Origin: Termitidicoccus mucosus | GTDB taxonomy: Bacteria; Verrucomicrobiota; Verrucomicrobiia; Opitutales; Opitutaceae | NCBI RefSeq assembly: GCF_038725785.1 | Contig: NZ_CP109796.1 | Location: 1,302,001-1,366,000 of the forward strand | Length of the DNA: 64,000 nt | Direction: 5' to 3' | Shown: positions 1 to 64,000 of the stretch, one piece after another | Numbering within the stretch: the stretch's first letter is position 1 | Layout of the letters: every line of letters starts with the position of its first letter | Position numbers and translations under genes: made by a program | The notes under the pieces: model-generated | Databases searched by the model: none | Seen by the model: the letters and a program-made list of their open reading frames with translations, nothing else | What the model was told of the DNA's origin: nothing

Positions 1-590
1 GAGGCATCCAGTCCTTCGACCAGTGTGCGGTCGTTGGTTTCCTGACACGCGACGAGGTCCACGACGGGGTTGTATAAAATCATCGCGTTCGGCTTCGGGG
101 AGATTTTTTTGTCATCACTTTTCGTGCTGATGTCATCGACGAAAAACGTGCACGCGGCGAGATGCCCGCCTGCCGAGCCGCCAGCGGCGACGATGCGGTC
201 GGGGTCGATGCCGAGCCTGGCGGCGTTGGCGCGCACCCAACGCATTGCGCTGATCGCGTCCTCCACGCATTTATCGGGGAGCACTTGGTCCTTGCTGCGC
301 ACACGGTAGTCGGCGCGCAGGCAGACAAGTCCGCGCTTGGCGAAATATTCGGCCTGCGCCTTGAACTGGTTCGGCGTGCCCGCGCGCCATCCACCTCCGA
401 AAAAAAACACGATTGCCGGGCGTTTGTCGGTTGGGTTCCAGTCGTCGGGCGCGTCGATGTGGAGCGCGAGTTCGCGTCCGCCGGCGTTTTTATAAACTTG
501 CTGCGCGCGCGGTTTCGACGCGGCGAAACCGAGGTGTGACGCGAGGATCGAAAAGGCGAGCGTGACGATTATCTTGAGCAGGGACCTCAT
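1..590 (-). CDS. Secreted alpha/beta-hydrolase (esterase/lipase-like), 3' end outside window
   Basis: The reading frame begins at the ATG at 590 and is still open at the window edge, giving 196 visible residues. Residues 1-24 form a signal peptide, so the enzyme should act in the periplasm or outside. An HGG-like oxyanion segment FFFGGGWRAG lies at 63-72 and the nucleophile elbow GGSAGG at 137-142, with Ser139 as the expected catalytic serine. This is the layout of hormone-sensitive-lipase/BD-FAE-type esterases, which often remove acetyl or other ester groups from glycans. The Asp and His of the triad would lie beyond the window. It starts 17 bp after the stop of the upstream sulfatase and is probably the last gene of the 3626-to-1 operon. 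Substrate is unknown. Confidence 0.85.
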   Translation of the reverse strand, partial: MRSLLKIIVTLAFSILASHLGFAASKPRAQQVYKNAGGRELALHIDAPDDWNPTDKRPAIVFFFGGGWRAGTPNQFKAQAEYFAKRGLVCLRADYRVRSKDQVLPDKCVEDAISAMRWVRANAARLGIDPDRIVAAGGSAGGHLAACTFFVDDISTKSDDKKISPKPNAMILYNPVVDLVACQETNDRTLVEGLDA

Positions 591-607
591 GTTTTTTAGT
601 GTAGGTT

Positions 608-1957
608 TCAGTTCTTCAAGCTGGCGGCGTTGCGCGGTTGCGGCGTGGCTCCGGTGGCGACGTCTTTTTTCCACGCGTTCAAATCGACAAGCATGGAGCG
701 CACACGTGCACCGTGTTCCTCGGAGATGTCGTTTGCCTCGGCGGGGTCGTCGTCGAGATTGTAGAGCTGCGGGTGACCGTCGGCGATGATAAGTTTCCAG
801 GGGCCTTCACGCATGGCCTGTCCGTTCCAATAGAGTTTGCGCGTGCCGAGCGGTCTGTTTTCGAGGAGCAGGGTTTTCAGGCTCACGCCGTCAAGCGGAC
901 GCTCTTTCGATGGGGCGATCCCGGCGAGATCGAGAAAGGTGGGCATGAGGTCGAGACTGATCGCGAGGTCGTGGCTGACGCCGGGTTTGATGCGACCGGG
1001 CCACCACGCGATGGCGGGTTCGCGGTGTCCGCCTTCGTAGAGGTCGCCCTTGTGGCCGCGGAACGGGCTGTTGGAGCCCTCCTTTGTCGCGCCGTTGTCG
1101 GAGAAGAAAAAGACCATGGTGTTTTCGGCAAGGCCGGTTTCGCGGAGTGTTTCGCAAATGCGGGCGAGGCCTTTGTCCATCTCGATCATCATCTCGCGGT
1201 AGGCCTCCTTGACAGGACGGTTTCCGGATTTGCCTTGCTTGAGACCCGGGACGCGGATCGGCGGGTCTTTTGGACCTTGGTAAGGGTCATGAACGGCCTC
1301 GTTCGCGACGTAAATGAAGAAGGGGCTGTCGCGATTCTTCTTTATAAAATCGACGGTGTATTTGGTGATGAGCGTGGTGGTGTAGCCTTTGTCGGGCTTG
1401 AGTTTGAGGCCGTCCCACCAGTCTTCGTTGCCCTGGTTGTCGAGGTGCGAGTGGTAATCGACGTTGCCGCTGATGTAGCCGCAAAACGTGTCGAAGCCGT
1501 GGTGCATGGGATTGTATTTCGGATAATAGCCGAGGTGCCATTTGCCGAAAATCGCGGTGTCGTAGCCGGCTTGCCTGAGCATTTGCGGGAGCGTGATTTC
1601 GACGCCGGGTTGCAGGCCGGCGAAGTGCGAGGGAAAACGCTCCGCGGCGAGGATGACGTTGGGGATGCCAGCGCGTTGTTGATAGCGTCCGGTGAGCAGT
1701 CCGGCGCGTGTGGGACTGCACACGGCGGCGGAGGCGTGAAAATCGGTGAAGCGCACGCCCTCGGCGGCGAGCTTTTCCATCGCGGGCGTTTTTATCCAGC
1801 CGCCATAGACGCTGGAATCTCCGTAGCCCATGTCGTCGGCGAGAAAGACGATGATGTTGGGCGGACGTGATGCCGCGGCGGGGGTGGCGGCGGCTTGCAC
1901 ACCGAGGGCCGTGAAGGCCGCGGCGCTTGTCGTGAGCGCGAGTTTTAGGGAGGCCAT
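608..1957 (-). CDS. Secreted type I sulfatase (formylglycine-dependent)
   Basis: A 449-residue sulfatase with a signal peptide (about residues 1-29). The metal-binding start FLADDMGYGD is at 38-47 and the formylglycine motif CSPTRAGLLTGR begins at Cys80, the residue that a maturation enzyme oxidises to formylglycine. The conserved GKWHLGYY segment and the later FFFSDNGA metal-site motif are present, so the active site looks intact. It hydrolyses a sulfate ester on an unknown glycan in the periplasm. The gene lies 25 bp after the neighbouring sulfatase and 17 bp before the esterase, indicating one operon read from the box promoter at 3702-3720. The family is certain; the sulfated sugar it acts on cannot be told from sequence alone. 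Confidence 0.95.
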   Translation of the reverse strand: MASLKLALTTSAAAFTALGVQAAATPAAASRPPNIIVFLADDMGYGDSSVYGGWIKTPAMEKLAAEGVRFTDFHASAAVCSPTRAGLLTGRYQQRAGIPNVILAAERFPSHFAGLQPGVEITLPQMLRQAGYDTAIFGKWHLGYYPKYNPMHHGFDTFCGYISGNVDYHSHLDNQGNEDWWDGLKLKPDKGYTTTLITKYTVDFIKKNRDSPFFIYVANEAVHDPYQGPKDPPIRVPGLKQGKSGNRPVKEAYREMMIEMDKGLARICETLRETGLAENTMVFFFSDNGATKEGSNSPFRGHKGDLYEGGHREPAIAWWPGRIKPGVSHDLAISLDLMPTFLDLAGIAPSKERPLDGVSLKTLLLENRPLGTRKLYWNGQAMREGPWKLIIADGHPQLYNLDDDPAEANDISEEHGARVRSMLVDLNAWKKDVATGATPQPRNAASLKN

Positions 1958-1982
1958 GACCGTGAGGCGGGTATGTTGCTTG

Positions 1983-3626
1983 TTACTTGAATTGTTTCAT
2001 CCAGGCGAGTTCGGGCCAGTTGTTGCCACCGGCGTTTTTTTGCGGCGCTCCGGGAGTGCTGCGTCCGTCGAGCACGTATTGTTTCAGGAGCAGGCCAAGA
2101 CGCCGGACGATTTCGGGATGTTGCGCGTAGAGATTGTCTTTTTCCTTCGGGTCGTCATCGAGATTGAAGAGCTGGAAGGACGGTGCGCCGCGCGGGGCCG
2201 CGCCGGGTTTCGGGTGGCTCCAGCCGCCGGAGTCGGGACAGAGGCAGAGTTTCCACGAGCCCTGGCGGATGGCGAAGGAGCCGTTGTTGGAATGATGCAC
2301 GATCGCTTCGTGAGGCGGCGCGACGGTTGCCTCACCGCCGACAACGCCCGTGAGCGCGGGGAGGATGCTGGCACTGTCCTCGCCGGCGTTGGCTGGGAGT
2401 TTCGCGCCGGTGATGTCGGCGCAGGTGGCGAGCAGGTCGCCGAGGTGAATGAGCTGGCCGCTGGTGCGGTTGGCGGGGATGCGCGCTGGCCAGCGGGCGA
2501 TGAAGGGCACGCGGTGGCCGCCTTCGTAGATGTCGGCCTTGTAGCCGCGGCGTCCGAGGGTCGGGTCGTGTTTGAGCGCGGCGAGTTCCTTGAAATTGGC
2601 GGCGGGACTCGCGCCGTTGTCGGTCGCGAAAATGACGATGGTGTTCTCGTCGAGTCCCTTGGCGGCGAGCACGGTGAGAATGTTGCCGATGACGGCATCG
2701 ACCTGCGCGCAGAAGTCACCGTAGTCGGTCGTGCCGGTGCTGCCTTCGAAGCCGGGACCGGGCAGGATCGGCGTGTGCGGCGCGGTGAGCGCGAGATAGA
2801 GGAAGAAGGGGGTTTGCGTGTTTTGCGCGGCGATGTAGCGGATGGCTTCATTGGACATGTGCGGGAGCACATCGGCGTGATGAAAGCCTTTTCCGGCGAG
2901 GCCGGAACGCCAGAGTTGTTTTTGCGAATCGTTGCCCTGGATGGGACGCGCGGGCAGTTTCGACGGATCGGCGCGGTCGTTGATGAGCCACACGTAAGGC
3001 GGCATGTCGAGCGAGGCGCTGATACCGAGGAAATAATCGAAGCCATACGAGACAGGGCCGCCTCCGAATTTTTTGGAAAAATCCGCCGGGCCGTCCTTCG
3101 CTTTCGGGCGGTAAGGTTTCTCGCCGTCGAACTCGTCGTCGGCTCCCTTCACGGGGCCTTTCGCCCCCGCCCTCGTCCAGTTGAGGCCGAGGTGCCATTT
3201 GCCGATCATCGCGGTCGCGTAGCCTTGCTGTTTGAGAAACGAGGCCACGGTCATGCGCCCGGGTTCGAGCATCGTCGAGGGCGAGAGGCCGCCGCAAACA
3301 CCGGACTTGCGTTCGCTGCGCCAACTGTAGCGTCCGGTGAGAAGTGTGTATCGCGAGGGCGTGCAGACGGCGGAGCTGCTGTGCGCATCAGTGAAGCGAA
3401 TGCCTTCGCGCGCGAGGCGGTCGATGTTGGGCGTTTTCCACGCGGAATTGGGATTGTAGGCGGAAACGTCTCCGCATCCCATGTCGTCGGCGAGGACATA
3501 AATAATGTTGGGCTTGGGAGAATTTTGGCTCGCGGGTTTCGGAGCGGCGGCAGCACCGGCGTGATGAGCGGTGGCGGCGGCTCCGAAGGCGACCAGCGAA
3601 TACGCGAGTGTTTTGGCGGTTTTCAT
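1983..3626 (-). CDS. Secreted type I sulfatase (arylsulfatase A-like)
   Basis: A 547-residue sulfatase with a signal peptide ending near AGAAAA (about residue 28). The metal site VLADDMGCGD is at 44-53 and the formylglycine motif CTPSRYTLLTGRYSWR starts at Cys88; the Ser at the fourth position of C-x-P-S-R is typical of arylsulfatase A-like enzymes. MIGKWHLGL and the FATDNGA motif are also present. It is the first gene of the operon that continues into the second sulfatase and the esterase. Its start lies about 44 nt downstream of the predicted transcription start, and the leader is pyrimidine-rich with no Shine-Dalgarno. The substrate is a sulfated sugar of unknown identity. Confidence 0.95.
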   Translation of the reverse strand: MKTAKTLAYSLVAFGAAATAHHAGAAAAPKPASQNSPKPNIIYVLADDMGCGDVSAYNPNSAWKTPNIDRLAREGIRFTDAHSSSAVCTPSRYTLLTGRYSWRSERKSGVCGGLSPSTMLEPGRMTVASFLKQQGYATAMIGKWHLGLNWTRAGAKGPVKGADDEFDGEKPYRPKAKDGPADFSKKFGGGPVSYGFDYFLGISASLDMPPYVWLINDRADPSKLPARPIQGNDSQKQLWRSGLAGKGFHHADVLPHMSNEAIRYIAAQNTQTPFFLYLALTAPHTPILPGPGFEGSTGTTDYGDFCAQVDAVIGNILTVLAAKGLDENTIVIFATDNGASPAANFKELAALKHDPTLGRRGYKADIYEGGHRVPFIARWPARIPANRTSGQLIHLGDLLATCADITGAKLPANAGEDSASILPALTGVVGGEATVAPPHEAIVHHSNNGSFAIRQGSWKLCLCPDSGGWSHPKPGAAPRGAPSFQLFNLDDDPKEKDNLYAQHPEIVRRLGLLLKQYVLDGRSTPGAPQKNAGGNNWPELAWMKQFK

Positions 3627-3676
3627 CAGGATAAGTTGAAAGGGGGGCGCGGGTTGTTTTCTCGGGAACGCGGCCA

Positions 3677-3720
3677 GTATTAACGAACAGCGTTTTTTGG
3701 TAAATCGTCCGAAGCGATGA
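3677..3720 (-). promoter_or_regulatory. Regulon box A with -10-like element, upstream of the 3626-to-1 operon
   Basis: On the minus strand the box TCATCGCTTCGGACGATTT occupies 3720-3702. A -10-like TAATAC follows at 3682-3677, about 20 bp after the box, giving a leader of about 44 nt to the ATG at 3626. The box contains the dyad ATCG-N7-CGAT. The same box recurs at six other places in the first 34.4 kb. It lies between the divergent sulfatase operon and the histidine kinase gene. Confidence 0.7.
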
Positions 3721-3796
3721 TTCGGGCGGTTGGATGTGGACAGGAAGAAAAAACACGGGCAACAACCTTTCGCTTTCCGCTCAATCCCGCCGCCCT

Positions 3797-6700
3797 ATGC
3801 CGCGACTCGTTTTTATCCCACGCCTGACATCGCCCGCCCTCGCTCTCACGCTCGCGCTCCACGCCACAACGCCACCGGGCGCGCCTGCGTCGTCGCGCGA
3901 TTATCTCGTGCACTCGTGGCAGACGGACAACGGCCTGCCGCAAAACTGGGTTTCAAGCATCGCGCAAACTCCCGACGGTTATCTGTGGATCGGCACGCGC
4001 CACGGCGGGCTGGCGCGTTTCGACGGCGTGCGTTTCGTGCATTTTAATCCGCAAAACACGCCCGAGTTTCTCGACATGCAGGTGGAGCGCCTCGCCGTCG
4101 ATGCGCAAGGCACGATGTGGATTGCGACGACCGACCAATCCATCACGGCGATGCACGGCGACCGTTTCGAACTGTTCCGCCGTCCGCGCACCGAACCGGA
4201 ATTGCGCATCGCGACCGTGCTGCACGCCGGCGGCGGCACCGTGGTTTTCAACACCGAAAACGGCGAAATCGCGCGCCTCGACCACGCGAAAGGCCGCGAA
4301 GGCTGGAGTATTTCCAAACCAGCGTCGGCCGCGCGCGCCTTTTCCTACAACATCTATCCGTCGGAAACCTTCTGCCGCGACCGCGGCGGCGCCTATTGGT
4401 ATATCGACCAAAACCGCCTGCTCGCGTGTATGAGCGAAAACGGCGAGGCACAGGCGCTGCCCGACCCGCTCCTAGCCGCCCTCGTGAAACATCCGCGGAC
4501 AAACGTAAATGCGATCGAAATCGACGCGAACGGCTCGCTCTGGATCGTCACCGATCGCCAAATCCTCTCGTGGAACGGATGTGCCGCGGAAGACCACACG
4601 CCGCCCGGCACGGGGCCGCTCGCCGACGTGCGGCAAGTCGCGCTCAGCGGCGACGACGGACTCTGGATTGTCGAAAAACAACGCCTGCGGAAACTCGCGC
4701 GCAAAACCTGGGTCGCCGAGGCCGACCCGCGACTGCTCGGCGGCATCATGTCCAGCCGCCATTATCAACTCTACGGCGACTCGCGCGGCGGCGCGTGGAT
4801 CGTGAGCTACGGACAAGGCCTGCTGCACGCGCGCGCCGACGGACGTACGCAATTGCTCACCGAAAAAGACGGACTGCCGAGCCGCCTGCTCACATGCTGG
4901 TTCGAGGACAACGAAGGAAACGTATGGATCGGCACCACGGGCGACGGGCTCGTGCGCATCCGCGACCTTGCGTTCCGTGTTGTCGGCGAGGCCGAGGGCA
5001 TGCCGGAGAAAATCGTGTGCTCCGTCGGCGTCGATGCCGCCGGCGACATCTGGGCCGGCACGATCTCCGGACAACTCACTCACTGGCGTGACGGCGCGGG
5101 CCGCGTCGTCACGCTCCCACCCGTCGAAACCACGCCCATCGGCGGCATCGCCATCTGGCCCAGCCGCGACGGCACCGTGTGGATCGGCAGTCTTTACCAC
5201 GGACTGAAACCCTTCCGCAACGGGCGCCTCGAACAACCCGTGCCCATGCGCGACGCGACCTTCATCCGCGCCTTTCTCGAAGACAAACGCGGCGACCTGT
5301 GGATCGGCCAATTCGGCGCTCTCTGCCGCTACACGCCGGCAACGGGCAAAATCAAGTACTTCGGCTCCGACCAAGGCTTTCAGGCAAACACCGGCGTCGG
5401 CGCGTTCGCCGAGGACGCAAACGGCGCGCTCTGGATCGGCGTCGAGTCGGGCGACCTCTGGCGTTACGGAAACGGCAGGTTCACGCGCCATCAGCGCCCG
5501 GCCGAATGGCCGCGCTCCCGCTGCGTCTCGCTGCTCGCCGACGCCGACGGCACCGTGTGGATGGGCACGCTCGGCAACGGACTCGTGCGTTTCCGCGACG
5601 GACGCTTCACGCGCTTCGGCACCCGCAACGGCCTGCCCGACGACAACGTCTCGCAACTGCTCGACGACGGCGCGGGCAACCTCTGGTGCGGCACCTACGC
5701 GGGCATCATGCGCATCAAAAAAACCGAGATCGCCGCTTGCGCCGATGGCAAAACCGCCGCGCTCATGTGCACCGTGTTCGTGCGCGAAGACGGCCTGCCC
5801 GCGCTCGAATGCACCGCCGGCTTCAGCCCCGCGTGCTGGCGCGCCGACGACGGACGCCTGCTGTTCGCCACCGTCAACGGCCTCGTCGTCGTCAACCCCG
5901 CCGACGTGAAGCCGAACCGCTGGCCGCCAGGCGTCGTCATCGAGGAACTGCACATCGATGGGAAACTGCGCGCGCTGACCGCCGGGCGTTCCCGCGCACT
6001 CGGCGCGCTCGAGATCGAGCCTGGAAAACATTTCTTGCAATTCCGCTACACGGGCCTGAGCTACAGCGCGCCGGAGAAAGTGCGTTTCCGCTGGAAAATC
6101 GACGGCATCAACCGCGACTGGCAGGACGGCGGCACGCAACGCATCATCGGCATCGGCCCGCTCGAGCCCGGCCACTACCGCCTGCGCGTTCTCGCGAGCA
6201 ACAGTGACGGCGTGTGGAACGAAAAAGGCGACACGCTCGACTTCAAGGTGCTGCCGTATTTCTGGGAGACTGCGTGGTTCAAGGCCGCGCTCGCGTTCCT
6301 CGTGCTCGCGCTCATCGCGGGCATTGGCGCGATGACGCAACGCGCCCGCTACCGCCGCCGCCTGCGCGAGGCCGAGCGCCAGCGCGAACTCGAACGCGAA
6401 CGCACGCGCATCGCGCGCGACCTGCACGACGACCTCGGCACGAGCCTCACGCAAATCAGCCTGCTCAGCGCGCTCGCCAACCGCCCCAAGACACCGCCCG
6501 ACGAAAAGGAAACCATCATTCATCAAGTGGACAACCGCGCCCGCGAAATGGTGACCGCGCTCGATGAAATCGTATGGGCCGTGAATCCGAAAAACGACAC
6601 CTGGTATGAGCTCGCGAATTATCTGGGATTTTTCGCCGAGGAATTTTTCCGTTCCACGGACATTCGCTGCCGCATGGACATCCCCGCTCAAATGCCCGTG

Positions 6701-7042
6701 AATCCGCTCTCATCGGAAACGCGCCATCACCTGTTCCTCGCGTTCAAGGAGGCGACAAACAACGTCGCCAAGCATTCGGGCGCGGGGCAGGTGTGGGTAC
6801 GTATCAATGCGAGCGAAGCGGAAGTCATCGTGAGCGTGGAGGACGACGGCCGCGGCTTCGCTCCGGAAGATGCAGAGGGCGCGTCCGCCGGCACGCGCCC
6901 CGCCGGCGGCAACGGTCTTGTGAACATGCGCCGCCGCATGGAGCAAATCGGAGGGCGCGTTGAGATCCACCCCGGCCGCGAAAGCCGCGGCACCGTGGTG
7001 GTGTTTTACGTGCCAGTTAAAAAAGACCGCCAACCGGAGTAA
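3797..7042 (+). CDS. Propeller-type sensor histidine kinase (Reg_prop / Y_Y_Y / HisKA_3 / HATPase)
   Basis: This 1081-residue membrane sensor starts at ATG 3797, where a signal/anchor sequence (about 1-33) begins. Many two-component-regulator propeller repeats of the form G-x-LWIG/VWIG fill about 35-700, forming periplasmic beta-propellers. A Y_Y_Y domain follows (about 750-817), then one transmembrane helix (about 821-845), a HisKA_3 dimerisation helix with RDLHDDLGT (phosphoacceptor His877) and a HATPase (N box EATNNVAKHSG, DDGRGF, GGNGLVNMRRR). It has no receiver and no DNA-binding domain, unlike the hybrid systems of Bacteroides, so it needs a partner; the NarL-type regulator at 20804-21460 fits. 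It probably senses a glycan breakdown product. An in-frame start 63 nt upstream exists but would bury the signal sequence. Confidence 0.92.
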   Translation: MPRLVFIPRLTSPALALTLALHATTPPGAPASSRDYLVHSWQTDNGLPQNWVSSIAQTPDGYLWIGTRHGGLARFDGVRFVHFNPQNTPEFLDMQVERLAVDAQGTMWIATTDQSITAMHGDRFELFRRPRTEPELRIATVLHAGGGTVVFNTENGEIARLDHAKGREGWSISKPASAARAFSYNIYPSETFCRDRGGAYWYIDQNRLLACMSENGEAQALPDPLLAALVKHPRTNVNAIEIDANGSLWIVTDRQILSWNGCAAEDHTPPGTGPLADVRQVALSGDDGLWIVEKQRLRKLARKTWVAEADPRLLGGIMSSRHYQLYGDSRGGAWIVSYGQGLLHARADGRTQLLTEKDGLPSRLLTCWFEDNEGNVWIGTTGDGLVRIRDLAFRVVGEAEGMPEKIVCSVGVDAAGDIWAGTISGQLTHWRDGAGRVVTLPPVETTPIGGIAIWPSRDGTVWIGSLYHGLKPFRNGRLEQPVPMRDATFIRAFLEDKRGDLWIGQFGALCRYTPATGKIKYFGSDQGFQANTGVGAFAEDANGALWIGVESGDLWRYGNGRFTRHQRPAEWPRSRCVSLLADADGTVWMGTLGNGLVRFRDGRFTRFGTRNGLPDDNVSQLLDDGAGNLWCGTYAGIMRIKKTEIAACADGKTAALMCTVFVREDGLPALECTAGFSPACWRADDGRLLFATVNGLVVVNPADVKPNRWPPGVVIEELHIDGKLRALTAGRSRALGALEIEPGKHFLQFRYTGLSYSAPEKVRFRWKIDGINRDWQDGGTQRIIGIGPLEPGHYRLRVLASNSDGVWNEKGDTLDFKVLPYFWETAWFKAALAFLVLALIAGIGAMTQRARYRRRLREAERQRELERERTRIARDLHDDLGTSLTQISLLSALANRPKTPPDEKETIIHQVDNRAREMVTALDEIVWAVNPKNDTWYELANYLGFFAEEFFRSTDIRCRMDIPAQMPVNPLSSETRHHLFLAFKEATNNVAKHSGAGQVWVRINASEAEVIVSVEDDGRGFAPEDAEGASAGTRPAGGNGLVNMRRRMEQIGGRVEIHPGRESRGTVVVFYVPVKKDRQPE

Positions 7043-7045
7043 AGT

Positions 7046-7087
7046 GGAGGCGGAGGGACGCCGCTTCCTCTTTATTTCATTTTTTTA
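7046..7087 (+). terminator. Probable intrinsic terminator after the histidine kinase gene
   Basis: GGAGGCGG (7046-7053) can pair with CCGCTTCC (7061-7068), giving an 8-bp stem with one G-T wobble and a 7-nt loop. A T-rich run follows, ending in seven T at 7081-7086. It lies between the convergent kinase and receptor genes. Confidence 0.5.
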
Positions 7088-10000
7088 GAACCTGCCCTTG
7101 AAGCCGACTGTCCAGAGCGCGCGGAATGCCGTGCGTTGCTGGAAACGCGCGTGCGCCGGCGTGCCGGGGCCCACGATCTCCACGTCTTCAACTTCATTGT
7201 TGATGTTGCTCACGTTGCAATACACCGCCAGCCACTTCGAGAGCGTGTATTCGCCTTGCACCGAAAGATAAACTCGCTCGCAACGATAACGGTAGGTGCC
7301 GTCGGCGATTCCGTTGCCAGTCACGAGCGCCTGCTTCGCGCGGCCCGTGTAGTTGCAGTTCAAACGCACGTTGTATTTCGGACGTGTCAGACTGACGCCG
7401 AGGTTGCCCGAACGCGGGATGAACGAGCCGAAATTGGCATTGGCCTGCGCGCCCGATATGCGCAGCCAGCTCCAGTTCGCGAACACTTGCACGCCGCGCG
7501 CCCAATAGGGCAGGAACGCCAGCTCCTGCTTGTAACTCAACTCAAGTCCGTAGGTTTTCACCGGATCGTTGAGGTTTTCCTGAGTGCGCACCATGCAGTC
7601 GCCGTAAAGCGTCGGGTCGAGGCCGTAGGTGCTCAGGATTTCGGGCGTCACTTGAAACTCCGTCGTGCCGAAAAAGTCCGTGTAGTCGCGCTTGAAGGCG
7701 CTGATGGAAACGAGGCCGACTTTTTTGAAATAATACTCGAGCGCGATTTTGTAACTGTCCGCGTGCCAAGGGTTGATTTCGGCGTTGTTGAGAATGATGT
7801 ATTTCGTCTCACCCGATCCCGAGTCGGCGTCGGGCAGCGTGATGCCGCCGGAATACTGGTCGAAGTTGGGTCGCCCGACGGTTTGATAATACGCGGCGCG
7901 CGCGATGAGGTTCTGGAAGACCGTGTAGCTGGCGTTGAGGCTGGGGAACCATGTCGTGTATTTCGCTTTGGCGTGCGCGCCGCGCGCGATGTAGGTGGCG
8001 CGGAGTATGTCCGCGGTGCTGGTGTAGATCGGCACGGGCACGCCGTTGTTGTCGTAGATAATATTGCCATCCTCGTCGCGTCTGTAGTTGCCCGCCGGAT
8101 CGGAGAGCGGCCCCCACCCTCCGACGTCAGTGTGTTCGACGCGCACGCCGCCGGTCATCTTGAGGCGGCGGTCGAGGAATTGGCCGTCGAGGCGCAGATA
8201 CGCGGAGCCGACGCGCTCCTTGGAGAGTTTCGAGCCGCTGGTCATGGTGCGGTAATTGTCGTCCTCGTTTTTCGTGAAATAATCGGGCGAGTCCTGATAG
8301 TGGTCGTAAACGGTTACGGTGTCGATCGACAGCACCGTCGGAAAGCCGAACATATCGACGCGTTGCGTGTAATTGGGATCGTTGAATGGAACGGCGCTGT
8401 CATCACCGGTCAGAGTCGGTTTCGTGCTGCCGCTGCCATCGGCTCCGACGTAGTTCCATGAGCGATTCTCCGTGCGCCTGTCCTTTTTCTGCGAGCGGTA
8501 ATCGACACCGGCTTTCATCGAGATCGGCCAGCGCCAGTTCAGCGCGCGTTCGGCGTTGGCGAAAGCAGTAAGGATGCCGTCATTGATGGTCGGCTGGTTG
8601 GCGGCGGTGCTGAGGAGCACGTAGTTGTTGATGTTAAAAGGATCGACGACTTCGCCCGTGGTCGTGTCGGTGAGCGTGATCGAACCGGGGCGGAGGTAAC
8701 CGATGTCGTCAAACTTCACGTTGAGTTGTCCGCGGCGCGCGGTCGCGGTCTGCATCATGCCCTTGTTGTAGCTGCGGTAAAGCTGCTGCGCGCTTGAGTA
8801 GCCGACACCCGAGTCGATCGACCAGACGGAACCCTTGTAGCGATAGCGCAAGGTCGGCATGTAGGTCTGTGTGTAGCGGTGATTGGTATCGGTGACGACG
8901 TCCACGCGGCCCGTGCCGTGGGTGTGGGTGGAGTCGAAGCTGCCGCCGTTCGCGTTTGCCACGACAAAGTTCATGCTGCGCTGCGTGTTGTCCGAGTTGA
9001 ATGTGCCGAAGGTGAAATTGAACGAGAGGACGCTGCCGCGCGCGATGCGCCAGTCTGCCGACAGACCGACCGAACTGCGGACGTTTTCCGCCATGGTGGC
9101 GCGGATCGTGTAGTTGGTGAGATAGGGATTGTCGGGCGTGGTGTCGGGGAAATTGCCGGAGGGGTTGGTCGCATCACTGGCGCCGCGCCACGAAGTCGTC
9201 GCGAATGGGGATTCCTTATAGCGCCAAGTCGCGCCGGCAGAAACGGTGAAGCCGAATTTTTTGTTCACCGGCACGACCCACGAAAACTCGAAGCCGGGGC
9301 GCGCCTTGAAGGTGTCTTCGCGGCGCGGTCCGGAGGTCTTTTTGAAGTGTGAGGTGTTTTCATGCCACGCCATGTAGGCGGTGTATTTGAACTCGGCGCG
9401 CCTGCGCTCGAACGCGGTTCGCGGCACGAGGTTGACCGATCCGGCGAGGGCCGAGCCGGGGGTCTCGGGCGTGGGCGAGAAAACCACTTCGACGCGCGAG
9501 AGCGTGTTCACCGAAACGGCGTTCAATTCGACGTTGCGCCCCGTGCCCGACATTTCCGAGGAGGCGAGGCCGAAGCCGCCGATGGTGACGGGCACGTAAT
9601 CCGAGGACGCGCCGTTGAGCGTGATTTCGCGCGGGTCGCCCTGGCGGTAATTCATCGTCACGCCCGGGAGCATTTTGAGAAATTCGCCGACGTTGCCCTC
9701 CGGCACCATGCCGTATTCATCGACCGAGACCACGGAGACGATGTTTGCGGCGACGCGTTGCTCGTTGATGGCGATCGCCGCGCCGTCCATCGTGCGCGAG
9801 GTGACGGTGTAGCGCTCCAAGTTGACGATTTCCGAATCGGATTCGCCCGTGGTCGCGAGTCGGTCGGTGGCGGCAAACTCGACGTCCTGCGCCATCGTGA
9901 GCGCGTCGGTGAGCGTGAGCGGCACGCTCTTGGTTTGCATGCCGGTGAAGGAGACTTCGAGCGTGGCGTCGCCGAGCGGCACGCGGGAGAGGACGTAGGT

Positions 10001-10210
10001 GCCGGTGTCGTCGGTGAGCGCCTCGATGTTGGTGCCGCGCACGGCGACGCGGGCGTTGTTCACATACTGGCCGGTCGCCACGTTGAAGACGCGGCCGGTG
10101 ACGACGCCGGTTTGCGGTGAGGCGGATGTTTGGGCAGAGATCGTTTGCGCGGACAACAACAGGATGCCCGACATGACAAAAATGGACAAACGACGGAGCA
10201 GGTTATTCAT
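7085..10210 (-). CDS. TonB-dependent outer-membrane receptor with carboxypeptidase-regulatory-like N-terminal domain
   Basis: A 1041-residue receptor read from ATG 10210, chosen because a clean signal peptide (about 1-27, ending in SAQTISAQ) begins there; the open frame upstream is not needed. After the signal comes a CarboxypepD_reg-like beta-sandwich (about 35-110, TGRVFNVATGQ...), then the plug domain (about 130-260, with LKMLPGVTMNYRQG) and a long beta-barrel ending in a terminal Phe (VGFKGRF). It imports a glycan fragment across the outer membrane using TonB energy. No SusD-like lipoprotein accompanies it. The gene has its own box promoter (10260-10303) and faces the kinase gene tail to tail. 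Ligand unknown; by context a sulfated or mannose-containing oligosaccharide. Confidence 0.93.
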   Translation of the reverse strand: MNNLLRRLSIFVMSGILLLSAQTISAQTSASPQTGVVTGRVFNVATGQYVNNARVAVRGTNIEALTDDTGTYVLSRVPLGDATLEVSFTGMQTKSVPLTLTDALTMAQDVEFAATDRLATTGESDSEIVNLERYTVTSRTMDGAAIAINEQRVAANIVSVVSVDEYGMVPEGNVGEFLKMLPGVTMNYRQGDPREITLNGASSDYVPVTIGGFGLASSEMSGTGRNVELNAVSVNTLSRVEVVFSPTPETPGSALAGSVNLVPRTAFERRRAEFKYTAYMAWHENTSHFKKTSGPRREDTFKARPGFEFSWVVPVNKKFGFTVSAGATWRYKESPFATTSWRGASDATNPSGNFPDTTPDNPYLTNYTIRATMAENVRSSVGLSADWRIARGSVLSFNFTFGTFNSDNTQRSMNFVVANANGGSFDSTHTHGTGRVDVVTDTNHRYTQTYMPTLRYRYKGSVWSIDSGVGYSSAQQLYRSYNKGMMQTATARRGQLNVKFDDIGYLRPGSITLTDTTTGEVVDPFNINNYVLLSTAANQPTINDGILTAFANAERALNWRWPISMKAGVDYRSQKKDRRTENRSWNYVGADGSGSTKPTLTGDDSAVPFNDPNYTQRVDMFGFPTVLSIDTVTVYDHYQDSPDYFTKNEDDNYRTMTSGSKLSKERVGSAYLRLDGQFLDRRLKMTGGVRVEHTDVGGWGPLSDPAGNYRRDEDGNIIYDNNGVPVPIYTSTADILRATYIARGAHAKAKYTTWFPSLNASYTVFQNLIARAAYYQTVGRPNFDQYSGGITLPDADSGSGETKYIILNNAEINPWHADSYKIALEYYFKKVGLVSISAFKRDYTDFFGTTEFQVTPEILSTYGLDPTLYGDCMVRTQENLNDPVKTYGLELSYKQELAFLPYWARGVQVFANWSWLRISGAQANANFGSFIPRSGNLGVSLTRPKYNVRLNCNYTGRAKQALVTGNGIADGTYRYRCERVYLSVQGEYTLSKWLAVYCNVSNINNEVEDVEIVGPGTPAHARFQQRTAFRALWTVGFKGRF

Positions 10211-10259
10211 GGCGCATGGGGTTTGGAGAAAAGGGGGAGATTGCCGAGATTCGTCAAAG

Positions 10260-10303
10260 ATTATCCCTGAAAACGCGTTTTTGAAAATCGTCCGAAGGGA
10301 TGA
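10260..10303 (-). promoter_or_regulatory. Regulon box B with -10-like element, upstream of the TonB receptor
   Basis: Minus-strand box TCATCCCTTCGGACGATTT at 10303-10285 is followed about 20 bp later by GATAAT (10265-10260), predicting a leader of about 43 nt to the ATG at 10210. It differs from box A at one base (C for G in the CATCS half). Confidence 0.7.
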
Positions 10304-10340
10304 GGAGCCGGACAAAAAACGCGGGCGCGGGAAGCGGTGT

Positions 10341-10376
10341 GGAAAAAAAGAAGCGGCGATCCGGTGATCGCCGCTT
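10341..10376 (-). terminator. Intrinsic terminator of the GH125 operon
   Basis: A perfect 11-bp inverted repeat, AAGCGGCGATC (10351-10361) and GATCGCCGCTT (10366-10376), has a 4-nt loop. On the minus strand it is followed by a run of seven T (complement of 10343-10349). It lies 20 bp after the GH125 stop codon. Confidence 0.88.
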
Positions 10377-10395
10377 TTCGCGGAAAGGAAAATCC

Positions 10396-11847
10396 TCACG
10401 ACAGCAGGTGCGGGCGCTCGTTGAAGGTTTTCCAGACGAGTTCACCGAAGATCGTGTTGGCCCACGCGAACCAGGAGCGCGTGAAATTTTTCGGGTCGTC
10501 CTTGTGAAACGCCTCGTGCATGAAGCCCGTGCCGGCGTGCGTCGTTTGCAGCGTTTCCAGGCAGTACGCAATTTCGGCGTCCTTCGTCGCGGTGAGGCCT
10601 GCGGTGACGACGCCGAGCGGCCAGATCATGTCCACGCCGACGTGCGGCCCGCCAAGTCCCGTCGCCGCCTTGCCGATGCACCAATACGGATTCTGCCCGG
10701 ACATGAGCATCCGGCGCGTGTTTTGATAGATCTCGTCGCTCACGGGAACCGCACCGAGATACGGCAGCGAGAGGAGATTCGGGATGTTGCCGTCATCCGT
10801 GCAGTAGTAATTGCCGTAGGCATCGACTTCGAACGCGTAAACGCGTCCAGCTTTCGGATGATTCACGATGGCGTGCTCCTTGAGCGCGACCTCCACCTCG
10901 GCGGCAAGCGCACGGCACTGCTTTGCGAGATCGTGATCGTCGCGGATTTTTTCAACCATCTCGGCGGCCTGACGCAGGCTCACGACAGCGAAAAAGTTCG
11001 CAGGCACGAGAAACGGAAAAACAGTCGCGTCGTCGCTCGGACGGAAAATGGAATAGATCAGCCCGACGGGTTTCGCGGGGTTGCCGTAGCCGCGTCCGGG
11101 CACGGTGTCGGTCGCCCATTGCGTGACGCGCATGAATTTGTAGGGGCCGTTGCCGTCCTTGCGCTGCTGCTCACGGAAGGTGCGCAGCGTGATGCGGATC
11201 GCCTCGTGCCAGATGGAGTCAAAGGGCGACTTGTCGCCGGAGCGCTTCCAATACTCGTGCGCGAGGCGGATCGGGTAGCAGAGCGAGTCGATCTCCCACT
11301 TGCGCTCATGCACGCCGGGCTTCATGTCGGTGAGGTCGTCCTTCCATTCGCCGCGTTTGGTTTCGTCCTTGTAAAACCCGTTCGCATACGGATCGATCAG
11401 GATGTAGCGCGTGTGGCGGTTTATGACGCCGGCTATCAAGAGCCGCAACTGCTCGTCGCCCTTCATCAGTTGCAGATACGGGTAAACCTGCGCGGAGCTG
11501 TCGCGCAGCCACATGGCGTCAATGTCGCCCGTGATGATATAGGTGTCGGGGCGGCCGTTCACCATTTCGAAATCGACGGTGGTATCGAGCGTGTTCGGGA
11601 AGCAATTGCCGAAAAGCCACGCGAGTTCCCTGTTTCCAATCGACGATTGGACGCGCTCGATGGCGCGCTCGACGGCGACGCTGGTGAAGCGGCGTTGGGC
11701 AAGCGGCGTGCGCACGACGGGGAACGACGAAAGCGCCGCGAGCGCGCCGCCAGCCGACGGGCTCGCGGCGGAGCCGATGAGGTTTTTGGACAATGCGAAC
11801 GCCGAAGCGGCGACGGTGGAGGCGCGGATGAAGTCTCTGCGGTTCAT
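10396..11847 (-). CDS. GH125 exo-alpha-1,6-mannosidase, Tat-type signal
   Basis: A 483-residue member of glycoside hydrolase family 125 (metal-independent alpha-mannosidase, former DUF1237). Diagnostic stretches are GDIDAMWLRDSSAQVYPYL (about 106-124), ERKWEIDSLCYPIRLAHEYW, GVDMIWPLG and GFMHEAFHKDDP near the C-terminus. The N-terminus MNRRDFIRASTVAASAFAL is a twin-arginine signal, so the enzyme should be exported folded. The family removes non-reducing alpha-1,6-mannose from N-glycans or mannans. It is the last gene of a four-gene operon with the DUF4965 protein, MFS permease and ROK kinase, 21 bp after the kinase, and is followed by a strong terminator. Together with GH92 at 34453 it makes mannose the clearest substrate clue of the locus. 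Confidence 0.93.
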   Translation of the reverse strand: MNRRDFIRASTVAASAFALSKNLIGSAASPSAGGALAALSSFPVVRTPLAQRRFTSVAVERAIERVQSSIGNRELAWLFGNCFPNTLDTTVDFEMVNGRPDTYIITGDIDAMWLRDSSAQVYPYLQLMKGDEQLRLLIAGVINRHTRYILIDPYANGFYKDETKRGEWKDDLTDMKPGVHERKWEIDSLCYPIRLAHEYWKRSGDKSPFDSIWHEAIRITLRTFREQQRKDGNGPYKFMRVTQWATDTVPGRGYGNPAKPVGLIYSIFRPSDDATVFPFLVPANFFAVVSLRQAAEMVEKIRDDHDLAKQCRALAAEVEVALKEHAIVNHPKAGRVYAFEVDAYGNYYCTDDGNIPNLLSLPYLGAVPVSDEIYQNTRRMLMSGQNPYWCIGKAATGLGGPHVGVDMIWPLGVVTAGLTATKDAEIAYCLETLQTTHAGTGFMHEAFHKDDPKNFTRSWFAWANTIFGELVWKTFNERPHLLS

Positions 11848-11868
11848 GGGTTGGCTTTTTTATTAATT

Positions 11869-13002
11869 TTAGTTGTCGAGTTGTTGGATTGCGAAAGCGT
11901 AGGCGCCGAGCGCGATGGCCGCACTCGTGCCGAGGCGCGAAATGCCGACGGCGATGCGCGCGGAGGCGTCGTAAGTGACGCGGCGCGTCGGGTCACCGGT
12001 TCCACGCGCGATGTCGGGCACGTCAATGGTGCGGATGTCTCCGCCGTTCAAAAATGCGTCCAGCCCGCCGACGGTCTCAATTTCGAACGAGCGCTGCACG
12101 AGGCGGCGGATTTGTCTTCCACCAGGCTGCGTGTAGCGGCCGTTCAGTTCGTCGATGAGCGCGGGCAAAAACAGCGGCGCGCCGGCAGACAGGCCGCCGC
12201 CGATGACCACGAGGCTGTCGGCCAGCGTGAGCGCGTTCGCAATCGCGTCGCCCGCGGCCTCGCCCATGCGGCGGTAGGACTCGACGGCGGCGGCGCGGTC
12301 ACCCGGTTCGGAGCCGCGCGCAATGGCCTCGATGCCCTTCGGGTCGGGTGCGGCGTCAAACGCGATTCCCGCAAGTTCCGCATAAACGCTGCGCACGGCA
12401 CGGATGCTCACGCTTTCCTCGACGTTCATCGCGGGCGCGAGCTTGTTGCGCAGCAGCCACACTTCGGCGGACATGGAGTTGTCGCCGAGAAACAGCTCGC
12501 CGTTGCGAACGAGCCCGCCGCCAAAGCCGGTGCCGATCGTGAAGCCGATCAGATTTGCGTAGCGCTTCGGGCTGCCGGCCTTTTCGAGGAGGCTGTTTAC
12601 ATGCGGCAAAAATCCGCCGATGGCCTCGCCGTAGGTGAACAGATCGCCATCGTTGTTGATAAAAACGGGCATTCCAAATGCGTCCGACAAAATCGGGCCG
12701 AACGGCACGCCGCCGCGGAAACACGGCAGATTGCCGAGGTCGCCGATGATGCCGCGCGGATAATCCGCCGGGCCGGGAAACGCAAAACTGATTGCGACGG
12801 GCGCCTCGGCGCACGCGTCGAGCACGCGCGAAAAGCCCTCCTTGATTGCTTGCAGACAAGCTTGCAGGTCGTCGGAACGCGTGGGAATCGCGACGGTTTC
12901 CACGCAGGGCTTGCCGCCGCGCGTGGCGTTGAAACGAAAGTTGGTTCCGCCCGCGTCAAGTGTCAGGACGATGCGTGTGTCGTTTTTATAGCCGCACGTC
13001 AT
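11869..13002 (-). CDS. ROK-family sugar kinase (hexokinase-like), zinc motif absent
   Basis: A 377-residue cytoplasmic ROK kinase from ATG 13002; this ATG overlaps the permease TGA in an ATGA, implying translational coupling. The ATP-phosphate loop LTLDAGGTNFRFN is at about 12-24, the catalytic region INNDGDLFTYGE follows, then the adenosine motif TIGTGFGGGLV and the C-terminal VIGGGLSAGAPLF. The usual ROK zinc-binding C-x-C-G-x2-G-C cluster is missing: the equivalent region reads GDNSMSAEVWLLRNK. Known members phosphorylate glucose, mannose, fructose, N-acetylmannosamine or allose. Given the alpha-mannosidases and the permease, mannose to mannose 6-phosphate is the likeliest role, but this is context, not proof. 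Confidence 0.88.
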   Translation of the reverse strand: MTCGYKNDTRIVLTLDAGGTNFRFNATRGGKPCVETVAIPTRSDDLQACLQAIKEGFSRVLDACAEAPVAISFAFPGPADYPRGIIGDLGNLPCFRGGVPFGPILSDAFGMPVFINNDGDLFTYGEAIGGFLPHVNSLLEKAGSPKRYANLIGFTIGTGFGGGLVRNGELFLGDNSMSAEVWLLRNKLAPAMNVEESVSIRAVRSVYAELAGIAFDAAPDPKGIEAIARGSEPGDRAAAVESYRRMGEAAGDAIANALTLADSLVVIGGGLSAGAPLFLPALIDELNGRYTQPGGRQIRRLVQRSFEIETVGGLDAFLNGGDIRTIDVPDIARGTGDPTRRVTYDASARIAVGISRLGTSAAIALGAYAFAIQQLDN

Positions 13003-14501
13003 GACGTGTGCATTTTGTCGCGTCCAATATTGTGTCCTTTCGCTCCGTAAAATGCCACGTAGGCATACGCTATCAGCGGCACGATAAACGAGAGCGGCAG
13101 ATTTTTTGTCACGTCGGCGACAAGGCCTTGCAGCGGCGGCAAAAGCGCGCCGCCAAGAATTGCCATGACGAGCAACGACGACGCCTGGCTCTTGAGCGGC
13201 CCGAGTCCTTCGATTGCGAGCGAGAACGTGTTCGACCAGCCAATCGACGAGAAGAGGCCGGCCGCGACCACGCACCACATGGCAGTTTTTCCGCCGACGA
13301 AAATCGCAACGAGTAACAATGCCACGACCGTCGTTGAGAAAATCGCCAGCGTGCGCCCGGCTTGCGCCTTGCCGACCTGGAACATGAGCCAGCACAAGCC
13401 AACGAATGGCAGGTAGAATTTAAACACGCTCCAGTTGGCGACAAACTGGTCCTTCCAGACTGTCATCACGGAAACGCCCGCGGCCGCGCCTGAATCGCCG
13501 CTGATTGCGCTGAGCGGCGCGCTCTTTGCGATCCACAAAAACAGATACGCCACGAGCGGAATCCCGAGGAGCAGCACTTGTTTTTTTACCTTCTCCATTT
13601 CGCTCAATTCCACCGCGCCCATGAAACGGCCGATAAGCAAGCCCCCCCAATAAATCGCGACAAACTTGCTCGCGTCGATTTCGGGCAGGCCTGCGATTTC
13701 CGGCTGACCAAGAAAATTGATAATCGCACTGCCGACGGAAACCTCGCCGCCGACATACATGAAGATGCCCAGCGCGCCGAGTGCGACATGTGGATGCTTG
13801 AGCGCGCCCGCACCCTTTTCGATCTTGCCTTCGCCGATGTGCGGCAGGCGGACAAAATAAAACACCACCGCAAGCACGACGAACACGATGCAGAACGCGA
13901 GATACGGCACCTTTACCGAATCGACGCCATGCGCGCCGGTTTTCGCGAAGTATTGGAAAATCAGCCATCCACCGATGAGCGGCCCGATTGTGGTGCCCAC
14001 GGAATTGAATCCCTGCGCCAGATTCAAACGGCTCGAAGCTGTTTTCTCCGGACCGAGAATCGTGACGTAGGGGTTGGCGGCGATTTGCAACATCGCGAAG
14101 CCGAGCCCCACGATAAACAACGCGCCGAGAAACATGGGATACGACACCGCACCCGCCGCCGGCCAGAACAGCGCGCTGCCCACCGCCGAAATCAACAGGC
14201 CGATGACAACGCCGTTTTTGTAGCCGATTTTGGCAATGGGATCGCCCTTCGTTGACGAAATGATGTAGTAGAGCAGCGAGCCGACAAAATACGCACCGAA
14301 GAACGCGAGTTGCACGAGCATCGCTTGAAAATACGACAGCGAAAACGCCTCTTTAAAACGCGGGATGAGGATGTCGTTGAACACGGTCATGAATCCCCAG
14401 AGAAAAAACAGGGATGTCATGATGATGAACGATCCGCGGTATGACGGGGCGTTTTGTGGCGCGACTGATACCACGGACGATGAATTGAATGAGGTGGTCA
14501 T
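12999..14501 (-). CDS. MFS sugar permease (FucP/GluP/NagP-like)
   Basis: A 500-residue inner-membrane protein with about twelve hydrophobic helices. FFLWGFMTVFNDILIPRFK near residues 31-50 is the typical first-helix signature of the FHS (fucose/glucose:H+ symporter) branch of the major facilitator superfamily, and QIAANPYVTILGPEKTASSRLNLAQG at about 161-186 is another hallmark. It should carry a monosaccharide or small sugar from periplasm to cytoplasm with protons. It is encoded between the DUF4965 protein (19 bp away) and the ROK kinase (4-bp overlap), so transport and phosphorylation are coupled genetically. A loop of about 35 residues near 345 (SGDSGAAAG) is longer than in FucP. Confidence 0.92.
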   Translation of the reverse strand: MTTSFNSSSVVSVAPQNAPSYRGSFIIMTSLFFLWGFMTVFNDILIPRFKEAFSLSYFQAMLVQLAFFGAYFVGSLLYYIISSTKGDPIAKIGYKNGVVIGLLISAVGSALFWPAAGAVSYPMFLGALFIVGLGFAMLQIAANPYVTILGPEKTASSRLNLAQGFNSVGTTIGPLIGGWLIFQYFAKTGAHGVDSVKVPYLAFCIVFVVLAVVFYFVRLPHIGEGKIEKGAGALKHPHVALGALGIFMYVGGEVSVGSAIINFLGQPEIAGLPEIDASKFVAIYWGGLLIGRFMGAVELSEMEKVKKQVLLLGIPLVAYLFLWIAKSAPLSAISGDSGAAAGVSVMTVWKDQFVANWSVFKFYLPFVGLCWLMFQVGKAQAGRTLAIFSTTVVALLLVAIFVGGKTAMWCVVAAGLFSSIGWSNTFSLAIEGLGPLKSQASSLLVMAILGGALLPPLQGLVADVTKNLPLSFIVPLIAYAYVAFYGAKGHNIGRDKMHTS

Positions 14502-14520
14502 GGAAAATCGTAAAGCGCGG

Positions 14521-16713
14521 CTATTTTTTGTTTTTATCGTTCTTCGCCTTGGCCGGATTTTTTGCAGGGCGCTTTTTCTCGGGAAGCTGATCGGGACGCT
14601 TCGACGGCATAGGCGCCCAGCCGGCAGCCTGAGTTTTGTCGCGGCCCGCGTATTTCTGCCACACGGCCTTGTCGTAGAGCATCTGGAGAAACACGCCGCC
14701 CACCACGGGACGCGCGGTGAAAGCCACTTTCTCGGCGTCGGCGGTGCGATACCAATCTGTCATCGGTGCGCGTTTTTTCGTGTCGTTTAGAAAATCGAAA
14801 ATCGGATTCACGAGCGCCTCAAAGTCGGAGCGATTTTGCGTGAGCGTCGCCGCCCACGTTATCCAATCGAGCTTCGTGTAGCCTTTGCGATTATCGAGCG
14901 GCAGGCCGTATTTGTTTTGGTTCTTCAGATAAAAATCCATTTCCCTGCGGGCAACTTCGGGAGGAAAAATGTCGAGGCCGAGAATGCGGTCCCACACGAG
15001 ATTGTATTTCTGGCTCCACGTGCCGGGTGCGTCGAACGCGAGGCGATAGTGGTCGCCGTCGTCAGCTTCTTTTATCCAACGCTGCGCAAACTCGCGGGCG
15101 AGTTTTGCATATTCGGCCGCTTTTGCACTGTCGCCACGCAATTCGCAAAGTTTGCCAAACGAACCGAGCGCGACAATCGCCTTTGTGCTGAGGTTGACGT
15201 TGTGCGCGAGATGTCCGGCGAAGTCGTCGGTGCAGAGCTGGTTCTCCGGGTCGAAACCTTTTTCCTCCAGATATTGCGCCCATTTTTCGAGCGTCGGCCA
15301 GTAGCGTTCGGCAAACTTCGCGTTGCCTTCCATCTGCGCAACCGCGCCGAAAAGGATGAGCAGATTGCCGCATTCTTCGACAGGCATTTGCTTGTCGAGT
15401 GTCCTTTCGCCACCGCCGTAAACCTGGCCGTTGGCGAGCGGATATTGTCCGAGGTCGTGCGGCGCGAACGGGAACTTCCAGAACTTGCTTTCCGCGTAAT
15501 TCATGAAAGGCACGATGAACGATTTTGCGAGCGACGCACCGTTCAGCAAAAACAGCGGCGACATCGGATAAAACACGTCGGAGGTGCCGATGCAGCCGTT
15601 GGAGTGGTTTTCTTTGCTGAACTGAAGCGGCTGTCCGTTGGTGTCGGCGGCGAACTTGCCTGCACCGAAACATTGACGGTAGGCGAGCGCGCAAATCTTC
15701 GCATATTTTTCTCCGCCCGCACGAGTGAGGTCGGCCATCAACTCGGCATCAAATGCCTCGCAGCGTTTTCGCAGCATCTCGAAATCCCTTGCGGAAGCCT
15801 TCAGCAAATCGTCGGCATTCCAGCCGTTTCGCCGCCAATACGGGCGCAGATTTTTGCCCATGTATTGAATCGAATACTCGTCGTCGTAAGCGAGAATTAT
15901 GGTGCGCGAAACCGTCTCGGAATTAACCGCAAGCGACGCGAAACGCAGCGTGGCATACGCCTGGTCGGCGGCCACCGCGCCGCTGATGCCGGTCTTCATC
16001 GTCGCTCCGCCAGCGTCGCCGAAGCTGTTGCGAAAATCCCAATCCATCGAAAGTGTGCCCGTGGCGGCGGACGCATCCGCTGCGACATAGAGCCAGCCCC
16101 AATCAATGCAAACACTGTCGCCGCTGCGCCCGAGCACCGGCTGCTCTTTCGAGCCCATGCGCAGCACCGTGAGCGTGTCGACTCTCGCGGCCGATGCGAC
16201 GACTTGCTGCTTCGACGGTTCGTTTACGGTAATGTCGCCGCTTGCGTCGAACTGGATGGCGACATTGTGCGATTTGCCGTCAATCGCCTGAAACGCATAC
16301 GTGACATACGTCACGGGCCGCGAAAGCAGGTCGATGTCCTCGGGCAGCGCGGGCGTCAGAAACGTGAGTGTGAGTCTCACACCGGCATCCTCGAAAATAT
16401 AAATCGTGCGCGTGGGCAGCACCTCGACGGATTTTTGCGCAAGCGCGGGAGCCTTGTCCGGTTGCAGCGCCATTACACGAAACATTTTTCCATCAATGAG
16501 CACCTGGCTGGTCAGTCGATTCGACTTGCCTGTCCAATGCGTGGTGTAAGTGCCCGGCAACGTATCGGCAGCCGACCAAATGCTGAAATACGGATCGCAT
16601 GCCACAAGCGGCACGGCGGGCGGGCGCAATGACTCGGCACGAACAACAAACACGGGGGCAAAAAACAAAACAACAGCCGTCAAACAACGGCAAACACGAG
16701 CGGTAAACGACAT
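14521..16713 (-). CDS. Secreted DUF4965/DUF5127 glutaminase A-like protein
   Basis: A 730-residue secreted protein from ATG 16713, where a signal peptide of about 26 residues begins (ends VFVVRA). RPPAVPLVACDPYFSIWS opens the mature protein, as in the GtaA/DUF4964-DUF5127-DUF4965-DUF1793 family; DGDHYRLAFDAPGTWSQKYN and GLPLDNRKGYTKLDWITWAA match the alpha/alpha-toroid C-terminal part. Members are annotated as glutaminases from fungal work, but in bacteria they sit mainly in glycan clusters and may be glycosidases. Here the gene heads the operon with permease, ROK kinase and GH125, which favours a glycan role. The tail is rich in Lys (KKRPAKNPAKAKNDKNKK). A longer frame to 16833 exists but runs over the promoter. 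Confidence 0.85.
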   Translation of the reverse strand: MSFTARVCRCLTAVVLFFAPVFVVRAESLRPPAVPLVACDPYFSIWSAADTLPGTYTTHWTGKSNRLTSQVLIDGKMFRVMALQPDKAPALAQKSVEVLPTRTIYIFEDAGVRLTLTFLTPALPEDIDLLSRPVTYVTYAFQAIDGKSHNVAIQFDASGDITVNEPSKQQVVASAARVDTLTVLRMGSKEQPVLGRSGDSVCIDWGWLYVAADASAATGTLSMDWDFRNSFGDAGGATMKTGISGAVAADQAYATLRFASLAVNSETVSRTIILAYDDEYSIQYMGKNLRPYWRRNGWNADDLLKASARDFEMLRKRCEAFDAELMADLTRAGGEKYAKICALAYRQCFGAGKFAADTNGQPLQFSKENHSNGCIGTSDVFYPMSPLFLLNGASLAKSFIVPFMNYAESKFWKFPFAPHDLGQYPLANGQVYGGGERTLDKQMPVEECGNLLILFGAVAQMEGNAKFAERYWPTLEKWAQYLEEKGFDPENQLCTDDFAGHLAHNVNLSTKAIVALGSFGKLCELRGDSAKAAEYAKLAREFAQRWIKEADDGDHYRLAFDAPGTWSQKYNLVWDRILGLDIFPPEVARREMDFYLKNQNKYGLPLDNRKGYTKLDWITWAATLTQNRSDFEALVNPIFDFLNDTKKRAPMTDWYRTADAEKVAFTARPVVGGVFLQMLYDKAVWQKYAGRDKTQAAGWAPMPSKRPDQLPEKKRPAKNPAKAKNDKNKK

Positions 16714-16779
16714 GATTGATGACAACGGGGGATTGGGTTTATGTTGTACCGGCGCACTTGCACGACGGCGTTTGCCGGA

Positions 16780-16824
16780 AATATAGCACGCAAGGCATTT
16801 ACGCGGAATCGTCCGAAGCGATGA
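16780..16824 (-). promoter_or_regulatory. Regulon box C (minus) with -10-like element, upstream of the DUF4965-GH125 operon
   Basis: Minus-strand box TCATCGCTTCGGACGATTC at 16824-16806 is followed by TATATT at 16785-16780, about 20 bp later. The predicted leader to ATG 16713 is about 60 nt. Confidence 0.7.
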
Positions 16825-16838
16825 GATGCGCACGGTTC

Positions 16839-16884
16839 TCGTCTGTTTGGACGATTGCCCGCACCCGCGCCCTCATCGTAATCT
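16839..16884 (+). promoter_or_regulatory. Regulon box C (plus) with -10-like element, upstream of sulfatase 16894
   Basis: TCGTCTGTTTGGACGATTG at 16839-16857 keeps the GGACGATT half exactly, while the CATC half is CGTC. TAATCT (16879-16884) lies about 21 bp downstream and would start transcription near 16890, almost at the ATG at 16894. It is arranged back to back with the minus-strand box at 16806-16824. Confidence 0.6.
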
Positions 16885-16893
16885 GTGAGCATC

Positions 16894-18552
16894 ATGCCCC
16901 CTAAAACACTGCTGACCACCACCGGCCTCCCGCTCGCCCTCGGACTCACCGCAAGCTGCCTCTCCGCGCAACAAGCGCCCGAGCAGCCGCCGCGCCCCAA
17001 CATCGTCCTCATTCTCGCTGACGACCTCGGTTACTCTGACCTCGGTTGCTACGGCTCGGAAATCTCCACGCCCAATCTCGACCGTCTCGCGCAAAACGGC
17101 ATCCGCGCCACGCAATTTTACAATCAGGCCCGCTGCTGCCCCACCCGCGCCGCGCTCCTCACCGGGCGTTATCCGCACCAAGTTGGCATCGGCGACATGA
17201 TTGACGACTATGCCGCAGCAACCCGCGCCGCCGCCAACAGCCCCGCCTACCAAGACCATCTCGCCATGAACTCGCCCACTATTGCCGAAGTGCTCCGCAC
17301 CGCCGGCTACACCACGCTCATGTCCGGCAAATGGCACCTCGGCAAACGCCCCGAAGAATGGCCCGTGCGCCGCGGCTTCGACCGCTCGTTCGTGCAAATT
17401 GATGGTGCGATGAATTACTACGGCGGCGATTCCGGCAACGGCCCACGAGCCCGCATGGCCATCGACGACAAACCGTGGACGCCTCCTCGCGACGGCTTTT
17501 ATTCCACGGACGCGTTTGCCGAACACGCCATCGAGTTCGTCAACGAAACCATCAAAAACAAATCCGCGAAACCATTCTTCCTCTATCTGCCCTTCAACGC
17601 TCCGCATTGGCCGTTGCAAGCGCCCGAGGACGAAATCGCCAAATACAAAGGCAAATACGACATCGGCTGGCACGCCGTGCGCACGCAACGCCTCGCGCGC
17701 ATGAAACAACTCGGCATTATCGCCAACTCGCAAGACATGGCCGCCACCGACCGCGGTAACAATAAGCCTTGGGATAAACTTACTGACAAAGAACGCGCCG
17801 AGTGGGCACGCCGCATGGAAATTTACGCCGCGCAAGTCGAACACATGGACCGCTGCATTGGAAAACTCCTCGACAAACTCACGCGCCTCGGCGTCGAAAA
17901 AAACACCCTCGTAATTTTCATTTCCGACAACGGTGGCGCGGCCGAAGACCCGAATCGCAGCAACAAAAACGTGGCCATCGGCCACCGCGATTCGTTCCGC
18001 GGCTACGCGCGCCCTTGGGCGAGTGTGAGCAACACGCCGTGGAAACGCCACAAAACCACCGCCTACGAAGGCGGCATCAGCACGCCGCTCATCGCATGCT
18101 GGCCCGCCGGCATTGACACGGCGAATAACGGCAAACTCGTCCGCGAACCCGCGCATATCATCGACCTGCTGCCGACATTCATAGTGCTGAGCGGCGCGGA
18201 ATATCCGGCAAACGCCTCGGGCAAACCCGAAGGCAAAAATATTCTGGCGATGCTGCGTGGCGGAACGGGCAATCCCGACCGCATATTCTGCTGGGAACAC
18301 GAAGGCAATCGCGGCATCCGCAAAGGAAAATGGAAGCTGGTCTCGTCCCCCGCATCCGGCCCGGCGGGCAAGGCGAAGGAAAGCGAATGGGAGCTTTACG
18401 ACATGGAAAACGACCGCATCGAGTCGAGGAACCTTGCGAAAGAACGCCCTGCCGTCGTGAAGGATTTGAAAATCGCATACGATCACTGGGCCAAACGCTG
18501 CGGTGTGATTGCGCACAACGAACTCGTCGTGAAAAAACGAGCGGCGAAGTAA
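16894..18552 (+). CDS. Secreted type I sulfatase
   Basis: A 552-residue sulfatase; ATG 16894 is preferred over GTG 16885, which adds only three residues. A signal peptide covers about 1-25 (LTASCLSAQ). Metal site LADDLGYSDL is at 41-50, the formylglycine motif CCPTRAALLTGRYPHQ starts at Cys81, followed by MSGKWHLGK and FISDNGGAAED. The double Cys and the YPHQVGIGDMIDD continuation are shared with the sulfatase at 21522-23234, so the two probably form one subfamily of large arylsulfatases. The predicted transcription start lies only a few bases upstream, with no room for a Shine-Dalgarno, suggesting a leaderless message. It is divergent from the DUF4965 operon and shares its regulatory interval. 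Confidence 0.94.
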   Translation: MPPKTLLTTTGLPLALGLTASCLSAQQAPEQPPRPNIVLILADDLGYSDLGCYGSEISTPNLDRLAQNGIRATQFYNQARCCPTRAALLTGRYPHQVGIGDMIDDYAAATRAAANSPAYQDHLAMNSPTIAEVLRTAGYTTLMSGKWHLGKRPEEWPVRRGFDRSFVQIDGAMNYYGGDSGNGPRARMAIDDKPWTPPRDGFYSTDAFAEHAIEFVNETIKNKSAKPFFLYLPFNAPHWPLQAPEDEIAKYKGKYDIGWHAVRTQRLARMKQLGIIANSQDMAATDRGNNKPWDKLTDKERAEWARRMEIYAAQVEHMDRCIGKLLDKLTRLGVEKNTLVIFISDNGGAAEDPNRSNKNVAIGHRDSFRGYARPWASVSNTPWKRHKTTAYEGGISTPLIACWPAGIDTANNGKLVREPAHIIDLLPTFIVLSGAEYPANASGKPEGKNILAMLRGGTGNPDRIFCWEHEGNRGIRKGKWKLVSSPASGPAGKAKESEWELYDMENDRIESRNLAKERPAVVKDLKIAYDHWAKRCGVIAHNELVVKKRAAK

Positions 18553-18664
18553 ACGCGACCGGGGCACGCTTGCGCAAGGAGCGGACGTTTCATCACCAAA
18601 CGCCTATTCAATGCACGCGCATATGCGCATACGCACGGGGTTTTATGTAGTAGGCTGAGAAATT

Positions 18665-18694
18665 GGCAGCCTGCGCTACGTTGGCAGGGCGCAG
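18665..18694. repeat. REP-like hairpin between convergent sulfatase genes
   Basis: GGCAGCCTGCGCTAC (18665-18679) is one of three related intergenic copies (others at 21499 and 27928). CTGCGC (18671-18676) can pair with GCGCAG (18689-18694). The position between two convergent genes also allows a terminator role. Confidence 0.45.
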
Positions 18695-18699
18695 CAGCT

Positions 18700-20529
18700 T
18701 TATGGCAGGCGAGTGAGTTCGACGTATTTCACGCCGCGGACGGAGAGTTCGGTTTTGACTGTGACTTCGAATCGTCCGTCGCGCGCTGGGAGGGCGATGT
18801 TTTTGAAAACGAGTTCGGTATCGCCTGCGGCGAAAAATTTGCGGAGCCCGCGAGCACCGGGAAATGCGATGCTTGCCTCGCCATCTTTCTTGAATGGGTC
18901 GAAATATATTTTGATGTCGTAGCGAGCGGCGGTGACAACGCTGATTTCCCAGAAGCCGTGGCCGGCGGGGCTCCAGTTCGCCTTCGGGCCGCGCCAGTCT
19001 TGGCGCGTGAGGAGCACGGGGTTTTCTTGCGGGGCACCGACGGTGATACGTTGCGGTTTGTCGAAATCACGGTTGCGAAGAATGTTGTCGAACCAGGTGT
19101 CGTAGGTTTTTTTCATCTCGGCGACGCGGCCGGGATGTTGTTCGGCGACGTTGTGCATTTCGAAGGGGTCGGTGGCCATGTCGAAGAGCATGAAGTTGGT
19201 TTTGCCGTTCCAAGTTTCCCCGCCGCCTCCGAGAGGCTGCACGAGTTTCCAGTTTTGCGTGCGCACGGACATAGTGCGGTAGCGTTCGGGCGTGTCGCCG
19301 CGGTGCCATTGGAAAAAGAGCGCGCGGTCGGGCCAGTCGGCGGCAGTTTGCGTGCCGCGCATGAGCGGGACGAGGCTGCGTCCGTCAAACGTCGCGGTGG
19401 TTTGTTGCGGCGGTTGCGCGGCGGCAAGGTCAAGGAGCGTGGGCGCGAGGTCGATGACGCTGGCGATGGGCGTGACTTGCGTGCCGGCCTTGAGTTGGGC
19501 GGGCCAGCGGATGAAGCAGAATTGGTGGATGCCGCCTTCGAAGGTAGAGCCTTTCCAGCCGCGCAGGCCGCCGTTGTAACCGGCGTGCTGCTGGCTGCCG
19601 TTGTCGGAGAAGAATACGACGATGGTGTCGTCGGCGAGTTTGAGTTCGTCGAGTTGGGCGAGGAGGCGTCCGATGTTGTCGTCTATGTTTTCCACCATGC
19701 CGTAAACGCGGGCGAGTTCCTCGGGGTTGCGCTTCGTGGGTATGGGATTGCCCGCGGCGGGATATTTCGCTGGGTCGAAGGATGCGGGCGGATAATGTTT
19801 GCGATATTCATCGGGGACTTGGTGCGGCGAGTGCGGACAGTTGAAGGGGAGGTATACGAAGAAGGGTCTGTCGCGATTCTGCTCGATGAACTGCATGGCG
19901 GCGGCGGTGATGACGTCGCTGACGTAGCCGTCGGTCGTAATCCATTTGCCGTTGTGGAGCATGTGGGCGTTGAAGTAGGCACCGAGTTCGTCGGCGGGGT
20001 CGGGGGCGTCGCTAGGCTGGCCGAGCCCGCCGCCGTTGAGGACGAGACTTTCTTGAAAACCTTTGTCCATGGCGCGGCGCGGGTAGTTGTCGCCGAGGTG
20101 CCATTTGCCGAATATGCCGGTGCGATAGCCGTGGTCCGCGAACATTTGCGCGAGGGTGGTTGTTGACGGGTCCATCATGGAGCGCCCCATCCAGGTGTCG
20201 GTGAGGCCGCTGCGGTAGTAGTCGCGCCCAATCATGAGGCATGCGCGCGTCGGCGAACAGACGGGCATGGTGTTGAAGTTGACGAGCGAGACGCTTTGGC
20301 GGGCGAAACGGTCGAGGTTGGGTGTGCGGATGACCGGGTTGCCGGTTGCGCCAAGTTCGGCATAGCTTTGGTCGTCGGTAAGGATGACGATGACGTTGGG
20401 CGATTTTGGATTTTGGATTGCGGATTTTGGATTATCGGAAGCGGCGGGAGCAGCGAAGAGGGGGAGTGCGAGTGGCGCGGCGAGGAGTGCGGCGGAAGAT
20501 TTTGCGAGTATGCGCGTGATGTGTTTCAT
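18700..20529 (-). CDS. Secreted type I sulfatase with C-terminal beta-sandwich extension
   Basis: A 609-residue sulfatase from ATG 20529, where a signal peptide starts (about 1-27, ending PLFAAP). The longer frame to 20784 runs into a sigma-factor remnant and is not used. Metal site LTDDQSYAELG is at 50-60 and the formylglycine motif CSPTRACLMIGRDYYR begins at Cys91; GIFGKWHLGD and FFSDNGSQQH are present. After the catalytic domain, about 105 residues from ITVGAPQENPVLLT onward form an extra beta-rich domain, possibly carbohydrate binding. Residues 33-43 (NPKSAIQNPKS) derive from a short DNA repeat inserted between signal peptide and enzyme. It is read in the same direction as the response regulator, 274 bp downstream of it. 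Confidence 0.93.
   Translation of the reverse strand: MKHITRILAKSSAALLAAPLALPLFAAPAASDNPKSAIQNPKSPNVIVILTDDQSYAELGATGNPVIRTPNLDRFARQSVSLVNFNTMPVCSPTRACLMIGRDYYRSGLTDTWMGRSMMDPSTTTLAQMFADHGYRTGIFGKWHLGDNYPRRAMDKGFQESLVLNGGGLGQPSDAPDPADELGAYFNAHMLHNGKWITTDGYVSDVITAAAMQFIEQNRDRPFFVYLPFNCPHSPHQVPDEYRKHYPPASFDPAKYPAAGNPIPTKRNPEELARVYGMVENIDDNIGRLLAQLDELKLADDTIVVFFSDNGSQQHAGYNGGLRGWKGSTFEGGIHQFCFIRWPAQLKAGTQVTPIASVIDLAPTLLDLAAAQPPQQTTATFDGRSLVPLMRGTQTAADWPDRALFFQWHRGDTPERYRTMSVRTQNWKLVQPLGGGGETWNGKTNFMLFDMATDPFEMHNVAEQHPGRVAEMKKTYDTWFDNILRNRDFDKPQRITVGAPQENPVLLTRQDWRGPKANWSPAGHGFWEISVVTAARYDIKIYFDPFKKDGEASIAFPGARGLRKFFAAGDTELVFKNIALPARDGRFEVTVKTELSVRGVKYVELTRLP
20402..20434. repeat. Tandem GATTTTGG/GGATT repeat inside a sulfatase signal region
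   Basis: The plus strand repeats the unit GATTTTG-GATTTTG-GATTGCG-GATTTTG-GATT. On the coding strand it reads NPKSAIQNPKS, a low-complexity insert in frame just after the signal peptide of the sulfatase at 18700-20529. Confidence 0.7.
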
Positions 20530-20591
20530 TTTTCGAAAAGTTGGTGCGGTCTGTTGCAGAACGTGCCTGTGACACTGAAGGTCTAGAAGGT

Positions 20592-20688
20592 GCCACACCG
20601 CCGGAAACGCGCCGTGCAAATACGAGTTGAACTTGGCATGGTGCGTATGCACTTCCTGCGCAAACCATCGCGTTTCTTTCGACGACAT
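20592..20688 (-). pseudogene. Remnant of an RNA polymerase ECF sigma factor N-terminus
   Basis: From an ATG at 20688 the frame reads MSSKETRWFAQEVHTHHAKF and continues NSYLHGAFPAVWHLLD. This resembles the start of ECF sigma factors (xTRWFAEEVxxHxxxLRxYLRGxFP) up to the point where region 2 (DVDDVVQE) should follow, and there it ends. It stays in frame with the downstream sulfatase, so the track from 20784 to 18700 is one open frame. Identification is by eye from a short segment. Confidence 0.45.
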
Positions 20689-20803
20689 GTTCACGCCGGT
20701 CTGCACGCCAAGCATGGAATCGGTCTGTTTGGGGCATTTGGAGCGGGGGCCTGTGCGCGCTTCAGCAGTTTGACCGCAACACAAAACTCCATCACGACTG
20801 CGG

Positions 20804-21460
20804 CTATGTACCGCGCGACGAGGACGCCCCCATCACTTTCACGACGGCCTCGGTGCGCGAGCGGACATGGAGTTTTTCGTAGATGTGCCGCAGGTGCGTG
20901 CGCACCGTCGGGATGCTGATGTTGAGCTTGTCCGCGATTTCCTTGTTCGCGAAACCTTGCGAGAGATACTGCAGCAATTCGTGCTCGCGTTCGGTGAGCG
21001 TCGCGGTCGCAGCGGCGGCATCAGCGCTCGGCGGTGGTTCGCGAAACGAAAATACCACGCGACGCGCGATATGGCTGCTCATGGGCGCGCCGCCTTCGTG
21101 CGCTTCCTTAATCGCCGTGAGCACTTCGTCGGGTTTGGAACGTTTGATGAGATAACCGCTCGCGCCGGCCTTCAGCGCGCGAAAGATGAGTTCGCCGTCC
21201 TCATACATCGTCAGGATGATGATGGGGGTCGAGGGCAGGAGCGCACTCATGCGGCGCGTGCATTCGATGCCGGTCATCACGGGCAGATTCAAGTCCATGA
21301 TGATGACGGCGGGTTTGAGTGGCGGGAGTCTTTTGAGCGCCTCCTCGGCGGACGCACATTTCCCCACACATTGAAAGCCGGGCGTGTCGTCGATGATACG
21401 CGCAAGTGTGTTGCGCAAAACGAGGTCGTCTTCAACTATGCCAACGGTGGTGATGCTCAT
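20804..21460 (-). CDS. NarL/FixJ-type response regulator (LuxR HTH)
   Basis: A 218-residue response regulator. The receiver domain (1-120) has the acidic pocket EDD at 10-12, phosphoacceptor Asp56 in IIMDLNLPVMTG, LTMYEDGE and the conserved Lys in YLIKRSKPDE. A LuxR-type helix-turn-helix follows (about 153-215): LTEREHELLQYLSQGFANKEIA and ISIPTVRTHLRHIYEKL. Regulators of this type pair with HisKA_3 kinases, exactly the type at 3797-7042, and no other kinase or LuxR-type regulator is visible here. They usually bind short dyads next to promoters, so the ATCG-N7-CGAT boxes are good candidate targets. The gene lies 61 bp after the sulfatase at 21522-23234 and may be cotranscribed with it, giving autoregulation. 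Confidence 0.93.
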   Translation of the reverse strand: MSITTVGIVEDDLVLRNTLARIIDDTPGFQCVGKCASAEEALKRLPPLKPAVIIMDLNLPVMTGIECTRRMSALLPSTPIIILTMYEDGELIFRALKAGASGYLIKRSKPDEVLTAIKEAHEGGAPMSSHIARRVVFSFREPPPSADAAAATATLTEREHELLQYLSQGFANKEIADKLNISIPTVRTHLRHIYEKLHVRSRTEAVVKVMGASSSRGT

Positions 21461-21498
21461 GGGTGGGCGTGTTTTGGTGTCGAACAGTTATTCAAACT

Positions 21499-21513
21499 GG
21501 AAGTCTGCGCTAC
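21499..21513. repeat. REP-like copy
   Basis: GGAAGTCTGCGCTAC is a diverged copy of the element at 18665 and 27928. It lies between the response regulator start and the upstream sulfatase stop. Confidence 0.4.
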
Positions 21514-21521
21514 AAAAAACG

Positions 21522-23234
21522 TCAGTTTGCGGCGGGTTTAATCGGACGGGCGGGCGGAAGTTTTCCGCGAGCAAGGACTCCACAACGCTCCGCCCAGGCA
21601 TCGTAGAGATCGGCGAGTTCTTTCACTTTTTGCGGGTTGGCAGCGGCGAGATTTTTTTGCTCGGTACGGTCGTCTGCGATGTCGTAGAGCTCCCACGGTT
21701 TTTGATTTTGCGCGACGAGTTTCCATTTTCCAAGGCGCACCGCGCGGTTGCCTTCGTGCTCCCAGAAGAGCGGTGTGGCGCGCTCGACGTCGCCTGTCGC
21801 GTTGGCAAAAATGGGTAGCAGGCTTGCGCCTTCGAGTGGCTTGATATCGCGGCCTTCGTAGGCCGCGGGATGTTTCGCACCGGCCGCATCAACCAATGTG
21901 GCCATGATGTCGATGATGTGCCCGGTGTGTGTGGAGATAGTGCCGGGTTTTTGTATTCCGGCGGGCCAGCGGGCGATGAGCGGCGTGGCGATGCCGCCTT
22001 CGTGCGTGAAGTGTTTGTAGAGGCGGAAGGGCGTGTCGCTGACGTTGGCCCAAGGGATGCCGTAGCTTTGCCACACGTCCTCGGGGCCTGCAAAAACAGA
22101 ACGGTCGTTATTGCCGATGCGCACGGGGCGTCCGTCGCGCGTGCGGCTGGGAACGTCATACCATGACGGGTGAATGCGTTCGTCGCAGGCGCCGTTGTCG
22201 GAGAGAAATATGACGAGTGTGTTTTCGTCGAGACCGAGTTGCTTGAGGCGTATGCAAATGCGGCCGATGCCGGTGTCCATGTTTTCAACCATCGCGGCGT
22301 AGGTGGCCATGCGGTTGGCTTCCCATTCCTTGTCGCGCACGTTGTCCCATGCGCTGACGCGCTCATCGCGCGGCGAAAGCGGGTAGTTTTTGTCGATGAT
22401 ACCCATGTCGATTTGGCGCTGATAACGGGCGGAGCGGAGCTTGTCCCAGCCGTCGAGATAGCGTTTGCGATATTTCGCGATGTCGGCTTCGCGCGCTTGC
22501 AGCGGCCAGTGTGGCGCAGTGTAGGCGACGTAGAGAAAAAATGGGTTTCGTTCGCCAGCATCTACTTTTGCGTGGCGGTCAATTTCCGCAACAGCGCGCG
22601 CGGAAATGGCGTCGGTGTAATAATAATCGCGCGGCTGCGGCGTGAGAATGGGCGTGTTGCCTTCCGTGAGCGAGAAGGGGTCGTAGTAACTGTTCACGCC
22701 GTGGATGGTGCCGTAGTAATTTTCAAAGCCGCGCTGTAGCGGCCAGGTGTTTTTATTATCCCAGAAGGGCGTTTCGACTTCGCGGTTGAGTTGTTTTTTG
22801 CCGTCGAAATATATGTGTGCGACATGCCATTTTCCGACAGCGGACGTGCGGTAGCCAGCGAGCCGGAGTTCTTCGGCAATGGTGAGCGCGTTTTTGCTGA
22901 GTTCGCCTCGGTAGCCGGGGACGCCGCGGTCATCCATCATATTGCCGATGCCCGCTTGGTGCGAATAGAGGCCGGTGAGGAGCGACGCGCGCGTGGGACA
23001 GCAGCGGGGCGTGGTATAGAATTGCGTCATGCGCAGGCCGTCGCGCGCGAGGCGGTCGAGGTTGGGTGTTTCGATTTCGCCACCAAAGCAACCGATGTCG
23101 GAGTAGCCGAGGTCGTCAGCGAGAATGAGGACGATGTTGGGGCGAGACGGTTGCGCGACATTCGCAGCGGAACAACCAAGTGAAGCGCCCAGCATGGCGG
23201 GAATGGCGCCAGTCAGCAGTTTTCGGGTAATCAT
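21522..23234 (-). CDS. Secreted type I sulfatase
   Basis: A 570-residue sulfatase from ATG 23234 (signal peptide about 1-24, MITRKLLTGAIPAMLGASLG). Metal site LADDLGYSDIG is at 38-48 and the formylglycine motif CCPTRASLLTGLYSHQ starts at Cys78, followed by GKWHVAH and FLSDNGACDE. It closely parallels the sulfatase at 16894-18552 (same CCPTRA motif and AGIGNMMDD continuation). The promoter is unusual: TATAAT lies at 23250-23245, so transcription should begin about four bases before the ATG. The open frame upstream to 23279 would include the promoter and is rejected. The response regulator follows 61 bp downstream. Substrate unknown. Confidence 0.94.
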   Translation of the reverse strand: MITRKLLTGAIPAMLGASLGCSAANVAQPSRPNIVLILADDLGYSDIGCFGGEIETPNLDRLARDGLRMTQFYTTPRCCPTRASLLTGLYSHQAGIGNMMDDRGVPGYRGELSKNALTIAEELRLAGYRTSAVGKWHVAHIYFDGKKQLNREVETPFWDNKNTWPLQRGFENYYGTIHGVNSYYDPFSLTEGNTPILTPQPRDYYYTDAISARAVAEIDRHAKVDAGERNPFFLYVAYTAPHWPLQAREADIAKYRKRYLDGWDKLRSARYQRQIDMGIIDKNYPLSPRDERVSAWDNVRDKEWEANRMATYAAMVENMDTGIGRICIRLKQLGLDENTLVIFLSDNGACDERIHPSWYDVPSRTRDGRPVRIGNNDRSVFAGPEDVWQSYGIPWANVSDTPFRLYKHFTHEGGIATPLIARWPAGIQKPGTISTHTGHIIDIMATLVDAAGAKHPAAYEGRDIKPLEGASLLPIFANATGDVERATPLFWEHEGNRAVRLGKWKLVAQNQKPWELYDIADDRTEQKNLAAANPQKVKELADLYDAWAERCGVLARGKLPPARPIKPAAN

Positions 23235-23244
23235 TTTAAAAAAT

Positions 23245-23287
23245 ATTATAAGGACGGTGTGGCGCCCACAATCGTCCAAAGGGATGA
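23245..23287 (-). promoter_or_regulatory. Regulon box D with consensus -10, upstream of sulfatase 23234
   Basis: Minus-strand box TCATCCCTTTGGACGATTG at 23287-23269 is followed 19 bp later by a perfect TATAAT (23250-23245). No -35 consensus is visible; the position it should occupy overlaps the box, as expected for an activator-dependent promoter. Confidence 0.75.
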
Positions 23288-23533
23288 ACGATTAAAAGGC
23301 CTTGGCTTGCGACGATTTCCTTTTGTTTTGGCAGACAGGTGCAGCCATGAATCAGCTTGCCGAGAAACGATATACAGTTGAGCGTAACCTTGGTTTCCCT
23401 GGTGTCGCGGGGCGCGGCGTTCCCGGCCTTTCCGCTCTGCGCATGGCGCGTGCGCGTTGCGCAGAACACGGAGAGTAACAGCATCACGGGAAATCTTATG
23501 GGACAAATCATGTTTTATTGTCGCAGCTAACAA

Positions 23534-24943
23534 TCATTCTTCGCCGACGCTGTCGCCGGCATTTTTCCAAATGTGTTTCAATGCTTCCATTTCGGTAGCC
23601 TGACCTTTATCTCCCTGCGATTTCATCCAAGCGGCAAGCTTGTCGCAAAGGATGCCGGCACGGTTCTTGAATGCGGGGTCGTCGATAAGGTTGCGCATGT
23701 TCCAAGGGTCGTTTTCGCAATCGTAGAGTTCCTCGGCAGGGCGGTGCTGGTAGAGTTTGGTCATACCCACGGCTTGGGCGCTGCCGTTGCGGGCGGCTGC
23801 AAGCCACTCCCCATACCATGGGGTTTTGATGGCGGTGTTTTTAAAGGTGACACCGGGTGTGAGGTTGCGGACGTAGCGGTAGCGTTCATCGCGCACGGTG
23901 CGAATACCGTAGTAATCGGGGCCGCCATGAATGCCTCGCGAGGTTTGCAAGGCAAAGACGTGCTCCTTGTGCTTGTTTGTTTTGCCTTCGAGCATGGGAA
24001 GAAATGAACGCCCGTCGAGGTCGTCGGGCGCTTTGATGCCCGCTGCGTCGCAAACGGTGGGAATCATGTCGATGTATTCCACAAGCGCGTCGGATTTGCT
24101 GCCAGGCTTGATGTGTCCGGGCCAGCGAATGACACAGCCACTGCCGACGCCGGCATCGTAACATGTCCATTTAGCGAACGGAAAACTGCTGCCCTGCTCG
24201 GTGAGAACAATGACGATGGTGCTGTCGGCAAGACTGTGTTTGTCGAGCAGTGCGAGCATATCGCCGACCTGCCCGTCGAAATAGGTAATCTCTGCGAGAT
24301 AACGCGAGTAAGCGGCGCGCGTTTTGGGCGTATCGAAAAAGTTGGGCGGCAATTTGAGTTTGGCTGGCAGGTATTTCGATGCGTCGCCTTTATTCCAAGG
24401 CTCGTGCGGTTCGTGCGAACAGACAAAGAGGCCGAATGGTGTTTTGTTTTTTACGCAGTCGCCGAGAAACGTGTCAATGGCGGTGAAATCTGGATTTTGT
24501 CTCGGACGTTTGTTTTCCGGAATGGGGCGAGTGGAGAGGTATTCAAACGGAAATGCAGCGGGTGGATTGATATGCGTTTTCCCGGAGAGCGCGGCGCGGT
24601 AGCCAGCGCTCCTGAGCCAGCTGGCAATGCTGGTGACACCATCGCTAACGTATGTGTGGTTTGGATATGCGCCAGTTTTCACGGGATACTTCGCAGTGAA
24701 AAGCGCGTGGCGTGTGGGCGAGCACATGGGCGACGCCTGAAAGCAGCGCGTCAAGTTCATGCCCTCGCCGGCGAGACGCATCAGGTGCGGTGTTTTTGCG
24801 GGGCCGCCGTAAATTTCGGTGTCGTATTTGGTGCAGTCGTCGGCGATGACAAGAACTAGGTTGGGCGAATCAGGAGCGGCTCGCGCGGCCATTGCCGAGC
24901 TAGCAGCGGCAATGACAGCAAATGAGATAAGCGCGGGGCGCAT
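23534..24943 (-). CDS. Secreted type I sulfatase (heparan N-sulfatase-like)
   Basis: A 469-residue sulfatase with signal peptide (about 1-22, ending AMAARA). Metal site VIADDCTKYDTEIYGG is at 32-47 and the formylglycine motif CSPTRHALFTAKYPVK starts at Cys74. The ADDCTKYD start, ALSGKTHINP and LTEQGSSFPFAKWTCYD set it apart from the other five and resemble the N-sulfoglucosamine sulfohydrolase-like branch, although that branch also includes O-sulfatases. It is the third gene of an operon after the autotransporter and the TonB receptor (17 bp away), so its product may process what the receptor imports. It should act in the periplasm. Confidence 0.93.
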   Translation of the reverse strand: MRPALISFAVIAAASSAMAARAAPDSPNLVLVIADDCTKYDTEIYGGPAKTPHLMRLAGEGMNLTRCFQASPMCSPTRHALFTAKYPVKTGAYPNHTYVSDGVTSIASWLRSAGYRAALSGKTHINPPAAFPFEYLSTRPIPENKRPRQNPDFTAIDTFLGDCVKNKTPFGLFVCSHEPHEPWNKGDASKYLPAKLKLPPNFFDTPKTRAAYSRYLAEITYFDGQVGDMLALLDKHSLADSTIVIVLTEQGSSFPFAKWTCYDAGVGSGCVIRWPGHIKPGSKSDALVEYIDMIPTVCDAAGIKAPDDLDGRSFLPMLEGKTNKHKEHVFALQTSRGIHGGPDYYGIRTVRDERYRYVRNLTPGVTFKNTAIKTPWYGEWLAAARNGSAQAVGMTKLYQHRPAEELYDCENDPWNMRNLIDDPAFKNRAGILCDKLAAWMKSQGDKGQATEMEALKHIWKNAGDSVGEE

Positions 24944-24960
24944 GGATAAAAAATTCGTCC

Positions 24961-27858
24961 TTAAAAATTCAGCGTCGCGGTGAGGCGGATGTTGCGCGGT
25001 TCGTTGAGATAGACGCGATCGGAAACGTCATCGGTTGTGTAGCGGGCAACAGTAACGGTATCGTTATTGCCGATGTTGCGCACGTTGAGCTGGAGCATGA
25101 GGTTGGACTTCATCCATTTCACGCGGCAGCGGTAAGTCAGGAACGCATCGAAGAAGCACAAATCCTCGCCCGTAGTGATTTCGTTTTCCGCAGCAGTGGC
25201 GCCGAGTTTGCGAACATAGGGGGCGCTTTGGTAGCGCACGCCGCCGCCAATGGTGAATCCTTTCAGGATACCTTTGGAAAATTGATAGCGTCCGGTGGCG
25301 GTGAACTTGTGCGGGCGCGAGCCGAGCGGGCCGCTCTGGCTGTAGATTTGGTTTTGGAGCCGCGTGTAGGTATTGTCCACCTTGGCGTTGATGGAGTCGA
25401 TGAGCGTCTGGTCGCCTTGCGCGAGGGTAATCCACTCCGGCGTTTTCGCGTCCCAGTAGGCGTAGATTTCCTGAAAGATATTTGTGCGGTTGCGGTCGGA
25501 GTAGGAATAGTTGGCGCGAATGGAAATGTTGCGCGTCGGGTTGGCGACAAACTCGACTTCGTAGCCTTTCGTGTGCACGTCCACCATGCCGGCGTTGTAG
25601 AAAACGAGGTCGTGGTCGTATTGGGACTGTGTGATTTTTCCAGCGGCGAGAAGTTCGCTGTAGATGTCGATGAGGTTTTGCCCGCCGAGAATAGTCGAGG
25701 TATTGCTGGCGGTGCCGTTGGGAACGATGGCGGCGTCACCAAATTGCCGCGTATCGTAATGCGAAGCGCGGACGAAGTAACGGTCGTCACCAAAGAAATC
25801 GAGCATCACGCCGAAGTCGCGGCTCCTGCCGCCGGTGGGAGGCGGAACATCGCCGTCAGGCAGAACAGTGCGGTCGAAGCGCGGCGCGGATTTGTTGGAG
25901 GATGCATTGGCAAAAAGCGAAATGCGACGCGAGATGTGATAGACCCCGCCGGCAGTGAAGGTGCCGGGCTGGTATTTGTTCACGACATAGGTGCCGAGCG
26001 GCGCCCATTCGTTGAGAACCTTGCGGCCGGAGAGAACGCGTGGATCCGCGGCCGAGGTGATGCGAGCCTGGTCTTCATTGCGAAAGGTGATGTCGTCTAT
26101 GCGATAGCCAAACAGCGTCACGAGTCGGTTGTCGAGCCAGTAGCTTTGCAGCGCGAGCATGTAGGAGTTAATGGATTTTTTGGTGTGCGTGTAGGCTTTT
26201 TCGCGCGTGACGTAGGTGGTGTGGTAATAATTGTCGCCGATGGAAAACCCGGGGACGTCGATTTGCGCATTGCCGGAGTAATAATTTTTGTAATCGCCCT
26301 CGGCAAAATAATGGCGGTGATTGACGAGATTCACGGTGTTTTCGGGCGTGGCCTTGTTGGAAATGGCCTCGTTGTTGTCGTTGGCGAAAATCTGAATCCG
26401 GTAATCGCGCACCAATTCATTTTCGGAATGCTCGACCAAGCCGGCGAGACGGTGCCGGCCCCAATATTTGCCGAGTTTGAGTTCCCACGCGGCGGTGAGG
26501 CGGACGACATCGTTGGTGTTGGTGACCGTGTCGCGTATCCACGGCGATTCCATGTAGAATTGGCCAACGCGCGGATTCGGCATGGTCGAGCTGCCGATGG
26601 TCACGGTTTCATTTGGGTCGGCGTAGAGCGCCGTCTGTCCGTCGGGATTCGAGGAGTTGGCGACGACGTCGTTGCGGTTGTGGAAATAGCCGAACTCCAA
26701 ACTCACCGGGCCCGCCCGTTGTTCGACGATGGCGGACCAGCTTTCAAACTTCTGGTTCCGTTGCCCGCCGGGGCCGACGAGGTTGACGTCGTACGGCATG
26801 ATTGATGGCGGAACGAGCGCATCGCTGCCAGCAACGCGCGCACTTCGGAGCGCGCTCCTTTCGTTGAAAACGATGCCGTTGTCATCCTCAAAAACAGTGT
26901 AGCGGTTCGCGGTCGTGCTGTATTGCCCCATGCCGTCGGGTATCACTCCGCCGGTCACGCCGTTTGTCGTGGGTCGTCCGGCAGCAAGCCAGCCGGTGAT
27001 TTGGTCAATCGCGTTCCAAGTGACGTTGGTGCTGTTGTCGAAGACTCCGGCTTCGTAGTTGAGATGCACGACGGTGTTTCGGAACGGCTTTATCATGACC
27101 GCCGGCGTAAAACGTTTCTGGTCGGCGAACTGCCACTCGCGCCATGTGCTGGAGTTTTGATACAAGCCCATCAATCGGAAGGCAAGTTTGCGAGGGATGA
27201 GAACCCAATTCTGGTCGAGCATGAGTCGCTCAAAGTCCCACGAGCCGTAAACATTCGTGATGCTGGTGGAATTGCGTGTCGTGCGGGCGCGTTTGGTTGA
27301 AAACGCCACGCTGCCACCCGCGTCGGCCATGCCGAAAAGAATTGAGTTGGGGCCGCTGGCGACTTCAACGCGCTCCGTGTTGTAGAAATCTGCGGGGATG
27401 GCCGAATCAACGTAGTCGCGCGATGCGCCGGCGGTGATGCCGCGTATGCGGAAGCGCGCGTTGGTCGTGCCGGCGAAGCGGCCCGATGAATTGTTGAAGC
27501 CGTTGGTGCCGTCCTCGGTGTCGGTTTCGACGTTGCTCGCGTAGGTGAGCATTTCTTCGAGGCTGGTCACGCCCATGTCGGACAAAAACTCCGCGGTGAA
27601 TGGCGAGATGGCTGCGGCGGTATCCTTGAGCGATGTTTTCAGGCGGCTGCCGCTGGTGGTGTTTGTCGCTTGATAGCCGGAGTCGTCGCTCGCCTGCACG
27701 GTGAAGACGGACATTTCGACGATTTCGTCGGTGGTTGACGCTGATGTTTTGGGCGTTGTGGTGCCGGTTGCAACAGGGGCGACCGTTTGGGCGTGCGCGA
27801 ACGACGTGAGCGCAAAAAACGCCAATGGGATCGCAGTGAGGATATTTCTGGGTAACAT
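24961..27858 (-). CDS. TonB-dependent outer-membrane receptor
   Basis: A 965-residue receptor with signal peptide (about 1-23, ending SFAHA). A TonB-box-like stretch EIVEMSVFTV is at 45-54, the plug domain spans about 60-190 (SLKDTAAAISPFTAEFL; RVEVASGPNSILFGMADAGG) and a 22-strand-type barrel ends in TATLNF with terminal Phe. It has no carboxypeptidase-like domain, unlike the receptor at 7085. FGMADAGGSVAF is the usual end-of-plug motif. No SusD partner is encoded. It lies between the giant autotransporter (96 bp upstream, with two small hairpins in the gap) and a sulfatase, so it probably imports a sulfated oligosaccharide. Ligand unknown. Confidence 0.93.
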   Translation of the reverse strand: MLPRNILTAIPLAFFALTSFAHAQTVAPVATGTTTPKTSASTTDEIVEMSVFTVQASDDSGYQATNTTSGSRLKTSLKDTAAAISPFTAEFLSDMGVTSLEEMLTYASNVETDTEDGTNGFNNSSGRFAGTTNARFRIRGITAGASRDYVDSAIPADFYNTERVEVASGPNSILFGMADAGGSVAFSTKRARTTRNSTSITNVYGSWDFERLMLDQNWVLIPRKLAFRLMGLYQNSSTWREWQFADQKRFTPAVMIKPFRNTVVHLNYEAGVFDNSTNVTWNAIDQITGWLAAGRPTTNGVTGGVIPDGMGQYSTTANRYTVFEDDNGIVFNERSALRSARVAGSDALVPPSIMPYDVNLVGPGGQRNQKFESWSAIVEQRAGPVSLEFGYFHNRNDVVANSSNPDGQTALYADPNETVTIGSSTMPNPRVGQFYMESPWIRDTVTNTNDVVRLTAAWELKLGKYWGRHRLAGLVEHSENELVRDYRIQIFANDNNEAISNKATPENTVNLVNHRHYFAEGDYKNYYSGNAQIDVPGFSIGDNYYHTTYVTREKAYTHTKKSINSYMLALQSYWLDNRLVTLFGYRIDDITFRNEDQARITSAADPRVLSGRKVLNEWAPLGTYVVNKYQPGTFTAGGVYHISRRISLFANASSNKSAPRFDRTVLPDGDVPPPTGGRSRDFGVMLDFFGDDRYFVRASHYDTRQFGDAAIVPNGTASNTSTILGGQNLIDIYSELLAAGKITQSQYDHDLVFYNAGMVDVHTKGYEVEFVANPTRNISIRANYSYSDRNRTNIFQEIYAYWDAKTPEWITLAQGDQTLIDSINAKVDNTYTRLQNQIYSQSGPLGSRPHKFTATGRYQFSKGILKGFTIGGGVRYQSAPYVRKLGATAAENEITTGEDLCFFDAFLTYRCRVKWMKSNLMLQLNVRNIGNNDTVTVARYTTDDVSDRVYLNEPRNIRLTATLNF

Positions 27859-27900
27859 GGCAAAGAAAGTGTGATCGCGTATTCAGCGCGGGGTGCTAAA

Positions 27901-27942
27901 CCTGCCTTCTGTTTTTCAGGCAGACTTGGCTGTCTGCGCCAC
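27901..27942. repeat. Two overlapping intercistronic hairpins (REP-like)
   Basis: CTGCC (27902-27906) pairs with GGCAG (27919-27923), and GCAGAC (27920-27925) pairs with GTCTGC (27932-27937); the two stems exclude each other. GGCTGTCTGCGCCAC at 27928-27942 is related to copies at 18665 and 21499. The location just after the autotransporter stop could damp read-through into the receptor gene. Confidence 0.5.
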
Positions 27943-27954
27943 GATGCGCGGGGT

Positions 27955-30900
27955 TTACCAGCCGTAGTGGACGCCGAAGTTCAGTCCCCACGGTTTTACG
28001 TAATCATCGGCGGTGGCGGTTTCCAAATCGAAATAGAGTTGGAATTGTTTCGCGGACGGTTTCCATGCGAAGCCCGTACCGCCTTCGAGGCGGTCGCCTT
28101 TGATTGCGGGCAGGAAACGTTGCGGCTGGCCGCCTGCGGGCGTGGCGATGACGGCGCCGCCGGTCGTCCATTGCGATGCACCGTAGGCTTTCACGTAAAC
28201 CTGGAAATATTTGTCCACGCCGGCTTCGAAGAGACGCCCGAAGACAAATCCGACGCGGCCTTGCGCAGTATTGCCGGTTTCGAATTGCACCTCGATGCCG
28301 GAGCTCGTCGTGTAGCGTTTGCCCATGAGCTGCGTGTAGGCACCTTGGATTTGCGGCTCAATATACCAGCCGGAGTCGATTTCAAAACGCTTGCCGAGTT
28401 CGAGCGAACCACCGATCGCGTAGGTGTTGTAATTGCCGGTCATCGTTTCGCCGGTGGGCGCGACGGCGGTGAAGTCGTTGTCGAAACCGTTCACCTTGAG
28501 AACACCGTCGAGATACCAGCCGCTCTTTGTGCAAATAGTTTCGTAGATGCCGCCGTGGATACTCTGGCCGGATGCCTCTCCTGCGGAACCAAAATCACGA
28601 TCGGTCTGGCCATAGCCGAAGAAACCGCCGATGTAGACGCTCGTTTCGCCCGCACTGCGGAGTTTGTAATCAACTCCCGCATCGACAACGTATTGGCGCT
28701 CGTCGAAGGCGAGTCCGGTGACGCCCGCGCCGAAGTCGAGTTGCTGCCCGTAGGCGCGCATCCACGCGGATGGGCGGCCTTCGGGGCCGCGTTTGTCGAG
28801 GTGCAGTTCACCGAGGCGCTGGCTGACAGTGTTCAACTCGGAAAACCAGCTCAGCGGGAGCGCGCCCGCCATGGCGTTGATGACGGAGCCTGCGTTGCTC
28901 ATCGCGCCGGTGCCGGTGATGTTGACGACGAGTTTGCCACTTTCGGTGCCTGTGGTGACAGCGTAGGAGAACATGCCGACGTCGATTTTGCCTCCGGGCA
29001 ATGTGAAGGTGGCAGTGCCGCCTGCGGGCGCGTCGATGATGGTGAGCGGCGCGGAGTATGTCGTGGGCACGGGGCCGGTGTTGTTGATACGCAGCGTGTA
29101 GTCGCCGCTGGGAGTGGTGAGAATGGCGAGGCGGTCGTTGCGGGCACGCGCGAGGTTGGTGTTGAACCAAAGCGTGCCGCTGCCCGCCAGTGTATTTACC
29201 GTGGCGGTCTTGAACGAAGCGCCGCCGGTGCCGCTCGATGCGAAACCGAACGTAGCGTTGTTCGAGAGTGTCACGTTGCCGAGCATCGTGGTTGGCGCGC
29301 CGAGATTGAAGCGTGCGGCGTCGATGGTAAGCGTGCCGTTGGGCGTGCCGAAGGCGATTGGCAGGAGACCGTTGGCCGAGGTGATGTTGGTGGCCGCACC
29401 GGTGATGGCGATGTGGTCGATGGCGACCGATGTGCCGGAGAATGTGTTCGCGCCGGCGGTGATAGCGAGCGTGCCAGAGCCGGCGAAATTGTTCGCGACG
29501 ACGGCCGTGCCCGCACCGGTGTTCATCTCGAAGATCGCGTTTGCGGCGACGGTGACGTATCCGGTGCCTGCGCCGTTTGATTTCGTGGCGACGTAACGGC
29601 CTTCAGTTACGTTAACAGCGGCGGCAGCGCTCGCGCCGTTGTTCGTGAAGGTGCCGCTGCCGAGTTTGGTGAATGTGAAAAGTCCGCTGCCGGTGACATT
29701 GACCGCCGCCCATGTCGTGGCGACGCCGGCGTCGGTGACGACAGTGCCGTCGGTGCGGAGCTCAATGGCGCGTGTGGTGGTGAGGCTGCTGCTGATTTGG
29801 AGCGCGCCGCCGTTGAGAACGACTTCGCGCTTGGCGGCGATGTCGCCGAGTTGCATGTCGGCAGTGACGCGAAGCGTGCCGCTGTCGATGCGTGTGTAGC
29901 CTTTGTAAATGTTGGTGCCGGAGAGGACTGCGGTGTCGTTGCCCGCATCGATGACAACAAACACGCCGGTTTTTGTGCCACTGCCGATGGCGAAAGTCGT
30001 GGTGCCGGAGCCGACGCGCACGATGTCGTTTACGCCGATGACGCCGCTGGATGCCGCGTTTGCGCCCCGGATGATTTTGAGGCCGGCCCAATCGTTCGAT
30101 GTGGAGCCGGTGGTGTCGAGCGCCTGCGCGTCGGAGAGGTCGAGCCAGCCGCCGTTGAGGACGATGGTGTTTATGACGGCGGCGGCATCCGTGCCAGAGA
30201 TATTGCGGAACATGACGAAGCCTTGGTCGATTTGCGTGGTACCCGTGTAGCCGAACGAGGGCGCGCCCTCGAAGACGAGGTTACCCGCACCGATTTTCAA
30301 GAGGCTGGCGGCACCGGTGTTGGATCCGGTAAACGTGAGGGCATTACCTGCGGCAATGTCGGCGGTCAGGGAGCCCGCAAATGTGGCCGCGCCGGCGAGC
30401 GTGGCGTTGGGCGAGCTACTCGTGAGCGTGCCACCGGAGGCGAGCTGCAGGCTGGCGATGTTAAGGATGCCCGCGCCTACGGCAATGACGTCGCCGGCTG
30501 ATGTGCGCACCATATTCAAACTTCCGATACCGGAAAGGCGCGTATTTGCCGCGAGGTTGACCGTGCCGCCGAGGCTCGCGCCCGCGAGGCGGAATTCACC
30601 TGCGGAAATATTTGCGACCAGGTTCGAGGTTGTCGCAGCGCTGTTGCCGGAGAGCGTAAGCGTGCCCGTGCCGGTTTTGACGAGGGTGCCGCTGGCGGCG
30701 GTGGCGGAGAGGGTGCCGGTGAGCGCGAGGTTGTTTGCGCCGAGGGCGAGTGCGGCCGTTTTGCCGGCGTCGATGGCGATGTTGGCTGAAAGCGTGAGTG
30801 CGTCGGCTTGGGGAGCAAGTGCGGTGTCGCCCGTAAAGCGGATGCCGCCACCGTTGAGTTGCGCGCCGTCGGTGAAGGTCACCGCGCCGCCGCCGAGTTC

Positions 30901-33900
30901 GATGCCGTTTTTGAAATTGTTGGCCGCGTTGGTGAAGGCGAGCGTGCCGGAACCGTCTTTGACGAATTTGCCGGTCGCGCCGGTGAGGGTGCCGGAAATG
31001 ACGCTGGCGGCGTCGGCTGTGATGCCCGAGCCGGCGAAGGTGTAGTTGCCGGAGCCTTGTATTTGAATATCGGACACGGTCACGCCTGTGCCTTCGATGG
31101 TGATGGAGCGATTGCCAGGGCTGGCAGTGTCGGCAGTGCTATCGAAGATGACGCGGTCGCCGTTGGCGTAAAGTGTCACGGCGGCGCCATCCGTCCAGTT
31201 GGCGCCGATGGAGGACCAAGTGGCGCTGGTCGAGCCGGTCCAGCGGAGGATGCGCGACATGTCCGCGCTGGCGTTGAGGAGGAGATTCGTGCCGCTTGCC
31301 GCAATCGTGGCGGTTTGACGGGAACCGGCAACCTGTGCGACACCGCCGATGGTGACTTTGGTGCTGGCGACGTCGAGCGCGGCGATGTTGCCGAGCGCGA
31401 ATGTGCCGGATTTGAAGGCGCTGATATCGATGGTGTTGCTGCCGCTGATGGTGAGCGTGCCGGTTATGTTGAGCTGGTCGCTGACGTTGCCTTCGAAAAG
31501 GTCGAAGCGGACGGTGGACGAATCGAGCGTGAGGTTGCGAAGCGTGAGCGTTTCGGCAGCGGTGTGCGTCGAACCGGGACGGATGATGGCGCCGGCCGCT
31601 GCGAAAATGTCTCCTGTGGCGGCGCCGATGCCGGCGAGCGTAGCGCCGGTGGCGATGTCGATGCGTCCGCCGAGTTTCGCGGCGGCGGTGTCGAGGCTGA
31701 GCGTGCCCTCGCTGATGTGGGTGGCGGCGGCAGCATTGATGGCAGAGTTGTCCTCGGTAAGCTTGAGCGTGCCGGAACCGGTTTTGGCGAGCGTGCCGGT
31801 GGCGGCGATGCCCGTGAGGATGCCGCTGTAGGTGAGCGTGTGCGCGGCGGTATCGAGCGTGGCGGTTTTGCCGGCGTCGATGAGGAGGTTGTTGGAGAGC
31901 GTTAGATTGTCGGCATTGGCGCGGAGCGCAGCGGCGTCGGTGAAATGGATGCCATTGCCGCCGTCGCCGAGTTGATTGCCTGCGGTGAAGCCGAGTGTGC
32001 CGCCGGAGATTTCGATTCCGCCGACGAAGATGTTCGTGCCGGTGTTTTCGAAGCTGAGCGCGCCCGCGCCGACCTTGACGAGTTTGCCAGTGGGCGTGGT
32101 GACGAGCGAGCCGACGCTGCTGGTCGTGCTGGTGACGATGCCGCCAGAACCGACGAATGTGTAGTCGTTGCCGACGGTGTTATCGACGGTGATGTCGGCG
32201 GCGGTCACACCGGCGGCGTCGATGGTGACGGTTTTCACGGTGGCGGTGTCGTCGAAGCGGACACGGTCGCCGTTGATGAAGGCGTAATCAGGCGTGGCGG
32301 CGTTGCCGTCATACCAGTTGAGATTGGAGCCGGAATCATTTTTCCAAATGCCGCCGCCTATGCCGGTCCAGGCGGTGGCGAGATTTTGCGTGGTGAAATT
32401 AATCCAGAGTTCCTTGCCGGAATTCTGATAGTCTTTCACCGCGCCGAAGTGTCCGGCAGGGGCAAGTCCGTTGACGAGCGGATTGAGGTTTGCGGTGAGC
32501 GCGGTGATGTCGCTGGTCGCGGTGAGGACTTTGTAGGAGCCGTTGCCGGCGCCGATGAGGTTGAGGTAGGCGCTGCCTGTGAGCGCGAGCGTGTCGACGG
32601 CAAGCTGGTCGCTGATGTTGCCCGCGAAGAGGTCGATGGCGATGGTTCCGCTGTTGGCAATCGTGAGCGGTGTGCTGGCGGCAAATGTGAGTGTTTGCGC
32701 GGAGTTGGCGAGCATGCCGCCTGCGGGGTCGTCGGCGACGAGCGAACCGACATCGACGAGCAAGGCGGTGATTGCGCCACCAGCGTCGATGGTGCCGTTG
32801 CCGGAAATGCGCACGCCGTTCGTGCTGTAGTTGTGCGTGGTGGCTTGAAGCGCGAGCGTGCCGCCGCCGATGACTTCGAGGTGCGCGTTGTCAGCGAGCG
32901 TGATGGTGTTGGCGCGAATGGTGCCGTTACCGGAGAGCGTGGCCGGGCCTGCGAGGATGAAGTCACCGATGGTGTCCGAGGTGCCATAGGTCGCGCGGCG
33001 CGTGAGGCGGAAAGCTCCGGAGTTGATGGTCGTGGTCGCAGTCACGGCGCTGGTGAAGGTGTCGAGGAGCACGATGCCGTCGCCGTTTTGCGTGATGGTG
33101 GCATAGGCGGTCGCGTCGGTGGTGTTGATGGGGTCAAGGAGCGCGATGGTGTGCGCGTTCGCACCGGTGCCGGTGTTGAAGATGAGGCTCGGTGTTGTTG
33201 TCGGGCTGGTGCGGATACTGATGGCATTGCGCGTCGCAGTGGTGGCGGTGTTGCTTTGGTTGCCTTCAAACCAGATGTCGCCGAGCGAGGCATCGAGGGT
33301 GAGCGCCGTCGGAGTGGCCGCGCTAAGGTCGTGGAAGATGGCGCCGCCGTAGCCGCCCGCGCTGTTGTTGATAAACGTGCTGGAGCCGACGATGGTCGCG
33401 TTGCCTTTCACATAGATGGCACCACCGCCTCCGTCTGCCGAGATGGACTTGTTATTTTCAAAATACGCGCCTTTTTGAAAATCAAGGTGACCAAAGGCGG
33501 AAACGGCACCGCCGAATGAACCGGATTCGTTCAATGCAAATGTTGAACTGCCTTGGAAGGTGATTGTTCCGCTTCCATTATGAATGTGCGTCGCGCCGCC
33601 GTTTTGCGCGGCTGTGTTGCTGGTAAAAACAACGGTGTCCATGAAGGTCACGCCGGGACTGCCCACGCCGATATTCACCCCGCCGCCCTGAGCGCCCGCG
33701 TAGTTGCCCGTGAAGCTGACTTTGCCGCCGAAGACGAGGAGATTCGTGCCAACTTGTATGCCACCACCGTTGCCAGCGGCCCAGTTGTTGTTCACCTGAA
33801 AATCTCCGTTTATGGTAGCTGTGCCAGCGCCACCGTTGCTGAAAAGGATGCCGCCGCCCATCTGTCCCGCGGTGGTGATGGTCGCTGACGAGAGGATGAT

Positions 33901-34215
33901 GTGATCGAAGGTCACAGTGAATGTGCCGTTGTTAATCTGCATCAGTCGTGAGTTGGCGGAGTTCACCGTGAGCGTGCGCCACACGTTGTTGTCTGACGAG
34001 ACGATGCTGGAATATCTCGCGGCCATGGCGTATTGTGCGGTGCCCACCGACGCGTCACCTTGCAACGTGATGGTGTCGCCCGCCGTGAGCGTAGTGGCGG
34101 TCGGCAATGTTCCACCTGCGGCCACGGTGTGGTCGGCGGCGCGGGCGCAAATCGGCGCGAGGACAAGCAAGCCCGCGATGAGCGCGGAGGATTTCGATAA
34201 GCGTAGGGTTGTCAT
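27955..34215 (-). CDS. Giant autotransporter with PATR beta-helix passenger
   Basis: A 2086-residue type V secreted protein. Signal peptide is about 1-27 (LVLAPICARA). The passenger (about 28-1790) has an N-terminal polymorphic-outer-membrane-like region (GGGILFSNGGAGTATINGDF) and then many autotransporter-associated beta-strand (PATR) repeats of the type GTLVKTGTGTLTLSGNS. The autotransporter barrel covers about the last 280 residues (SAWMRAYGQQLDFGAGVTG onward) and ends with LNFGVHYGW, terminal aromatic. It is probably displayed or shed at the cell surface, maybe as an adhesin or glycan-binding scaffold. It is first in the operon with a TonB receptor and sulfatase and has its own box promoter. 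No protease or glycosidase motif is evident. Confidence 0.92.
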   Translation of the reverse strand: MTTLRLSKSSALIAGLLVLAPICARAADHTVAAGGTLPTATTLTAGDTITLQGDASVGTAQYAMAARYSSIVSSDNNVWRTLTVNSANSRLMQINNGTFTVTFDHIILSSATITTAGQMGGGILFSNGGAGTATINGDFQVNNNWAAGNGGGIQVGTNLLVFGGKVSFTGNYAGAQGGGVNIGVGSPGVTFMDTVVFTSNTAAQNGGATHIHNGSGTITFQGSSTFALNESGSFGGAVSAFGHLDFQKGAYFENNKSISADGGGGAIYVKGNATIVGSSTFINNSAGGYGGAIFHDLSAATPTALTLDASLGDIWFEGNQSNTATTATRNAISIRTSPTTTPSLIFNTGTGANAHTIALLDPINTTDATAYATITQNGDGIVLLDTFTSAVTATTTINSGAFRLTRRATYGTSDTIGDFILAGPATLSGNGTIRANTITLADNAHLEVIGGGTLALQATTHNYSTNGVRISGNGTIDAGGAITALLVDVGSLVADDPAGGMLANSAQTLTFAASTPLTIANSGTIAIDLFAGNISDQLAVDTLALTGSAYLNLIGAGNGSYKVLTATSDITALTANLNPLVNGLAPAGHFGAVKDYQNSGKELWINFTTQNLATAWTGIGGGIWKNDSGSNLNWYDGNAATPDYAFINGDRVRFDDTATVKTVTIDAAGVTAADITVDNTVGNDYTFVGSGGIVTSTTSSVGSLVTTPTGKLVKVGAGALSFENTGTNIFVGGIEISGGTLGFTAGNQLGDGGNGIHFTDAAALRANADNLTLSNNLLIDAGKTATLDTAAHTLTYSGILTGIAATGTLAKTGSGTLKLTEDNSAINAAAATHISEGTLSLDTAAAKLGGRIDIATGATLAGIGAATGDIFAAAGAIIRPGSTHTAAETLTLRNLTLDSSTVRFDLFEGNVSDQLNITGTLTISGSNTIDISAFKSGTFALGNIAALDVASTKVTIGGVAQVAGSRQTATIAASGTNLLLNASADMSRILRWTGSTSATWSSIGANWTDGAAVTLYANGDRVIFDSTADTASPGNRSITIEGTGVTVSDIQIQGSGNYTFAGSGITADAASVISGTLTGATGKFVKDGSGTLAFTNAANNFKNGIELGGGAVTFTDGAQLNGGGIRFTGDTALAPQADALTLSANIAIDAGKTAALALGANNLALTGTLSATAASGTLVKTGTGTLTLSGNSAATTSNLVANISAGEFRLAGASLGGTVNLAANTRLSGIGSLNMVRTSAGDVIAVGAGILNIASLQLASGGTLTSSSPNATLAGAATFAGSLTADIAAGNALTFTGSNTGAASLLKIGAGNLVFEGAPSFGYTGTTQIDQGFVMFRNISGTDAAAVINTIVLNGGWLDLSDAQALDTTGSTSNDWAGLKIIRGANAASSGVIGVNDIVRVGSGTTTFAIGSGTKTGVFVVIDAGNDTAVLSGTNIYKGYTRIDSGTLRVTADMQLGDIAAKREVVLNGGALQISSSLTTTRAIELRTDGTVVTDAGVATTWAAVNVTGSGLFTFTKLGSGTFTNNGASAAAAVNVTEGRYVATKSNGAGTGYVTVAANAIFEMNTGAGTAVVANNFAGSGTLAITAGANTFSGTSVAIDHIAITGAATNITSANGLLPIAFGTPNGTLTIDAARFNLGAPTTMLGNVTLSNNATFGFASSGTGGASFKTATVNTLAGSGTLWFNTNLARARNDRLAILTTPSGDYTLRINNTGPVPTTYSAPLTIIDAPAGGTATFTLPGGKIDVGMFSYAVTTGTESGKLVVNITGTGAMSNAGSVINAMAGALPLSWFSELNTVSQRLGELHLDKRGPEGRPSAWMRAYGQQLDFGAGVTGLAFDERQYVVDAGVDYKLRSAGETSVYIGGFFGYGQTDRDFGSAGEASGQSIHGGIYETICTKSGWYLDGVLKVNGFDNDFTAVAPTGETMTGNYNTYAIGGSLELGKRFEIDSGWYIEPQIQGAYTQLMGKRYTTSSGIEVQFETGNTAQGRVGFVFGRLFEAGVDKYFQVYVKAYGASQWTTGGAVIATPAGGQPQRFLPAIKGDRLEGGTGFAWKPSAKQFQLYFDLETATADDYVKPWGLNFGVHYGW

Positions 34216-34265
34216 GGGGGCTGAAACAAATCAGGGATAGGTTGCTGGGTTGTGGGAGCGGACGC

Positions 34266-34310
34266 ACTATCCCGGAAATGTCATTTTGAGTAAATCGTCC
34301 AAAACGATGA
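34266..34310 (-). promoter_or_regulatory. Regulon box E (minus) with -10-like element, upstream of the autotransporter operon
   Basis: Minus-strand box TCATCGTTTTGGACGATTT at 34310-34292 precedes GATAGT (34271-34266) by about 20 bp. Predicted leader to ATG 34215 is about 44 nt, matching boxes A and B. Confidence 0.68.
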
Positions 34311-34335
34311 TGTCGGGATGATGCGCCCGCACATC

Positions 34336-34354
34336 TCATCGCATCGGACGATTT
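34336..34354 (+). promoter_or_regulatory. Regulon box E (plus), upstream of GH92
   Basis: TCATCGCATCGGACGATTT is followed by ACCAAAAA, the same eight bases that follow box A. The -10 is less clear: GAAAAT at 34375-34380 is at the expected distance, TATTAC at 34366-34371 is nearer. It is back to back with the minus-strand box at 34292-34310. Confidence 0.6.
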
Positions 34355-34452
34355 ACCAAAAACCGTATTACTGGGAAAATGGCCGCGGAAAATCTCAATC
34401 TTTATCCTTCGCCAACAAACCCCAAATGTCCTTTTCAACAAAACCTATCACG

Positions 34453-36612
34453 ATGACGACGCCACGCTGTCCCCTCACAGCCTTGCTCCTCGCAGCTTGC
34501 GCCATCCTACCCCGCTCCGCCGACGCCAAACCGCTCACCAGTTACGTCGATCCCTTTCTCGGTACAACCGCGCCGTCCTCCGTCGCCGAAGTCGGCTTCA
34601 AGGCTCCATGGAAAGTCTGGGGTGGTCTCACCTTCCCCGGCTCGTCGCTGCCCAACGCCATGGTGCAACTCAGCCCCATCACCCGTTTCAAAAGCGGCGC
34701 CGGCTACGAATACGAAGACAACACCATCGTCGGCTTCGCGCACACCAACAAGGGCCACTGGAATCTGTGCAACCTCCCCGTCATGCCTGCCTCGGGCAGA
34801 GTCAACCCGAATAATTTCGAGTCGCCCTTCAGTCACAAAAACGAATCCGCCAGCCCCGGTTATTATCAAGTGCTCCTGAGCCGGAATAATATAAACGTCG
34901 AACTCACCACAACCCTGCGCTGTGGCTTCCACCGCTACACCTACAAGGACGGCCGCACCAAAAAACTCATCGTCAACCTCGCCATTTCCAACGAACAGGT
35001 GAAGGACTGGAAAATCGAGCAGGTTGCCGAAAATGCGTTCCAGGGTTTCCAACAAGCGCGCGACAAAATCTTTTTCTACGCAACCACCAGTCGCAAAATC
35101 GAAAAAATCGAAATGCACTCGGGACGTGAGCACAAACTCCCCGTCATTAATTTCGACGGCGACGACCAAACGCTCGAAATCAAAATCGGGCTCTCGTTCG
35201 TGAGCGCGGAAAATGCCCGCATAAATTTGGAAGCCGAGATTGCCGGAAAAAGTTTCGACGACATCCGCACCGCCGCCACGGAAACGTGGGAGGCGTTGCT
35301 CTCGAAAATCCGTGTGACCGGCGGCAGCGAACGCCAGCGCGGCATGTTTTATTCGTGCCTCTACCGCTCGTTCCTCTGGCCCGCGCTACGCAGCGACACG
35401 AACGGCGAATTCAAAAACCCCAAGGGCAAAACCGTCCGCGCCAACCACGCTTACTACACCGACCCGTCGCTCTGGGACGACTACCGCAACAAACTCGTGC
35501 TACTCGGAATGCTCGCGCCAAAAATCACCGAGGACGTGATCCAGTCGATGATCGAGCGCGGCAACGCCAGCGGTTTCATGCCGATCTTTTTCCACGGCGA
35601 CCACGCCGCGCCCTTCATCGCCGGCGCCTACCTGCGCGGCCTGCGCGGCTACGACGTGAAACGCGCGTACGAACTTTTGCTGACCAACGCCACCCGCGAA
35701 TCCAACCGCGGTCGTCCACACCTGAATGAATATATAAACAAAGGCTACATCTCCACGCCTCGCGTCGGTGATCCTGGCGTCGAAACCAAGGCCAAAGCCG
35801 GCGTCACCAAAACGCTCGAATACGCCTACGACGATTATTCCCTCGCCCTGCTCGCACGCGAAATGAACGACGACGCGACCTACCAAACCATGATGAAACG
35901 CTCCCGCAACTACGCCAATCTCTTCGACCCCGAAACCGGCCTGATGCGCGGACGCCTCGAAGATGGAAGCTGGGTGAGGCCGTTTGACGCGAAGCAACCC
36001 TATTACGAATACATGTATCGCGAAGCCAACGCGTGGCAGTCGTCCTTTTTCGCGCCGCACGACACGGAGGGGCTCATCGCGCTCTACCCCGACAAGACCG
36101 CTTTCGAACGCCAGCTCGACCGCCTCTTCACAACGCCGTGGAATCCGCGCCACATCGCCCGGAATGTAAATACATTCATCGGACAATATTGTCACGGCAA
36201 CCAGCCCGACCACGGATTTCCATATTTATACTATTGGACGAACCGTCAGGAGAAATGCCAAATCCTGCTCAATATAATAATGGAACGTTTTTACGGCATG
36301 GGCGACGGACGCACGCTCTGCGGCATGGACGACGCCGGCGAAATGTCCTCGTGGTATGTGTTCAACGCCATCGGTCTCTATCCCTACTCGCCGGCTGATC
36401 CGGATTATATAATCACCGTGCCGCTCTTCGACGAAGTGCGCATGCAACTCGGCGGACAAACGGTGACGATCATCCGCAGCGCCGGTGATCCGAAAATTAC
36501 CGAAATCATATACGATGGGGAAAAATTGCAAGGCTGGTTTATTACGCACGACAAGCTACTCCGCGGGAAAACCCTGCATATAAAAACCGCCCCGGTGGTC
36601 GTGAAAAAATAA
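34453..36612 (+). CDS. GH92 exo-alpha-mannosidase
   Basis: A 719-residue secreted GH92 enzyme. ATG 34453 starts MTTPRCPLTALLLAACAILP, a signal peptide cleaved near SADA or, given LLAAC, possibly a lipoprotein signal; ATG 34426 is an alternative. Family hallmarks are SYVDPFLGT at the mature start, AFTHTNKGHWN-like GFAHTNKGHWN, SLWDDYRNK, GNQPDHGFPYLYYW and CGMDDAGEMSSWYVFNAIGLYPYSP, which carries the catalytic acid/base region. GH92 enzymes are calcium-dependent inverting alpha-1,2-, 1,3-, 1,4- or 1,6-mannosidases acting on N-glycans or yeast mannan. The GH27 pseudogene begins one base after its stop. Box E (plus) lies upstream, tying it to the sulfatase regulon. Confidence 0.94.
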   Translation: MTTPRCPLTALLLAACAILPRSADAKPLTSYVDPFLGTTAPSSVAEVGFKAPWKVWGGLTFPGSSLPNAMVQLSPITRFKSGAGYEYEDNTIVGFAHTNKGHWNLCNLPVMPASGRVNPNNFESPFSHKNESASPGYYQVLLSRNNINVELTTTLRCGFHRYTYKDGRTKKLIVNLAISNEQVKDWKIEQVAENAFQGFQQARDKIFFYATTSRKIEKIEMHSGREHKLPVINFDGDDQTLEIKIGLSFVSAENARINLEAEIAGKSFDDIRTAATETWEALLSKIRVTGGSERQRGMFYSCLYRSFLWPALRSDTNGEFKNPKGKTVRANHAYYTDPSLWDDYRNKLVLLGMLAPKITEDVIQSMIERGNASGFMPIFFHGDHAAPFIAGAYLRGLRGYDVKRAYELLLTNATRESNRGRPHLNEYINKGYISTPRVGDPGVETKAKAGVTKTLEYAYDDYSLALLAREMNDDATYQTMMKRSRNYANLFDPETGLMRGRLEDGSWVRPFDAKQPYYEYMYREANAWQSSFFAPHDTEGLIALYPDKTAFERQLDRLFTTPWNPRHIARNVNTFIGQYCHGNQPDHGFPYLYYWTNRQEKCQILLNIIMERFYGMGDGRTLCGMDDAGEMSSWYVFNAIGLYPYSPADPDYIITVPLFDEVRMQLGGQTVTIIRSAGDPKITEIIYDGEKLQGWFITHDKLLRGKTLHIKTAPVVVKK

Positions 36613-36613
36613 C

Positions 36614-37912
36614 ATGCGCTCGCATTTCTTTCCGACGCTGGCTGCCGTGCTCGCCATAATCGTTTTCTCGCACGCGCTGACGTCGAACGCCGTCGCGAAC
36701 ACACCGCCGTCGCTGCCAACCGAACCCTACATCCTCACGCCCCCGCCGCCCGCCACGCCGCGCATCAACGGCCCCGGCGTCTTCGGCGTGCGCCCTGGCT
36801 CGCCCTTCCTCTACACAATCCCCGCCACGGGCGAACACCCGATGACCTTTTCCGCCAAAAACCTTCCCGCCGACCTGATACTCGACGGCAACACCGGGCG
36901 GATCACCGGCGAACTGGGCGTCAAAGGCGAACACATCGTGACTCTCGTCGCGAAAAACGCGCTCGGTGTGTCGGCGAAAAAATTCCGCATCGTCTGCGGT
37001 GACCGCATCGCACTGACACCGCCGATGGGCTGGAACAGTTGGAATTGTTTCGCGGGCGAAGTGAGCGCCGACCACGTAAAGCGCGCCGCCGCTGCCATGG
37101 TCAAAAGCGGACTCATCAACCACGGCTGGACCTACATCAACATCGACGACTATTGGCAAAATCATCGCTCCTCTGACGACCCGACGCTGCGCGGCCCCGC
37201 GCGCGACGCACAGAGGGAGCATCCAGCCCAACCTGCGATTTTCCGACATGAAAGGACTCGCCGACTACGTCCACGACCTTGGCCTCAAAATCGGAATCTA
37301 TTCGTCTCCCGGCCCGTGGACCTGCGGCGATTGTTTCGGCAGTTGGGGGCACGAACGGCAGGACGCCGAGACCTACGCCAAATGGGGTTTTGATTATTTG
37401 AAATACGACCTGTGCCGTTACGACCGCGTGATCGAAGGCAAAATCCCGGCCCCTCCCGGAATACCGACCTACGCGAACTCCAACCGCCGCGATGTGGCCG
37501 TCTATCCCTTCGCGCTCATGGGAAAATTTTTGCGCGAACAAAAACGGGACATCATTTACAGCCTTTGCCAATACGGCATCGAAAACGTCTGGGAATGGGG
37601 CGACACCGTCAGCGGCAACAGTTGGCGCACCACGGGCGACATCATCGACACTTGGCAAAGCATAACCGACATCGGATTCGGACGCGATCATGCCGCTCCC
37701 TATTCCAACCCAGGCAACTGGAACGACCCCGACATGCTCATCGTGGCGAAGTCGGTAGGGGCAACCAGCACCCCACCCGCCTCACTCCCGACGAGCAATA
37801 CACGCACATCAGCCTCTGGTGTCTGCACGCCGCGCCGCTGCTTATTGGCTGCGACATGGAAAAACTGGACGCCTTCACGCTGAGTCTGCTCACGAACGAC
37901 GAAGTGCTCGCC
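36614..37912 (+). pseudogene. GH27 alpha-galactosidase, two frameshifts and lost 3' end
   Basis: The first frame (36614 to about 37210) has a signal peptide, a putative-Ig-like domain (GVFGVRPGSPFLYTIPATG) and the GH27 start LTPPMGWNSWNCFAGE. An extra base near 37211-37214 moves the frame to IQPNLRFSDMKGLADYVHDLG..., which carries KYDLCRYD (nucleophile region) and NPGNWNDPDMLIV. A second shift near 37745 moves to GRGNQHPTRLTPDEQYTHIS...APLLIGCDMEKLD. Homology ends at NDEVLA near 37912, where the C-terminal beta-sandwich should begin. No intact product is possible without two frame corrections. It was once cotranscribed with GH92 (1-bp gap). The identity of the parent gene is clear; assembly error is a minor alternative but does not explain the lost 3' end. 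Confidence 0.85.
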
Positions 37913-38082
37913 CCGATAAGCGTAAAACATGGAGTTAAGAGGTGCTTATTTTCGCTCCTATTGTGTTTTTATAGAGGGAAACTGAGCAGTCAGCTTCACT
38001 GAGCGGTTAAACACTCCATGAGCTAAGCTTCAAAGGCAGTGCCCATGCCACTTCTGGCGTCCGTATATTAACCCGCCTTCCG
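37913..38082. other. Gene-free remnant after the GH27 break
   Basis: CATGGAGT (37928-37935) and ACTCCATG (38013-38020) form an inverted repeat bounding 93 bp. No coding pattern is recognisable. It may be a small insertion scar. Confidence 0.3.
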
Positions 38083-38631
38083 CTATTCGCGAAGTCCGAT
38101 GTTTTTTTGAGGGGTAGATCCACTCAAGCCGTTGATGTGTATAAGTTTACTTTCAAAAGTGCGTGTAGTGGCGACCAAGCGTCTATGCAGACGCAGCAGC
38201 ATTGGGTAAACCGGGAGCGGGCGAAGGAACGCAGCCCGCTCCGGGTTTCCGTTGGTCTCCACTGCAATCCGCACCTCCACGGTGATGACCGCAAAGTGGC
38301 GGTCTCCGCCGGTGCCGTCCGCCTGAATCTCGACTTTGACGACGGTGAGGCCGGGCGTCTGCTCCAACCGGGCGAGCAAGGCGAGAATCTCCGGCCACTG
38401 CGCGAGTGGCGTATCTCTCCGCGTGATCGTGCCCGAGTGGGCCTGCCGCTGCCAGTGCCAGCCGGCGGGAAGCGAGCGCGGAAATTCCACGAGCTGTGTG
38501 GCCGTCCATTTGGGTTCGGCCACGGCCGCCGCTTTCTTGCGCCACTCTTCTCGTGCGGCATCCGTCGCGGTGCGCAGACTATCCCGCTCGGACTTGAGCG
38601 CTTCCCATTCCACATCGGCGGACATGTCCGG
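38083..38631 (-). pseudogene. Unidentified ORF fragment, probably the C-terminal part of a larger protein
   Basis: The minus-strand frame reads MSADVEWEALKSERDSLRTA, then a short coiled-coil-like stretch, LPAGWHWQ and an alternating segment LTVVKVEIQADG...FAVITVEVRIAVE that looks like a small alpha/beta ferredoxin-like fold. I do not recognise the family; a pilus- or secretion-assembly protein of the PilO/GspM type is a guess. The frame is continuous with the transposase remnant upstream, so its true start is missing. It is flanked by broken genes on both sides and probably not functional. Confidence 0.3.
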
Positions 38632-39010
38632 GGCTGGCAAAAGCCGGTGCCGTCAACGACACGCACCTTGCGGCCGTTGAGCAGCGCGGAGGGGCCTTCA
38701 TTCCTGCGTTTCGATCCACGCGTTGATTACGCTGAAGTTCCTCTGCATCGTTTTCAACGGCAGTCTCAACCTGACCTAGCAATACGCGCTGGTGCTTTCG
38801 CCGGGCACGGCTCGGCCGCGTGACGCACACCATGCCTGCACGGTCGCGCGGCACGAGGCGCTGCACGTGAGCACCTGCGAAAGAAACGCCCAGAAGACCA
38901 TCAGGGTGGAGCAGCACATGCTCCTGCTTTTTGGGGTGCCGGAAAGCAGGCTGGTCGGGAAAAAACAGCCAGCAGTTTACTCAAGCCGTCCAGATCCGTC
39001 GCACAGGCAG
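38632..39010 (-). pseudogene. Degenerate IS4-family transposase fragment
   Basis: Minus-strand frames give SLLSGTPKSRSMCCSTLMVF and then WAFLSQVLTCSASCRATVQA, TSAYC followed by a stop (TAG in place of a Gln codon), VRLRLP, and after another break PSALLNGRKVRVVDGTGF. FWAFLSQVL, TSAYCQARLRLP and the VVDGTG motif (first catalytic Asp) are typical of IS4 transposases. At least one in-frame stop and a frameshift are present and the C-terminal two-thirds, including the YREP region, is missing. No terminal inverted repeats could be placed. It marks this zone as an insertion hot spot. Confidence 0.65.
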
Positions 39011-39039
39011 TGAACCTCGAAGTCCCGCGGCGCGGAATG

Positions 39040-39234
39040 CTGTTGCACAAATGATGCGAAAAGCTGTTTAAATATAACTGATTAATAATCATATTGTTAT
39101 GAATATGCTACGAATGATTCATTACAATATTATAATCAATACATTGCATGATTTTTAACCGTTTCATGCCGCCTGTTTGAATACGACAATCGCCTTTATC
39201 TTAGCGCCATTCAGGCCTGCCTGCAAATTGCATC
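39040..39234. other. AT-rich, gene-free stretch
   Basis: This interval is rich in TTAATAAT, ATATTGTTATG and TTATAATCAAT strings, in sharp contrast to the GC-rich surroundings. No gene is evident. It may be imported DNA. Confidence 0.5.
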
Positions 39235-39480
39235 CTATTTTTTTCGTAAATAATTCAAGAGCTTGCCTGCTAATTCGTAATATAAACTACCACTCCCAAC
39301 TGCACCTGTTTTATCGAAAAACTGCCGTGTAAAATCTGTTATTCCGGAATACGGGGCAAGCTTGTAAACAATCAAGTTTCGTGTTTCTCGAAGCACGAGC
39401 AGATGAGGAATATGTGGGACGTAGAAGGTGCTTCCTACGATATTATAAACTGAAATTCTCAGATTGCGGTTTAGCTGCAT
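39235..39480 (-). CDS. Small hypothetical protein, possibly a fragment
   Basis: An 81-residue frame starting MQLNRNLRISVYNIVGSTFY and ending in a basic tail (AGKLLNYLRKK). No domain is recognised, there is no signal peptide, and the local base composition is AT-rich like the adjoining imported-looking stretch. An in-frame stop lies three codons upstream of the start. It could be the tail of a truncated gene or a chance frame. Confidence 0.25.
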   Translation of the reverse strand: MQLNRNLRISVYNIVGSTFYVPHIPHLLVLRETRNLIVYKLAPYSGITDFTRQFFDKTGAVGSGSLYYELAGKLLNYLRKK

Positions 39481-39685
39481 TGGATTTCATTGATTCCAGT
39501 GTGATAACTTCCTTGTCCTCGCCTTCCAGATTCCATCGTCAAGGCGAAGCGAGCAATACCCCCATTTTACCCGGACATGGTAATAAAAGCAGGCACTAGA
39601 CACAAAGTCGCTGGTCGCCGGTTCTGTTCTCATGAGTGAGTGTTTTCCGGCTCGCCCCCTTTCCCCCTATTTGTAGTCAAACACT

Positions 39686-41230
39686 GTGAATCCGCCAAAA
39701 ACATTCAACATCCCGCCCCACGCCATCGTCATGGAGTATCATTATGTGGACAAAAGCGACGAGCACGGGGAAATTGCCTGGGGCCGCAGCCTCCAGTTGC
39801 ATCCGTCCGAAAAACGGCTGGAACTCCGGGCGAACCTCGTGGCGTTTGAGCAGCCCGGCACCGGGCGCGGTTTCGTCTGGGTCCGGCTTGCGCCGACGGC
39901 GCGCGTGCGGACATGGGACGCCGAGCCCGCGTTGACGCTGGTTTCGGGACCGGACGGATGGATGGCAACGCCCGGCGCCACGGCCGTTTCCTGTGAAGAG
40001 GTGACCCTTGCCTATGAGGGCGGGGCGAGTGGGCGGACGCGGGCGTTGCAGCGCTGGCAGCGCGGCCTGCAACCGTATAAACCGGGACGCGACGGCGTGC
40101 TGTTGAGCAACACTTGGGGCGATCGTTCGCGCGCGGACCGTATTTGCGAGATATTTATAATCACGGAAATCGACCGCGCGTCGGAACTGGGCGTGGAGGT
40201 GATACAACTGGACGACGGCTGGCAAAAGGGCCGCACCATCAACACCATTCAGGAGGGCGGAATCTGGAGCGGTTTCTGGGCGGCGGCGCCGGATTACTGG
40301 ACGCCCGATCCGGAGCGGTTTCCACGCGGCTTGGAGCCGGTGATGGTGCACGCACGCAGGCGCGGGGTCGGCGTCGGCCTGTGGTATGCGCCCGACTCGT
40401 CCGACGATTTCGCCAACTGGGAAAAGGACGCGGCCATGCTGATCGACCTTTGGCAGCGGCACGGAGTCAGGCACTTCAAGCTGGACGGCGTGAAGCTGCT
40501 CTCGCCGTCATGCGAGCGGCGGTTCCGCGCGCTGCTGGACCGGCTGCGGGATGCGTCGGACGGCGACATCATCGCGGACCTCGACACCACCGCCGAGGCG
40601 CGGCTCGGTTTTTGGGGCCGGCCCGCCGGGGCCGCCATTTTTGTCGAAAATCGCTACACCGACTGGCGCAATTATTATCCCCACTCGACGCTCCGCGCCC
40701 TCTGGACGCTGGCCCAAACCATTCACCCGATGCGACTGCGGATGGAATTTCTGAACGCGGAGCGCAACGACGCGCTGTATGCCGGCGACCCGCTGCGCCC
40801 GGCCTTGTATCAGGCGGATTATTTGTTCGCCAGCGTGATGCTTGCCTCGCCGCTGGCGTGGTTCGAAAACACCGGCCTGTCTCCCTGTTTTATAACCACC
40901 CTGAAACCTCTCGTTGCACTTTGGAAACAGTGGCGCCCGGAGTTTTATGATAATGACGTGCTGCCCCTCGGCGCCCCTCCGGACGGGTATTCGTGGACCG
41001 GATTCGCGGTGATTAACGGCGGCGGATACGCGCTGCACCTGCTGATATTCCGCGAGGGCGCGACCAGCGACCGGCAGACCATTGACCTGCCCGCCGTCGC
41101 GGCGTCGCAATATAAATTGCTGGCCGGGCAGGGCGAGGCCCGGATCGAAAATGGACGACTCCACGTTCACTTGCCAAGCCCCCGGACGTTTTGCTGGCTC
41201 AGGGCAGATGCGCGACTCCCGGAAGAGTGA
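39686..41230 (+). CDS. GH36-type alpha-galactosidase (clan GH-D), cytoplasmic
   Basis: A 514-residue enzyme. GTG 39686 is the first possible start after an in-frame stop; ATG 39731 (MEYHYVDK) is an alternative. There is no signal peptide. The short N-terminal beta domain (1-125) is much reduced compared with classical 700-residue GH36 enzymes. The (beta/alpha)8 barrel carries LSNTWGDRS (140-148), VIQLDDGWQKG (172-182), GLWYAPDSSDDFANWEKD and HFKLDGVKLLS with the likely nucleophile Asp267; IIADLDTTAEARLGFW follows. It probably releases alpha-galactose from imported oligosaccharides; some relatives act on N-acetylgalactosamine or raffinose-type sugars. It is convergent with the UroD-like gene, 25 bp apart, and follows the degenerate zone, so a 5' truncation is possible. 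Confidence 0.82.
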   Translation: MNPPKTFNIPPHAIVMEYHYVDKSDEHGEIAWGRSLQLHPSEKRLELRANLVAFEQPGTGRGFVWVRLAPTARVRTWDAEPALTLVSGPDGWMATPGATAVSCEEVTLAYEGGASGRTRALQRWQRGLQPYKPGRDGVLLSNTWGDRSRADRICEIFIITEIDRASELGVEVIQLDDGWQKGRTINTIQEGGIWSGFWAAAPDYWTPDPERFPRGLEPVMVHARRRGVGVGLWYAPDSSDDFANWEKDAAMLIDLWQRHGVRHFKLDGVKLLSPSCERRFRALLDRLRDASDGDIIADLDTTAEARLGFWGRPAGAAIFVENRYTDWRNYYPHSTLRALWTLAQTIHPMRLRMEFLNAERNDALYAGDPLRPALYQADYLFASVMLASPLAWFENTGLSPCFITTLKPLVALWKQWRPEFYDNDVLPLGAPPDGYSWTGFAVINGGGYALHLLIFREGATSDRQTIDLPAVAASQYKLLAGQGEARIENGRLHVHLPSPRTFCWLRADARLPEE

Positions 41231-41255
41231 CGGTCCGGCTTGGAGAAACACTCCC

Positions 41256-42338
41256 TCAGGCAGAGTCCCGGCAGGCCTGTCTGACGGCGAGAAGGTTTTC
41301 AGAGGGAGTTCCGTATGGAATAACCCCGGTCCCCATGATGAAGCCCGGGAAGCCTGTGCCGCGTGTCACTTCCGCGCGGGCATGCGCGTATATTTGTTCG
41401 GGCGACTCCGTTTGGAGCAGGCTCGGGGAAATATTCCTGCGCAGGGCACACCTGGCTTCGCGGCAAATGTCGAGCCACGCGGTGACATCGGCGGTGAAAT
41501 CGCATAACAAGTTGTTTGCCCCGGTTTGCACCAGCGATCGGGCGATAGGCAGGGTGTCGCCGCCGATGACCAGCGGCACATCGCGCACGCCCTGCGCGGC
41601 CATCCATTGTATGAGCTTCTGGGTGACGGGCAGGACCAGCCGCTCATACATGGCGGGCGAAATCAGGGCGGGCGACGCCTGGGAGTCAAAAATCATCAGC
41701 CCGGCCCCGATATCAATATAAGCCTTGGCATATTCCTGCACCACGTGCCTTGCATAATCCAACACGCCATTCACCCATTCAGGGGATTCGAGACAGGCCA
41801 TGAACAGCGCATCGGCGCCGACCAGCGAAACCGCCAGCGAAAACGGACCGGAGACCGCTCCGCGCAGCCAGAAATCAGCACCCAGGGCACGCCGCACATC
41901 ACACGCGGCTTGTATATTAATCGGCATGCGCCCGTCCCGCAAGGGATGCGGCAACGGCGCCCCCGTCAGGTCATCCCCCTCCCTGAAAACATGATTGCCA
42001 ATGCTTGGCACGGAAGTATCAGCTCCTTCATAATAGACGACGGAACAACCGACGGCCTCGGCCTCGATATTATACACATCAATGCCCACCGTCAGCGCAT
42101 CCGGGGCGAGCGTTTCATATTCCGCAAGGAGCGCCCTGGCCATCAGCCTGCTGTCGCGCGCCACCGCTGACGGCGTGCATTGGACAAACCAAGCCTTGTG
42201 CTCGTAGATGGCCGGCAGAAAAAGCGGGGCGGCGCGCGACGGCTCACAACGCAAAACCGCCTCTATCTCGGATCGGTCCGCGGTCTTTGGCCTGGATTGT
42301 GCCGTGTCATCGCATTGGCTGTTTTTAGGCCGCATCAT
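41256..42338 (-). CDS. Uroporphyrinogen decarboxylase-like protein lacking the methyltransferase zinc motif
   Basis: A 360-residue cytoplasmic protein of the UroD/MtaA/CmuA fold, with AVSGPFSLAVSLVGADALFM (about 158-177), SQASPALISPAMYERLVLP and ALRRNISPSLLQTESPEQI. Methylcobamide:CoM methyltransferases of this fold have H-x-C in the loop LHICGDTxP; here it reads LVIGGDTLP, so both zinc ligands are lost, while a Cys remains in LLCDFTADV. True haem-pathway UroD proteins are normally encoded with other hem genes, absent here. UroD-like proteins of unknown function are frequent in sugar operons. It follows the mannose-6-phosphate isomerase by 68 bp. A non-haem, possibly sugar- or cofactor-related role is inferred. 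Confidence 0.82.
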   Translation of the reverse strand: MMRPKNSQCDDTAQSRPKTADRSEIEAVLRCEPSRAAPLFLPAIYEHKAWFVQCTPSAVARDSRLMARALLAEYETLAPDALTVGIDVYNIEAEAVGCSVVYYEGADTSVPSIGNHVFREGDDLTGAPLPHPLRDGRMPINIQAACDVRRALGADFWLRGAVSGPFSLAVSLVGADALFMACLESPEWVNGVLDYARHVVQEYAKAYIDIGAGLMIFDSQASPALISPAMYERLVLPVTQKLIQWMAAQGVRDVPLVIGGDTLPIARSLVQTGANNLLCDFTADVTAWLDICREARCALRRNISPSLLQTESPEQIYAHARAEVTRGTGFPGFIMGTGVIPYGTPSENLLAVRQACRDSA

Positions 42339-42406
42339 GGTTCATTTATTGGGAAAATAAAATCGGGGCGGGCATCATGTTGGCTGATTTTTTCCAAAGG
42401 GACATA

Positions 42407-43516
42407 CTAAAAACTGGGAACGGGCGGCTGGCAGAGGAGGATTTCGGCGTGGGCGAGGGGATCGAGGCGCAGGGGACCGAGGGCGGCAGGAAGGACGATT
42501 TTTTCGTATGGGGAGAGCGTTGCCGAATATCCGGATGACAACGCGGTGGCGCGGCATGCGCCCGAGGTGACAATCGCCAGAGTGAAGCTGTCGGGGGCGA
42601 GGGTGACGGTGTCCGCCACGCGCAGTTTTTTCATCCTGAAGAACTCACTGTTTATCAAGTCGTCCTCGCGGGATTGCGCGGAGAGGGCGCGGCTCCGGGC
42701 GGGCGCGCATTTGAACGGATTTCCCGTGTCTGTCAGCGGACGCGGAGCCAGGTCGAAAATATCGAGGCAGAAATCCAGCCCGCGCTTCATGAAACGGGCG
42801 CTTTCCGGAAGAACATACCCCCCGCGTTCAAATTCAAAGCGGACGACCAGATCGCTGGGCTCCTGCATTTCCACCACGAACAGGCCGGAGCCAAGCGCGT
42901 GCGGCGTGCCGCCGGGAACGATGAATGTGTCGCCCGGACGCACACGCACGGGATCGAAACAGGCTTTCAGCGCGGGGATATCCTGTGCCTCGATCATGCG
43001 TCGCAATTCGCCGCGCGAGGGCGGGCGTTGGAAGCCCAGCCAAAGCACGCCCTCGTGCCCCGGGCGCACACCGAGGACATGATATGCCTCGGTTTTTCCC
43101 GATGGCGCGTCGAGAAAACGACGCGCAAATTCACGCGAGGGGTGGACTTGAAAATGCAGCCGGATGGCCGAGTCCAGAAACTTGACCAGAATATGCGGAT
43201 TCGGTCCAAAGTGGTCGAGATGGGCTCGCCCCAAAAAATGCAGCGGATCAACGGCAATCAAGTCGCGCAGGAGGTGTTTTTTCCCGTCCAATTCGACGGC
43301 CGACAGCCCCTCGTCCGGAGAGGACGGGACGGGGTTGCTCGCGGCGGTGAGGGATGCGATCCAGTCCTCCGGGAAATGACCGTCGGCGGGGTTTTCATCC
43401 CCGGCGATTTCATCAAGCGTCCGCCCGCCCTGATAGGAACGCCAGACGCGATTGGGCGGAAGTTTGAAAAAACGTCCGCGACAGGTGGGCGGATTCAATT
43501 CTGGAAAAGTCAACAT
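42407..43516 (-). CDS. manA: Class I mannose-6-phosphate isomerase
   Basis: A 369-residue cytoplasmic cupin isomerase converting mannose 6-phosphate to fructose 6-phosphate. Zinc ligands are visible: Gln123 and His125 in LHFQVHPSREFA, Glu143 in GKTEAYHVLG and a His in VPGGTPHALGSGLFVVEMQEPSD (about 200-222). ILVKFLDSAIRLHFQVHP is the usual type I core. The N-terminal WGG signature is changed to YQGG. Length fits the shorter bacterial type. It lies 72 bp after the TonB receptor and 68 bp before the UroD-like gene in one direction. It would feed the products of the ROK kinase and the alpha-mannosidases of the neighbouring locus into glycolysis. Confidence 0.9.
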   Translation of the reverse strand: MLTFPELNPPTCRGRFFKLPPNRVWRSYQGGRTLDEIAGDENPADGHFPEDWIASLTAASNPVPSSPDEGLSAVELDGKKHLLRDLIAVDPLHFLGRAHLDHFGPNPHILVKFLDSAIRLHFQVHPSREFARRFLDAPSGKTEAYHVLGVRPGHEGVLWLGFQRPPSRGELRRMIEAQDIPALKACFDPVRVRPGDTFIVPGGTPHALGSGLFVVEMQEPSDLVVRFEFERGGYVLPESARFMKRGLDFCLDIFDLAPRPLTDTGNPFKCAPARSRALSAQSREDDLINSEFFRMKKLRVADTVTLAPDSFTLAIVTSGACRATALSSGYSATLSPYEKIVLPAALGPLRLDPLAHAEILLCQPPVPSF

Positions 43517-43588
43517 AGCCCGTTTCTTTATTCTTTCTCGTTCCTGACGAAGGAATGAAGAGGAATTGGAACGATGAATAATGCGGGA

Positions 43589-46249
43589 TCAATATTTGAT
43601 TTCGTAGGTAAAAACAAAATTCCGCTCCGCACCGGGGGCGTTTGCACCGTAGGTATAGATTTCATCAAACAGGTTGCGGACATTGAGCTGGATTTTGTGG
43701 CGCGTGCGGCCGGTTTTCCATGAGTAGCCGACGCCGGCCTCGAAGAGGCGATAGGTCGGGTTGTAGATGGTTTCGCGTCCGTCGGGCAGATAGATGACAA
43801 GGTCGTTCGCGGCGTCGGCGGCGTAGAGGACTTTGCCGGCGGGTTCGTTCGGGAAGGGAAGATCGCCATTGGGATAGGGATTGTTTACGAAAGGAAGCGT
43901 GTCGGTGACCTGCGTGCCACGGATACGGCGAGCGCTGCCGGAAACGCCGCGGGACCTGCCCTCGTAGCGAAACCCGGCGGTTATATAAAGACCCTTGAGC
44001 GGACCGGAACGGAAATTATATTTCACGCCGGTGGCGGCGCGGTGTTCGGGGGTGCGGAGCGTGGGGCCGCCGTTGAAGCCAGGGGTGCTGCCGGCGTTGT
44101 GAATCTCGGATTTGATATAGCCATACTGGCCGAATATCTGGAGTTGGTTGGGAATGATGGCCCAGTTGTAGTCAAACTCGACGCCCTTGGAGGTTTCGGA
44201 GCCGTTGATGACATCGTAGAGCACCTCGGCGTTGGAGGCTTCGTCGAAATAGCGGGCCTCGCGTTTTATGTTTTCGCGCTTGATGTCGAAATAGGCGAGG
44301 GTGAAGACAAGCTTTTCCCCAAAAAGACCGGCCTTGAAACCGATCTCCTTGCTGACTCCGTGTTCATTGGGAATGTCGAAGGTTTCGAGCCGCATCGTCC
44401 CGGTGTCCTCGTCGTATTTGGGGCGGCTGCCGGCAGTGAAATCCGGGGTAAAGGAACTGGCCATGTTCACGTAGGCGGTGAGGGAATTGACGATGCGGAA
44501 GTTGGCGCCAAACTGGTAGCTGACAGCATCATTGGCCCGTGCGCGGTCGGTGCCGCCGAGAAAATCGCGCGCGTGATTGTCAAGATAGTCGTAGCGGACG
44601 CCGCCGAAAAGCGTGGCGCGGTTTTCCCAGAGAGTGATGCGGTGGCTGAGGAACGCCCCGTAAATGTCGAGCGAGTTGTCCTCGTCGTAGGACTGGGCGT
44701 GATATAATTCGGGGTAGTCCTCGTAGCGGTAGAATTTGTTATAAGCATTGGAGCGGGGAATGCCGAGGGTGGTGTTATAATTGAGCACGGTGTCGGCTTC
44801 GCCGAGCATCCAGTGGCTGCCCACGCCGTTGAGTTCGAGGTAGGGCAGGGTCGCATTGCCGACGACGGCGGTGGGGAGCGCGGCGATGGCCTCGCGCGCG
44901 CCGGGATAAATGAGCGGGATGGCCCGCGTGGCGGCCGCGCCGGTGACAGTGTTGACGATGCGGACATTCTGGGTGTTGCCGTCATACCGCTTCTGCCACT
45001 CGGTCAGGCGCTGGAAATCGAGCGTAAAGAGCGTCACGTGGTTGAGCGCGCCGGTTTTCCAATTGGCGAGGAGGTCGGTCTGCCAGGCGGCGCTGCCCTG
45101 CCCGTTGGGCCAGTAAACGGCGGTGCCGGCGGCGATGGAGTCACTGGTCGGGTCATAGACATTGCGCCCTGAAAACTCGGAGCGGGTGCGCCCGCGCTCA
45201 TACCAGTTGAAGCTGCTGCGGAGTGAAATGTTGCGGGTGAAACGGTGCTCGAAGGTGGCCGAGACGGTGTGGGTATAGCGACTCTGCTTGGAGTTGGGGC
45301 CGGCGGCGTTGAAGTTGAACAGGGCGGGGTTGTGGATCGCATTGGTGTCGCCGTAAATGAGCGCGGTGTTCGGCGTGTCCTGGTCGGGGAAAAGCCCGTC
45401 GCCGGGCTGGCGGCGCCAAAGATCGGGCTGGAGGGAGATGGCGTAGGGAATGTAGGCGGTGGCATCGTCGTAGCGCTTGAGGTATTCGTATTCCAGCGAG
45501 AGGCTGGTGTGGCGACCGAGTTTCCAGAGGAACTGCGGGGCGACGGTCCATTGCTCCATGCGTTTGTAGGGGATGTCGTAGTCGGTTTTATGGACGGCCA
45601 TGTCCACCCGGTAGAGGAATCTTTTGGCTTTATCGAGCGGGCCGGTGGAGGAGGCCTGCGCGCGAAACAGGTTGTCGCTGCCGGTGGCGAACGAGAGGGA
45701 CTGCTCCGGCTTGGCCTTCGGTTTTTTGGTTATTATATTCACCGTGCCTCCGGGCATCACGGTGCCGTAGATTGAGGCGGCGGCGCCCTTGATGACTTCC
45801 ATGCGGTCAACATTGACCTTGTCAATCAGGCCGATGCGCCGGAAGCCGTTGCGCAGTTGCACGTTCGCATCGATGCCGCGCACGGAATAGCCGCTGTGCA
45901 GCGACTCGTAGCCGACGACGCCGCTGGTGTAGCTGGTCTGCTCGATGAACTCGAAGGCGGTGAAGTCGTCGAGAAACTCACTGGTGACGACATTGACGGA
46001 AAACGGCAGGTCGCGGAGCTTGATGGCGACGCGGGTGCCGCTGATGGTCTCCGCCGCGACATACTCGCTCATGGCGCTGGTAGTGACGGTGAACTCCTCC
46101 AGCGTCACGATCTCCGAGTCCTCCCCGGTTCCGCCGCCGGGAGAAGGGGCTCCCTGGGCTTGTCCGTTGACGCCAAGGTGAGTCAGGCAAAAGCACATGC
46201 AGGCAACTGCCATGCGGCGGGAGACGGAGTTTTGTATCAGTGTATTCAT
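43589..46249 (-). CDS. TonB-dependent outer-membrane receptor (siderophore-receptor-like barrel)
   Basis: An 886-residue receptor with signal peptide (about 1-33, ending NGQAQGA). A TonB-box-like EIVTLEEFTV is at 46-55, the plug covers about 65-190 (IKLRDLPFSVNVVTSEFLDDF; MEVIKGAAASIYGTVMPGGTVNIITKKP) and the FhuA/FpvA-like barrel ends with FVFTYEIKY, terminal Tyr. Although the barrel resembles siderophore receptors, the gene is followed by mannose-6-phosphate isomerase and lies near a LacI regulator and glycosidases, which favours a carbohydrate ligand. No SusD gene is present. It heads the receptor-manA-UroD series. Confidence 0.92.
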   Translation of the reverse strand: MNTLIQNSVSRRMAVACMCFCLTHLGVNGQAQGAPSPGGGTGEDSEIVTLEEFTVTTSAMSEYVAAETISGTRVAIKLRDLPFSVNVVTSEFLDDFTAFEFIEQTSYTSGVVGYESLHSGYSVRGIDANVQLRNGFRRIGLIDKVNVDRMEVIKGAAASIYGTVMPGGTVNIITKKPKAKPEQSLSFATGSDNLFRAQASSTGPLDKAKRFLYRVDMAVHKTDYDIPYKRMEQWTVAPQFLWKLGRHTSLSLEYEYLKRYDDATAYIPYAISLQPDLWRRQPGDGLFPDQDTPNTALIYGDTNAIHNPALFNFNAAGPNSKQSRYTHTVSATFEHRFTRNISLRSSFNWYERGRTRSEFSGRNVYDPTSDSIAAGTAVYWPNGQGSAAWQTDLLANWKTGALNHVTLFTLDFQRLTEWQKRYDGNTQNVRIVNTVTGAAATRAIPLIYPGAREAIAALPTAVVGNATLPYLELNGVGSHWMLGEADTVLNYNTTLGIPRSNAYNKFYRYEDYPELYHAQSYDEDNSLDIYGAFLSHRITLWENRATLFGGVRYDYLDNHARDFLGGTDRARANDAVSYQFGANFRIVNSLTAYVNMASSFTPDFTAGSRPKYDEDTGTMRLETFDIPNEHGVSKEIGFKAGLFGEKLVFTLAYFDIKRENIKREARYFDEASNAEVLYDVINGSETSKGVEFDYNWAIIPNQLQIFGQYGYIKSEIHNAGSTPGFNGGPTLRTPEHRAATGVKYNFRSGPLKGLYITAGFRYEGRSRGVSGSARRIRGTQVTDTLPFVNNPYPNGDLPFPNEPAGKVLYAADAANDLVIYLPDGRETIYNPTYRLFEAGVGYSWKTGRTRHKIQLNVRNLFDEIYTYGANAPGAERNFVFTYEIKY

Positions 46250-46634
46250 GGGTAATGTCGCAAAATTATTTTCGTGGGGATGCAGTGAAAATCATCAGGC
46301 GGGAAACCAGCGGGGCAGTTTTATTGGAGGCTTGAAATTGACTGGGGCAAAATTGATTCGTCCCGCGGCGTCGGAGCAACGCCCATTTCATTCACTCACG
46401 CGAACGCAATCAACGCGGCATCCTAATGCAACCAAATGCCAGGCAGATCCTCTGCAGTCATTCCCGTTTTCTGGCCTGTTTTCTTTTCCCGGGGTGGTTC
46501 GAGAACGATTTATTAATGAAGTGGCATCACCTTGAGCCGCACCTCCACCGTTCCGCCATACGCGCGCAGAAACACCTGTATATAATCCTGTTTGAGATGT
46601 ATTACTACCAGGGTCCTGGAGACAGGCTGCATGG
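46250..46634. other. Intergenic interval with a possible 39-residue ORF
   Basis: This holds the receptor's upstream region. On the minus strand 46632-46513 reads MQPVSRTLVVIHLKQDYIQV and ends VEVRLKVMPLH, three bases from the LacI stop. The pattern resembles the last beta strands of a glycosidase or a small conserved ORF, but the evidence is weak. No promoter can be assigned with confidence. Confidence 0.3.
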
Positions 46635-47660
46635 TCAAGGCCGGGGGTTTGGAGGCAAAAGCGTTTTGCCGTTCACCCAAACGCCATCGATCATGATTCG
46701 TTGCAGGGTTTCCGGGACGCCACGCTCGCCGCGGTGAATCATGGAGACAACCGTATCCACCGCGACCTCGCCAATATGCACGGAATTTTCGTAAACGCCG
46801 GACCATGGATCGTGCCTCGACGGGAAGAACGGGCACACCACGCCAACGTCCTCCGGGATTTTCAGCCCCGCGTCGCGGATGCGTTGTATAAAACGCCCGC
46901 CGCTGCTCGCGATCACCACCTCGGGGCGGTGCAGCTCATACCAGGACTTGAAATCATCCGTCGCGATGAGCGGCGGGATGAGTGGCGACCCGCCCGTGCG
47001 CAGATATTCCTCCGCCAGATAAGCCCCCAGATAATTGTGATCGACGACCTCATTGTGGTGCAGGGTGAACACAAAGCCGATTCGCTTGTAACCCATCCCC
47101 AGCAGACTGCGCATTGTCAGTTTCAACCCGCGAAACTGCGCCGATCCCACCGTGTGCAATTGCGGTTTTTTAAGGGAATAGCCGAAAGCCACCGCCGAGA
47201 ATTTTTCCCAAGGGAAAGCCGTCAAATCCACATCCGTCCGGGGCTGCGGGGTCACCAGGATGCCACGAATATTGCGCGCCGCGAGGATGGCCCCCATGCG
47301 GGCAAGGGTCATGCCGGGGGGATTTGCAAGATCGAATATCTCTATATTATATCCATAACGCTTTGCGCGGTTCACCGCGCCCTCATGATACTCGTGGAAA
47401 ATCGGACGCCAGTCCCATGCGCCCTCATTATTGACCAGCCAGGCGAGGGTGCCTTGGAACGGGCGCTCTTGCCGGTGCACACGGCGGGCGATCAGCGCCG
47501 AAAGCATGGGGTCGGGTTTGTAGCCGAGCTTTTCCGCTATCTTATGGATGCGACGGCGGGTCTTCTCCGGGATGCGCGGGTCGTCCTTGAGCGCCAGGCT
47601 CACCGTGGTTCGGTGGACTTTTGCGATTTTCGCGATGTCTGCTTGCGTGGGTAATTCCAT
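46635..47660 (-). CDS. LacI-family transcriptional regulator
   Basis: A 341-residue regulator. The N-terminal helix-turn-helix is TQADIAKIAKVHRTTVSLAL (5-24), followed by the hinge helix KIAEKLGYKPDPMLSALIARR; the C-terminal part is a periplasmic-binding-protein-like sensor (about 62-335). ML-SALIARRVHR in place of the classic hinge leucine context is common in Verrucomicrobia-type LacI proteins. It likely senses a sugar and controls the divergent operon starting at 48169; a LacI-type palindrome sits in the shared interval at 47822-47835. The receptor-manA operon may also be a target. It is probably autoregulated, given the location of the operator. Confidence 0.93.
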   Translation of the reverse strand: MELPTQADIAKIAKVHRTTVSLALKDDPRIPEKTRRRIHKIAEKLGYKPDPMLSALIARRVHRQERPFQGTLAWLVNNEGAWDWRPIFHEYHEGAVNRAKRYGYNIEIFDLANPPGMTLARMGAILAARNIRGILVTPQPRTDVDLTAFPWEKFSAVAFGYSLKKPQLHTVGSAQFRGLKLTMRSLLGMGYKRIGFVFTLHHNEVVDHNYLGAYLAEEYLRTGGSPLIPPLIATDDFKSWYELHRPEVVIASSGGRFIQRIRDAGLKIPEDVGVVCPFFPSRHDPWSGVYENSVHIGEVAVDTVVSMIHRGERGVPETLQRIMIDGVWVNGKTLLPPNPRP

Positions 47661-48168
47661 TTGGGGGCAAACGATGAATTGTTACTTTTCTGCTCTTGCT
47701 CGCTTGAGTGAATGACCCGGCAATCCTCTTCCTTGTCAAGTGCAATGACCAGGGTTGCTTTTGCAGGGAGACTCGAAACGAGGACCGTCTGCCGGAATTT
47801 TTCCTTCTTATCCTTTCTCTTGGCAAACGGTTGCCTCTCCCGAAACCTCATTCCCCTACCCCGCGCTTCTGACGAAAGATAAAGAAGAAAGAAGGCCCCT
47901 TCTTTGCATTGCCTCTTCCACTTCAAATCCGACACCAGAGCCCATTCGCATGAGTGAACACAACAAACGTTGTCTGGACGCGCAAAAACCGGAAATTGGC
48001 CGTAAATCACATTACCCAGTACCCGCATCAGGCCCAATCTCAGAAGAAACCCAAGTGCCCGAAATCCCCGCTATTTTTTCGCGCCGCTATCCTCCTTCCC
48101 GCCTATCACTGCGTTCGCCAAAACCTCATACCCATAACCCGACAATCACACCACCTCCCCTTGAAATT
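47661..48168. other. Divergent promoter interval between LacI gene and surface-protein operon
   Basis: This 508-bp interval holds the LacI-type operator at 47822-47835. It contains no convincing gene; the frame open through it on the plus strand lacks a signal peptide before 48169 and reads as non-coding. A weaker CG-centred palindrome, ACAAACGTTGT, lies near 47965. Confidence 0.5.
47822..47835. promoter_or_regulatory. Candidate LacI-family operator
   Basis: GGCAAACGGTTGCC is a 14-bp palindrome with one mismatched pair and the central CG typical of LacI/GalR operators. It sits 162 bp before the LacI gene and 334 bp before the divergent operon. Confidence 0.5.
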
Positions 48169-51100
48169 ATGAAATCATATTCCTGCCTTCGAAATTACGC
48201 CCTCGCCGGACTACTCGGTGTCCTGTTCCTGGGATTCCCGTCTTTGCACGCCACCGTCATCATGGACGACGACCTCTCGTCCTCCCTGCCCGGCACCACC
48301 AACTCCAATGCGCGCAAGACGCTCGACGTGCCGCGCAGCGCCGAGTGGTATGGCTCGACCGCTTCGTCCAGTCTCACCGAAACCACGGGGGCCTTTGCCA
48401 TGAGCACCACTGGCAACGGCCACTTTATCATCGGCAATTTCACCAACGAAGGCGTGTTCGCCACGGTGCCTGTCGGTGACACGCTGACCATCAGTTTCAA
48501 GTTCTCCCTGACTCCGGCGAGCGGCGCCAGTGTGTTGCCGTCCGCCGACGGGGTCGTGCGCATCGGCATATTCAATTCGGCGGGAGGCCGTGCCGCCGCG
48601 GATCAAATCGGAGTGTCAAACGCGATTTTCAGGGGATACAATGGATACCTGATGCTGATCAACCCCAATGCCAGCACGAAAAACGCCAATGTCCGGCGGC
48701 GCGACGTCGGCAACGACACCGACAGGCAGGCGCTCCTGAACAGCCTGAACGCCTATACAAAACTGATAACCAACGCTGCCAACAACGGTCAGACGGAGCC
48801 TCTGACGCCCGATGAAATCTATACAGGCATTTTCAAACTCACCCGACAGGCCGAGAGCAGCCTGTTGTTCGAATTTTCCATCAAAGATGCCGGCGGCGTG
48901 GAGAAATGTTATCATACTTACACGGATACCTCGGCAAACAGTGTCACCGCGTTCGATACCTTTGCCATCGGCAAAACGAACGGCACCATCGGCGCGGTCA
49001 CCGTCCACGGACTGAAGGTGGAAACCGATTCCGCGCGCCCTGTGATTGTCGGTCCGCTGGGCGACCGCTCGGTGACGGTCGGCGACTCCGTCATCCTGTC
49101 TGTCACCGCGGCCAGCGAGTCGCAGACGCATTACCAATGGTTCAAGGACGGCACCCCCATCACCGGCGCACCGGACTCGGCGGTGCTGCGCCTGCCCGGC
49201 GCACAGGAGGCGGACGGCGGCGTGTATTCCGTGACCGTGAGCAACGCCTCGGGGCAAACCGACAGCGCGGCGGGCACGCTCACCGTCAGCCCCGCGCCCG
49301 CCCAAACATGGACCTCGGACTGGGCGACGCCCGACAGCGCGGGCCGTTTCAGCTACCAGAGCGACGCGGAAGGCAACCGCATTCCCGATTTCAGCCACGC
49401 CGGCTACATGGGCGGCGGCGTGGAACCCCCGCTCGTCGGCTCCGGCAGCGGCCAGGTGCCGGTGAAAAAAAACGTGTCTGCCTCCGCCGGTGACAACCTC
49501 GCGCAAATCCAGGCCGCGATTGACGAGGTCGGCGCAATGACGCCCGACGAAAACGGCTACCGCGGCGCGGTGCTGCTTGCGAAGGGTCTCTACGAAGTCA
49601 GCGACACGATTCGCATCCCCTACTCCGGCGTGGTGCTGGCCGGCGAGGGCGGCGCCTCGGAAGACGCGACGGCCAACACCGTCATCCGCCGCACCGGCAC
49701 CGGCACGGCCCCAGTGGTCAAAATCGGCGGGCAAAAGGGTGTGAGCGCCGACCCGTATTTTACCGACCAATATGTAGCCGAAATTCCTGATACGCGCAGC
49801 AACATCACTTCCGACGTGGTGTATGTCGGGGAAACCAGCTTCCAGGTGGAAAATCCGTCGCTTTACCACGAAGGCGACGCGATTATTATCCGGCACCCCT
49901 CCACGCAGGCATGGATTGACGCGGTTGACCAAGGCGGCGCGACGGGCGCGGAGGCGGGTTTCCTGCCGTGGCAGGCGGGCAATTTCGACCTGCGCTACCA
50001 CCGTTATATTACCAACGTGGATGAGGCGACGAAGACGCTGACCGTGGACGCGCCGGTGTTTAACACGTTGAAAAAGTCGCTTTCGCAAAGCCACGTGTTT
50101 CGCTACGACGCGACCGGCATCACCACGCGCTCGGCGGTGGACAATCTTTTTATAGATATCGTGACGGAAGGGCCGAGCACGGAGAACCACGCCATGAACG
50201 CGGTCGAATTGGTGGAGACGGAAAACTGCTGGGTGCGCGACACGACCGCGCGGCACTTCGTGTGCGCCGGGATTTACGTCGGCGGCAACAGCACGCGCGC
50301 GACGGTGCTGCGCTGCCGGGCCATCGAGCCGCACTCCGCCATCAACGGCTCGCGCCGCTACAATTTCTACGCGAGCGGTGCGCAGTTGGTGCTGTTTCAG
50401 GAGTGCTACGCGCGCAACGGCCGACACTCGTTTATCACCGACGGGGCGGGCGCGACGACCTCGGGCATCGTGTTCCTGAACAGCGTGGCCGACTACAGTC
50501 TGCACACCGTCGAGGGGCATCGCCACTGGGCGCAAGCGTTGCTTTACGACAACGTGGAAATCCGTCACCCCGCCTACACCGGCCTCCCGAAAACCATCGC
50601 GCTGCACAACCGGAAAAACCAAGGCACGGTGCAGAGCCACGGCTGGTCGGCGGCGAACTCGGTGATCTGGCGCAGCAACTCCGGCGGCGCCCCCGACGCG
50701 GTTCCCACCTGGGCCATCATCGCGGAAAAACCGCCGACAGCGCAGAACTACGCCATCGGCTGCTTCGGCAACACCACCGACAACAGCACCGGCGGCATTA
50801 TTGAAGGCACCAACCAAACCGGCCTGAATCCGACCTCGCTCTACAAGGCGCAACTCGAGGAGCGCACCACGCCGCCACCGACCACCACGACCATCACGGG
50901 CATCGCACCCGGCATGTTCTTGCCCGGCGAAAGCCTGACGATTCAGGGCAAAGATTTTCCCGGCCCGGACACCGCGACGACGCTGGGCGCGATTACCAAG
51001 GTAAGCGTCGGCGGCGTCGAGGTGCCTTCGACCGACTGGCGGCGCGACTCCGACACGATCATCGTGATCACCAGGGTGCCCGCGGGCATCCCCGAGACCG

Positions 51101-52632
51101 GCAAGGCGGCTATCACGGTCGAGCTGGACAAAATGTCCGACGACGACCCGCCGCAGCCGGTGCATCTCACGCTCGTCATCGAGTCCACCAAGTCGTATTT
51201 GCTCACGCCGACCCTCGGACAAATCGCGCCCGCGCACATGACCGCCGGCGGCGACCTCGAGTTCAACGCCTCGCTCTCCAGCGCGTCCATCACCGGCGCG
51301 ATGTTCGGCTGGGAATACTTCGATGGCGCGGAATGGAAGAGTGTCGCCACGCTCGGCCCGGCCGGCTACGCCACGGCAAACAACGGCGCAGTGCTCACGC
51401 TGAAAAAAATTGCGCAAACCCTGAACAACGCGCGGCTCCGCTACACCGCGACCATCGGCAACAACCCGCCGCTGTACAGCAACGAGGTGCTGCTCACGAT
51501 TGACCCGCCGCACTCGCTCGGCGCATCCGCGCTGGCCGTTGACCACAAGGGCGTCATTTATGCCGCCAACCGCGTCAGAAACACCGTCGAATATATAGAC
51601 CTCGACGGTGCCATGCACATTCTCGCCGGCGATCCGCTCGACCCGTCCGGCTGGGTTGACGCCGTCGGCCGCGCCGCCCGCTTCAACGCCCCGCGCGGCC
51701 TCGCGCTGGGCAGCGGCACCCTCTTCGTGGCCGACACCGGCAACAACGTCATCCGCGCCGTGGACCTTGCCAGCGGCGCGGTCGCCACCCTCGCCGGCGC
51801 CCCCGTTGCCGTCACCGGCACCGACGCCTCCGCCCTTTTCGCCGACGGCCCCGCCGCCTCCGCGCGCTTCAACAAACCCGCCGGCCTCGCGCTCGACTCC
51901 GCCGGGCTGCTCTACATCGCCGACTCCGGCAACCACGCCATCCGCGTGCTCGCCGGCGGCACGGTCACGACCATCGCCGGAGAGTTGGGCGTGTCCGGCA
52001 CCGACGCCGCGCATTTCAACACGCCGCGCGGCCTCGCGCTCAGCGAGGACGAAAGCACGCTCTTCGTGGCCGACTCCGTCAACTCGGCCATTCGCGCCGT
52101 CACCCCCGCGCCCGCGCCCGGCGGGGGCTTTGTCGTGACCACTGTCGCCGGCAACCCTCCTCGCAGCGGCTACGCTGACGGCGCGGGCGGAGCCGCGCTC
52201 TTTCGCCTTCCCTCCGGCGTGACTGTCGCCGACGGCGCGCTCTACGTGGCCGACACGGAAAACTCGCTCATCCGCGTCATCGTCGGCGGCACCGTCGCGA
52301 CCCTCTCCGGCACCGCGGGCGCGCCCGGCTTCCGCGACGGCGTTTTGGCCGGCGCGCAATTCAACAAACCGGAAGCCGTCGCCGCGGATGCGCGCCGCGA
52401 CCTGCTGTTTATCGCCGACACGGGCAACCTGGCGATCCGGGTTCTCGACATCGAGACGGGCGAGACCGTGACACCGGCGATGGCACGCGCCATCGAGCCC
52501 TATGACGTGCCGGAATCGCTCGACAAAGGCAGCGGCAATTTCAGCGGCGGCGGCGCGCCCGGCGCGTCTTTTCTCCTGCTTTTGCTGATGGCGGGCTGCG
52601 TCCGTTTTCTCCTTTCTCGAAAAGAACAATGA
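48169..52632 (+). CDS. Surface multidomain protein: Ig-like, beta-helix (pectate-lyase-like), IPT/TIG, NHL repeats, C-terminal sorting tail
   Basis: A 1487-residue exported protein from ATG 48169 (signal peptide about 1-28, ending SLHA). Domains in order: N-terminal beta-sandwich (30-285); Ig-like (290-375, HYQWFKDGTPITGAPDS); right-handed beta-helix with a pectate-lyase-3-like start (381-895, IQAAIDEVGAMTPDENGYRG); IPT/TIG-like (905-1005, TITGIAPGMFLPGESL); about five NHL repeats forming a propeller (1115-1445, GLALGSGTLFVADTGNNVIR). The C-terminus SGGGAPGAS plus a hydrophobic helix and SRKEQ is a GG-CTERM-like sorting tail, implying surface attachment. It may be a lyase or glycan-binding protein; no catalytic residues can be named. 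Its TGA overlaps the next ATG (ATGA). Confidence 0.85.
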   Translation: MKSYSCLRNYALAGLLGVLFLGFPSLHATVIMDDDLSSSLPGTTNSNARKTLDVPRSAEWYGSTASSSLTETTGAFAMSTTGNGHFIIGNFTNEGVFATVPVGDTLTISFKFSLTPASGASVLPSADGVVRIGIFNSAGGRAAADQIGVSNAIFRGYNGYLMLINPNASTKNANVRRRDVGNDTDRQALLNSLNAYTKLITNAANNGQTEPLTPDEIYTGIFKLTRQAESSLLFEFSIKDAGGVEKCYHTYTDTSANSVTAFDTFAIGKTNGTIGAVTVHGLKVETDSARPVIVGPLGDRSVTVGDSVILSVTAASESQTHYQWFKDGTPITGAPDSAVLRLPGAQEADGGVYSVTVSNASGQTDSAAGTLTVSPAPAQTWTSDWATPDSAGRFSYQSDAEGNRIPDFSHAGYMGGGVEPPLVGSGSGQVPVKKNVSASAGDNLAQIQAAIDEVGAMTPDENGYRGAVLLAKGLYEVSDTIRIPYSGVVLAGEGGASEDATANTVIRRTGTGTAPVVKIGGQKGVSADPYFTDQYVAEIPDTRSNITSDVVYVGETSFQVENPSLYHEGDAIIIRHPSTQAWIDAVDQGGATGAEAGFLPWQAGNFDLRYHRYITNVDEATKTLTVDAPVFNTLKKSLSQSHVFRYDATGITTRSAVDNLFIDIVTEGPSTENHAMNAVELVETENCWVRDTTARHFVCAGIYVGGNSTRATVLRCRAIEPHSAINGSRRYNFYASGAQLVLFQECYARNGRHSFITDGAGATTSGIVFLNSVADYSLHTVEGHRHWAQALLYDNVEIRHPAYTGLPKTIALHNRKNQGTVQSHGWSAANSVIWRSNSGGAPDAVPTWAIIAEKPPTAQNYAIGCFGNTTDNSTGGIIEGTNQTGLNPTSLYKAQLEERTTPPPTTTTITGIAPGMFLPGESLTIQGKDFPGPDTATTLGAITKVSVGGVEVPSTDWRRDSDTIIVITRVPAGIPETGKAAITVELDKMSDDDPPQPVHLTLVIESTKSYLLTPTLGQIAPAHMTAGGDLEFNASLSSASITGAMFGWEYFDGAEWKSVATLGPAGYATANNGAVLTLKKIAQTLNNARLRYTATIGNNPPLYSNEVLLTIDPPHSLGASALAVDHKGVIYAANRVRNTVEYIDLDGAMHILAGDPLDPSGWVDAVGRAARFNAPRGLALGSGTLFVADTGNNVIRAVDLASGAVATLAGAPVAVTGTDASALFADGPAASARFNKPAGLALDSAGLLYIADSGNHAIRVLAGGTVTTIAGELGVSGTDAAHFNTPRGLALSEDESTLFVADSVNSAIRAVTPAPAPGGGFVVTTVAGNPPRSGYADGAGGAALFRLPSGVTVADGALYVADTENSLIRVIVGGTVATLSGTAGAPGFRDGVLAGAQFNKPEAVAADARRDLLFIADTGNLAIRVLDIETGETVTPAMARAIEPYDVPESLDKGSGNFSGGGAPGASFLLLLLMAGCVRFLLSRKEQ

Positions 52633-54701
52633 AAAACGCCGGCGCACTATTCCTGTTCACAATAATATTCCTGCTCGCACCCGGCGGGACGCGGGGCGAT
52701 GAGGCCGCCTCCAGCCGCGCGCAATTGTTCAAGGGCGAATTTTCCGTCCGCCCCGAAATGCGCGGAGTGCACCCGCGCCTTTTTGCGGACGGGCAGGACC
52801 TCGCGCGCGCCACCGCGTTTTATAAAGCCAACCCGGCGTTGTTAAAGAAATACGGTCCCAACCCGGGCGACCTCATCCAGCCGCCGAAAGACCCGCCCGC
52901 CAAGGTGGACGGCGCGGTGTTCCTCTCGCTGGCCCGCGTCGCCTGTGCGTGGCGCGTCGGCGGCGCCGGTGAGCATATGAATTTGCTGATGTCATGGCGT
53001 GAAACGCTGGAAAAATGCGCACCCGTGGCTTTCACGGGCAAGCTTGGCAAAACCAACGAGGATCTCCGCGCCGGGCACGCGCTGACGGGACAGGCGGTGA
53101 TGTATGATGTGCTGAAAGGCTCCGTGCCGCACGAACTGGAAAGCGCCTTGCGCAAGGCGCTCGCCAAGCAGGCCGCGCAAACCTACCACGATCTGGCTAC
53201 GTCGGAAACCTATCCCTACGCGCAAAATCATTTTTCCATTCCCGTCGGCGGACTGCTGGCGGCGGCGTGCGTCCTGGCGGATGAAAACCCGGATGCCGTC
53301 CGCTGGGGGGTGTTTGCGAGAAACGCATTGCGCCGCGCCCTCGACGCGCAGCCCGATGACGGCTGGTTTTTCGAGGGCGCGAGCTACTGGAACTTCACCT
53401 CGCAGTTCACCGTCAGCGCCGCCTTCGCGCTCGACCGCGCCACCGGGGAAAACTGGTTCGACCGGCCGCCGTTGCACGACGCCGGTTTGTATCTGGCGCA
53501 CATCCACACGCCGGGAGCACGCCATGTGTTTGACTTTGCCGATTGCGGCCCGCGCGGAGACGCGAACAGCAAGACCGGACAAAAAGGCTATGACGCGCCG
53601 TGGCATTCGCTCCCCGCCGACACCAATTTTGCCTCGCCGCTCCTGCTTGCGCTCCGGCAGGACAACGTGTTTCTGCGCGCCTGGCTGCGCGAGGCCGCGC
53701 CAACGCTCGGCTTGTGGCGGATCGACGCGATACTCCGCCTGCTGCTCGCGCCGGAATTTCCCGAAAAACCAGTGCCTCTGGCTGTGCGCAACGGGCCGCC
53801 GCCGTGGCACCATTTCCCGGACATCGGCGTCGTCCACTGGCGCCAGCGCTGGGGCGATCCCGACGCGGTGGCGCTGGCGTTCAAGTCCGGCCCGCCCGCC
53901 GGCCACCGCTATGCCGTTACCCAGCCGACACGCCCGGAATGGCGCTCCTCGCTCGGCCACGCGCATCCCGATGCGGGCTCATTTATATTATTTGCCAAAG
54001 GCGTTTTTCTTGCAAACGACACTGGCTACACGGGCATCAAGGAAACCGCCGACCATAATTCCATTTTGGTTGACGGCACCGGCCAGCACAAAGGCGGCAC
54101 CACATGGGCTACATTCACCGGGAAACCGCAGGGCGAATATGGAAAGATCCGCATGGAAAATGTCCGCCTCGACCCGGATTTCGCGGCGGCGACGGCGGTG
54201 TTCGACGCCGCTTATGACGACGCGCTGCAACTAAAGAAAATGCGCCGCGACCTGCTGCTGGTAAAAGGGCGTTTTCTTGTGATTCTTGACCGGATGCAAT
54301 CGGAGAAAAAGCACTCCTATCAATGGCGTTTGCACACGGACACACAAACGGCGTCCTTGGGCAACGGGCGATTTGTCATGGAAAATGGACCGGCAAGACT
54401 CGTCCTGCAAAATTTGAACACGGGGCTGACGGCCAAAACCGCACCGACGATTGTGGAAGTATCGCTTACGCCCAAAAAAACACCCCAACGATTTCAAAGA
54501 GGATTCCATCTTGAACTCGCTTCCTCCCCGGATGAAAAGATGGAATTTCTCAATGCATTTTGCATCCAGTCGACGGATGAAAACCCCGGCGCGTTCCAGG
54601 CAGTTCGCATTGATGACAAGACGCTGGAGCTTCGCGACGGCGGCAATATTTGCAGAGTCACAATCGGGGATGACGGACAGCTAAGCCACTCACTGCAATA
54701 A
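52629..54701 (+). CDS. Secreted heparinase II/III-like polysaccharide lyase
   Basis: A 690-residue protein with signal peptide (about 1-24, LLAPGGTRG). An alpha/alpha-toroid (about 45-370; MRGVHPRLFADGQDLAR; YPYAQNHFSIPVGG; GWFFEGASYWNF) is followed by a beta-sandwich (about 400-690) with GHAHPDAGSFILFAKGVFL and ETADHNSILVDGTGQHKGG, the Hepar_II_III hallmark. Such enzymes cleave uronate-containing polysaccharides (heparin, alginate, ulvan, rhamnogalacturonan types). YAQNHFS, HPDAGS and ADHNS are candidate active-site or metal segments. It is translationally coupled to the surface protein (4-bp ATGA overlap) and 10 bp before the next glycosidase. Substrate not predictable; uronic-acid glycan inferred. 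Confidence 0.88.
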   Translation: MKNAGALFLFTIIFLLAPGGTRGDEAASSRAQLFKGEFSVRPEMRGVHPRLFADGQDLARATAFYKANPALLKKYGPNPGDLIQPPKDPPAKVDGAVFLSLARVACAWRVGGAGEHMNLLMSWRETLEKCAPVAFTGKLGKTNEDLRAGHALTGQAVMYDVLKGSVPHELESALRKALAKQAAQTYHDLATSETYPYAQNHFSIPVGGLLAAACVLADENPDAVRWGVFARNALRRALDAQPDDGWFFEGASYWNFTSQFTVSAAFALDRATGENWFDRPPLHDAGLYLAHIHTPGARHVFDFADCGPRGDANSKTGQKGYDAPWHSLPADTNFASPLLLALRQDNVFLRAWLREAAPTLGLWRIDAILRLLLAPEFPEKPVPLAVRNGPPPWHHFPDIGVVHWRQRWGDPDAVALAFKSGPPAGHRYAVTQPTRPEWRSSLGHAHPDAGSFILFAKGVFLANDTGYTGIKETADHNSILVDGTGQHKGGTTWATFTGKPQGEYGKIRMENVRLDPDFAAATAVFDAAYDDALQLKKMRRDLLLVKGRFLVILDRMQSEKKHSYQWRLHTDTQTASLGNGRFVMENGPARLVLQNLNTGLTAKTAPTIVEVSLTPKKTPQRFQRGFHLELASSPDEKMEFLNAFCIQSTDENPGAFQAVRIDDKTLELRDGGNICRVTIGDDGQLSHSLQ

Positions 54702-54711
54702 ACGGAGTGCC

Positions 54712-57486
54712 ATGTTCACCCCCAAGGATCACGACCTCTCTCTTTCCGACTGGGGGCCGTATTCAAAATGCTACGCGGGAGCCTCGCATATCGCGGACAA
54801 AAAGCGGGGGCTGCGTTTCGACCTGAGCGTGTTCCCCGCCCTTTATCGCCGGCGCGTGGATGTGCCGAATGTGACGTGGGAATCCGACTGGCATCCCTGG
54901 GAGTGCGCCCCGGATTTTACTTATTTCAGCACCCGGCATGAACTGGTCTGGAAAGACCAAGTTTACATGGATGCCGCCTGGTTCAGGCCCGCCCCGGAGG
55001 ACCAGCCGGACGGGGATGGATTATTTGTGCGATGCGAATTTGTGAATAACACCGCGAGGCCGGTTTCCGCGGCATTGCATTCGATGGCGTCAATGAATTT
55101 CCCGACGCTTTCCAATTATTCCGACGAATCCTTGCATCGCATCCATGTCGAGTGGGAAAATTCCAAGGAAGCAAAGACCGGCGGTGCCGTGGTAAAGCAT
55201 CCTTTGGATTATGAATCGCTGGACTTTGCAAGGCAAACTCCGGCGAACCATCTGATGCCGGACGGTTTCTACCGCGGCGAAGTGAGAGGGAACGGATTCA
55301 TGGATGGCAGCGGTTTGGGTGGTTTTGCCCGCAATGCCGGGGCCTCGGCCTGTTACGTGTTCACTCTGAATGCTGCGATGCGGGATGCGCGATTTATCAT
55401 ACGCCTCCGGGGAAGCGGATGTTTTTGTCTCAAAAAAAACGGGATAAATAATCATGAGAAAAAAATCGGAGTGCTGAAATCCGGACATGGCAGGTTTGAA
55501 AACATCGAATGCTGGTTGGGATTACTTCAGGCCGGAAGACATGTGTTCACGTTGGAATCGCTGGGCGGCGAAGGGGATGAGGAAATCGCATTTCTCGCGC
55601 TTGCGCCCGCCGCGGCTGGGGATGTCAGAGTGCGGGAAGCAGGCTGGAGTCACCAGCCGTCATGCGTGCCGTATGATGACGCCAAGGCGGGGCAGATATT
55701 AAAATATCCCGATGTGAGCCAACACTATGGAATCGCATGGGATGCAAAACAGTTTGAGACACGCCGGATACTCAACAAGGAGCTGGATTGTTTTCTTCGC
55801 CATAACGTGCATGACCATGTCCACGAAACACTCCAAGGGGACACTGCCGGTCATTTCAGTAATATATTCATCCGCCCCCTAGTGCTTGCGCCGAGGAGTA
55901 GAATCGTCCTCCGGGGTCTGGCATGGAAAGGCGCACCCGCTCAAATCAAAAGAACATTTGCCACCTTTTTCGAAGGCGCTCCGGAGAAGCGAGCCGAGCG
56001 ATTTGAGTTCGCCCATGCGAGGGCGAGGCGGTCTGTGTTCTCATTCAGGCCGAATCCCGGCGGGAAGCATTTTGCATTCAGCCAGGATCGCATGGCTGCA
56101 ACCACGTTAAGCAACGCGGTTTTCCCGGTTTATACGCAGCGCCAATATGTGCGCCACCGCCCGCCGGGCCGCTGGTGGAACAGTCTCTATACCTGGGATT
56201 CCGGATTCATAGGACTGGGCCTGCTTGAAATCGATCCGAGGCAGGCGGAAGAAAACCTCGCCCAATATCTCACCAGCCCCGGCAATCCGCACGCGGCCTT
56301 CATCCAGCATGGAAGCATGGTCCCGATGCAGATACATCTCGCCCATGAACTGTGGAACCGCCTCGGGGCGGAAAGCCCGGAGGGGGAAAAATCCATAAGA
56401 ATGCATTACGACTCATTACGGCGTTATTATCGCTTTTTGAGCGGAGACGGGGATGGATCGACGTTGCGTTCGTTGAAATCCGGCCTTTTGCGCCCTTGGG
56501 ATTATTTTTATAATTCCGGGGGATGGGATGATTACCCGCCCCAGAGATACGTGCATGAAAAAAAGCAGGAGGCATCCGTCTCCCCCGTCATCACCACGGC
56601 GCTAGCCATCCGCTGCGCGCGGACGCTCGGTTTCGCCGCGGGGGCACTGGGGCTTAAGGATGATGTTTCAGGCTATGAAAATGACATAAGATTTTTCTCC
56701 AGCGCCTTGGAGGAACATAGTTGGGACGAGTCCGCCGGCGTTTACTCCTATGTGCTTCACGACAGGAACGGCCGCCCTCTGCGCGCCCTTTATCACGAAC
56801 CGGATGGGGCAAACTTCAACATGGGGCTGGACGGACTGTTCCCGCTGGTGGCTGGGATATGCAATGCCCGAAAGCAGAGGCGACTGGTGGCGCAATTATT
56901 TTCGCCCTCCCGTTTCTGGACGCCCGTCGGTCTTTCGGCCGTGGACCGCTCGGCCCCCTATTATAGAAACGACGGTTACTGGAACGGCAGCGTCTGGTTT
57001 CCGCACCAGTGGTTTTTCTGGAAAACAATGCTGGATCTGGGCCGCCCGGCACGCGCGTTTGCCATCGCCGGGCGCGCGTTGAAAACATGGGACACGGAAG
57101 TGCGGGAGTCCTATCATTGTTTCGAGCATTTCCTGATAGAAACAGGCCGCGGATGCGGCTGGCATCAATTTTCAGGGTTATCCACTCCGGTCATGATTTT
57201 TTATGCCGCCTGCCATTGTCCGGGGCGTCTGACGACGGGGTTCGACGCCTGGGTGGCAAGTGTCGGTTTCAACAAGAAAAACACGCGCATGAATGCGTCC
57301 ATCAAATTTCGTCCATGCCCGATTTCAGGCAGGCGGTCGCTCCTCGTTTGCATGAAGTCCGGGCACAATTATCATGCGGAATGGAATGGGAAAAAAATAG
57401 CATTCGACGAGCTTATTCCCGGACTCCTTGCGATCTCCCTGCCGACGTCGGAGTGCGAGGGCACGCTGACAATCGACAGCGGCTAG
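54712..57486 (+). CDS. GH63/GH37-like (alpha/alpha)6-barrel glycosidase, cytoplasmic
   Basis: A 924-residue protein without a signal peptide, so it should work on imported oligosaccharides. The N-terminal half (1-450) is a beta-rich domain (DWGPYSKCYAGASHIAD; NVTWESDWHPWECAPDF). The C-terminal toroid (about 480-830) has RWWNSLYTWDSGFIGLGL, HGSMVPMQIHLAHELWNRLG and YYRNDGYWNGSVWFPHQWFFW, as in GH63, trehalase-like and mannosylglycerate-hydrolase-like (MGH1) enzymes; the Asp in WDSGF is the usual catalytic acid. A C-terminal beta-sandwich covers about 840-924. Possible roles are alpha-glucosidase, alpha-mannosidase or rhamnosidase-like. It is last of the three-gene operon; a perfect hairpin lies 41 bp after its stop. 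Confidence 0.8.
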   Translation: MFTPKDHDLSLSDWGPYSKCYAGASHIADKKRGLRFDLSVFPALYRRRVDVPNVTWESDWHPWECAPDFTYFSTRHELVWKDQVYMDAAWFRPAPEDQPDGDGLFVRCEFVNNTARPVSAALHSMASMNFPTLSNYSDESLHRIHVEWENSKEAKTGGAVVKHPLDYESLDFARQTPANHLMPDGFYRGEVRGNGFMDGSGLGGFARNAGASACYVFTLNAAMRDARFIIRLRGSGCFCLKKNGINNHEKKIGVLKSGHGRFENIECWLGLLQAGRHVFTLESLGGEGDEEIAFLALAPAAAGDVRVREAGWSHQPSCVPYDDAKAGQILKYPDVSQHYGIAWDAKQFETRRILNKELDCFLRHNVHDHVHETLQGDTAGHFSNIFIRPLVLAPRSRIVLRGLAWKGAPAQIKRTFATFFEGAPEKRAERFEFAHARARRSVFSFRPNPGGKHFAFSQDRMAATTLSNAVFPVYTQRQYVRHRPPGRWWNSLYTWDSGFIGLGLLEIDPRQAEENLAQYLTSPGNPHAAFIQHGSMVPMQIHLAHELWNRLGAESPEGEKSIRMHYDSLRRYYRFLSGDGDGSTLRSLKSGLLRPWDYFYNSGGWDDYPPQRYVHEKKQEASVSPVITTALAIRCARTLGFAAGALGLKDDVSGYENDIRFFSSALEEHSWDESAGVYSYVLHDRNGRPLRALYHEPDGANFNMGLDGLFPLVAGICNARKQRRLVAQLFSPSRFWTPVGLSAVDRSAPYYRNDGYWNGSVWFPHQWFFWKTMLDLGRPARAFAIAGRALKTWDTEVRESYHCFEHFLIETGRGCGWHQFSGLSTPVMIFYAACHCPGRLTTGFDAWVASVGFNKKNTRMNASIKFRPCPISGRRSLLVCMKSGHNYHAEWNGKKIAFDELIPGLLAISLPTSECEGTLTIDSG

Positions 57487-57527
57487 TCTCATCACACTCC
57501 TCGTTTTTGCACCAAGCCGCCATGTAG

Positions 57528-57547
57528 GGGCTTCGCTTGCGAAGCCC
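57528..57547 (+). terminator. Perfect GC hairpin after the GH63-like gene
   Basis: GGGCTTCGC (57528-57536) pairs with GCGAAGCCC (57539-57547) over a 2-nt gap. There is no clear T-run, so it may be a repeat element rather than an intrinsic terminator. Confidence 0.4.
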
Positions 57548-57610
57548 GTCGCGGAGGGATGCCCGCGCCATTCCACCCTTCCTCCGCCAGGCGCAACCGC
57601 TGCGAAACCT

Positions 57611-57786
57611 ATAGCATTTTAAGTAAAACTATGGCCTGCATTTATGGGTAGGGAGGGCTCTCCGAGGCCTCCGTCACCACGCTGCGAATACCTCTGGCCT
57701 TCGCAACATTTCATCATGTCCGGCGGAGGTCTCGGAGAGACCTCCCTACCATCTGAAAACGGCTATGACTTTTCTTGAAATGCTCC
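57611..57786. mobile_element. MITE-like 176-bp palindromic element
   Basis: Inner arms 57647-57673 and 57724-57750 match at 25 of 27 bases as an inverted repeat (GGTAGGGAGGGCTCTCCGAG / complement). Outer arms 57611-57636 and 57761-57786 match at about 18 of 26 (AGCATTTTAAG / CTTGAAATGCT). Arm spacing is equal (10 bp) on each side. The core also pairs (TGCGAA / TTCGCA), so nearly the whole element folds into one hairpin. No ORF, no transposase; it fits a non-autonomous repeat. Confidence 0.65.
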
Positions 57787-57874
57787 AAATGGCCCGCGCC
57801 ATGCCGTTCGGCAACGGGCATGGCACGCCATCCCCACTTGGCCACCGTGTTTTCAAGGCGCACCATTTTTCGCC

Positions 57875-60166
57875 TCACAGTTTCCGTTTGGACAGGATGC
57901 GGTCCACCACAAGCTGGCGGAATTGAGGCGAGAGCATGGAAAAATACGACGTGAACCCGGTCACCCGCACCACGAGGTCCGGAAATTTTGAGGGATCCTT
58001 GTGCGCCTCAAGCACGCGCGCCTCGTCAACTAGGTTGATATTCAGCAGCGTGCAGCCTTGGTCGAACATCGTCTTGATGAGCGCGATGATCTTTTCAATC
58101 GCCTCCGGGCTCTCGCCGATGATCGGATCGAGCTCCAGCTGCACCGGCGCGGTGTTGCCGTAGCCCGGCTGCACGGCGGCAATCGCGTTGACCAGCGCGG
58201 TGACTGCGCCGTCCTTGCGGAACCCGGGCAGCGGATTCGCGCCATGATTGACGGGCTGGCCGGCGCGGCGTCCATTCGGCGTGGCCCCGACCGCCTTGCC
58301 GAATTCGATCGTGTTGGCCCAGGAAAAGAGTCCGGGGATGAAATTATACTCGGGGTAACGCCGGTTCTGGTCGCGCACGATGCCGCTCCACGCCCTGGAG
58401 ATACGCACGGCCCAGCGTTCGGCACGGTTGTCCGTGGCCTGGCCGAAGCGCTCGCTGCCTTGCAACAGGAGCCGCACGCTTTCGCCCTCGATATCGGGGA
58501 AATTTTTTTCGAGCTGCCAGCGCACCTCGTCCCAAGTGAGGCGGTCCTCGTCCACCACGCGCTGTTCGAGCGCGGCAAACGAATCGGCCACGACGGCGAT
58601 GCCCGCGCCGTCAATCGCGAGGTTGCAATACCTCGCGCCCCCCGCGGTCATGTCCAGGCCCGTTTCGACCGGACCGTGGCACAGGAGATTTGTCACCAGT
58701 TCCGGCTCGTTGTGCGCCTGATGGCACATGTGAAAATGATTCCCGTCGGCGGTTTTTTCGACGGCCACGCGCAGGTGACGCAGATAACTCTCCCACAACC
58801 GCTCCAAATCCGGCTCGGCGGTGCTGGCGAACATCTCCAGCCAGGCGATTTCAAAGACCTTGGCGAGGTTCACCTTCACCACGTCGTTGAGCGTGTATTC
58901 GAGGCCGGGGAGCGACATCCAGTTGCAACCGACGGCGATGCGTTGGCGCGCAAGCTCCTCTGAATAACCGGCGCGCATGAACCCGGCCACCAGCGCCTTG
59001 TCGCCGCTGAAGCGCGGCCAGCCTTTTTTGTAGTGGAACAACAACCGCACGCCGCGTCGGAGCAGTTCGGGGTCGAGGCCGTCGTGGACACGGATTGTGA
59101 GGTTGCATGGCCCGTCCATCAATTCGGCGGCGTCCAGAATGAGATGCGACACGCGGCTCGTCATGTCGCGTCCGTCCGGTCCCGGACCGCCGAGCTGGTA
59201 ATACTGCGCATCGATCAGCAGCAGGCAGGCGATGGTGAAAGCGCCCTCTTTGTCGTCGATCAACCCGGCTGTGGCATCGCGCTCGTAGTAGGGGCGGAGC
59301 AGTTCGTCGAGCTGGCCGCCCGCGCCGCAGCGATTGTAGGTGCGCTTGGCCAGCACGAACCACGCGAGCCACTGGCAGGCCTCGCGCAGCGTGCGTGGCG
59401 CTCCGCCCGCCGCGATCCACTCGTTCACGGCTTTCATCACGCGCAGGTTTTCCCGGAGTTGCGGATGGGGCTCGGTGAGAAGTCGGCGGTCAATTTCCGC
59501 GACGGTGCGGCGAATCCAGCCCTGAATCGCCAGCACGGTGCGTTCCTCGCACTCATAGAAAAGCGCCTTGTCGCGTCCGTGCAGCGCGCGATGGCGGCGG
59601 AGTTTTTCCAGAATGCCGCCCCAGCCAAGCCGCAATCCCATCGCGAGGTCGCAGGCGTAGTGCGCATCCGCGCCAATGCCGTGCGTGATGTTGTATTTCT
59701 CGTGAAAAGATTTGAGATGCGAGTAGTCGAAATCGGGATTCCATACGTAGCCGACGGCGCCGGGAGTTTTGCGGGATTTCGGATTGGCAACACCGCCAGC
59801 GACGTCGGCGGCGGACGCGGGGGTTTTCATTTTCGAGAGATAAAAATAGGTCTGCCCTGCCAGCGCGTCGTGGGGATTCACATACACCGGCTGAGCCGAG
59901 AGCAGGCTTTCGAAATTCCGCGTCCAGCCGGTGAAGCCGTAGAAGGAGCCGTCGGCATGGTTGGGAGTGACTTGCCAGTGAAAATTCTCCGGGGCCACAT
60001 GGCGTCCGTAATCGCCCTCGTCCATGCCTCCTTCTCGGTCGATTTTCTCCTGGGTGACGGCGAGCTTTTTTTCCATGAGCCGTCGCATGCGGTCGGCAAA
60101 GGAAAGCGTCGCGATATTTCCGGCGATGGTCGCGGTGGCATCGGTCGAGGCAGTTTGGTTTTTCAT
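57875..60166 (-). CDS. Glycyl radical enzyme, pyruvate formate-lyase-like, unusual active-site loop
   Basis: A 763-residue glycyl radical enzyme. The C-terminal radical site RVTGFTSYF is at 734-742 with Gly737, and the thiyl Cys414 lies in QRIAVGCNWMSLPGLEYT. In dehydratases and lyases of this family the loop is G-C-V-E, and in pyruvate formate-lyase C-C; here it is G-C-N-W, so the general-base Glu is missing and the reaction cannot be any of the standard dehydrations. GGQLDELLRPYYERD (283-297) and NGRRAGQPVNHGANP (631-645) are further family motifs. The enzyme is oxygen-sensitive and anaerobic. It lies 48 bp downstream of its radical SAM activase. The substrate is unknown; a sugar-acid derived from the adjoining glycan genes is a guess. 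Confidence 0.88.
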   Translation of the reverse strand: MKNQTASTDATATIAGNIATLSFADRMRRLMEKKLAVTQEKIDREGGMDEGDYGRHVAPENFHWQVTPNHADGSFYGFTGWTRNFESLLSAQPVYVNPHDALAGQTYFYLSKMKTPASAADVAGGVANPKSRKTPGAVGYVWNPDFDYSHLKSFHEKYNITHGIGADAHYACDLAMGLRLGWGGILEKLRRHRALHGRDKALFYECEERTVLAIQGWIRRTVAEIDRRLLTEPHPQLRENLRVMKAVNEWIAAGGAPRTLREACQWLAWFVLAKRTYNRCGAGGQLDELLRPYYERDATAGLIDDKEGAFTIACLLLIDAQYYQLGGPGPDGRDMTSRVSHLILDAAELMDGPCNLTIRVHDGLDPELLRRGVRLLFHYKKGWPRFSGDKALVAGFMRAGYSEELARQRIAVGCNWMSLPGLEYTLNDVVKVNLAKVFEIAWLEMFASTAEPDLERLWESYLRHLRVAVEKTADGNHFHMCHQAHNEPELVTNLLCHGPVETGLDMTAGGARYCNLAIDGAGIAVVADSFAALEQRVVDEDRLTWDEVRWQLEKNFPDIEGESVRLLLQGSERFGQATDNRAERWAVRISRAWSGIVRDQNRRYPEYNFIPGLFSWANTIEFGKAVGATPNGRRAGQPVNHGANPLPGFRKDGAVTALVNAIAAVQPGYGNTAPVQLELDPIIGESPEAIEKIIALIKTMFDQGCTLLNINLVDEARVLEAHKDPSKFPDLVVRVTGFTSYFSMLSPQFRQLVVDRILSKRKL

Positions 60167-60214
60167 GACACGGGCGGAGTGGGAGTGGCCAAGGGGAGTG
60201 ACGGGGCGGAGCGC

Positions 60215-61159
60215 TCAGGCGACGCGGACCTGGATGCCGTGTTTCGCGGCGGCGTCGCGGAACCGCAGCATGGAGGCCCCGGGAACCAGCGGCGCATCCT
60301 TGAGCGGATAAGGTTTGCCCATGCAGCGGTATTTGTCCGCACCGAGCGGATTGTAGGCGAGCAGTTCGTAGTAGTCCAACGCGGGCAGCGTGGCGGCAAA
60401 TGCCGCGACAGCCCCGATCGCAGCGACCGTGTCGTTGAAGCCGGGGATAACCGGCGTGCGAACGATAAGCGGACGGCCAAGCGCGCCGAGACGGCGGGCG
60501 TTTTCCAGTATCCGTTTATTGGATATTCCTGTCCATTCACGGTGCGCGGCGGAGTCCATGTGCTTGATGTCGAACATCACCAGGTCCAGCAACGGCAGGA
60601 GCGGTTCGAGTTTTTCCCACGCCACGGACAGGTTGGTTTCGATGGCCGTGTGAATGCCGCGCGTTTTCAGCAACGCGAGGATTTCGCGCGCGAAGCCGGG
60701 CTGCGTCGTCACCTCGCCGCCTGAGAGTGTCACACCGCCACCGGAATTTTTGTAGAAACTCATGTCCTGCATCGCCTCGTCGATGATCTCCTGCGGCGAA
60801 ACCTCGCGCCCTACCCTCACCAGAGCCTCCGCGTAACAATCGCCCCGGTAATGCCGCACCATGCCGGTGTCGTCGGTGAAACTCATGACGGCGCCAGACC
60901 CGGAGTCCGCATCAGAATTTGGGCTGCAATGTCCGCAGCCGATGCACTTGGAGCGGAAAAACTGGAGTTCGGGGCGCGGATTGATCGTCTCCGGGTTGTG
61001 GCACCACGAACAGCGCATGTTGCAGCCCTTGAAAAAGACCGTCGTGCGGATGCCCGGCCCGTCATGCAGCGAGAAGCGCTGGATGTCGGTAATGATTCCC
61101 GTGGCGACGGGCGCGGAGGCGGGCGTGGCGATTGCTCCCATATCCCGATCCTGCGGCAT
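60215..61159 (-). CDS. Glycyl radical enzyme activase (radical SAM, PflA-like)
   Basis: A 314-residue radical SAM protein that installs the glycyl radical on the enzyme at 57875-60166. The cluster motif C-x3-C-x2-C is Cys46, Cys50, Cys53 in KGCNMRCSWCHNPET, and GGGVTLSGGEVTTQPGFA (about 138-155) is the SAM-binding GGE region. An inserted segment has C-x2-C-x2-C at Cys72, 75, 78 (KCIGCGHC) and one Cys at 108 (RGDCYAE); the second ferredoxin-like four-Cys half seen in most GRE activases is largely lost. It may therefore bind fewer auxiliary clusters than related activases. It is upstream of the radical enzyme in one operon and divergent from the AraC regulator at 61219, its likely controller. 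Confidence 0.92.
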   Translation of the reverse strand: MPQDRDMGAIATPASAPVATGIITDIQRFSLHDGPGIRTTVFFKGCNMRCSWCHNPETINPRPELQFFRSKCIGCGHCSPNSDADSGSGAVMSFTDDTGMVRHYRGDCYAEALVRVGREVSPQEIIDEAMQDMSFYKNSGGGVTLSGGEVTTQPGFAREILALLKTRGIHTAIETNLSVAWEKLEPLLPLLDLVMFDIKHMDSAAHREWTGISNKRILENARRLGALGRPLIVRTPVIPGFNDTVAAIGAVAAFAATLPALDYYELLAYNPLGADKYRCMGKPYPLKDAPLVPGASMLRFRDAAAKHGIQVRVA

Positions 61160-61218
61160 AGCGCGGGCGAAGAAACGCTCCTTGAACGCGCAGCAAAAAT
61201 TGATTGAATGATGATGCT

Positions 61219-62064
61219 ATGCCTGATCATGCCCCCAAACGGCTCTATCTCCCCGCGCGCGACCGCTCGTTCTGGAAGTGCGATGACGGCGGCGGCGCGT
61301 TTCCCCTTCTCTATCTGGCTTGGGGGCATCGCGATTTCCACCTCCAAGGCGTCCCTGCCAGCACGCACGAGGGCTGGGTCTGCGTCTGCATCGAGGAAGG
61401 CGCGCCGGCCATCATCCTGAATGATCGCGCTATCCGCCTATCTCCCGGCCAGCTTGTTTTCATCCGCGAAAACTGCCCGTATGGCTGGGAACGCTCCGGG
61501 AGCAAAAGCTGCAAATTTTTTCTCTGGATGTGGCGGTCGCTGCTGCATCCTGAACTGGCCGCCATGCCGAATGACGCCAGCGCCCTGCAAAAGATCCCCG
61601 CCACCCGGCGTCCGTTGTGGAGTCGGCTGCATGCGATGTGCCGCGAAGAAATCCTGCGCCAGGACGAATGGAGCCGTGGCTGGCTTGAGAGTTGCCAGTT
61701 CCAGATTGAGGTTCTGCTGCTGCGGCTGATGAAACCCGTTCCCGAAGAAAAGCCCGCCGCCCGCCGGGTCGCCCTCGCCCTGGCATGGATGCGCCTGCAC
61801 CCGGACAGCCAGGAGCCCGTCGGACGCCTCTGCGACTATCTGGGCATCTCGCAACCCACGCTGCACCGGCTCTTCAAAAATCAAACCGGCGAAAGTCCGC
61901 TCGCTCATTTTCATCGTATCAAGATGAACCGCGCCCGCCAGCTCCTTGGCAATCCGGGCGTCTCGGTCAAGGAAGCCGCCTTCATGCTCGGCTACCGGCA
62001 TTTCAATGATTTCAGCCGGGCCTACCGCCGGCACTTCGGCAGCGCCCCGTCCCGGAAGCAATAA
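61219..62064 (+). CDS. AraC-family transcriptional regulator
   Basis: A 281-residue regulator from ATG 61219; a TTG at 61204 could add five residues. The N-terminal cupin-like sensor (about 1-165; DRAIRLSPGQLVFIRENCPYGWERS) is followed by two helix-turn-helix motifs (about 178-278): VGRLCDYLGISQPTLHRLFK and VSVKEAAFMLGYRHFNDFSRA, ending in the YRRHFGSAPS signature. It is divergent from the activase-radical enzyme operon with only 59 bp between, so it probably activates that operon in response to a sugar ligand. It is convergent with the second AraC gene, 19 bp away. Confidence 0.92.
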   Translation: MPDHAPKRLYLPARDRSFWKCDDGGGAFPLLYLAWGHRDFHLQGVPASTHEGWVCVCIEEGAPAIILNDRAIRLSPGQLVFIRENCPYGWERSGSKSCKFFLWMWRSLLHPELAAMPNDASALQKIPATRRPLWSRLHAMCREEILRQDEWSRGWLESCQFQIEVLLLRLMKPVPEEKPAARRVALALAWMRLHPDSQEPVGRLCDYLGISQPTLHRLFKNQTGESPLAHFHRIKMNRARQLLGNPGVSVKEAAFMLGYRHFNDFSRAYRRHFGSAPSRKQ

Positions 62065-62083
62065 CCGGGACGTCAGGCGCCTG

Positions 62084-62914
62084 CTAATCCATCCTCCACA
62101 TCTGACGCCTGAACTCGCGCGGTGTCATCCCGACCATTCGCTTGAAACAACGGCTGAAATAATACTCGTCACAAAAACCCAGCGTCTCCGCCACCATGCG
62201 GTTTGAAGCCGAGGGATGGGCCAGCATGTCGCAACAGCGGTTGATGCGTAGCCGTGTCAGATGCTTGACGGGAGGCACGCCGAAGACGCGGGAAAAGCGT
62301 TTGCGGAACGCCTCGTAGCCCATGCCCAGCCGGGCGGCCAGCGCGTCCCAGTCGGGCGGCTGCCGCAGTTGTTTCTCCAACAGGCGGTCCACCTCCCCGG
62401 CCCATCGGCGGTCGCCCTCCTGCCGTGGCTGGCTCGACTCCCGAAAGGCGAGCACTTCGGACAACAGTTGCTGCAAGCGGCAGATTTCCTCGCAGCAGGA
62501 TTTGGCGTCCCACGGCATGCGTTTGCCGGGCACGGCTTCGATTTTTCGTGCCCAGGCGGCGGCATCGTCAAGCGACAGCAAAGGCGGACGCTCGGGCAGC
62601 CAGCCCGCCCTTTGCCAGGCACGGGGAATCTCCCCGGAAAACACCAGGAAAATCTCGTCCCAGCAACCGCCCGCGTCGGGACCATAGCTGTGCCAGACGC
62701 CCGGATATAAAAAGAACAAGTCGCCCGCCGAAACCGGCTCGCGCGGCGTGCGGGCATCCTCGAACCATCCCCGGCCCGAGGTGACAAACACCATGCCAAA
62801 ATAATCAAGTTCGCGGCGGCTTTGGGTTTCAGTTTTATGCAATGCCCCGGAAATAACCACATGCCCCGGTTGCGACCAAGGGGAAGAAAGAGGGAAAGAG
62901 TGACGGGCTTTCAT
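62084..62914 (-). CDS. AraC-family transcriptional regulator
   Basis: A 276-residue regulator from ATG 62914, preferred over a TTG at 62941. The cupin sensor domain (about 20-130; VSAGDLFFLYPGVWHSYGPD) precedes two helix-turn-helix motifs (about 175-275): WDALAARLGMGYEAFRKRFS and MVAETLGFCDEYYFSRCFKR, with the MTPREFRRQMW ending typical of the family. It faces the oxidoreductase gene at 62997 across an 82-bp divergent interval, so that gene is its most likely target. Ligand unknown. The two AraC genes are not close copies of each other. Confidence 0.92.
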   Translation of the reverse strand: MKARHSFPLSSPWSQPGHVVISGALHKTETQSRRELDYFGMVFVTSGRGWFEDARTPREPVSAGDLFFLYPGVWHSYGPDAGGCWDEIFLVFSGEIPRAWQRAGWLPERPPLLSLDDAAAWARKIEAVPGKRMPWDAKSCCEEICRLQQLLSEVLAFRESSQPRQEGDRRWAGEVDRLLEKQLRQPPDWDALAARLGMGYEAFRKRFSRVFGVPPVKHLTRLRINRCCDMLAHPSASNRMVAETLGFCDEYYFSRCFKRMVGMTPREFRRQMWRMD

Positions 62915-62996
62915 AAACGGATGCCATGCCAAAAAACACAAATTTTGCCAATCACTCTATTCAAAAAAGAAGGGATTGTTTGCTTTAATCACAACG

Positions 62997-64000
62997 ATGA
63001 ATCCAACCCTCCACTCCGATTCCTCCAAGGCATTGCGCATGGCGTTTTTTGCCGTCGGCGGCATGGCGCTTAATCACCTGAAAGCCATCGCGCAGCGCGG
63101 TGACGTGCGTGTTGTCGCGATGTGCGACCTGAGCGAGGATGCGTTGGCCGCCGCGCGCGCCGTTCTCGCCGAGCATTACGCCCCTTCCGAGATCGCTTCC
63201 ATCCGCACGACAACAAATGCGATGGCGATGGCCGGCGACGTTGACTGCGACTGCGCCTTTCTCTCCATCCCCAACCCGGCGCGCATTCCCGTCGCAAAGC
63301 GGCTGGTTGCCCGAAGCATTCCCTTGCTCATGGAAAAGCCCGCGGCGCATTCGCTCGAAGATTTTGAGGCGCTGCTGGCCGGACAACGCAAGACCGGCGC
63401 CGTCGTCATGGTGTCGCAGAATTATCGCTACACGCCGGGCGCATTGCTGGTTCGCCGCCTGCTGCGGCAGGGAGAGGTTGGGAAGGTCGAGACCGTTGCC
63501 GGCTTGTTTCTTCGGAATCATCTCAAGGCGAGCCGATTCTACTACGGGAAACTGCCGGGACCGGTGCCATTTCGCATCGAGATGGTCATCCATCACATGG
63601 ATATGGTGGCCGCATGGCTTGGCGCCTCTCCCGAGCGTGTTGCCGCCGACGGATTCCGCACGCCGATCTCTTGGGGCGTGGGGGATACCGGTTGCGATGT
63701 TCTGGCCCGCTTTAGCAACGGAGCGCGGCTGAATTATCATGGCGACTGGAGCGCCGCGTCCTCCGTGACGGGATGGAACGGCCAATGGACCGTCACCGGG
63801 TCGATGGGCGTTCTCACATGGCAGGGCGAAAACCGGGTTTGCCTGAGACGCAGGCACGCCGATCCCTTCTGTGACGATGGCGAATGGGTCGAATTCCAGG
63901 CCGCCCGAAGCGAGGATTCACTGACAGCGATTCACACGGAATTTTTCACCGCGTTGCACGAAGGCCGGATGCCCGAATCGAGTCTGGAGGAAAACGCCGC
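62997..64000 (+). CDS. Gfo/Idh/MocA-family oxidoreductase, 3' end outside window
   Basis: The frame starts at ATG 62997 and is open at the window edge, giving 334 visible residues. The Rossmann start RMAFFAVGGMALNHLKAIA (14-32) binds NAD(P); the usual GxGxxG is relaxed to AVGGMA. EKPAAHS (about 114-120) is the conserved EKP motif containing the catalytic Lys, and QNYRYTPGA and EMVIHHMDM supply the second-domain HxxD-like motif. No signal peptide is seen. Members oxidise or epimerise sugars and cyclitols, or perform redox-dependent glycoside cleavage. It is divergent from the AraC regulator at 62084-62914 and is probably controlled by it. Confidence 0.88.
   Translation, partial: MNPTLHSDSSKALRMAFFAVGGMALNHLKAIAQRGDVRVVAMCDLSEDALAAARAVLAEHYAPSEIASIRTTTNAMAMAGDVDCDCAFLSIPNPARIPVAKRLVARSIPLLMEKPAAHSLEDFEALLAGQRKTGAVVMVSQNYRYTPGALLVRRLLRQGEVGKVETVAGLFLRNHLKASRFYYGKLPGPVPFRIEMVIHHMDMVAAWLGASPERVAADGFRTPISWGVGDTGCDVLARFSNGARLNYHGDWSAASSVTGWNGQWTVTGSMGVLTWQGENRVCLRRRHADPFCDDGEWVEFQAARSEDSLTAIHTEFFTALHEGRMPESSLEENA

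Follow-up and report, generated by a model that had tools for sequence, protein, structure and literature searches.

Among the oxygen-sensitive glycyl radical enzymes (GREs), the eliminases carry the CXE motif as a conserved hallmark, according to two papers (PMC7077986; PMC8473560) that state it for HypD, CutC and IslA, with IseG likewise in a third (PMC6453916). The aminoacyl radical enzymes, as PMC11528403 describes them, hold Ala, Ser or Thr in place of Gly. Recent GRE assignments have opened up the anaerobic breakdown of sulfonate, hydroxyproline and 1,5-anhydrohexitol, and PflD works on a sugar-type substrate, as a 1,5-anhydromannitol-6-phosphate lyase.

The GRE gene of the window (the whole stretch of 64,000 nucleotides from Termitidicoccus mucosus that was analysed) occupies positions 57875-60166 of the minus strand as an intact open reading frame of 763 amino acids with an ATG start, belongs to what is called here the GC[N/H/Q]W family, and matches the Pfam PFL-like domain at 252.2 bits and Gly_radical at 42.5 bits, both above cut-off. 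The radical motif RVxG[FWY] and a mid-protein Cys are both present, the former as RVTGF, with the codon of the glycyl radical site Gly737 at 57956-57958 (minus strand), and the latter as Cys414, which sits within RIAVGCNWMSLPG. The codons of Cys414 (58925-58927) and Trp416 (58919-58921), with Asn415 between them, together take up 58919-58927 on the same strand. Judging from sequence, Cys414 is the predicted thiyl-radical Cys, and Trp416 occupies the position of the CXE Glu. A sequence-only reading of this DNA had taken Gly737 and Cys414 to be intact, had seen the Glu after the Cys replaced by Asn-Trp (GCNW), and had noticed the lack of the double Cys of pyruvate formate-lyase (PFL); the first point is borne out by translation, alignment and the above-cut-off Gly_radical match, the second by the 763-residue frame, and the third by Asn415 as the neighbour of Cys414, the PFL-type pair being absent because no second Cys follows. 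Two candidate identities were rejected: that of a PFL, with the pair missing and the equivalog score far below its cut-off, and that of an aminoacyl radical enzyme, since all 91 sequences aligned at the radical position have Gly there.

Two homologues, nearly full length, have open frames (L008, 91% identity; L019, 85%), and the same genome holds both a paralogue (L002; 728 residues, 54% identity), with its own activase and the loop GCNWMSLPG, and a separate PFL (L001), which carries the Cys pair. At L019, in Geminisphaera colitermitum, a second, different GRE with a GCGE loop and RVGGF (L019:14672-16966) adjoins the GCNW enzyme, and an activase-cluster gene adjoins it in turn.

Trp was found at Cys+2 in all 105 family loci (GCNW in 90, GCHW in 14, GCQW in one), and with C-x-W in every one of them CXE is absent from the family. 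Conservation of the loop in orthologues had been proposed as a check, and it is the Trp that is kept, the Asn varying among N, H and Q; the loop is more than chance or a local oddity, and its Trp is a family-wide invariant. The motif counts that come from a scan of contigs for relatives (80 kept of 165) are biased, because AVGCNWM was one of its two search patterns. The motif played no part in a profile search that covered 387 genomes of the phylum with a profile derived from four GCNW sequences and matched 21 of them, the own genome included; Trp is present in every one of the 21 loci that it found in other genomes, with N in 11, H in nine and Q in one at Cys+1. When 92 family members were aligned with seven reference GREs, C414 and W416 were kept in 92 of 92 and G737 in 91 of 91, and His169, Arg409, Glu423, Asp428 and Asp519 each in 92 of 92; the column of W416 holds Glu in six of the references and Val in one. 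This alignment and the tree discussed below cover 92 of the 105 loci, L096 and L106 having been dropped for length and a further eleven standing outside both (L010, L011, L015, L023, L029, L048, L053, L056, L075, L085 and L116).

The relatives span ten bacterial phyla, and according to record titles they come from isolates and from metagenome bins of rumen, caecum and faeces. No description of a GRE with a GC[N/H/Q]W loop was recognised in the literature searched, subscription journals being mostly outside its scope, and the family is widespread and apparently uncharacterised. Its deep-branching members L120-L123 carry GCQW or GCHW, and in some of them the conserved NRxGAGGQ segment reads as an NGSG type; this deep branch possibly has a different substrate.

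The activase gene lies 48 bp upstream of the GRE on the same strand (60215-61159, minus strand) and encodes a radical-SAM GRE activase of 314 residues (TIGR02494 at 311.9 bits, cut-off 174.35), in which a CX3CX2C motif is seen by eye. It is the cognate partner of the GRE, and since the two are adjacent on one strand they look like an operon; the GRE entry of the sequence-only reading had mentioned neither this activase nor the paralogue. The ferredoxin-like insert of the activase looks reduced, by eye, to a single CX2CX2C group plus one isolated Cys; the activase of the paralogue (L006:11317-12372) has two fuller cysteine groups. Divergent from the pair stands an AraC-type regulator (61204-62064, plus strand; PF12833), whose cluster occurs in seven loci, the window's included, then a second AraC-type regulator with an AraC_binding domain (62084-62941, minus strand) and a GFO/IDH/MocA oxidoreductase (62976-64000, plus strand), which continues beyond the window end and has 357 residues in L007. 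The AraC regulators and the sugar oxidoreductase that had been read beside the GRE are thus recovered by domain matches. On the other side, a heparinase II/III-like gene (52629-54701) and a GH63/MGH1-like gene (54712-57486) run toward the GRE operon. URO-D/MtaA-like genes recur near sugar loci, at L007:7742-8839 with weak MtaA-type matches and at L140:10029-11108 by eye, and URO-D was present in two of 77 scanned neighbours.

No mannosidase, sialidase, cupin or any other mannose or sialic-acid marker was recognised in the window's flanks, and neither the small nor the double cupin of the relatives was found in the window genome, in a search that had no positive control there; the paralogue of that genome adjoins sialidase-like genes. 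The glycan-utilisation setting that had been claimed for the gene is weak at the window locus, and it is in the relatives that it becomes strong, through GH92, GH47, GH38 and genes of the sialic-acid type.

The neighbourhoods were recounted over the 105 loci, or 100 after the removal of five near-duplicates, many of them with short flanks. Within 5 kb of the GRE, these 100 loci include a cupin of ~139 residues in 28, a MocA-type gene in 27, a RhaT-type transporter in 11, GH92 in nine, GH47 in eight, a double cupin of ~252 residues in seven and AGE in six, followed by sialidase-like and lyase-like genes (five each), ManA-like, YhcH, SGNH esterase and sugar porter genes (three each), and GH38 and GH130 (two each); an activase-cluster gene is present in 81 of the clustered loci. 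Most Bacteroidota loci have the cupin directly after the GRE and then a RhaT-type transporter, a sugar porter or a mannosidase, an arrangement that takes the form of an activase-GRE-cupin-sugar porter-GH47 cassette in L023 and of the same cassette with GH92 in L029, the TIGR00879 sugar porter match being above cut-off in both. Three genomes carry, next to the GRE-cupin pair, one frame that fuses a RhaT-type transporter to GH92 (L030:12546-17483, with an additional pectinase-like part after GH92 seen by eye; L042:12547-17502; and L074:2357-4324, which ends at a contig edge), a fusion that links the sugar being imported to the action of an alpha-mannosidase. Of 23 Bacteroidota loci, eight have GH92 within 5 kb. 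With the GH92 count of each genome taken as its background, 0.68 such loci would be expected, and 200,000 random draws never gave as many as eight; the loci of this set are not independent, six of the eight belonging to one clade.

Among 77 scanned neighbour enzymes, hand-picked from 196 candidates and biased to recognisable enzymes, the commonest GH families were GH92 (5-6), GH47, GH38 and GH2 (three each) and GH130 (two), and PF06379 (RhaT-type) was found in nine. GH38 is clear in L024, from Bacillota, and in L118, from the window's own phylum; its matches in L018 and L054 are weaker, and L054 also has a GH2 with mannosidase Ig domains. In L106, L112 and L114 the GRE and the double cupin are followed downstream by a ManA-like gene, that of L112 scoring below the equivalog cut-off (71.4 against 116.2 bits).

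The small cupin is rare: among 198 genomes from the phylum to which G409 belongs, two have it, and one, G409 itself, has the GRE. Without a GRE, the cupin is again found among mannose genes, in L139 near GH92, a GH76-like gene, a sugar porter, an SDR, a lactonase and the mannonate dehydratase UxuA, and in L140 beside GH92 and GH38. The L139 cluster (G553:C1:1122001-1138000) also has an RraA-like aldolase and looks like an oxidative mannose pathway. The predicted fold of the small cupin gives no function, because its sole high-Z match, 3d0j (Z 23.3, the next match 11.2), is uncharacterised; the double cupin was named by eye and has no Pfam match.

Sialic-acid genes form the second recurrent context. 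In L037 the GRE is surrounded by a frame with NanM-type mutarotase and sodium-symporter parts, an SGNH esterase and an N-acetylneuraminate-lyase-like gene; L051 and L079 have the lyase-like gene with one of the YhcH family, L075 has YhcH and SGNH genes, and sialidase-like BNR genes occur in L006, L014, L034, L046 and L050. Four of the lyase-like proteins have N-acetylneuraminate lyase as their best match, below equivalog cut-offs, and a fifth, in L046, is weakly like it; the YhcH proteins of L051 and L075 are related to the N-acetylneuraminate anomerase model, again below cut-off. L056 is of another kind, with a KDPG aldolase, a sugar kinase, an MBL hydrolase, an SDR and an IlvD-like dehydratase near the GRE, and this locus and the MocA-type loci (27 of 100) would also be compatible with other sugars or with sugar acids. 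Taken together, the relatives' contexts indicate mannose and sialic acid instead of sugar acids or polyols at large, the classes that the sequence-only reading had proposed for activity screening.

N-acetylmannosamine is the product of N-acetylneuraminate lyase. As mannose and N-acetylmannosamine share the manno configuration, a free substrate of that configuration is proposed, and as the relatives adjoin mannose and sialic-acid genes, a reaction on a free sugar is probable. The explanation that we would put first, tentatively and with less than even confidence, is that an intact GRE and its activase act by radical chemistry on a free sugar of manno configuration, likely in an elimination with a relocated base. 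The activase would make the radical at Gly737, which would pass to Cys414 as a thiyl, and this would abstract a ring-carbon hydrogen from the sugar, which would be free and unphosphorylated, and most likely mannose, or N-acetylmannosamine in the sialic-acid branches. A substituent on the neighbouring carbon would then leave, the axial C2 group of mannopyranose being well aligned for this, and a 2-deoxy product would result. The handling of the proton, with no CXE Glu, could fall to His169, Asp428 and either Glu423 or Asp519, and Trp416 could pack against the sugar ring. The activity of the enzyme, its substrate class, the elimination chemistry and all these residue roles are inferred, and the residues of the Cys414 pocket were assigned by sequence alignment alone. 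Against this explanation stand the missing CXE hallmark and the flanks of the window, which have no mannose or sialic-acid marker. If it were true, it would reveal how GRE catalysis can proceed when the CXE base is missing, and it would mean that anaerobes process mannose and sialic-acid sugars via radical chemistry, along an anaerobic mannose/N-acetylmannosamine pathway that is missing from current metabolic maps. For the family at large, in at least ten phyla, it is somewhat doubtful that free hexoses of the mannose type undergo a radical reaction without the CXE Glu, by a proton-transfer arrangement unlike that of the characterised eliminases.

The ordinary enzymes of these sugars are for the most part present. 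ManA was found in 16 of 17 genomes tested, one of them (G553) without a GRE, and an AGE-family gene somewhere in 11 of 13, two of which are AGE-context loci (L024 and L057); a test for ManA with PF01238 gave no match in 11 genomes, nor in the Bacteroides control. With ManA so widely present, the GRE is no replacement for the ordinary route of mannose, and as a simple substitute for existing enzymes, AGE included, it is unsupported. The same presence weighs against a radical epimerase or isomerase, in which Cys414 would remove a hydrogen from mannose or N-acetylmannosamine and a residue would return it, with inversion or migration; such a reaction has no leaving group, so the CXE base would be needless and Trp could fill its place, and no AGE-type gene is labelled next to the GRE in L037, L050 (a contig of 4.4 kb), L051 or L079. 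GRE epimerases are not known, and we regard this alternative as quite improbable.

Within the tree, neighbourhood types differ by clade, the types being cupin with RhaT, SSS with AGE, MocA x2, and lyase-like with YhcH genes, and the window's own clade (the window, L008, L019 and L009) is almost without an informative neighbour. This could mean that each clade has a free-sugar substrate of its own, that of the window's being neither mannose nor sialic acid, which we consider unlikely: genes linked to mannose turn up again in clades far apart (L024, L118, L054, L035 and Bacteroidota). The loci of the sialic type likewise fall in several separate clades, L075 standing outside the tree.

The tree, which was built from 92 family members and six reference GREs by a quick method whose program warns of long branches, puts the whole family in a single starred clade, flanked by long stems on either side. 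Placement among the GREs had been suggested as a check on the gene, and the GC[N/H/Q]W family comes out apart from the six references. As the clade is separate and each NCBIfam GRE equivalog that the window GRE matches, those of indoleacetate decarboxylase and 4-hydroxyphenylacetate decarboxylase included, is matched far below its cut-off, no known reaction can be transferred to it by homology. To this extent the claim of a reaction class beyond the standard members is supported; the newness of the class is not, and neither is the loss of Glu as a singular trait, since CXE is also lost in Peptoclostridium (GCVV), in Novosphingobium (GCLG) and in PFL with its Cys pair. The Peptoclostridium loop belongs to a GRE without the CXE Glu at L128:388-2757, and that of Novosphingobium sp. 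PP1Y to a GRE-like frame on a plasmid (L134), in which RVxG[FYW] was not matched.

An AlphaFold2 model of the window GRE (mean pLDDT 90.5) matches PflD best, with Z 36.8 and an rmsd of 2.7 over 690 residues, followed by glycerol dehydratase (36.3), PflD with 1,5-anhydromannitol-6-phosphate (8id0, 36.3) and propanediol dehydratase (36.1); PFL (28.4) and class III RNR (about 20) are lower, and BSS and MasD also fall below the sugar/polyol eliminases. The predicted fold is thus of the eliminase type and closest to the sugar/polyol eliminases, and in the alignment the retained His and Asp of the window GRE still look eliminase-like. The lower scores of PFL, BSS and MasD argue against C-C bond chemistry, or any other beyond elimination and epimerisation, for which it could be said that PFL is likewise without the CXE Glu, as are the X-succinate synthases; it seems decidedly improbable.

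PflD is the top match by phmmer (E 3.7e-46) as well as by fold, and its complex 8id0 is the top Foldseek row; PflD and YbiW share with the window GRE the Gly and Cys loops and an aligned His, and PflD also an Asp aligned with D428. The identity to E. coli PflD over the fold alignment is 23%, the loops of PflD and YbiW read GCVE and GCIE against GCNW in the family and RVAGY against RVTGF in the window GRE, and the latter scores 177.4 bits with PRK09983 against a cut-off of 1109 and falls in a separate clade. This likeness, together with the MocA-type genes in more than a quarter of the loci, would suit a ring-opening C-O lyase of the PflD/YbiW kind, acting on a non-phosphorylated anhydro-hexitol or on a sugar derivative that a MocA-type enzyme produces. 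It is, in our estimate, an improbable one: the aligned PflD and YbiW keep their Glu, they use a phosphate made by the PTS according to the literature, no PTS gene was noticed among the labelled neighbours, and the sialic-acid context would be left unexplained.

The B12-independent glycerol and propanediol dehydratases are similar in fold, and His169 and Asp428 presumably align with their diol-binding residues, Asp428 with the Asp of glycerol dehydratase; they differ in that the window GRE is without the CXE Glu, and no microcompartment or diol genes were noticed among the labelled neighbours of the family. With HypD, CutC, IslA and HpsG it shares superfamily, fold and related activases, but its scores with the models of HypD, CutC and HpsG are 143, 115 and 144 bits against cut-offs of 1100, 1050 and 1000; HypD has a His at a column where the family also has one, which we take to pair His169 with HypD His160, and a Glu where the family has Trp. 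PFL has in common with it the Gly radical domain and the thiyl Cys, and is set apart by the Cys pair, by an equivalog score of 68 against 994.2 bits and by the lower fold score. The value of the family lies in the invariant replacement of the very residue by which eliminases are defined and in the testable list of substrates that its relatives offer, and by all these comparisons the GRE of the window is an uncharacterised variant within the GRE superfamily, and not a categorically new system.
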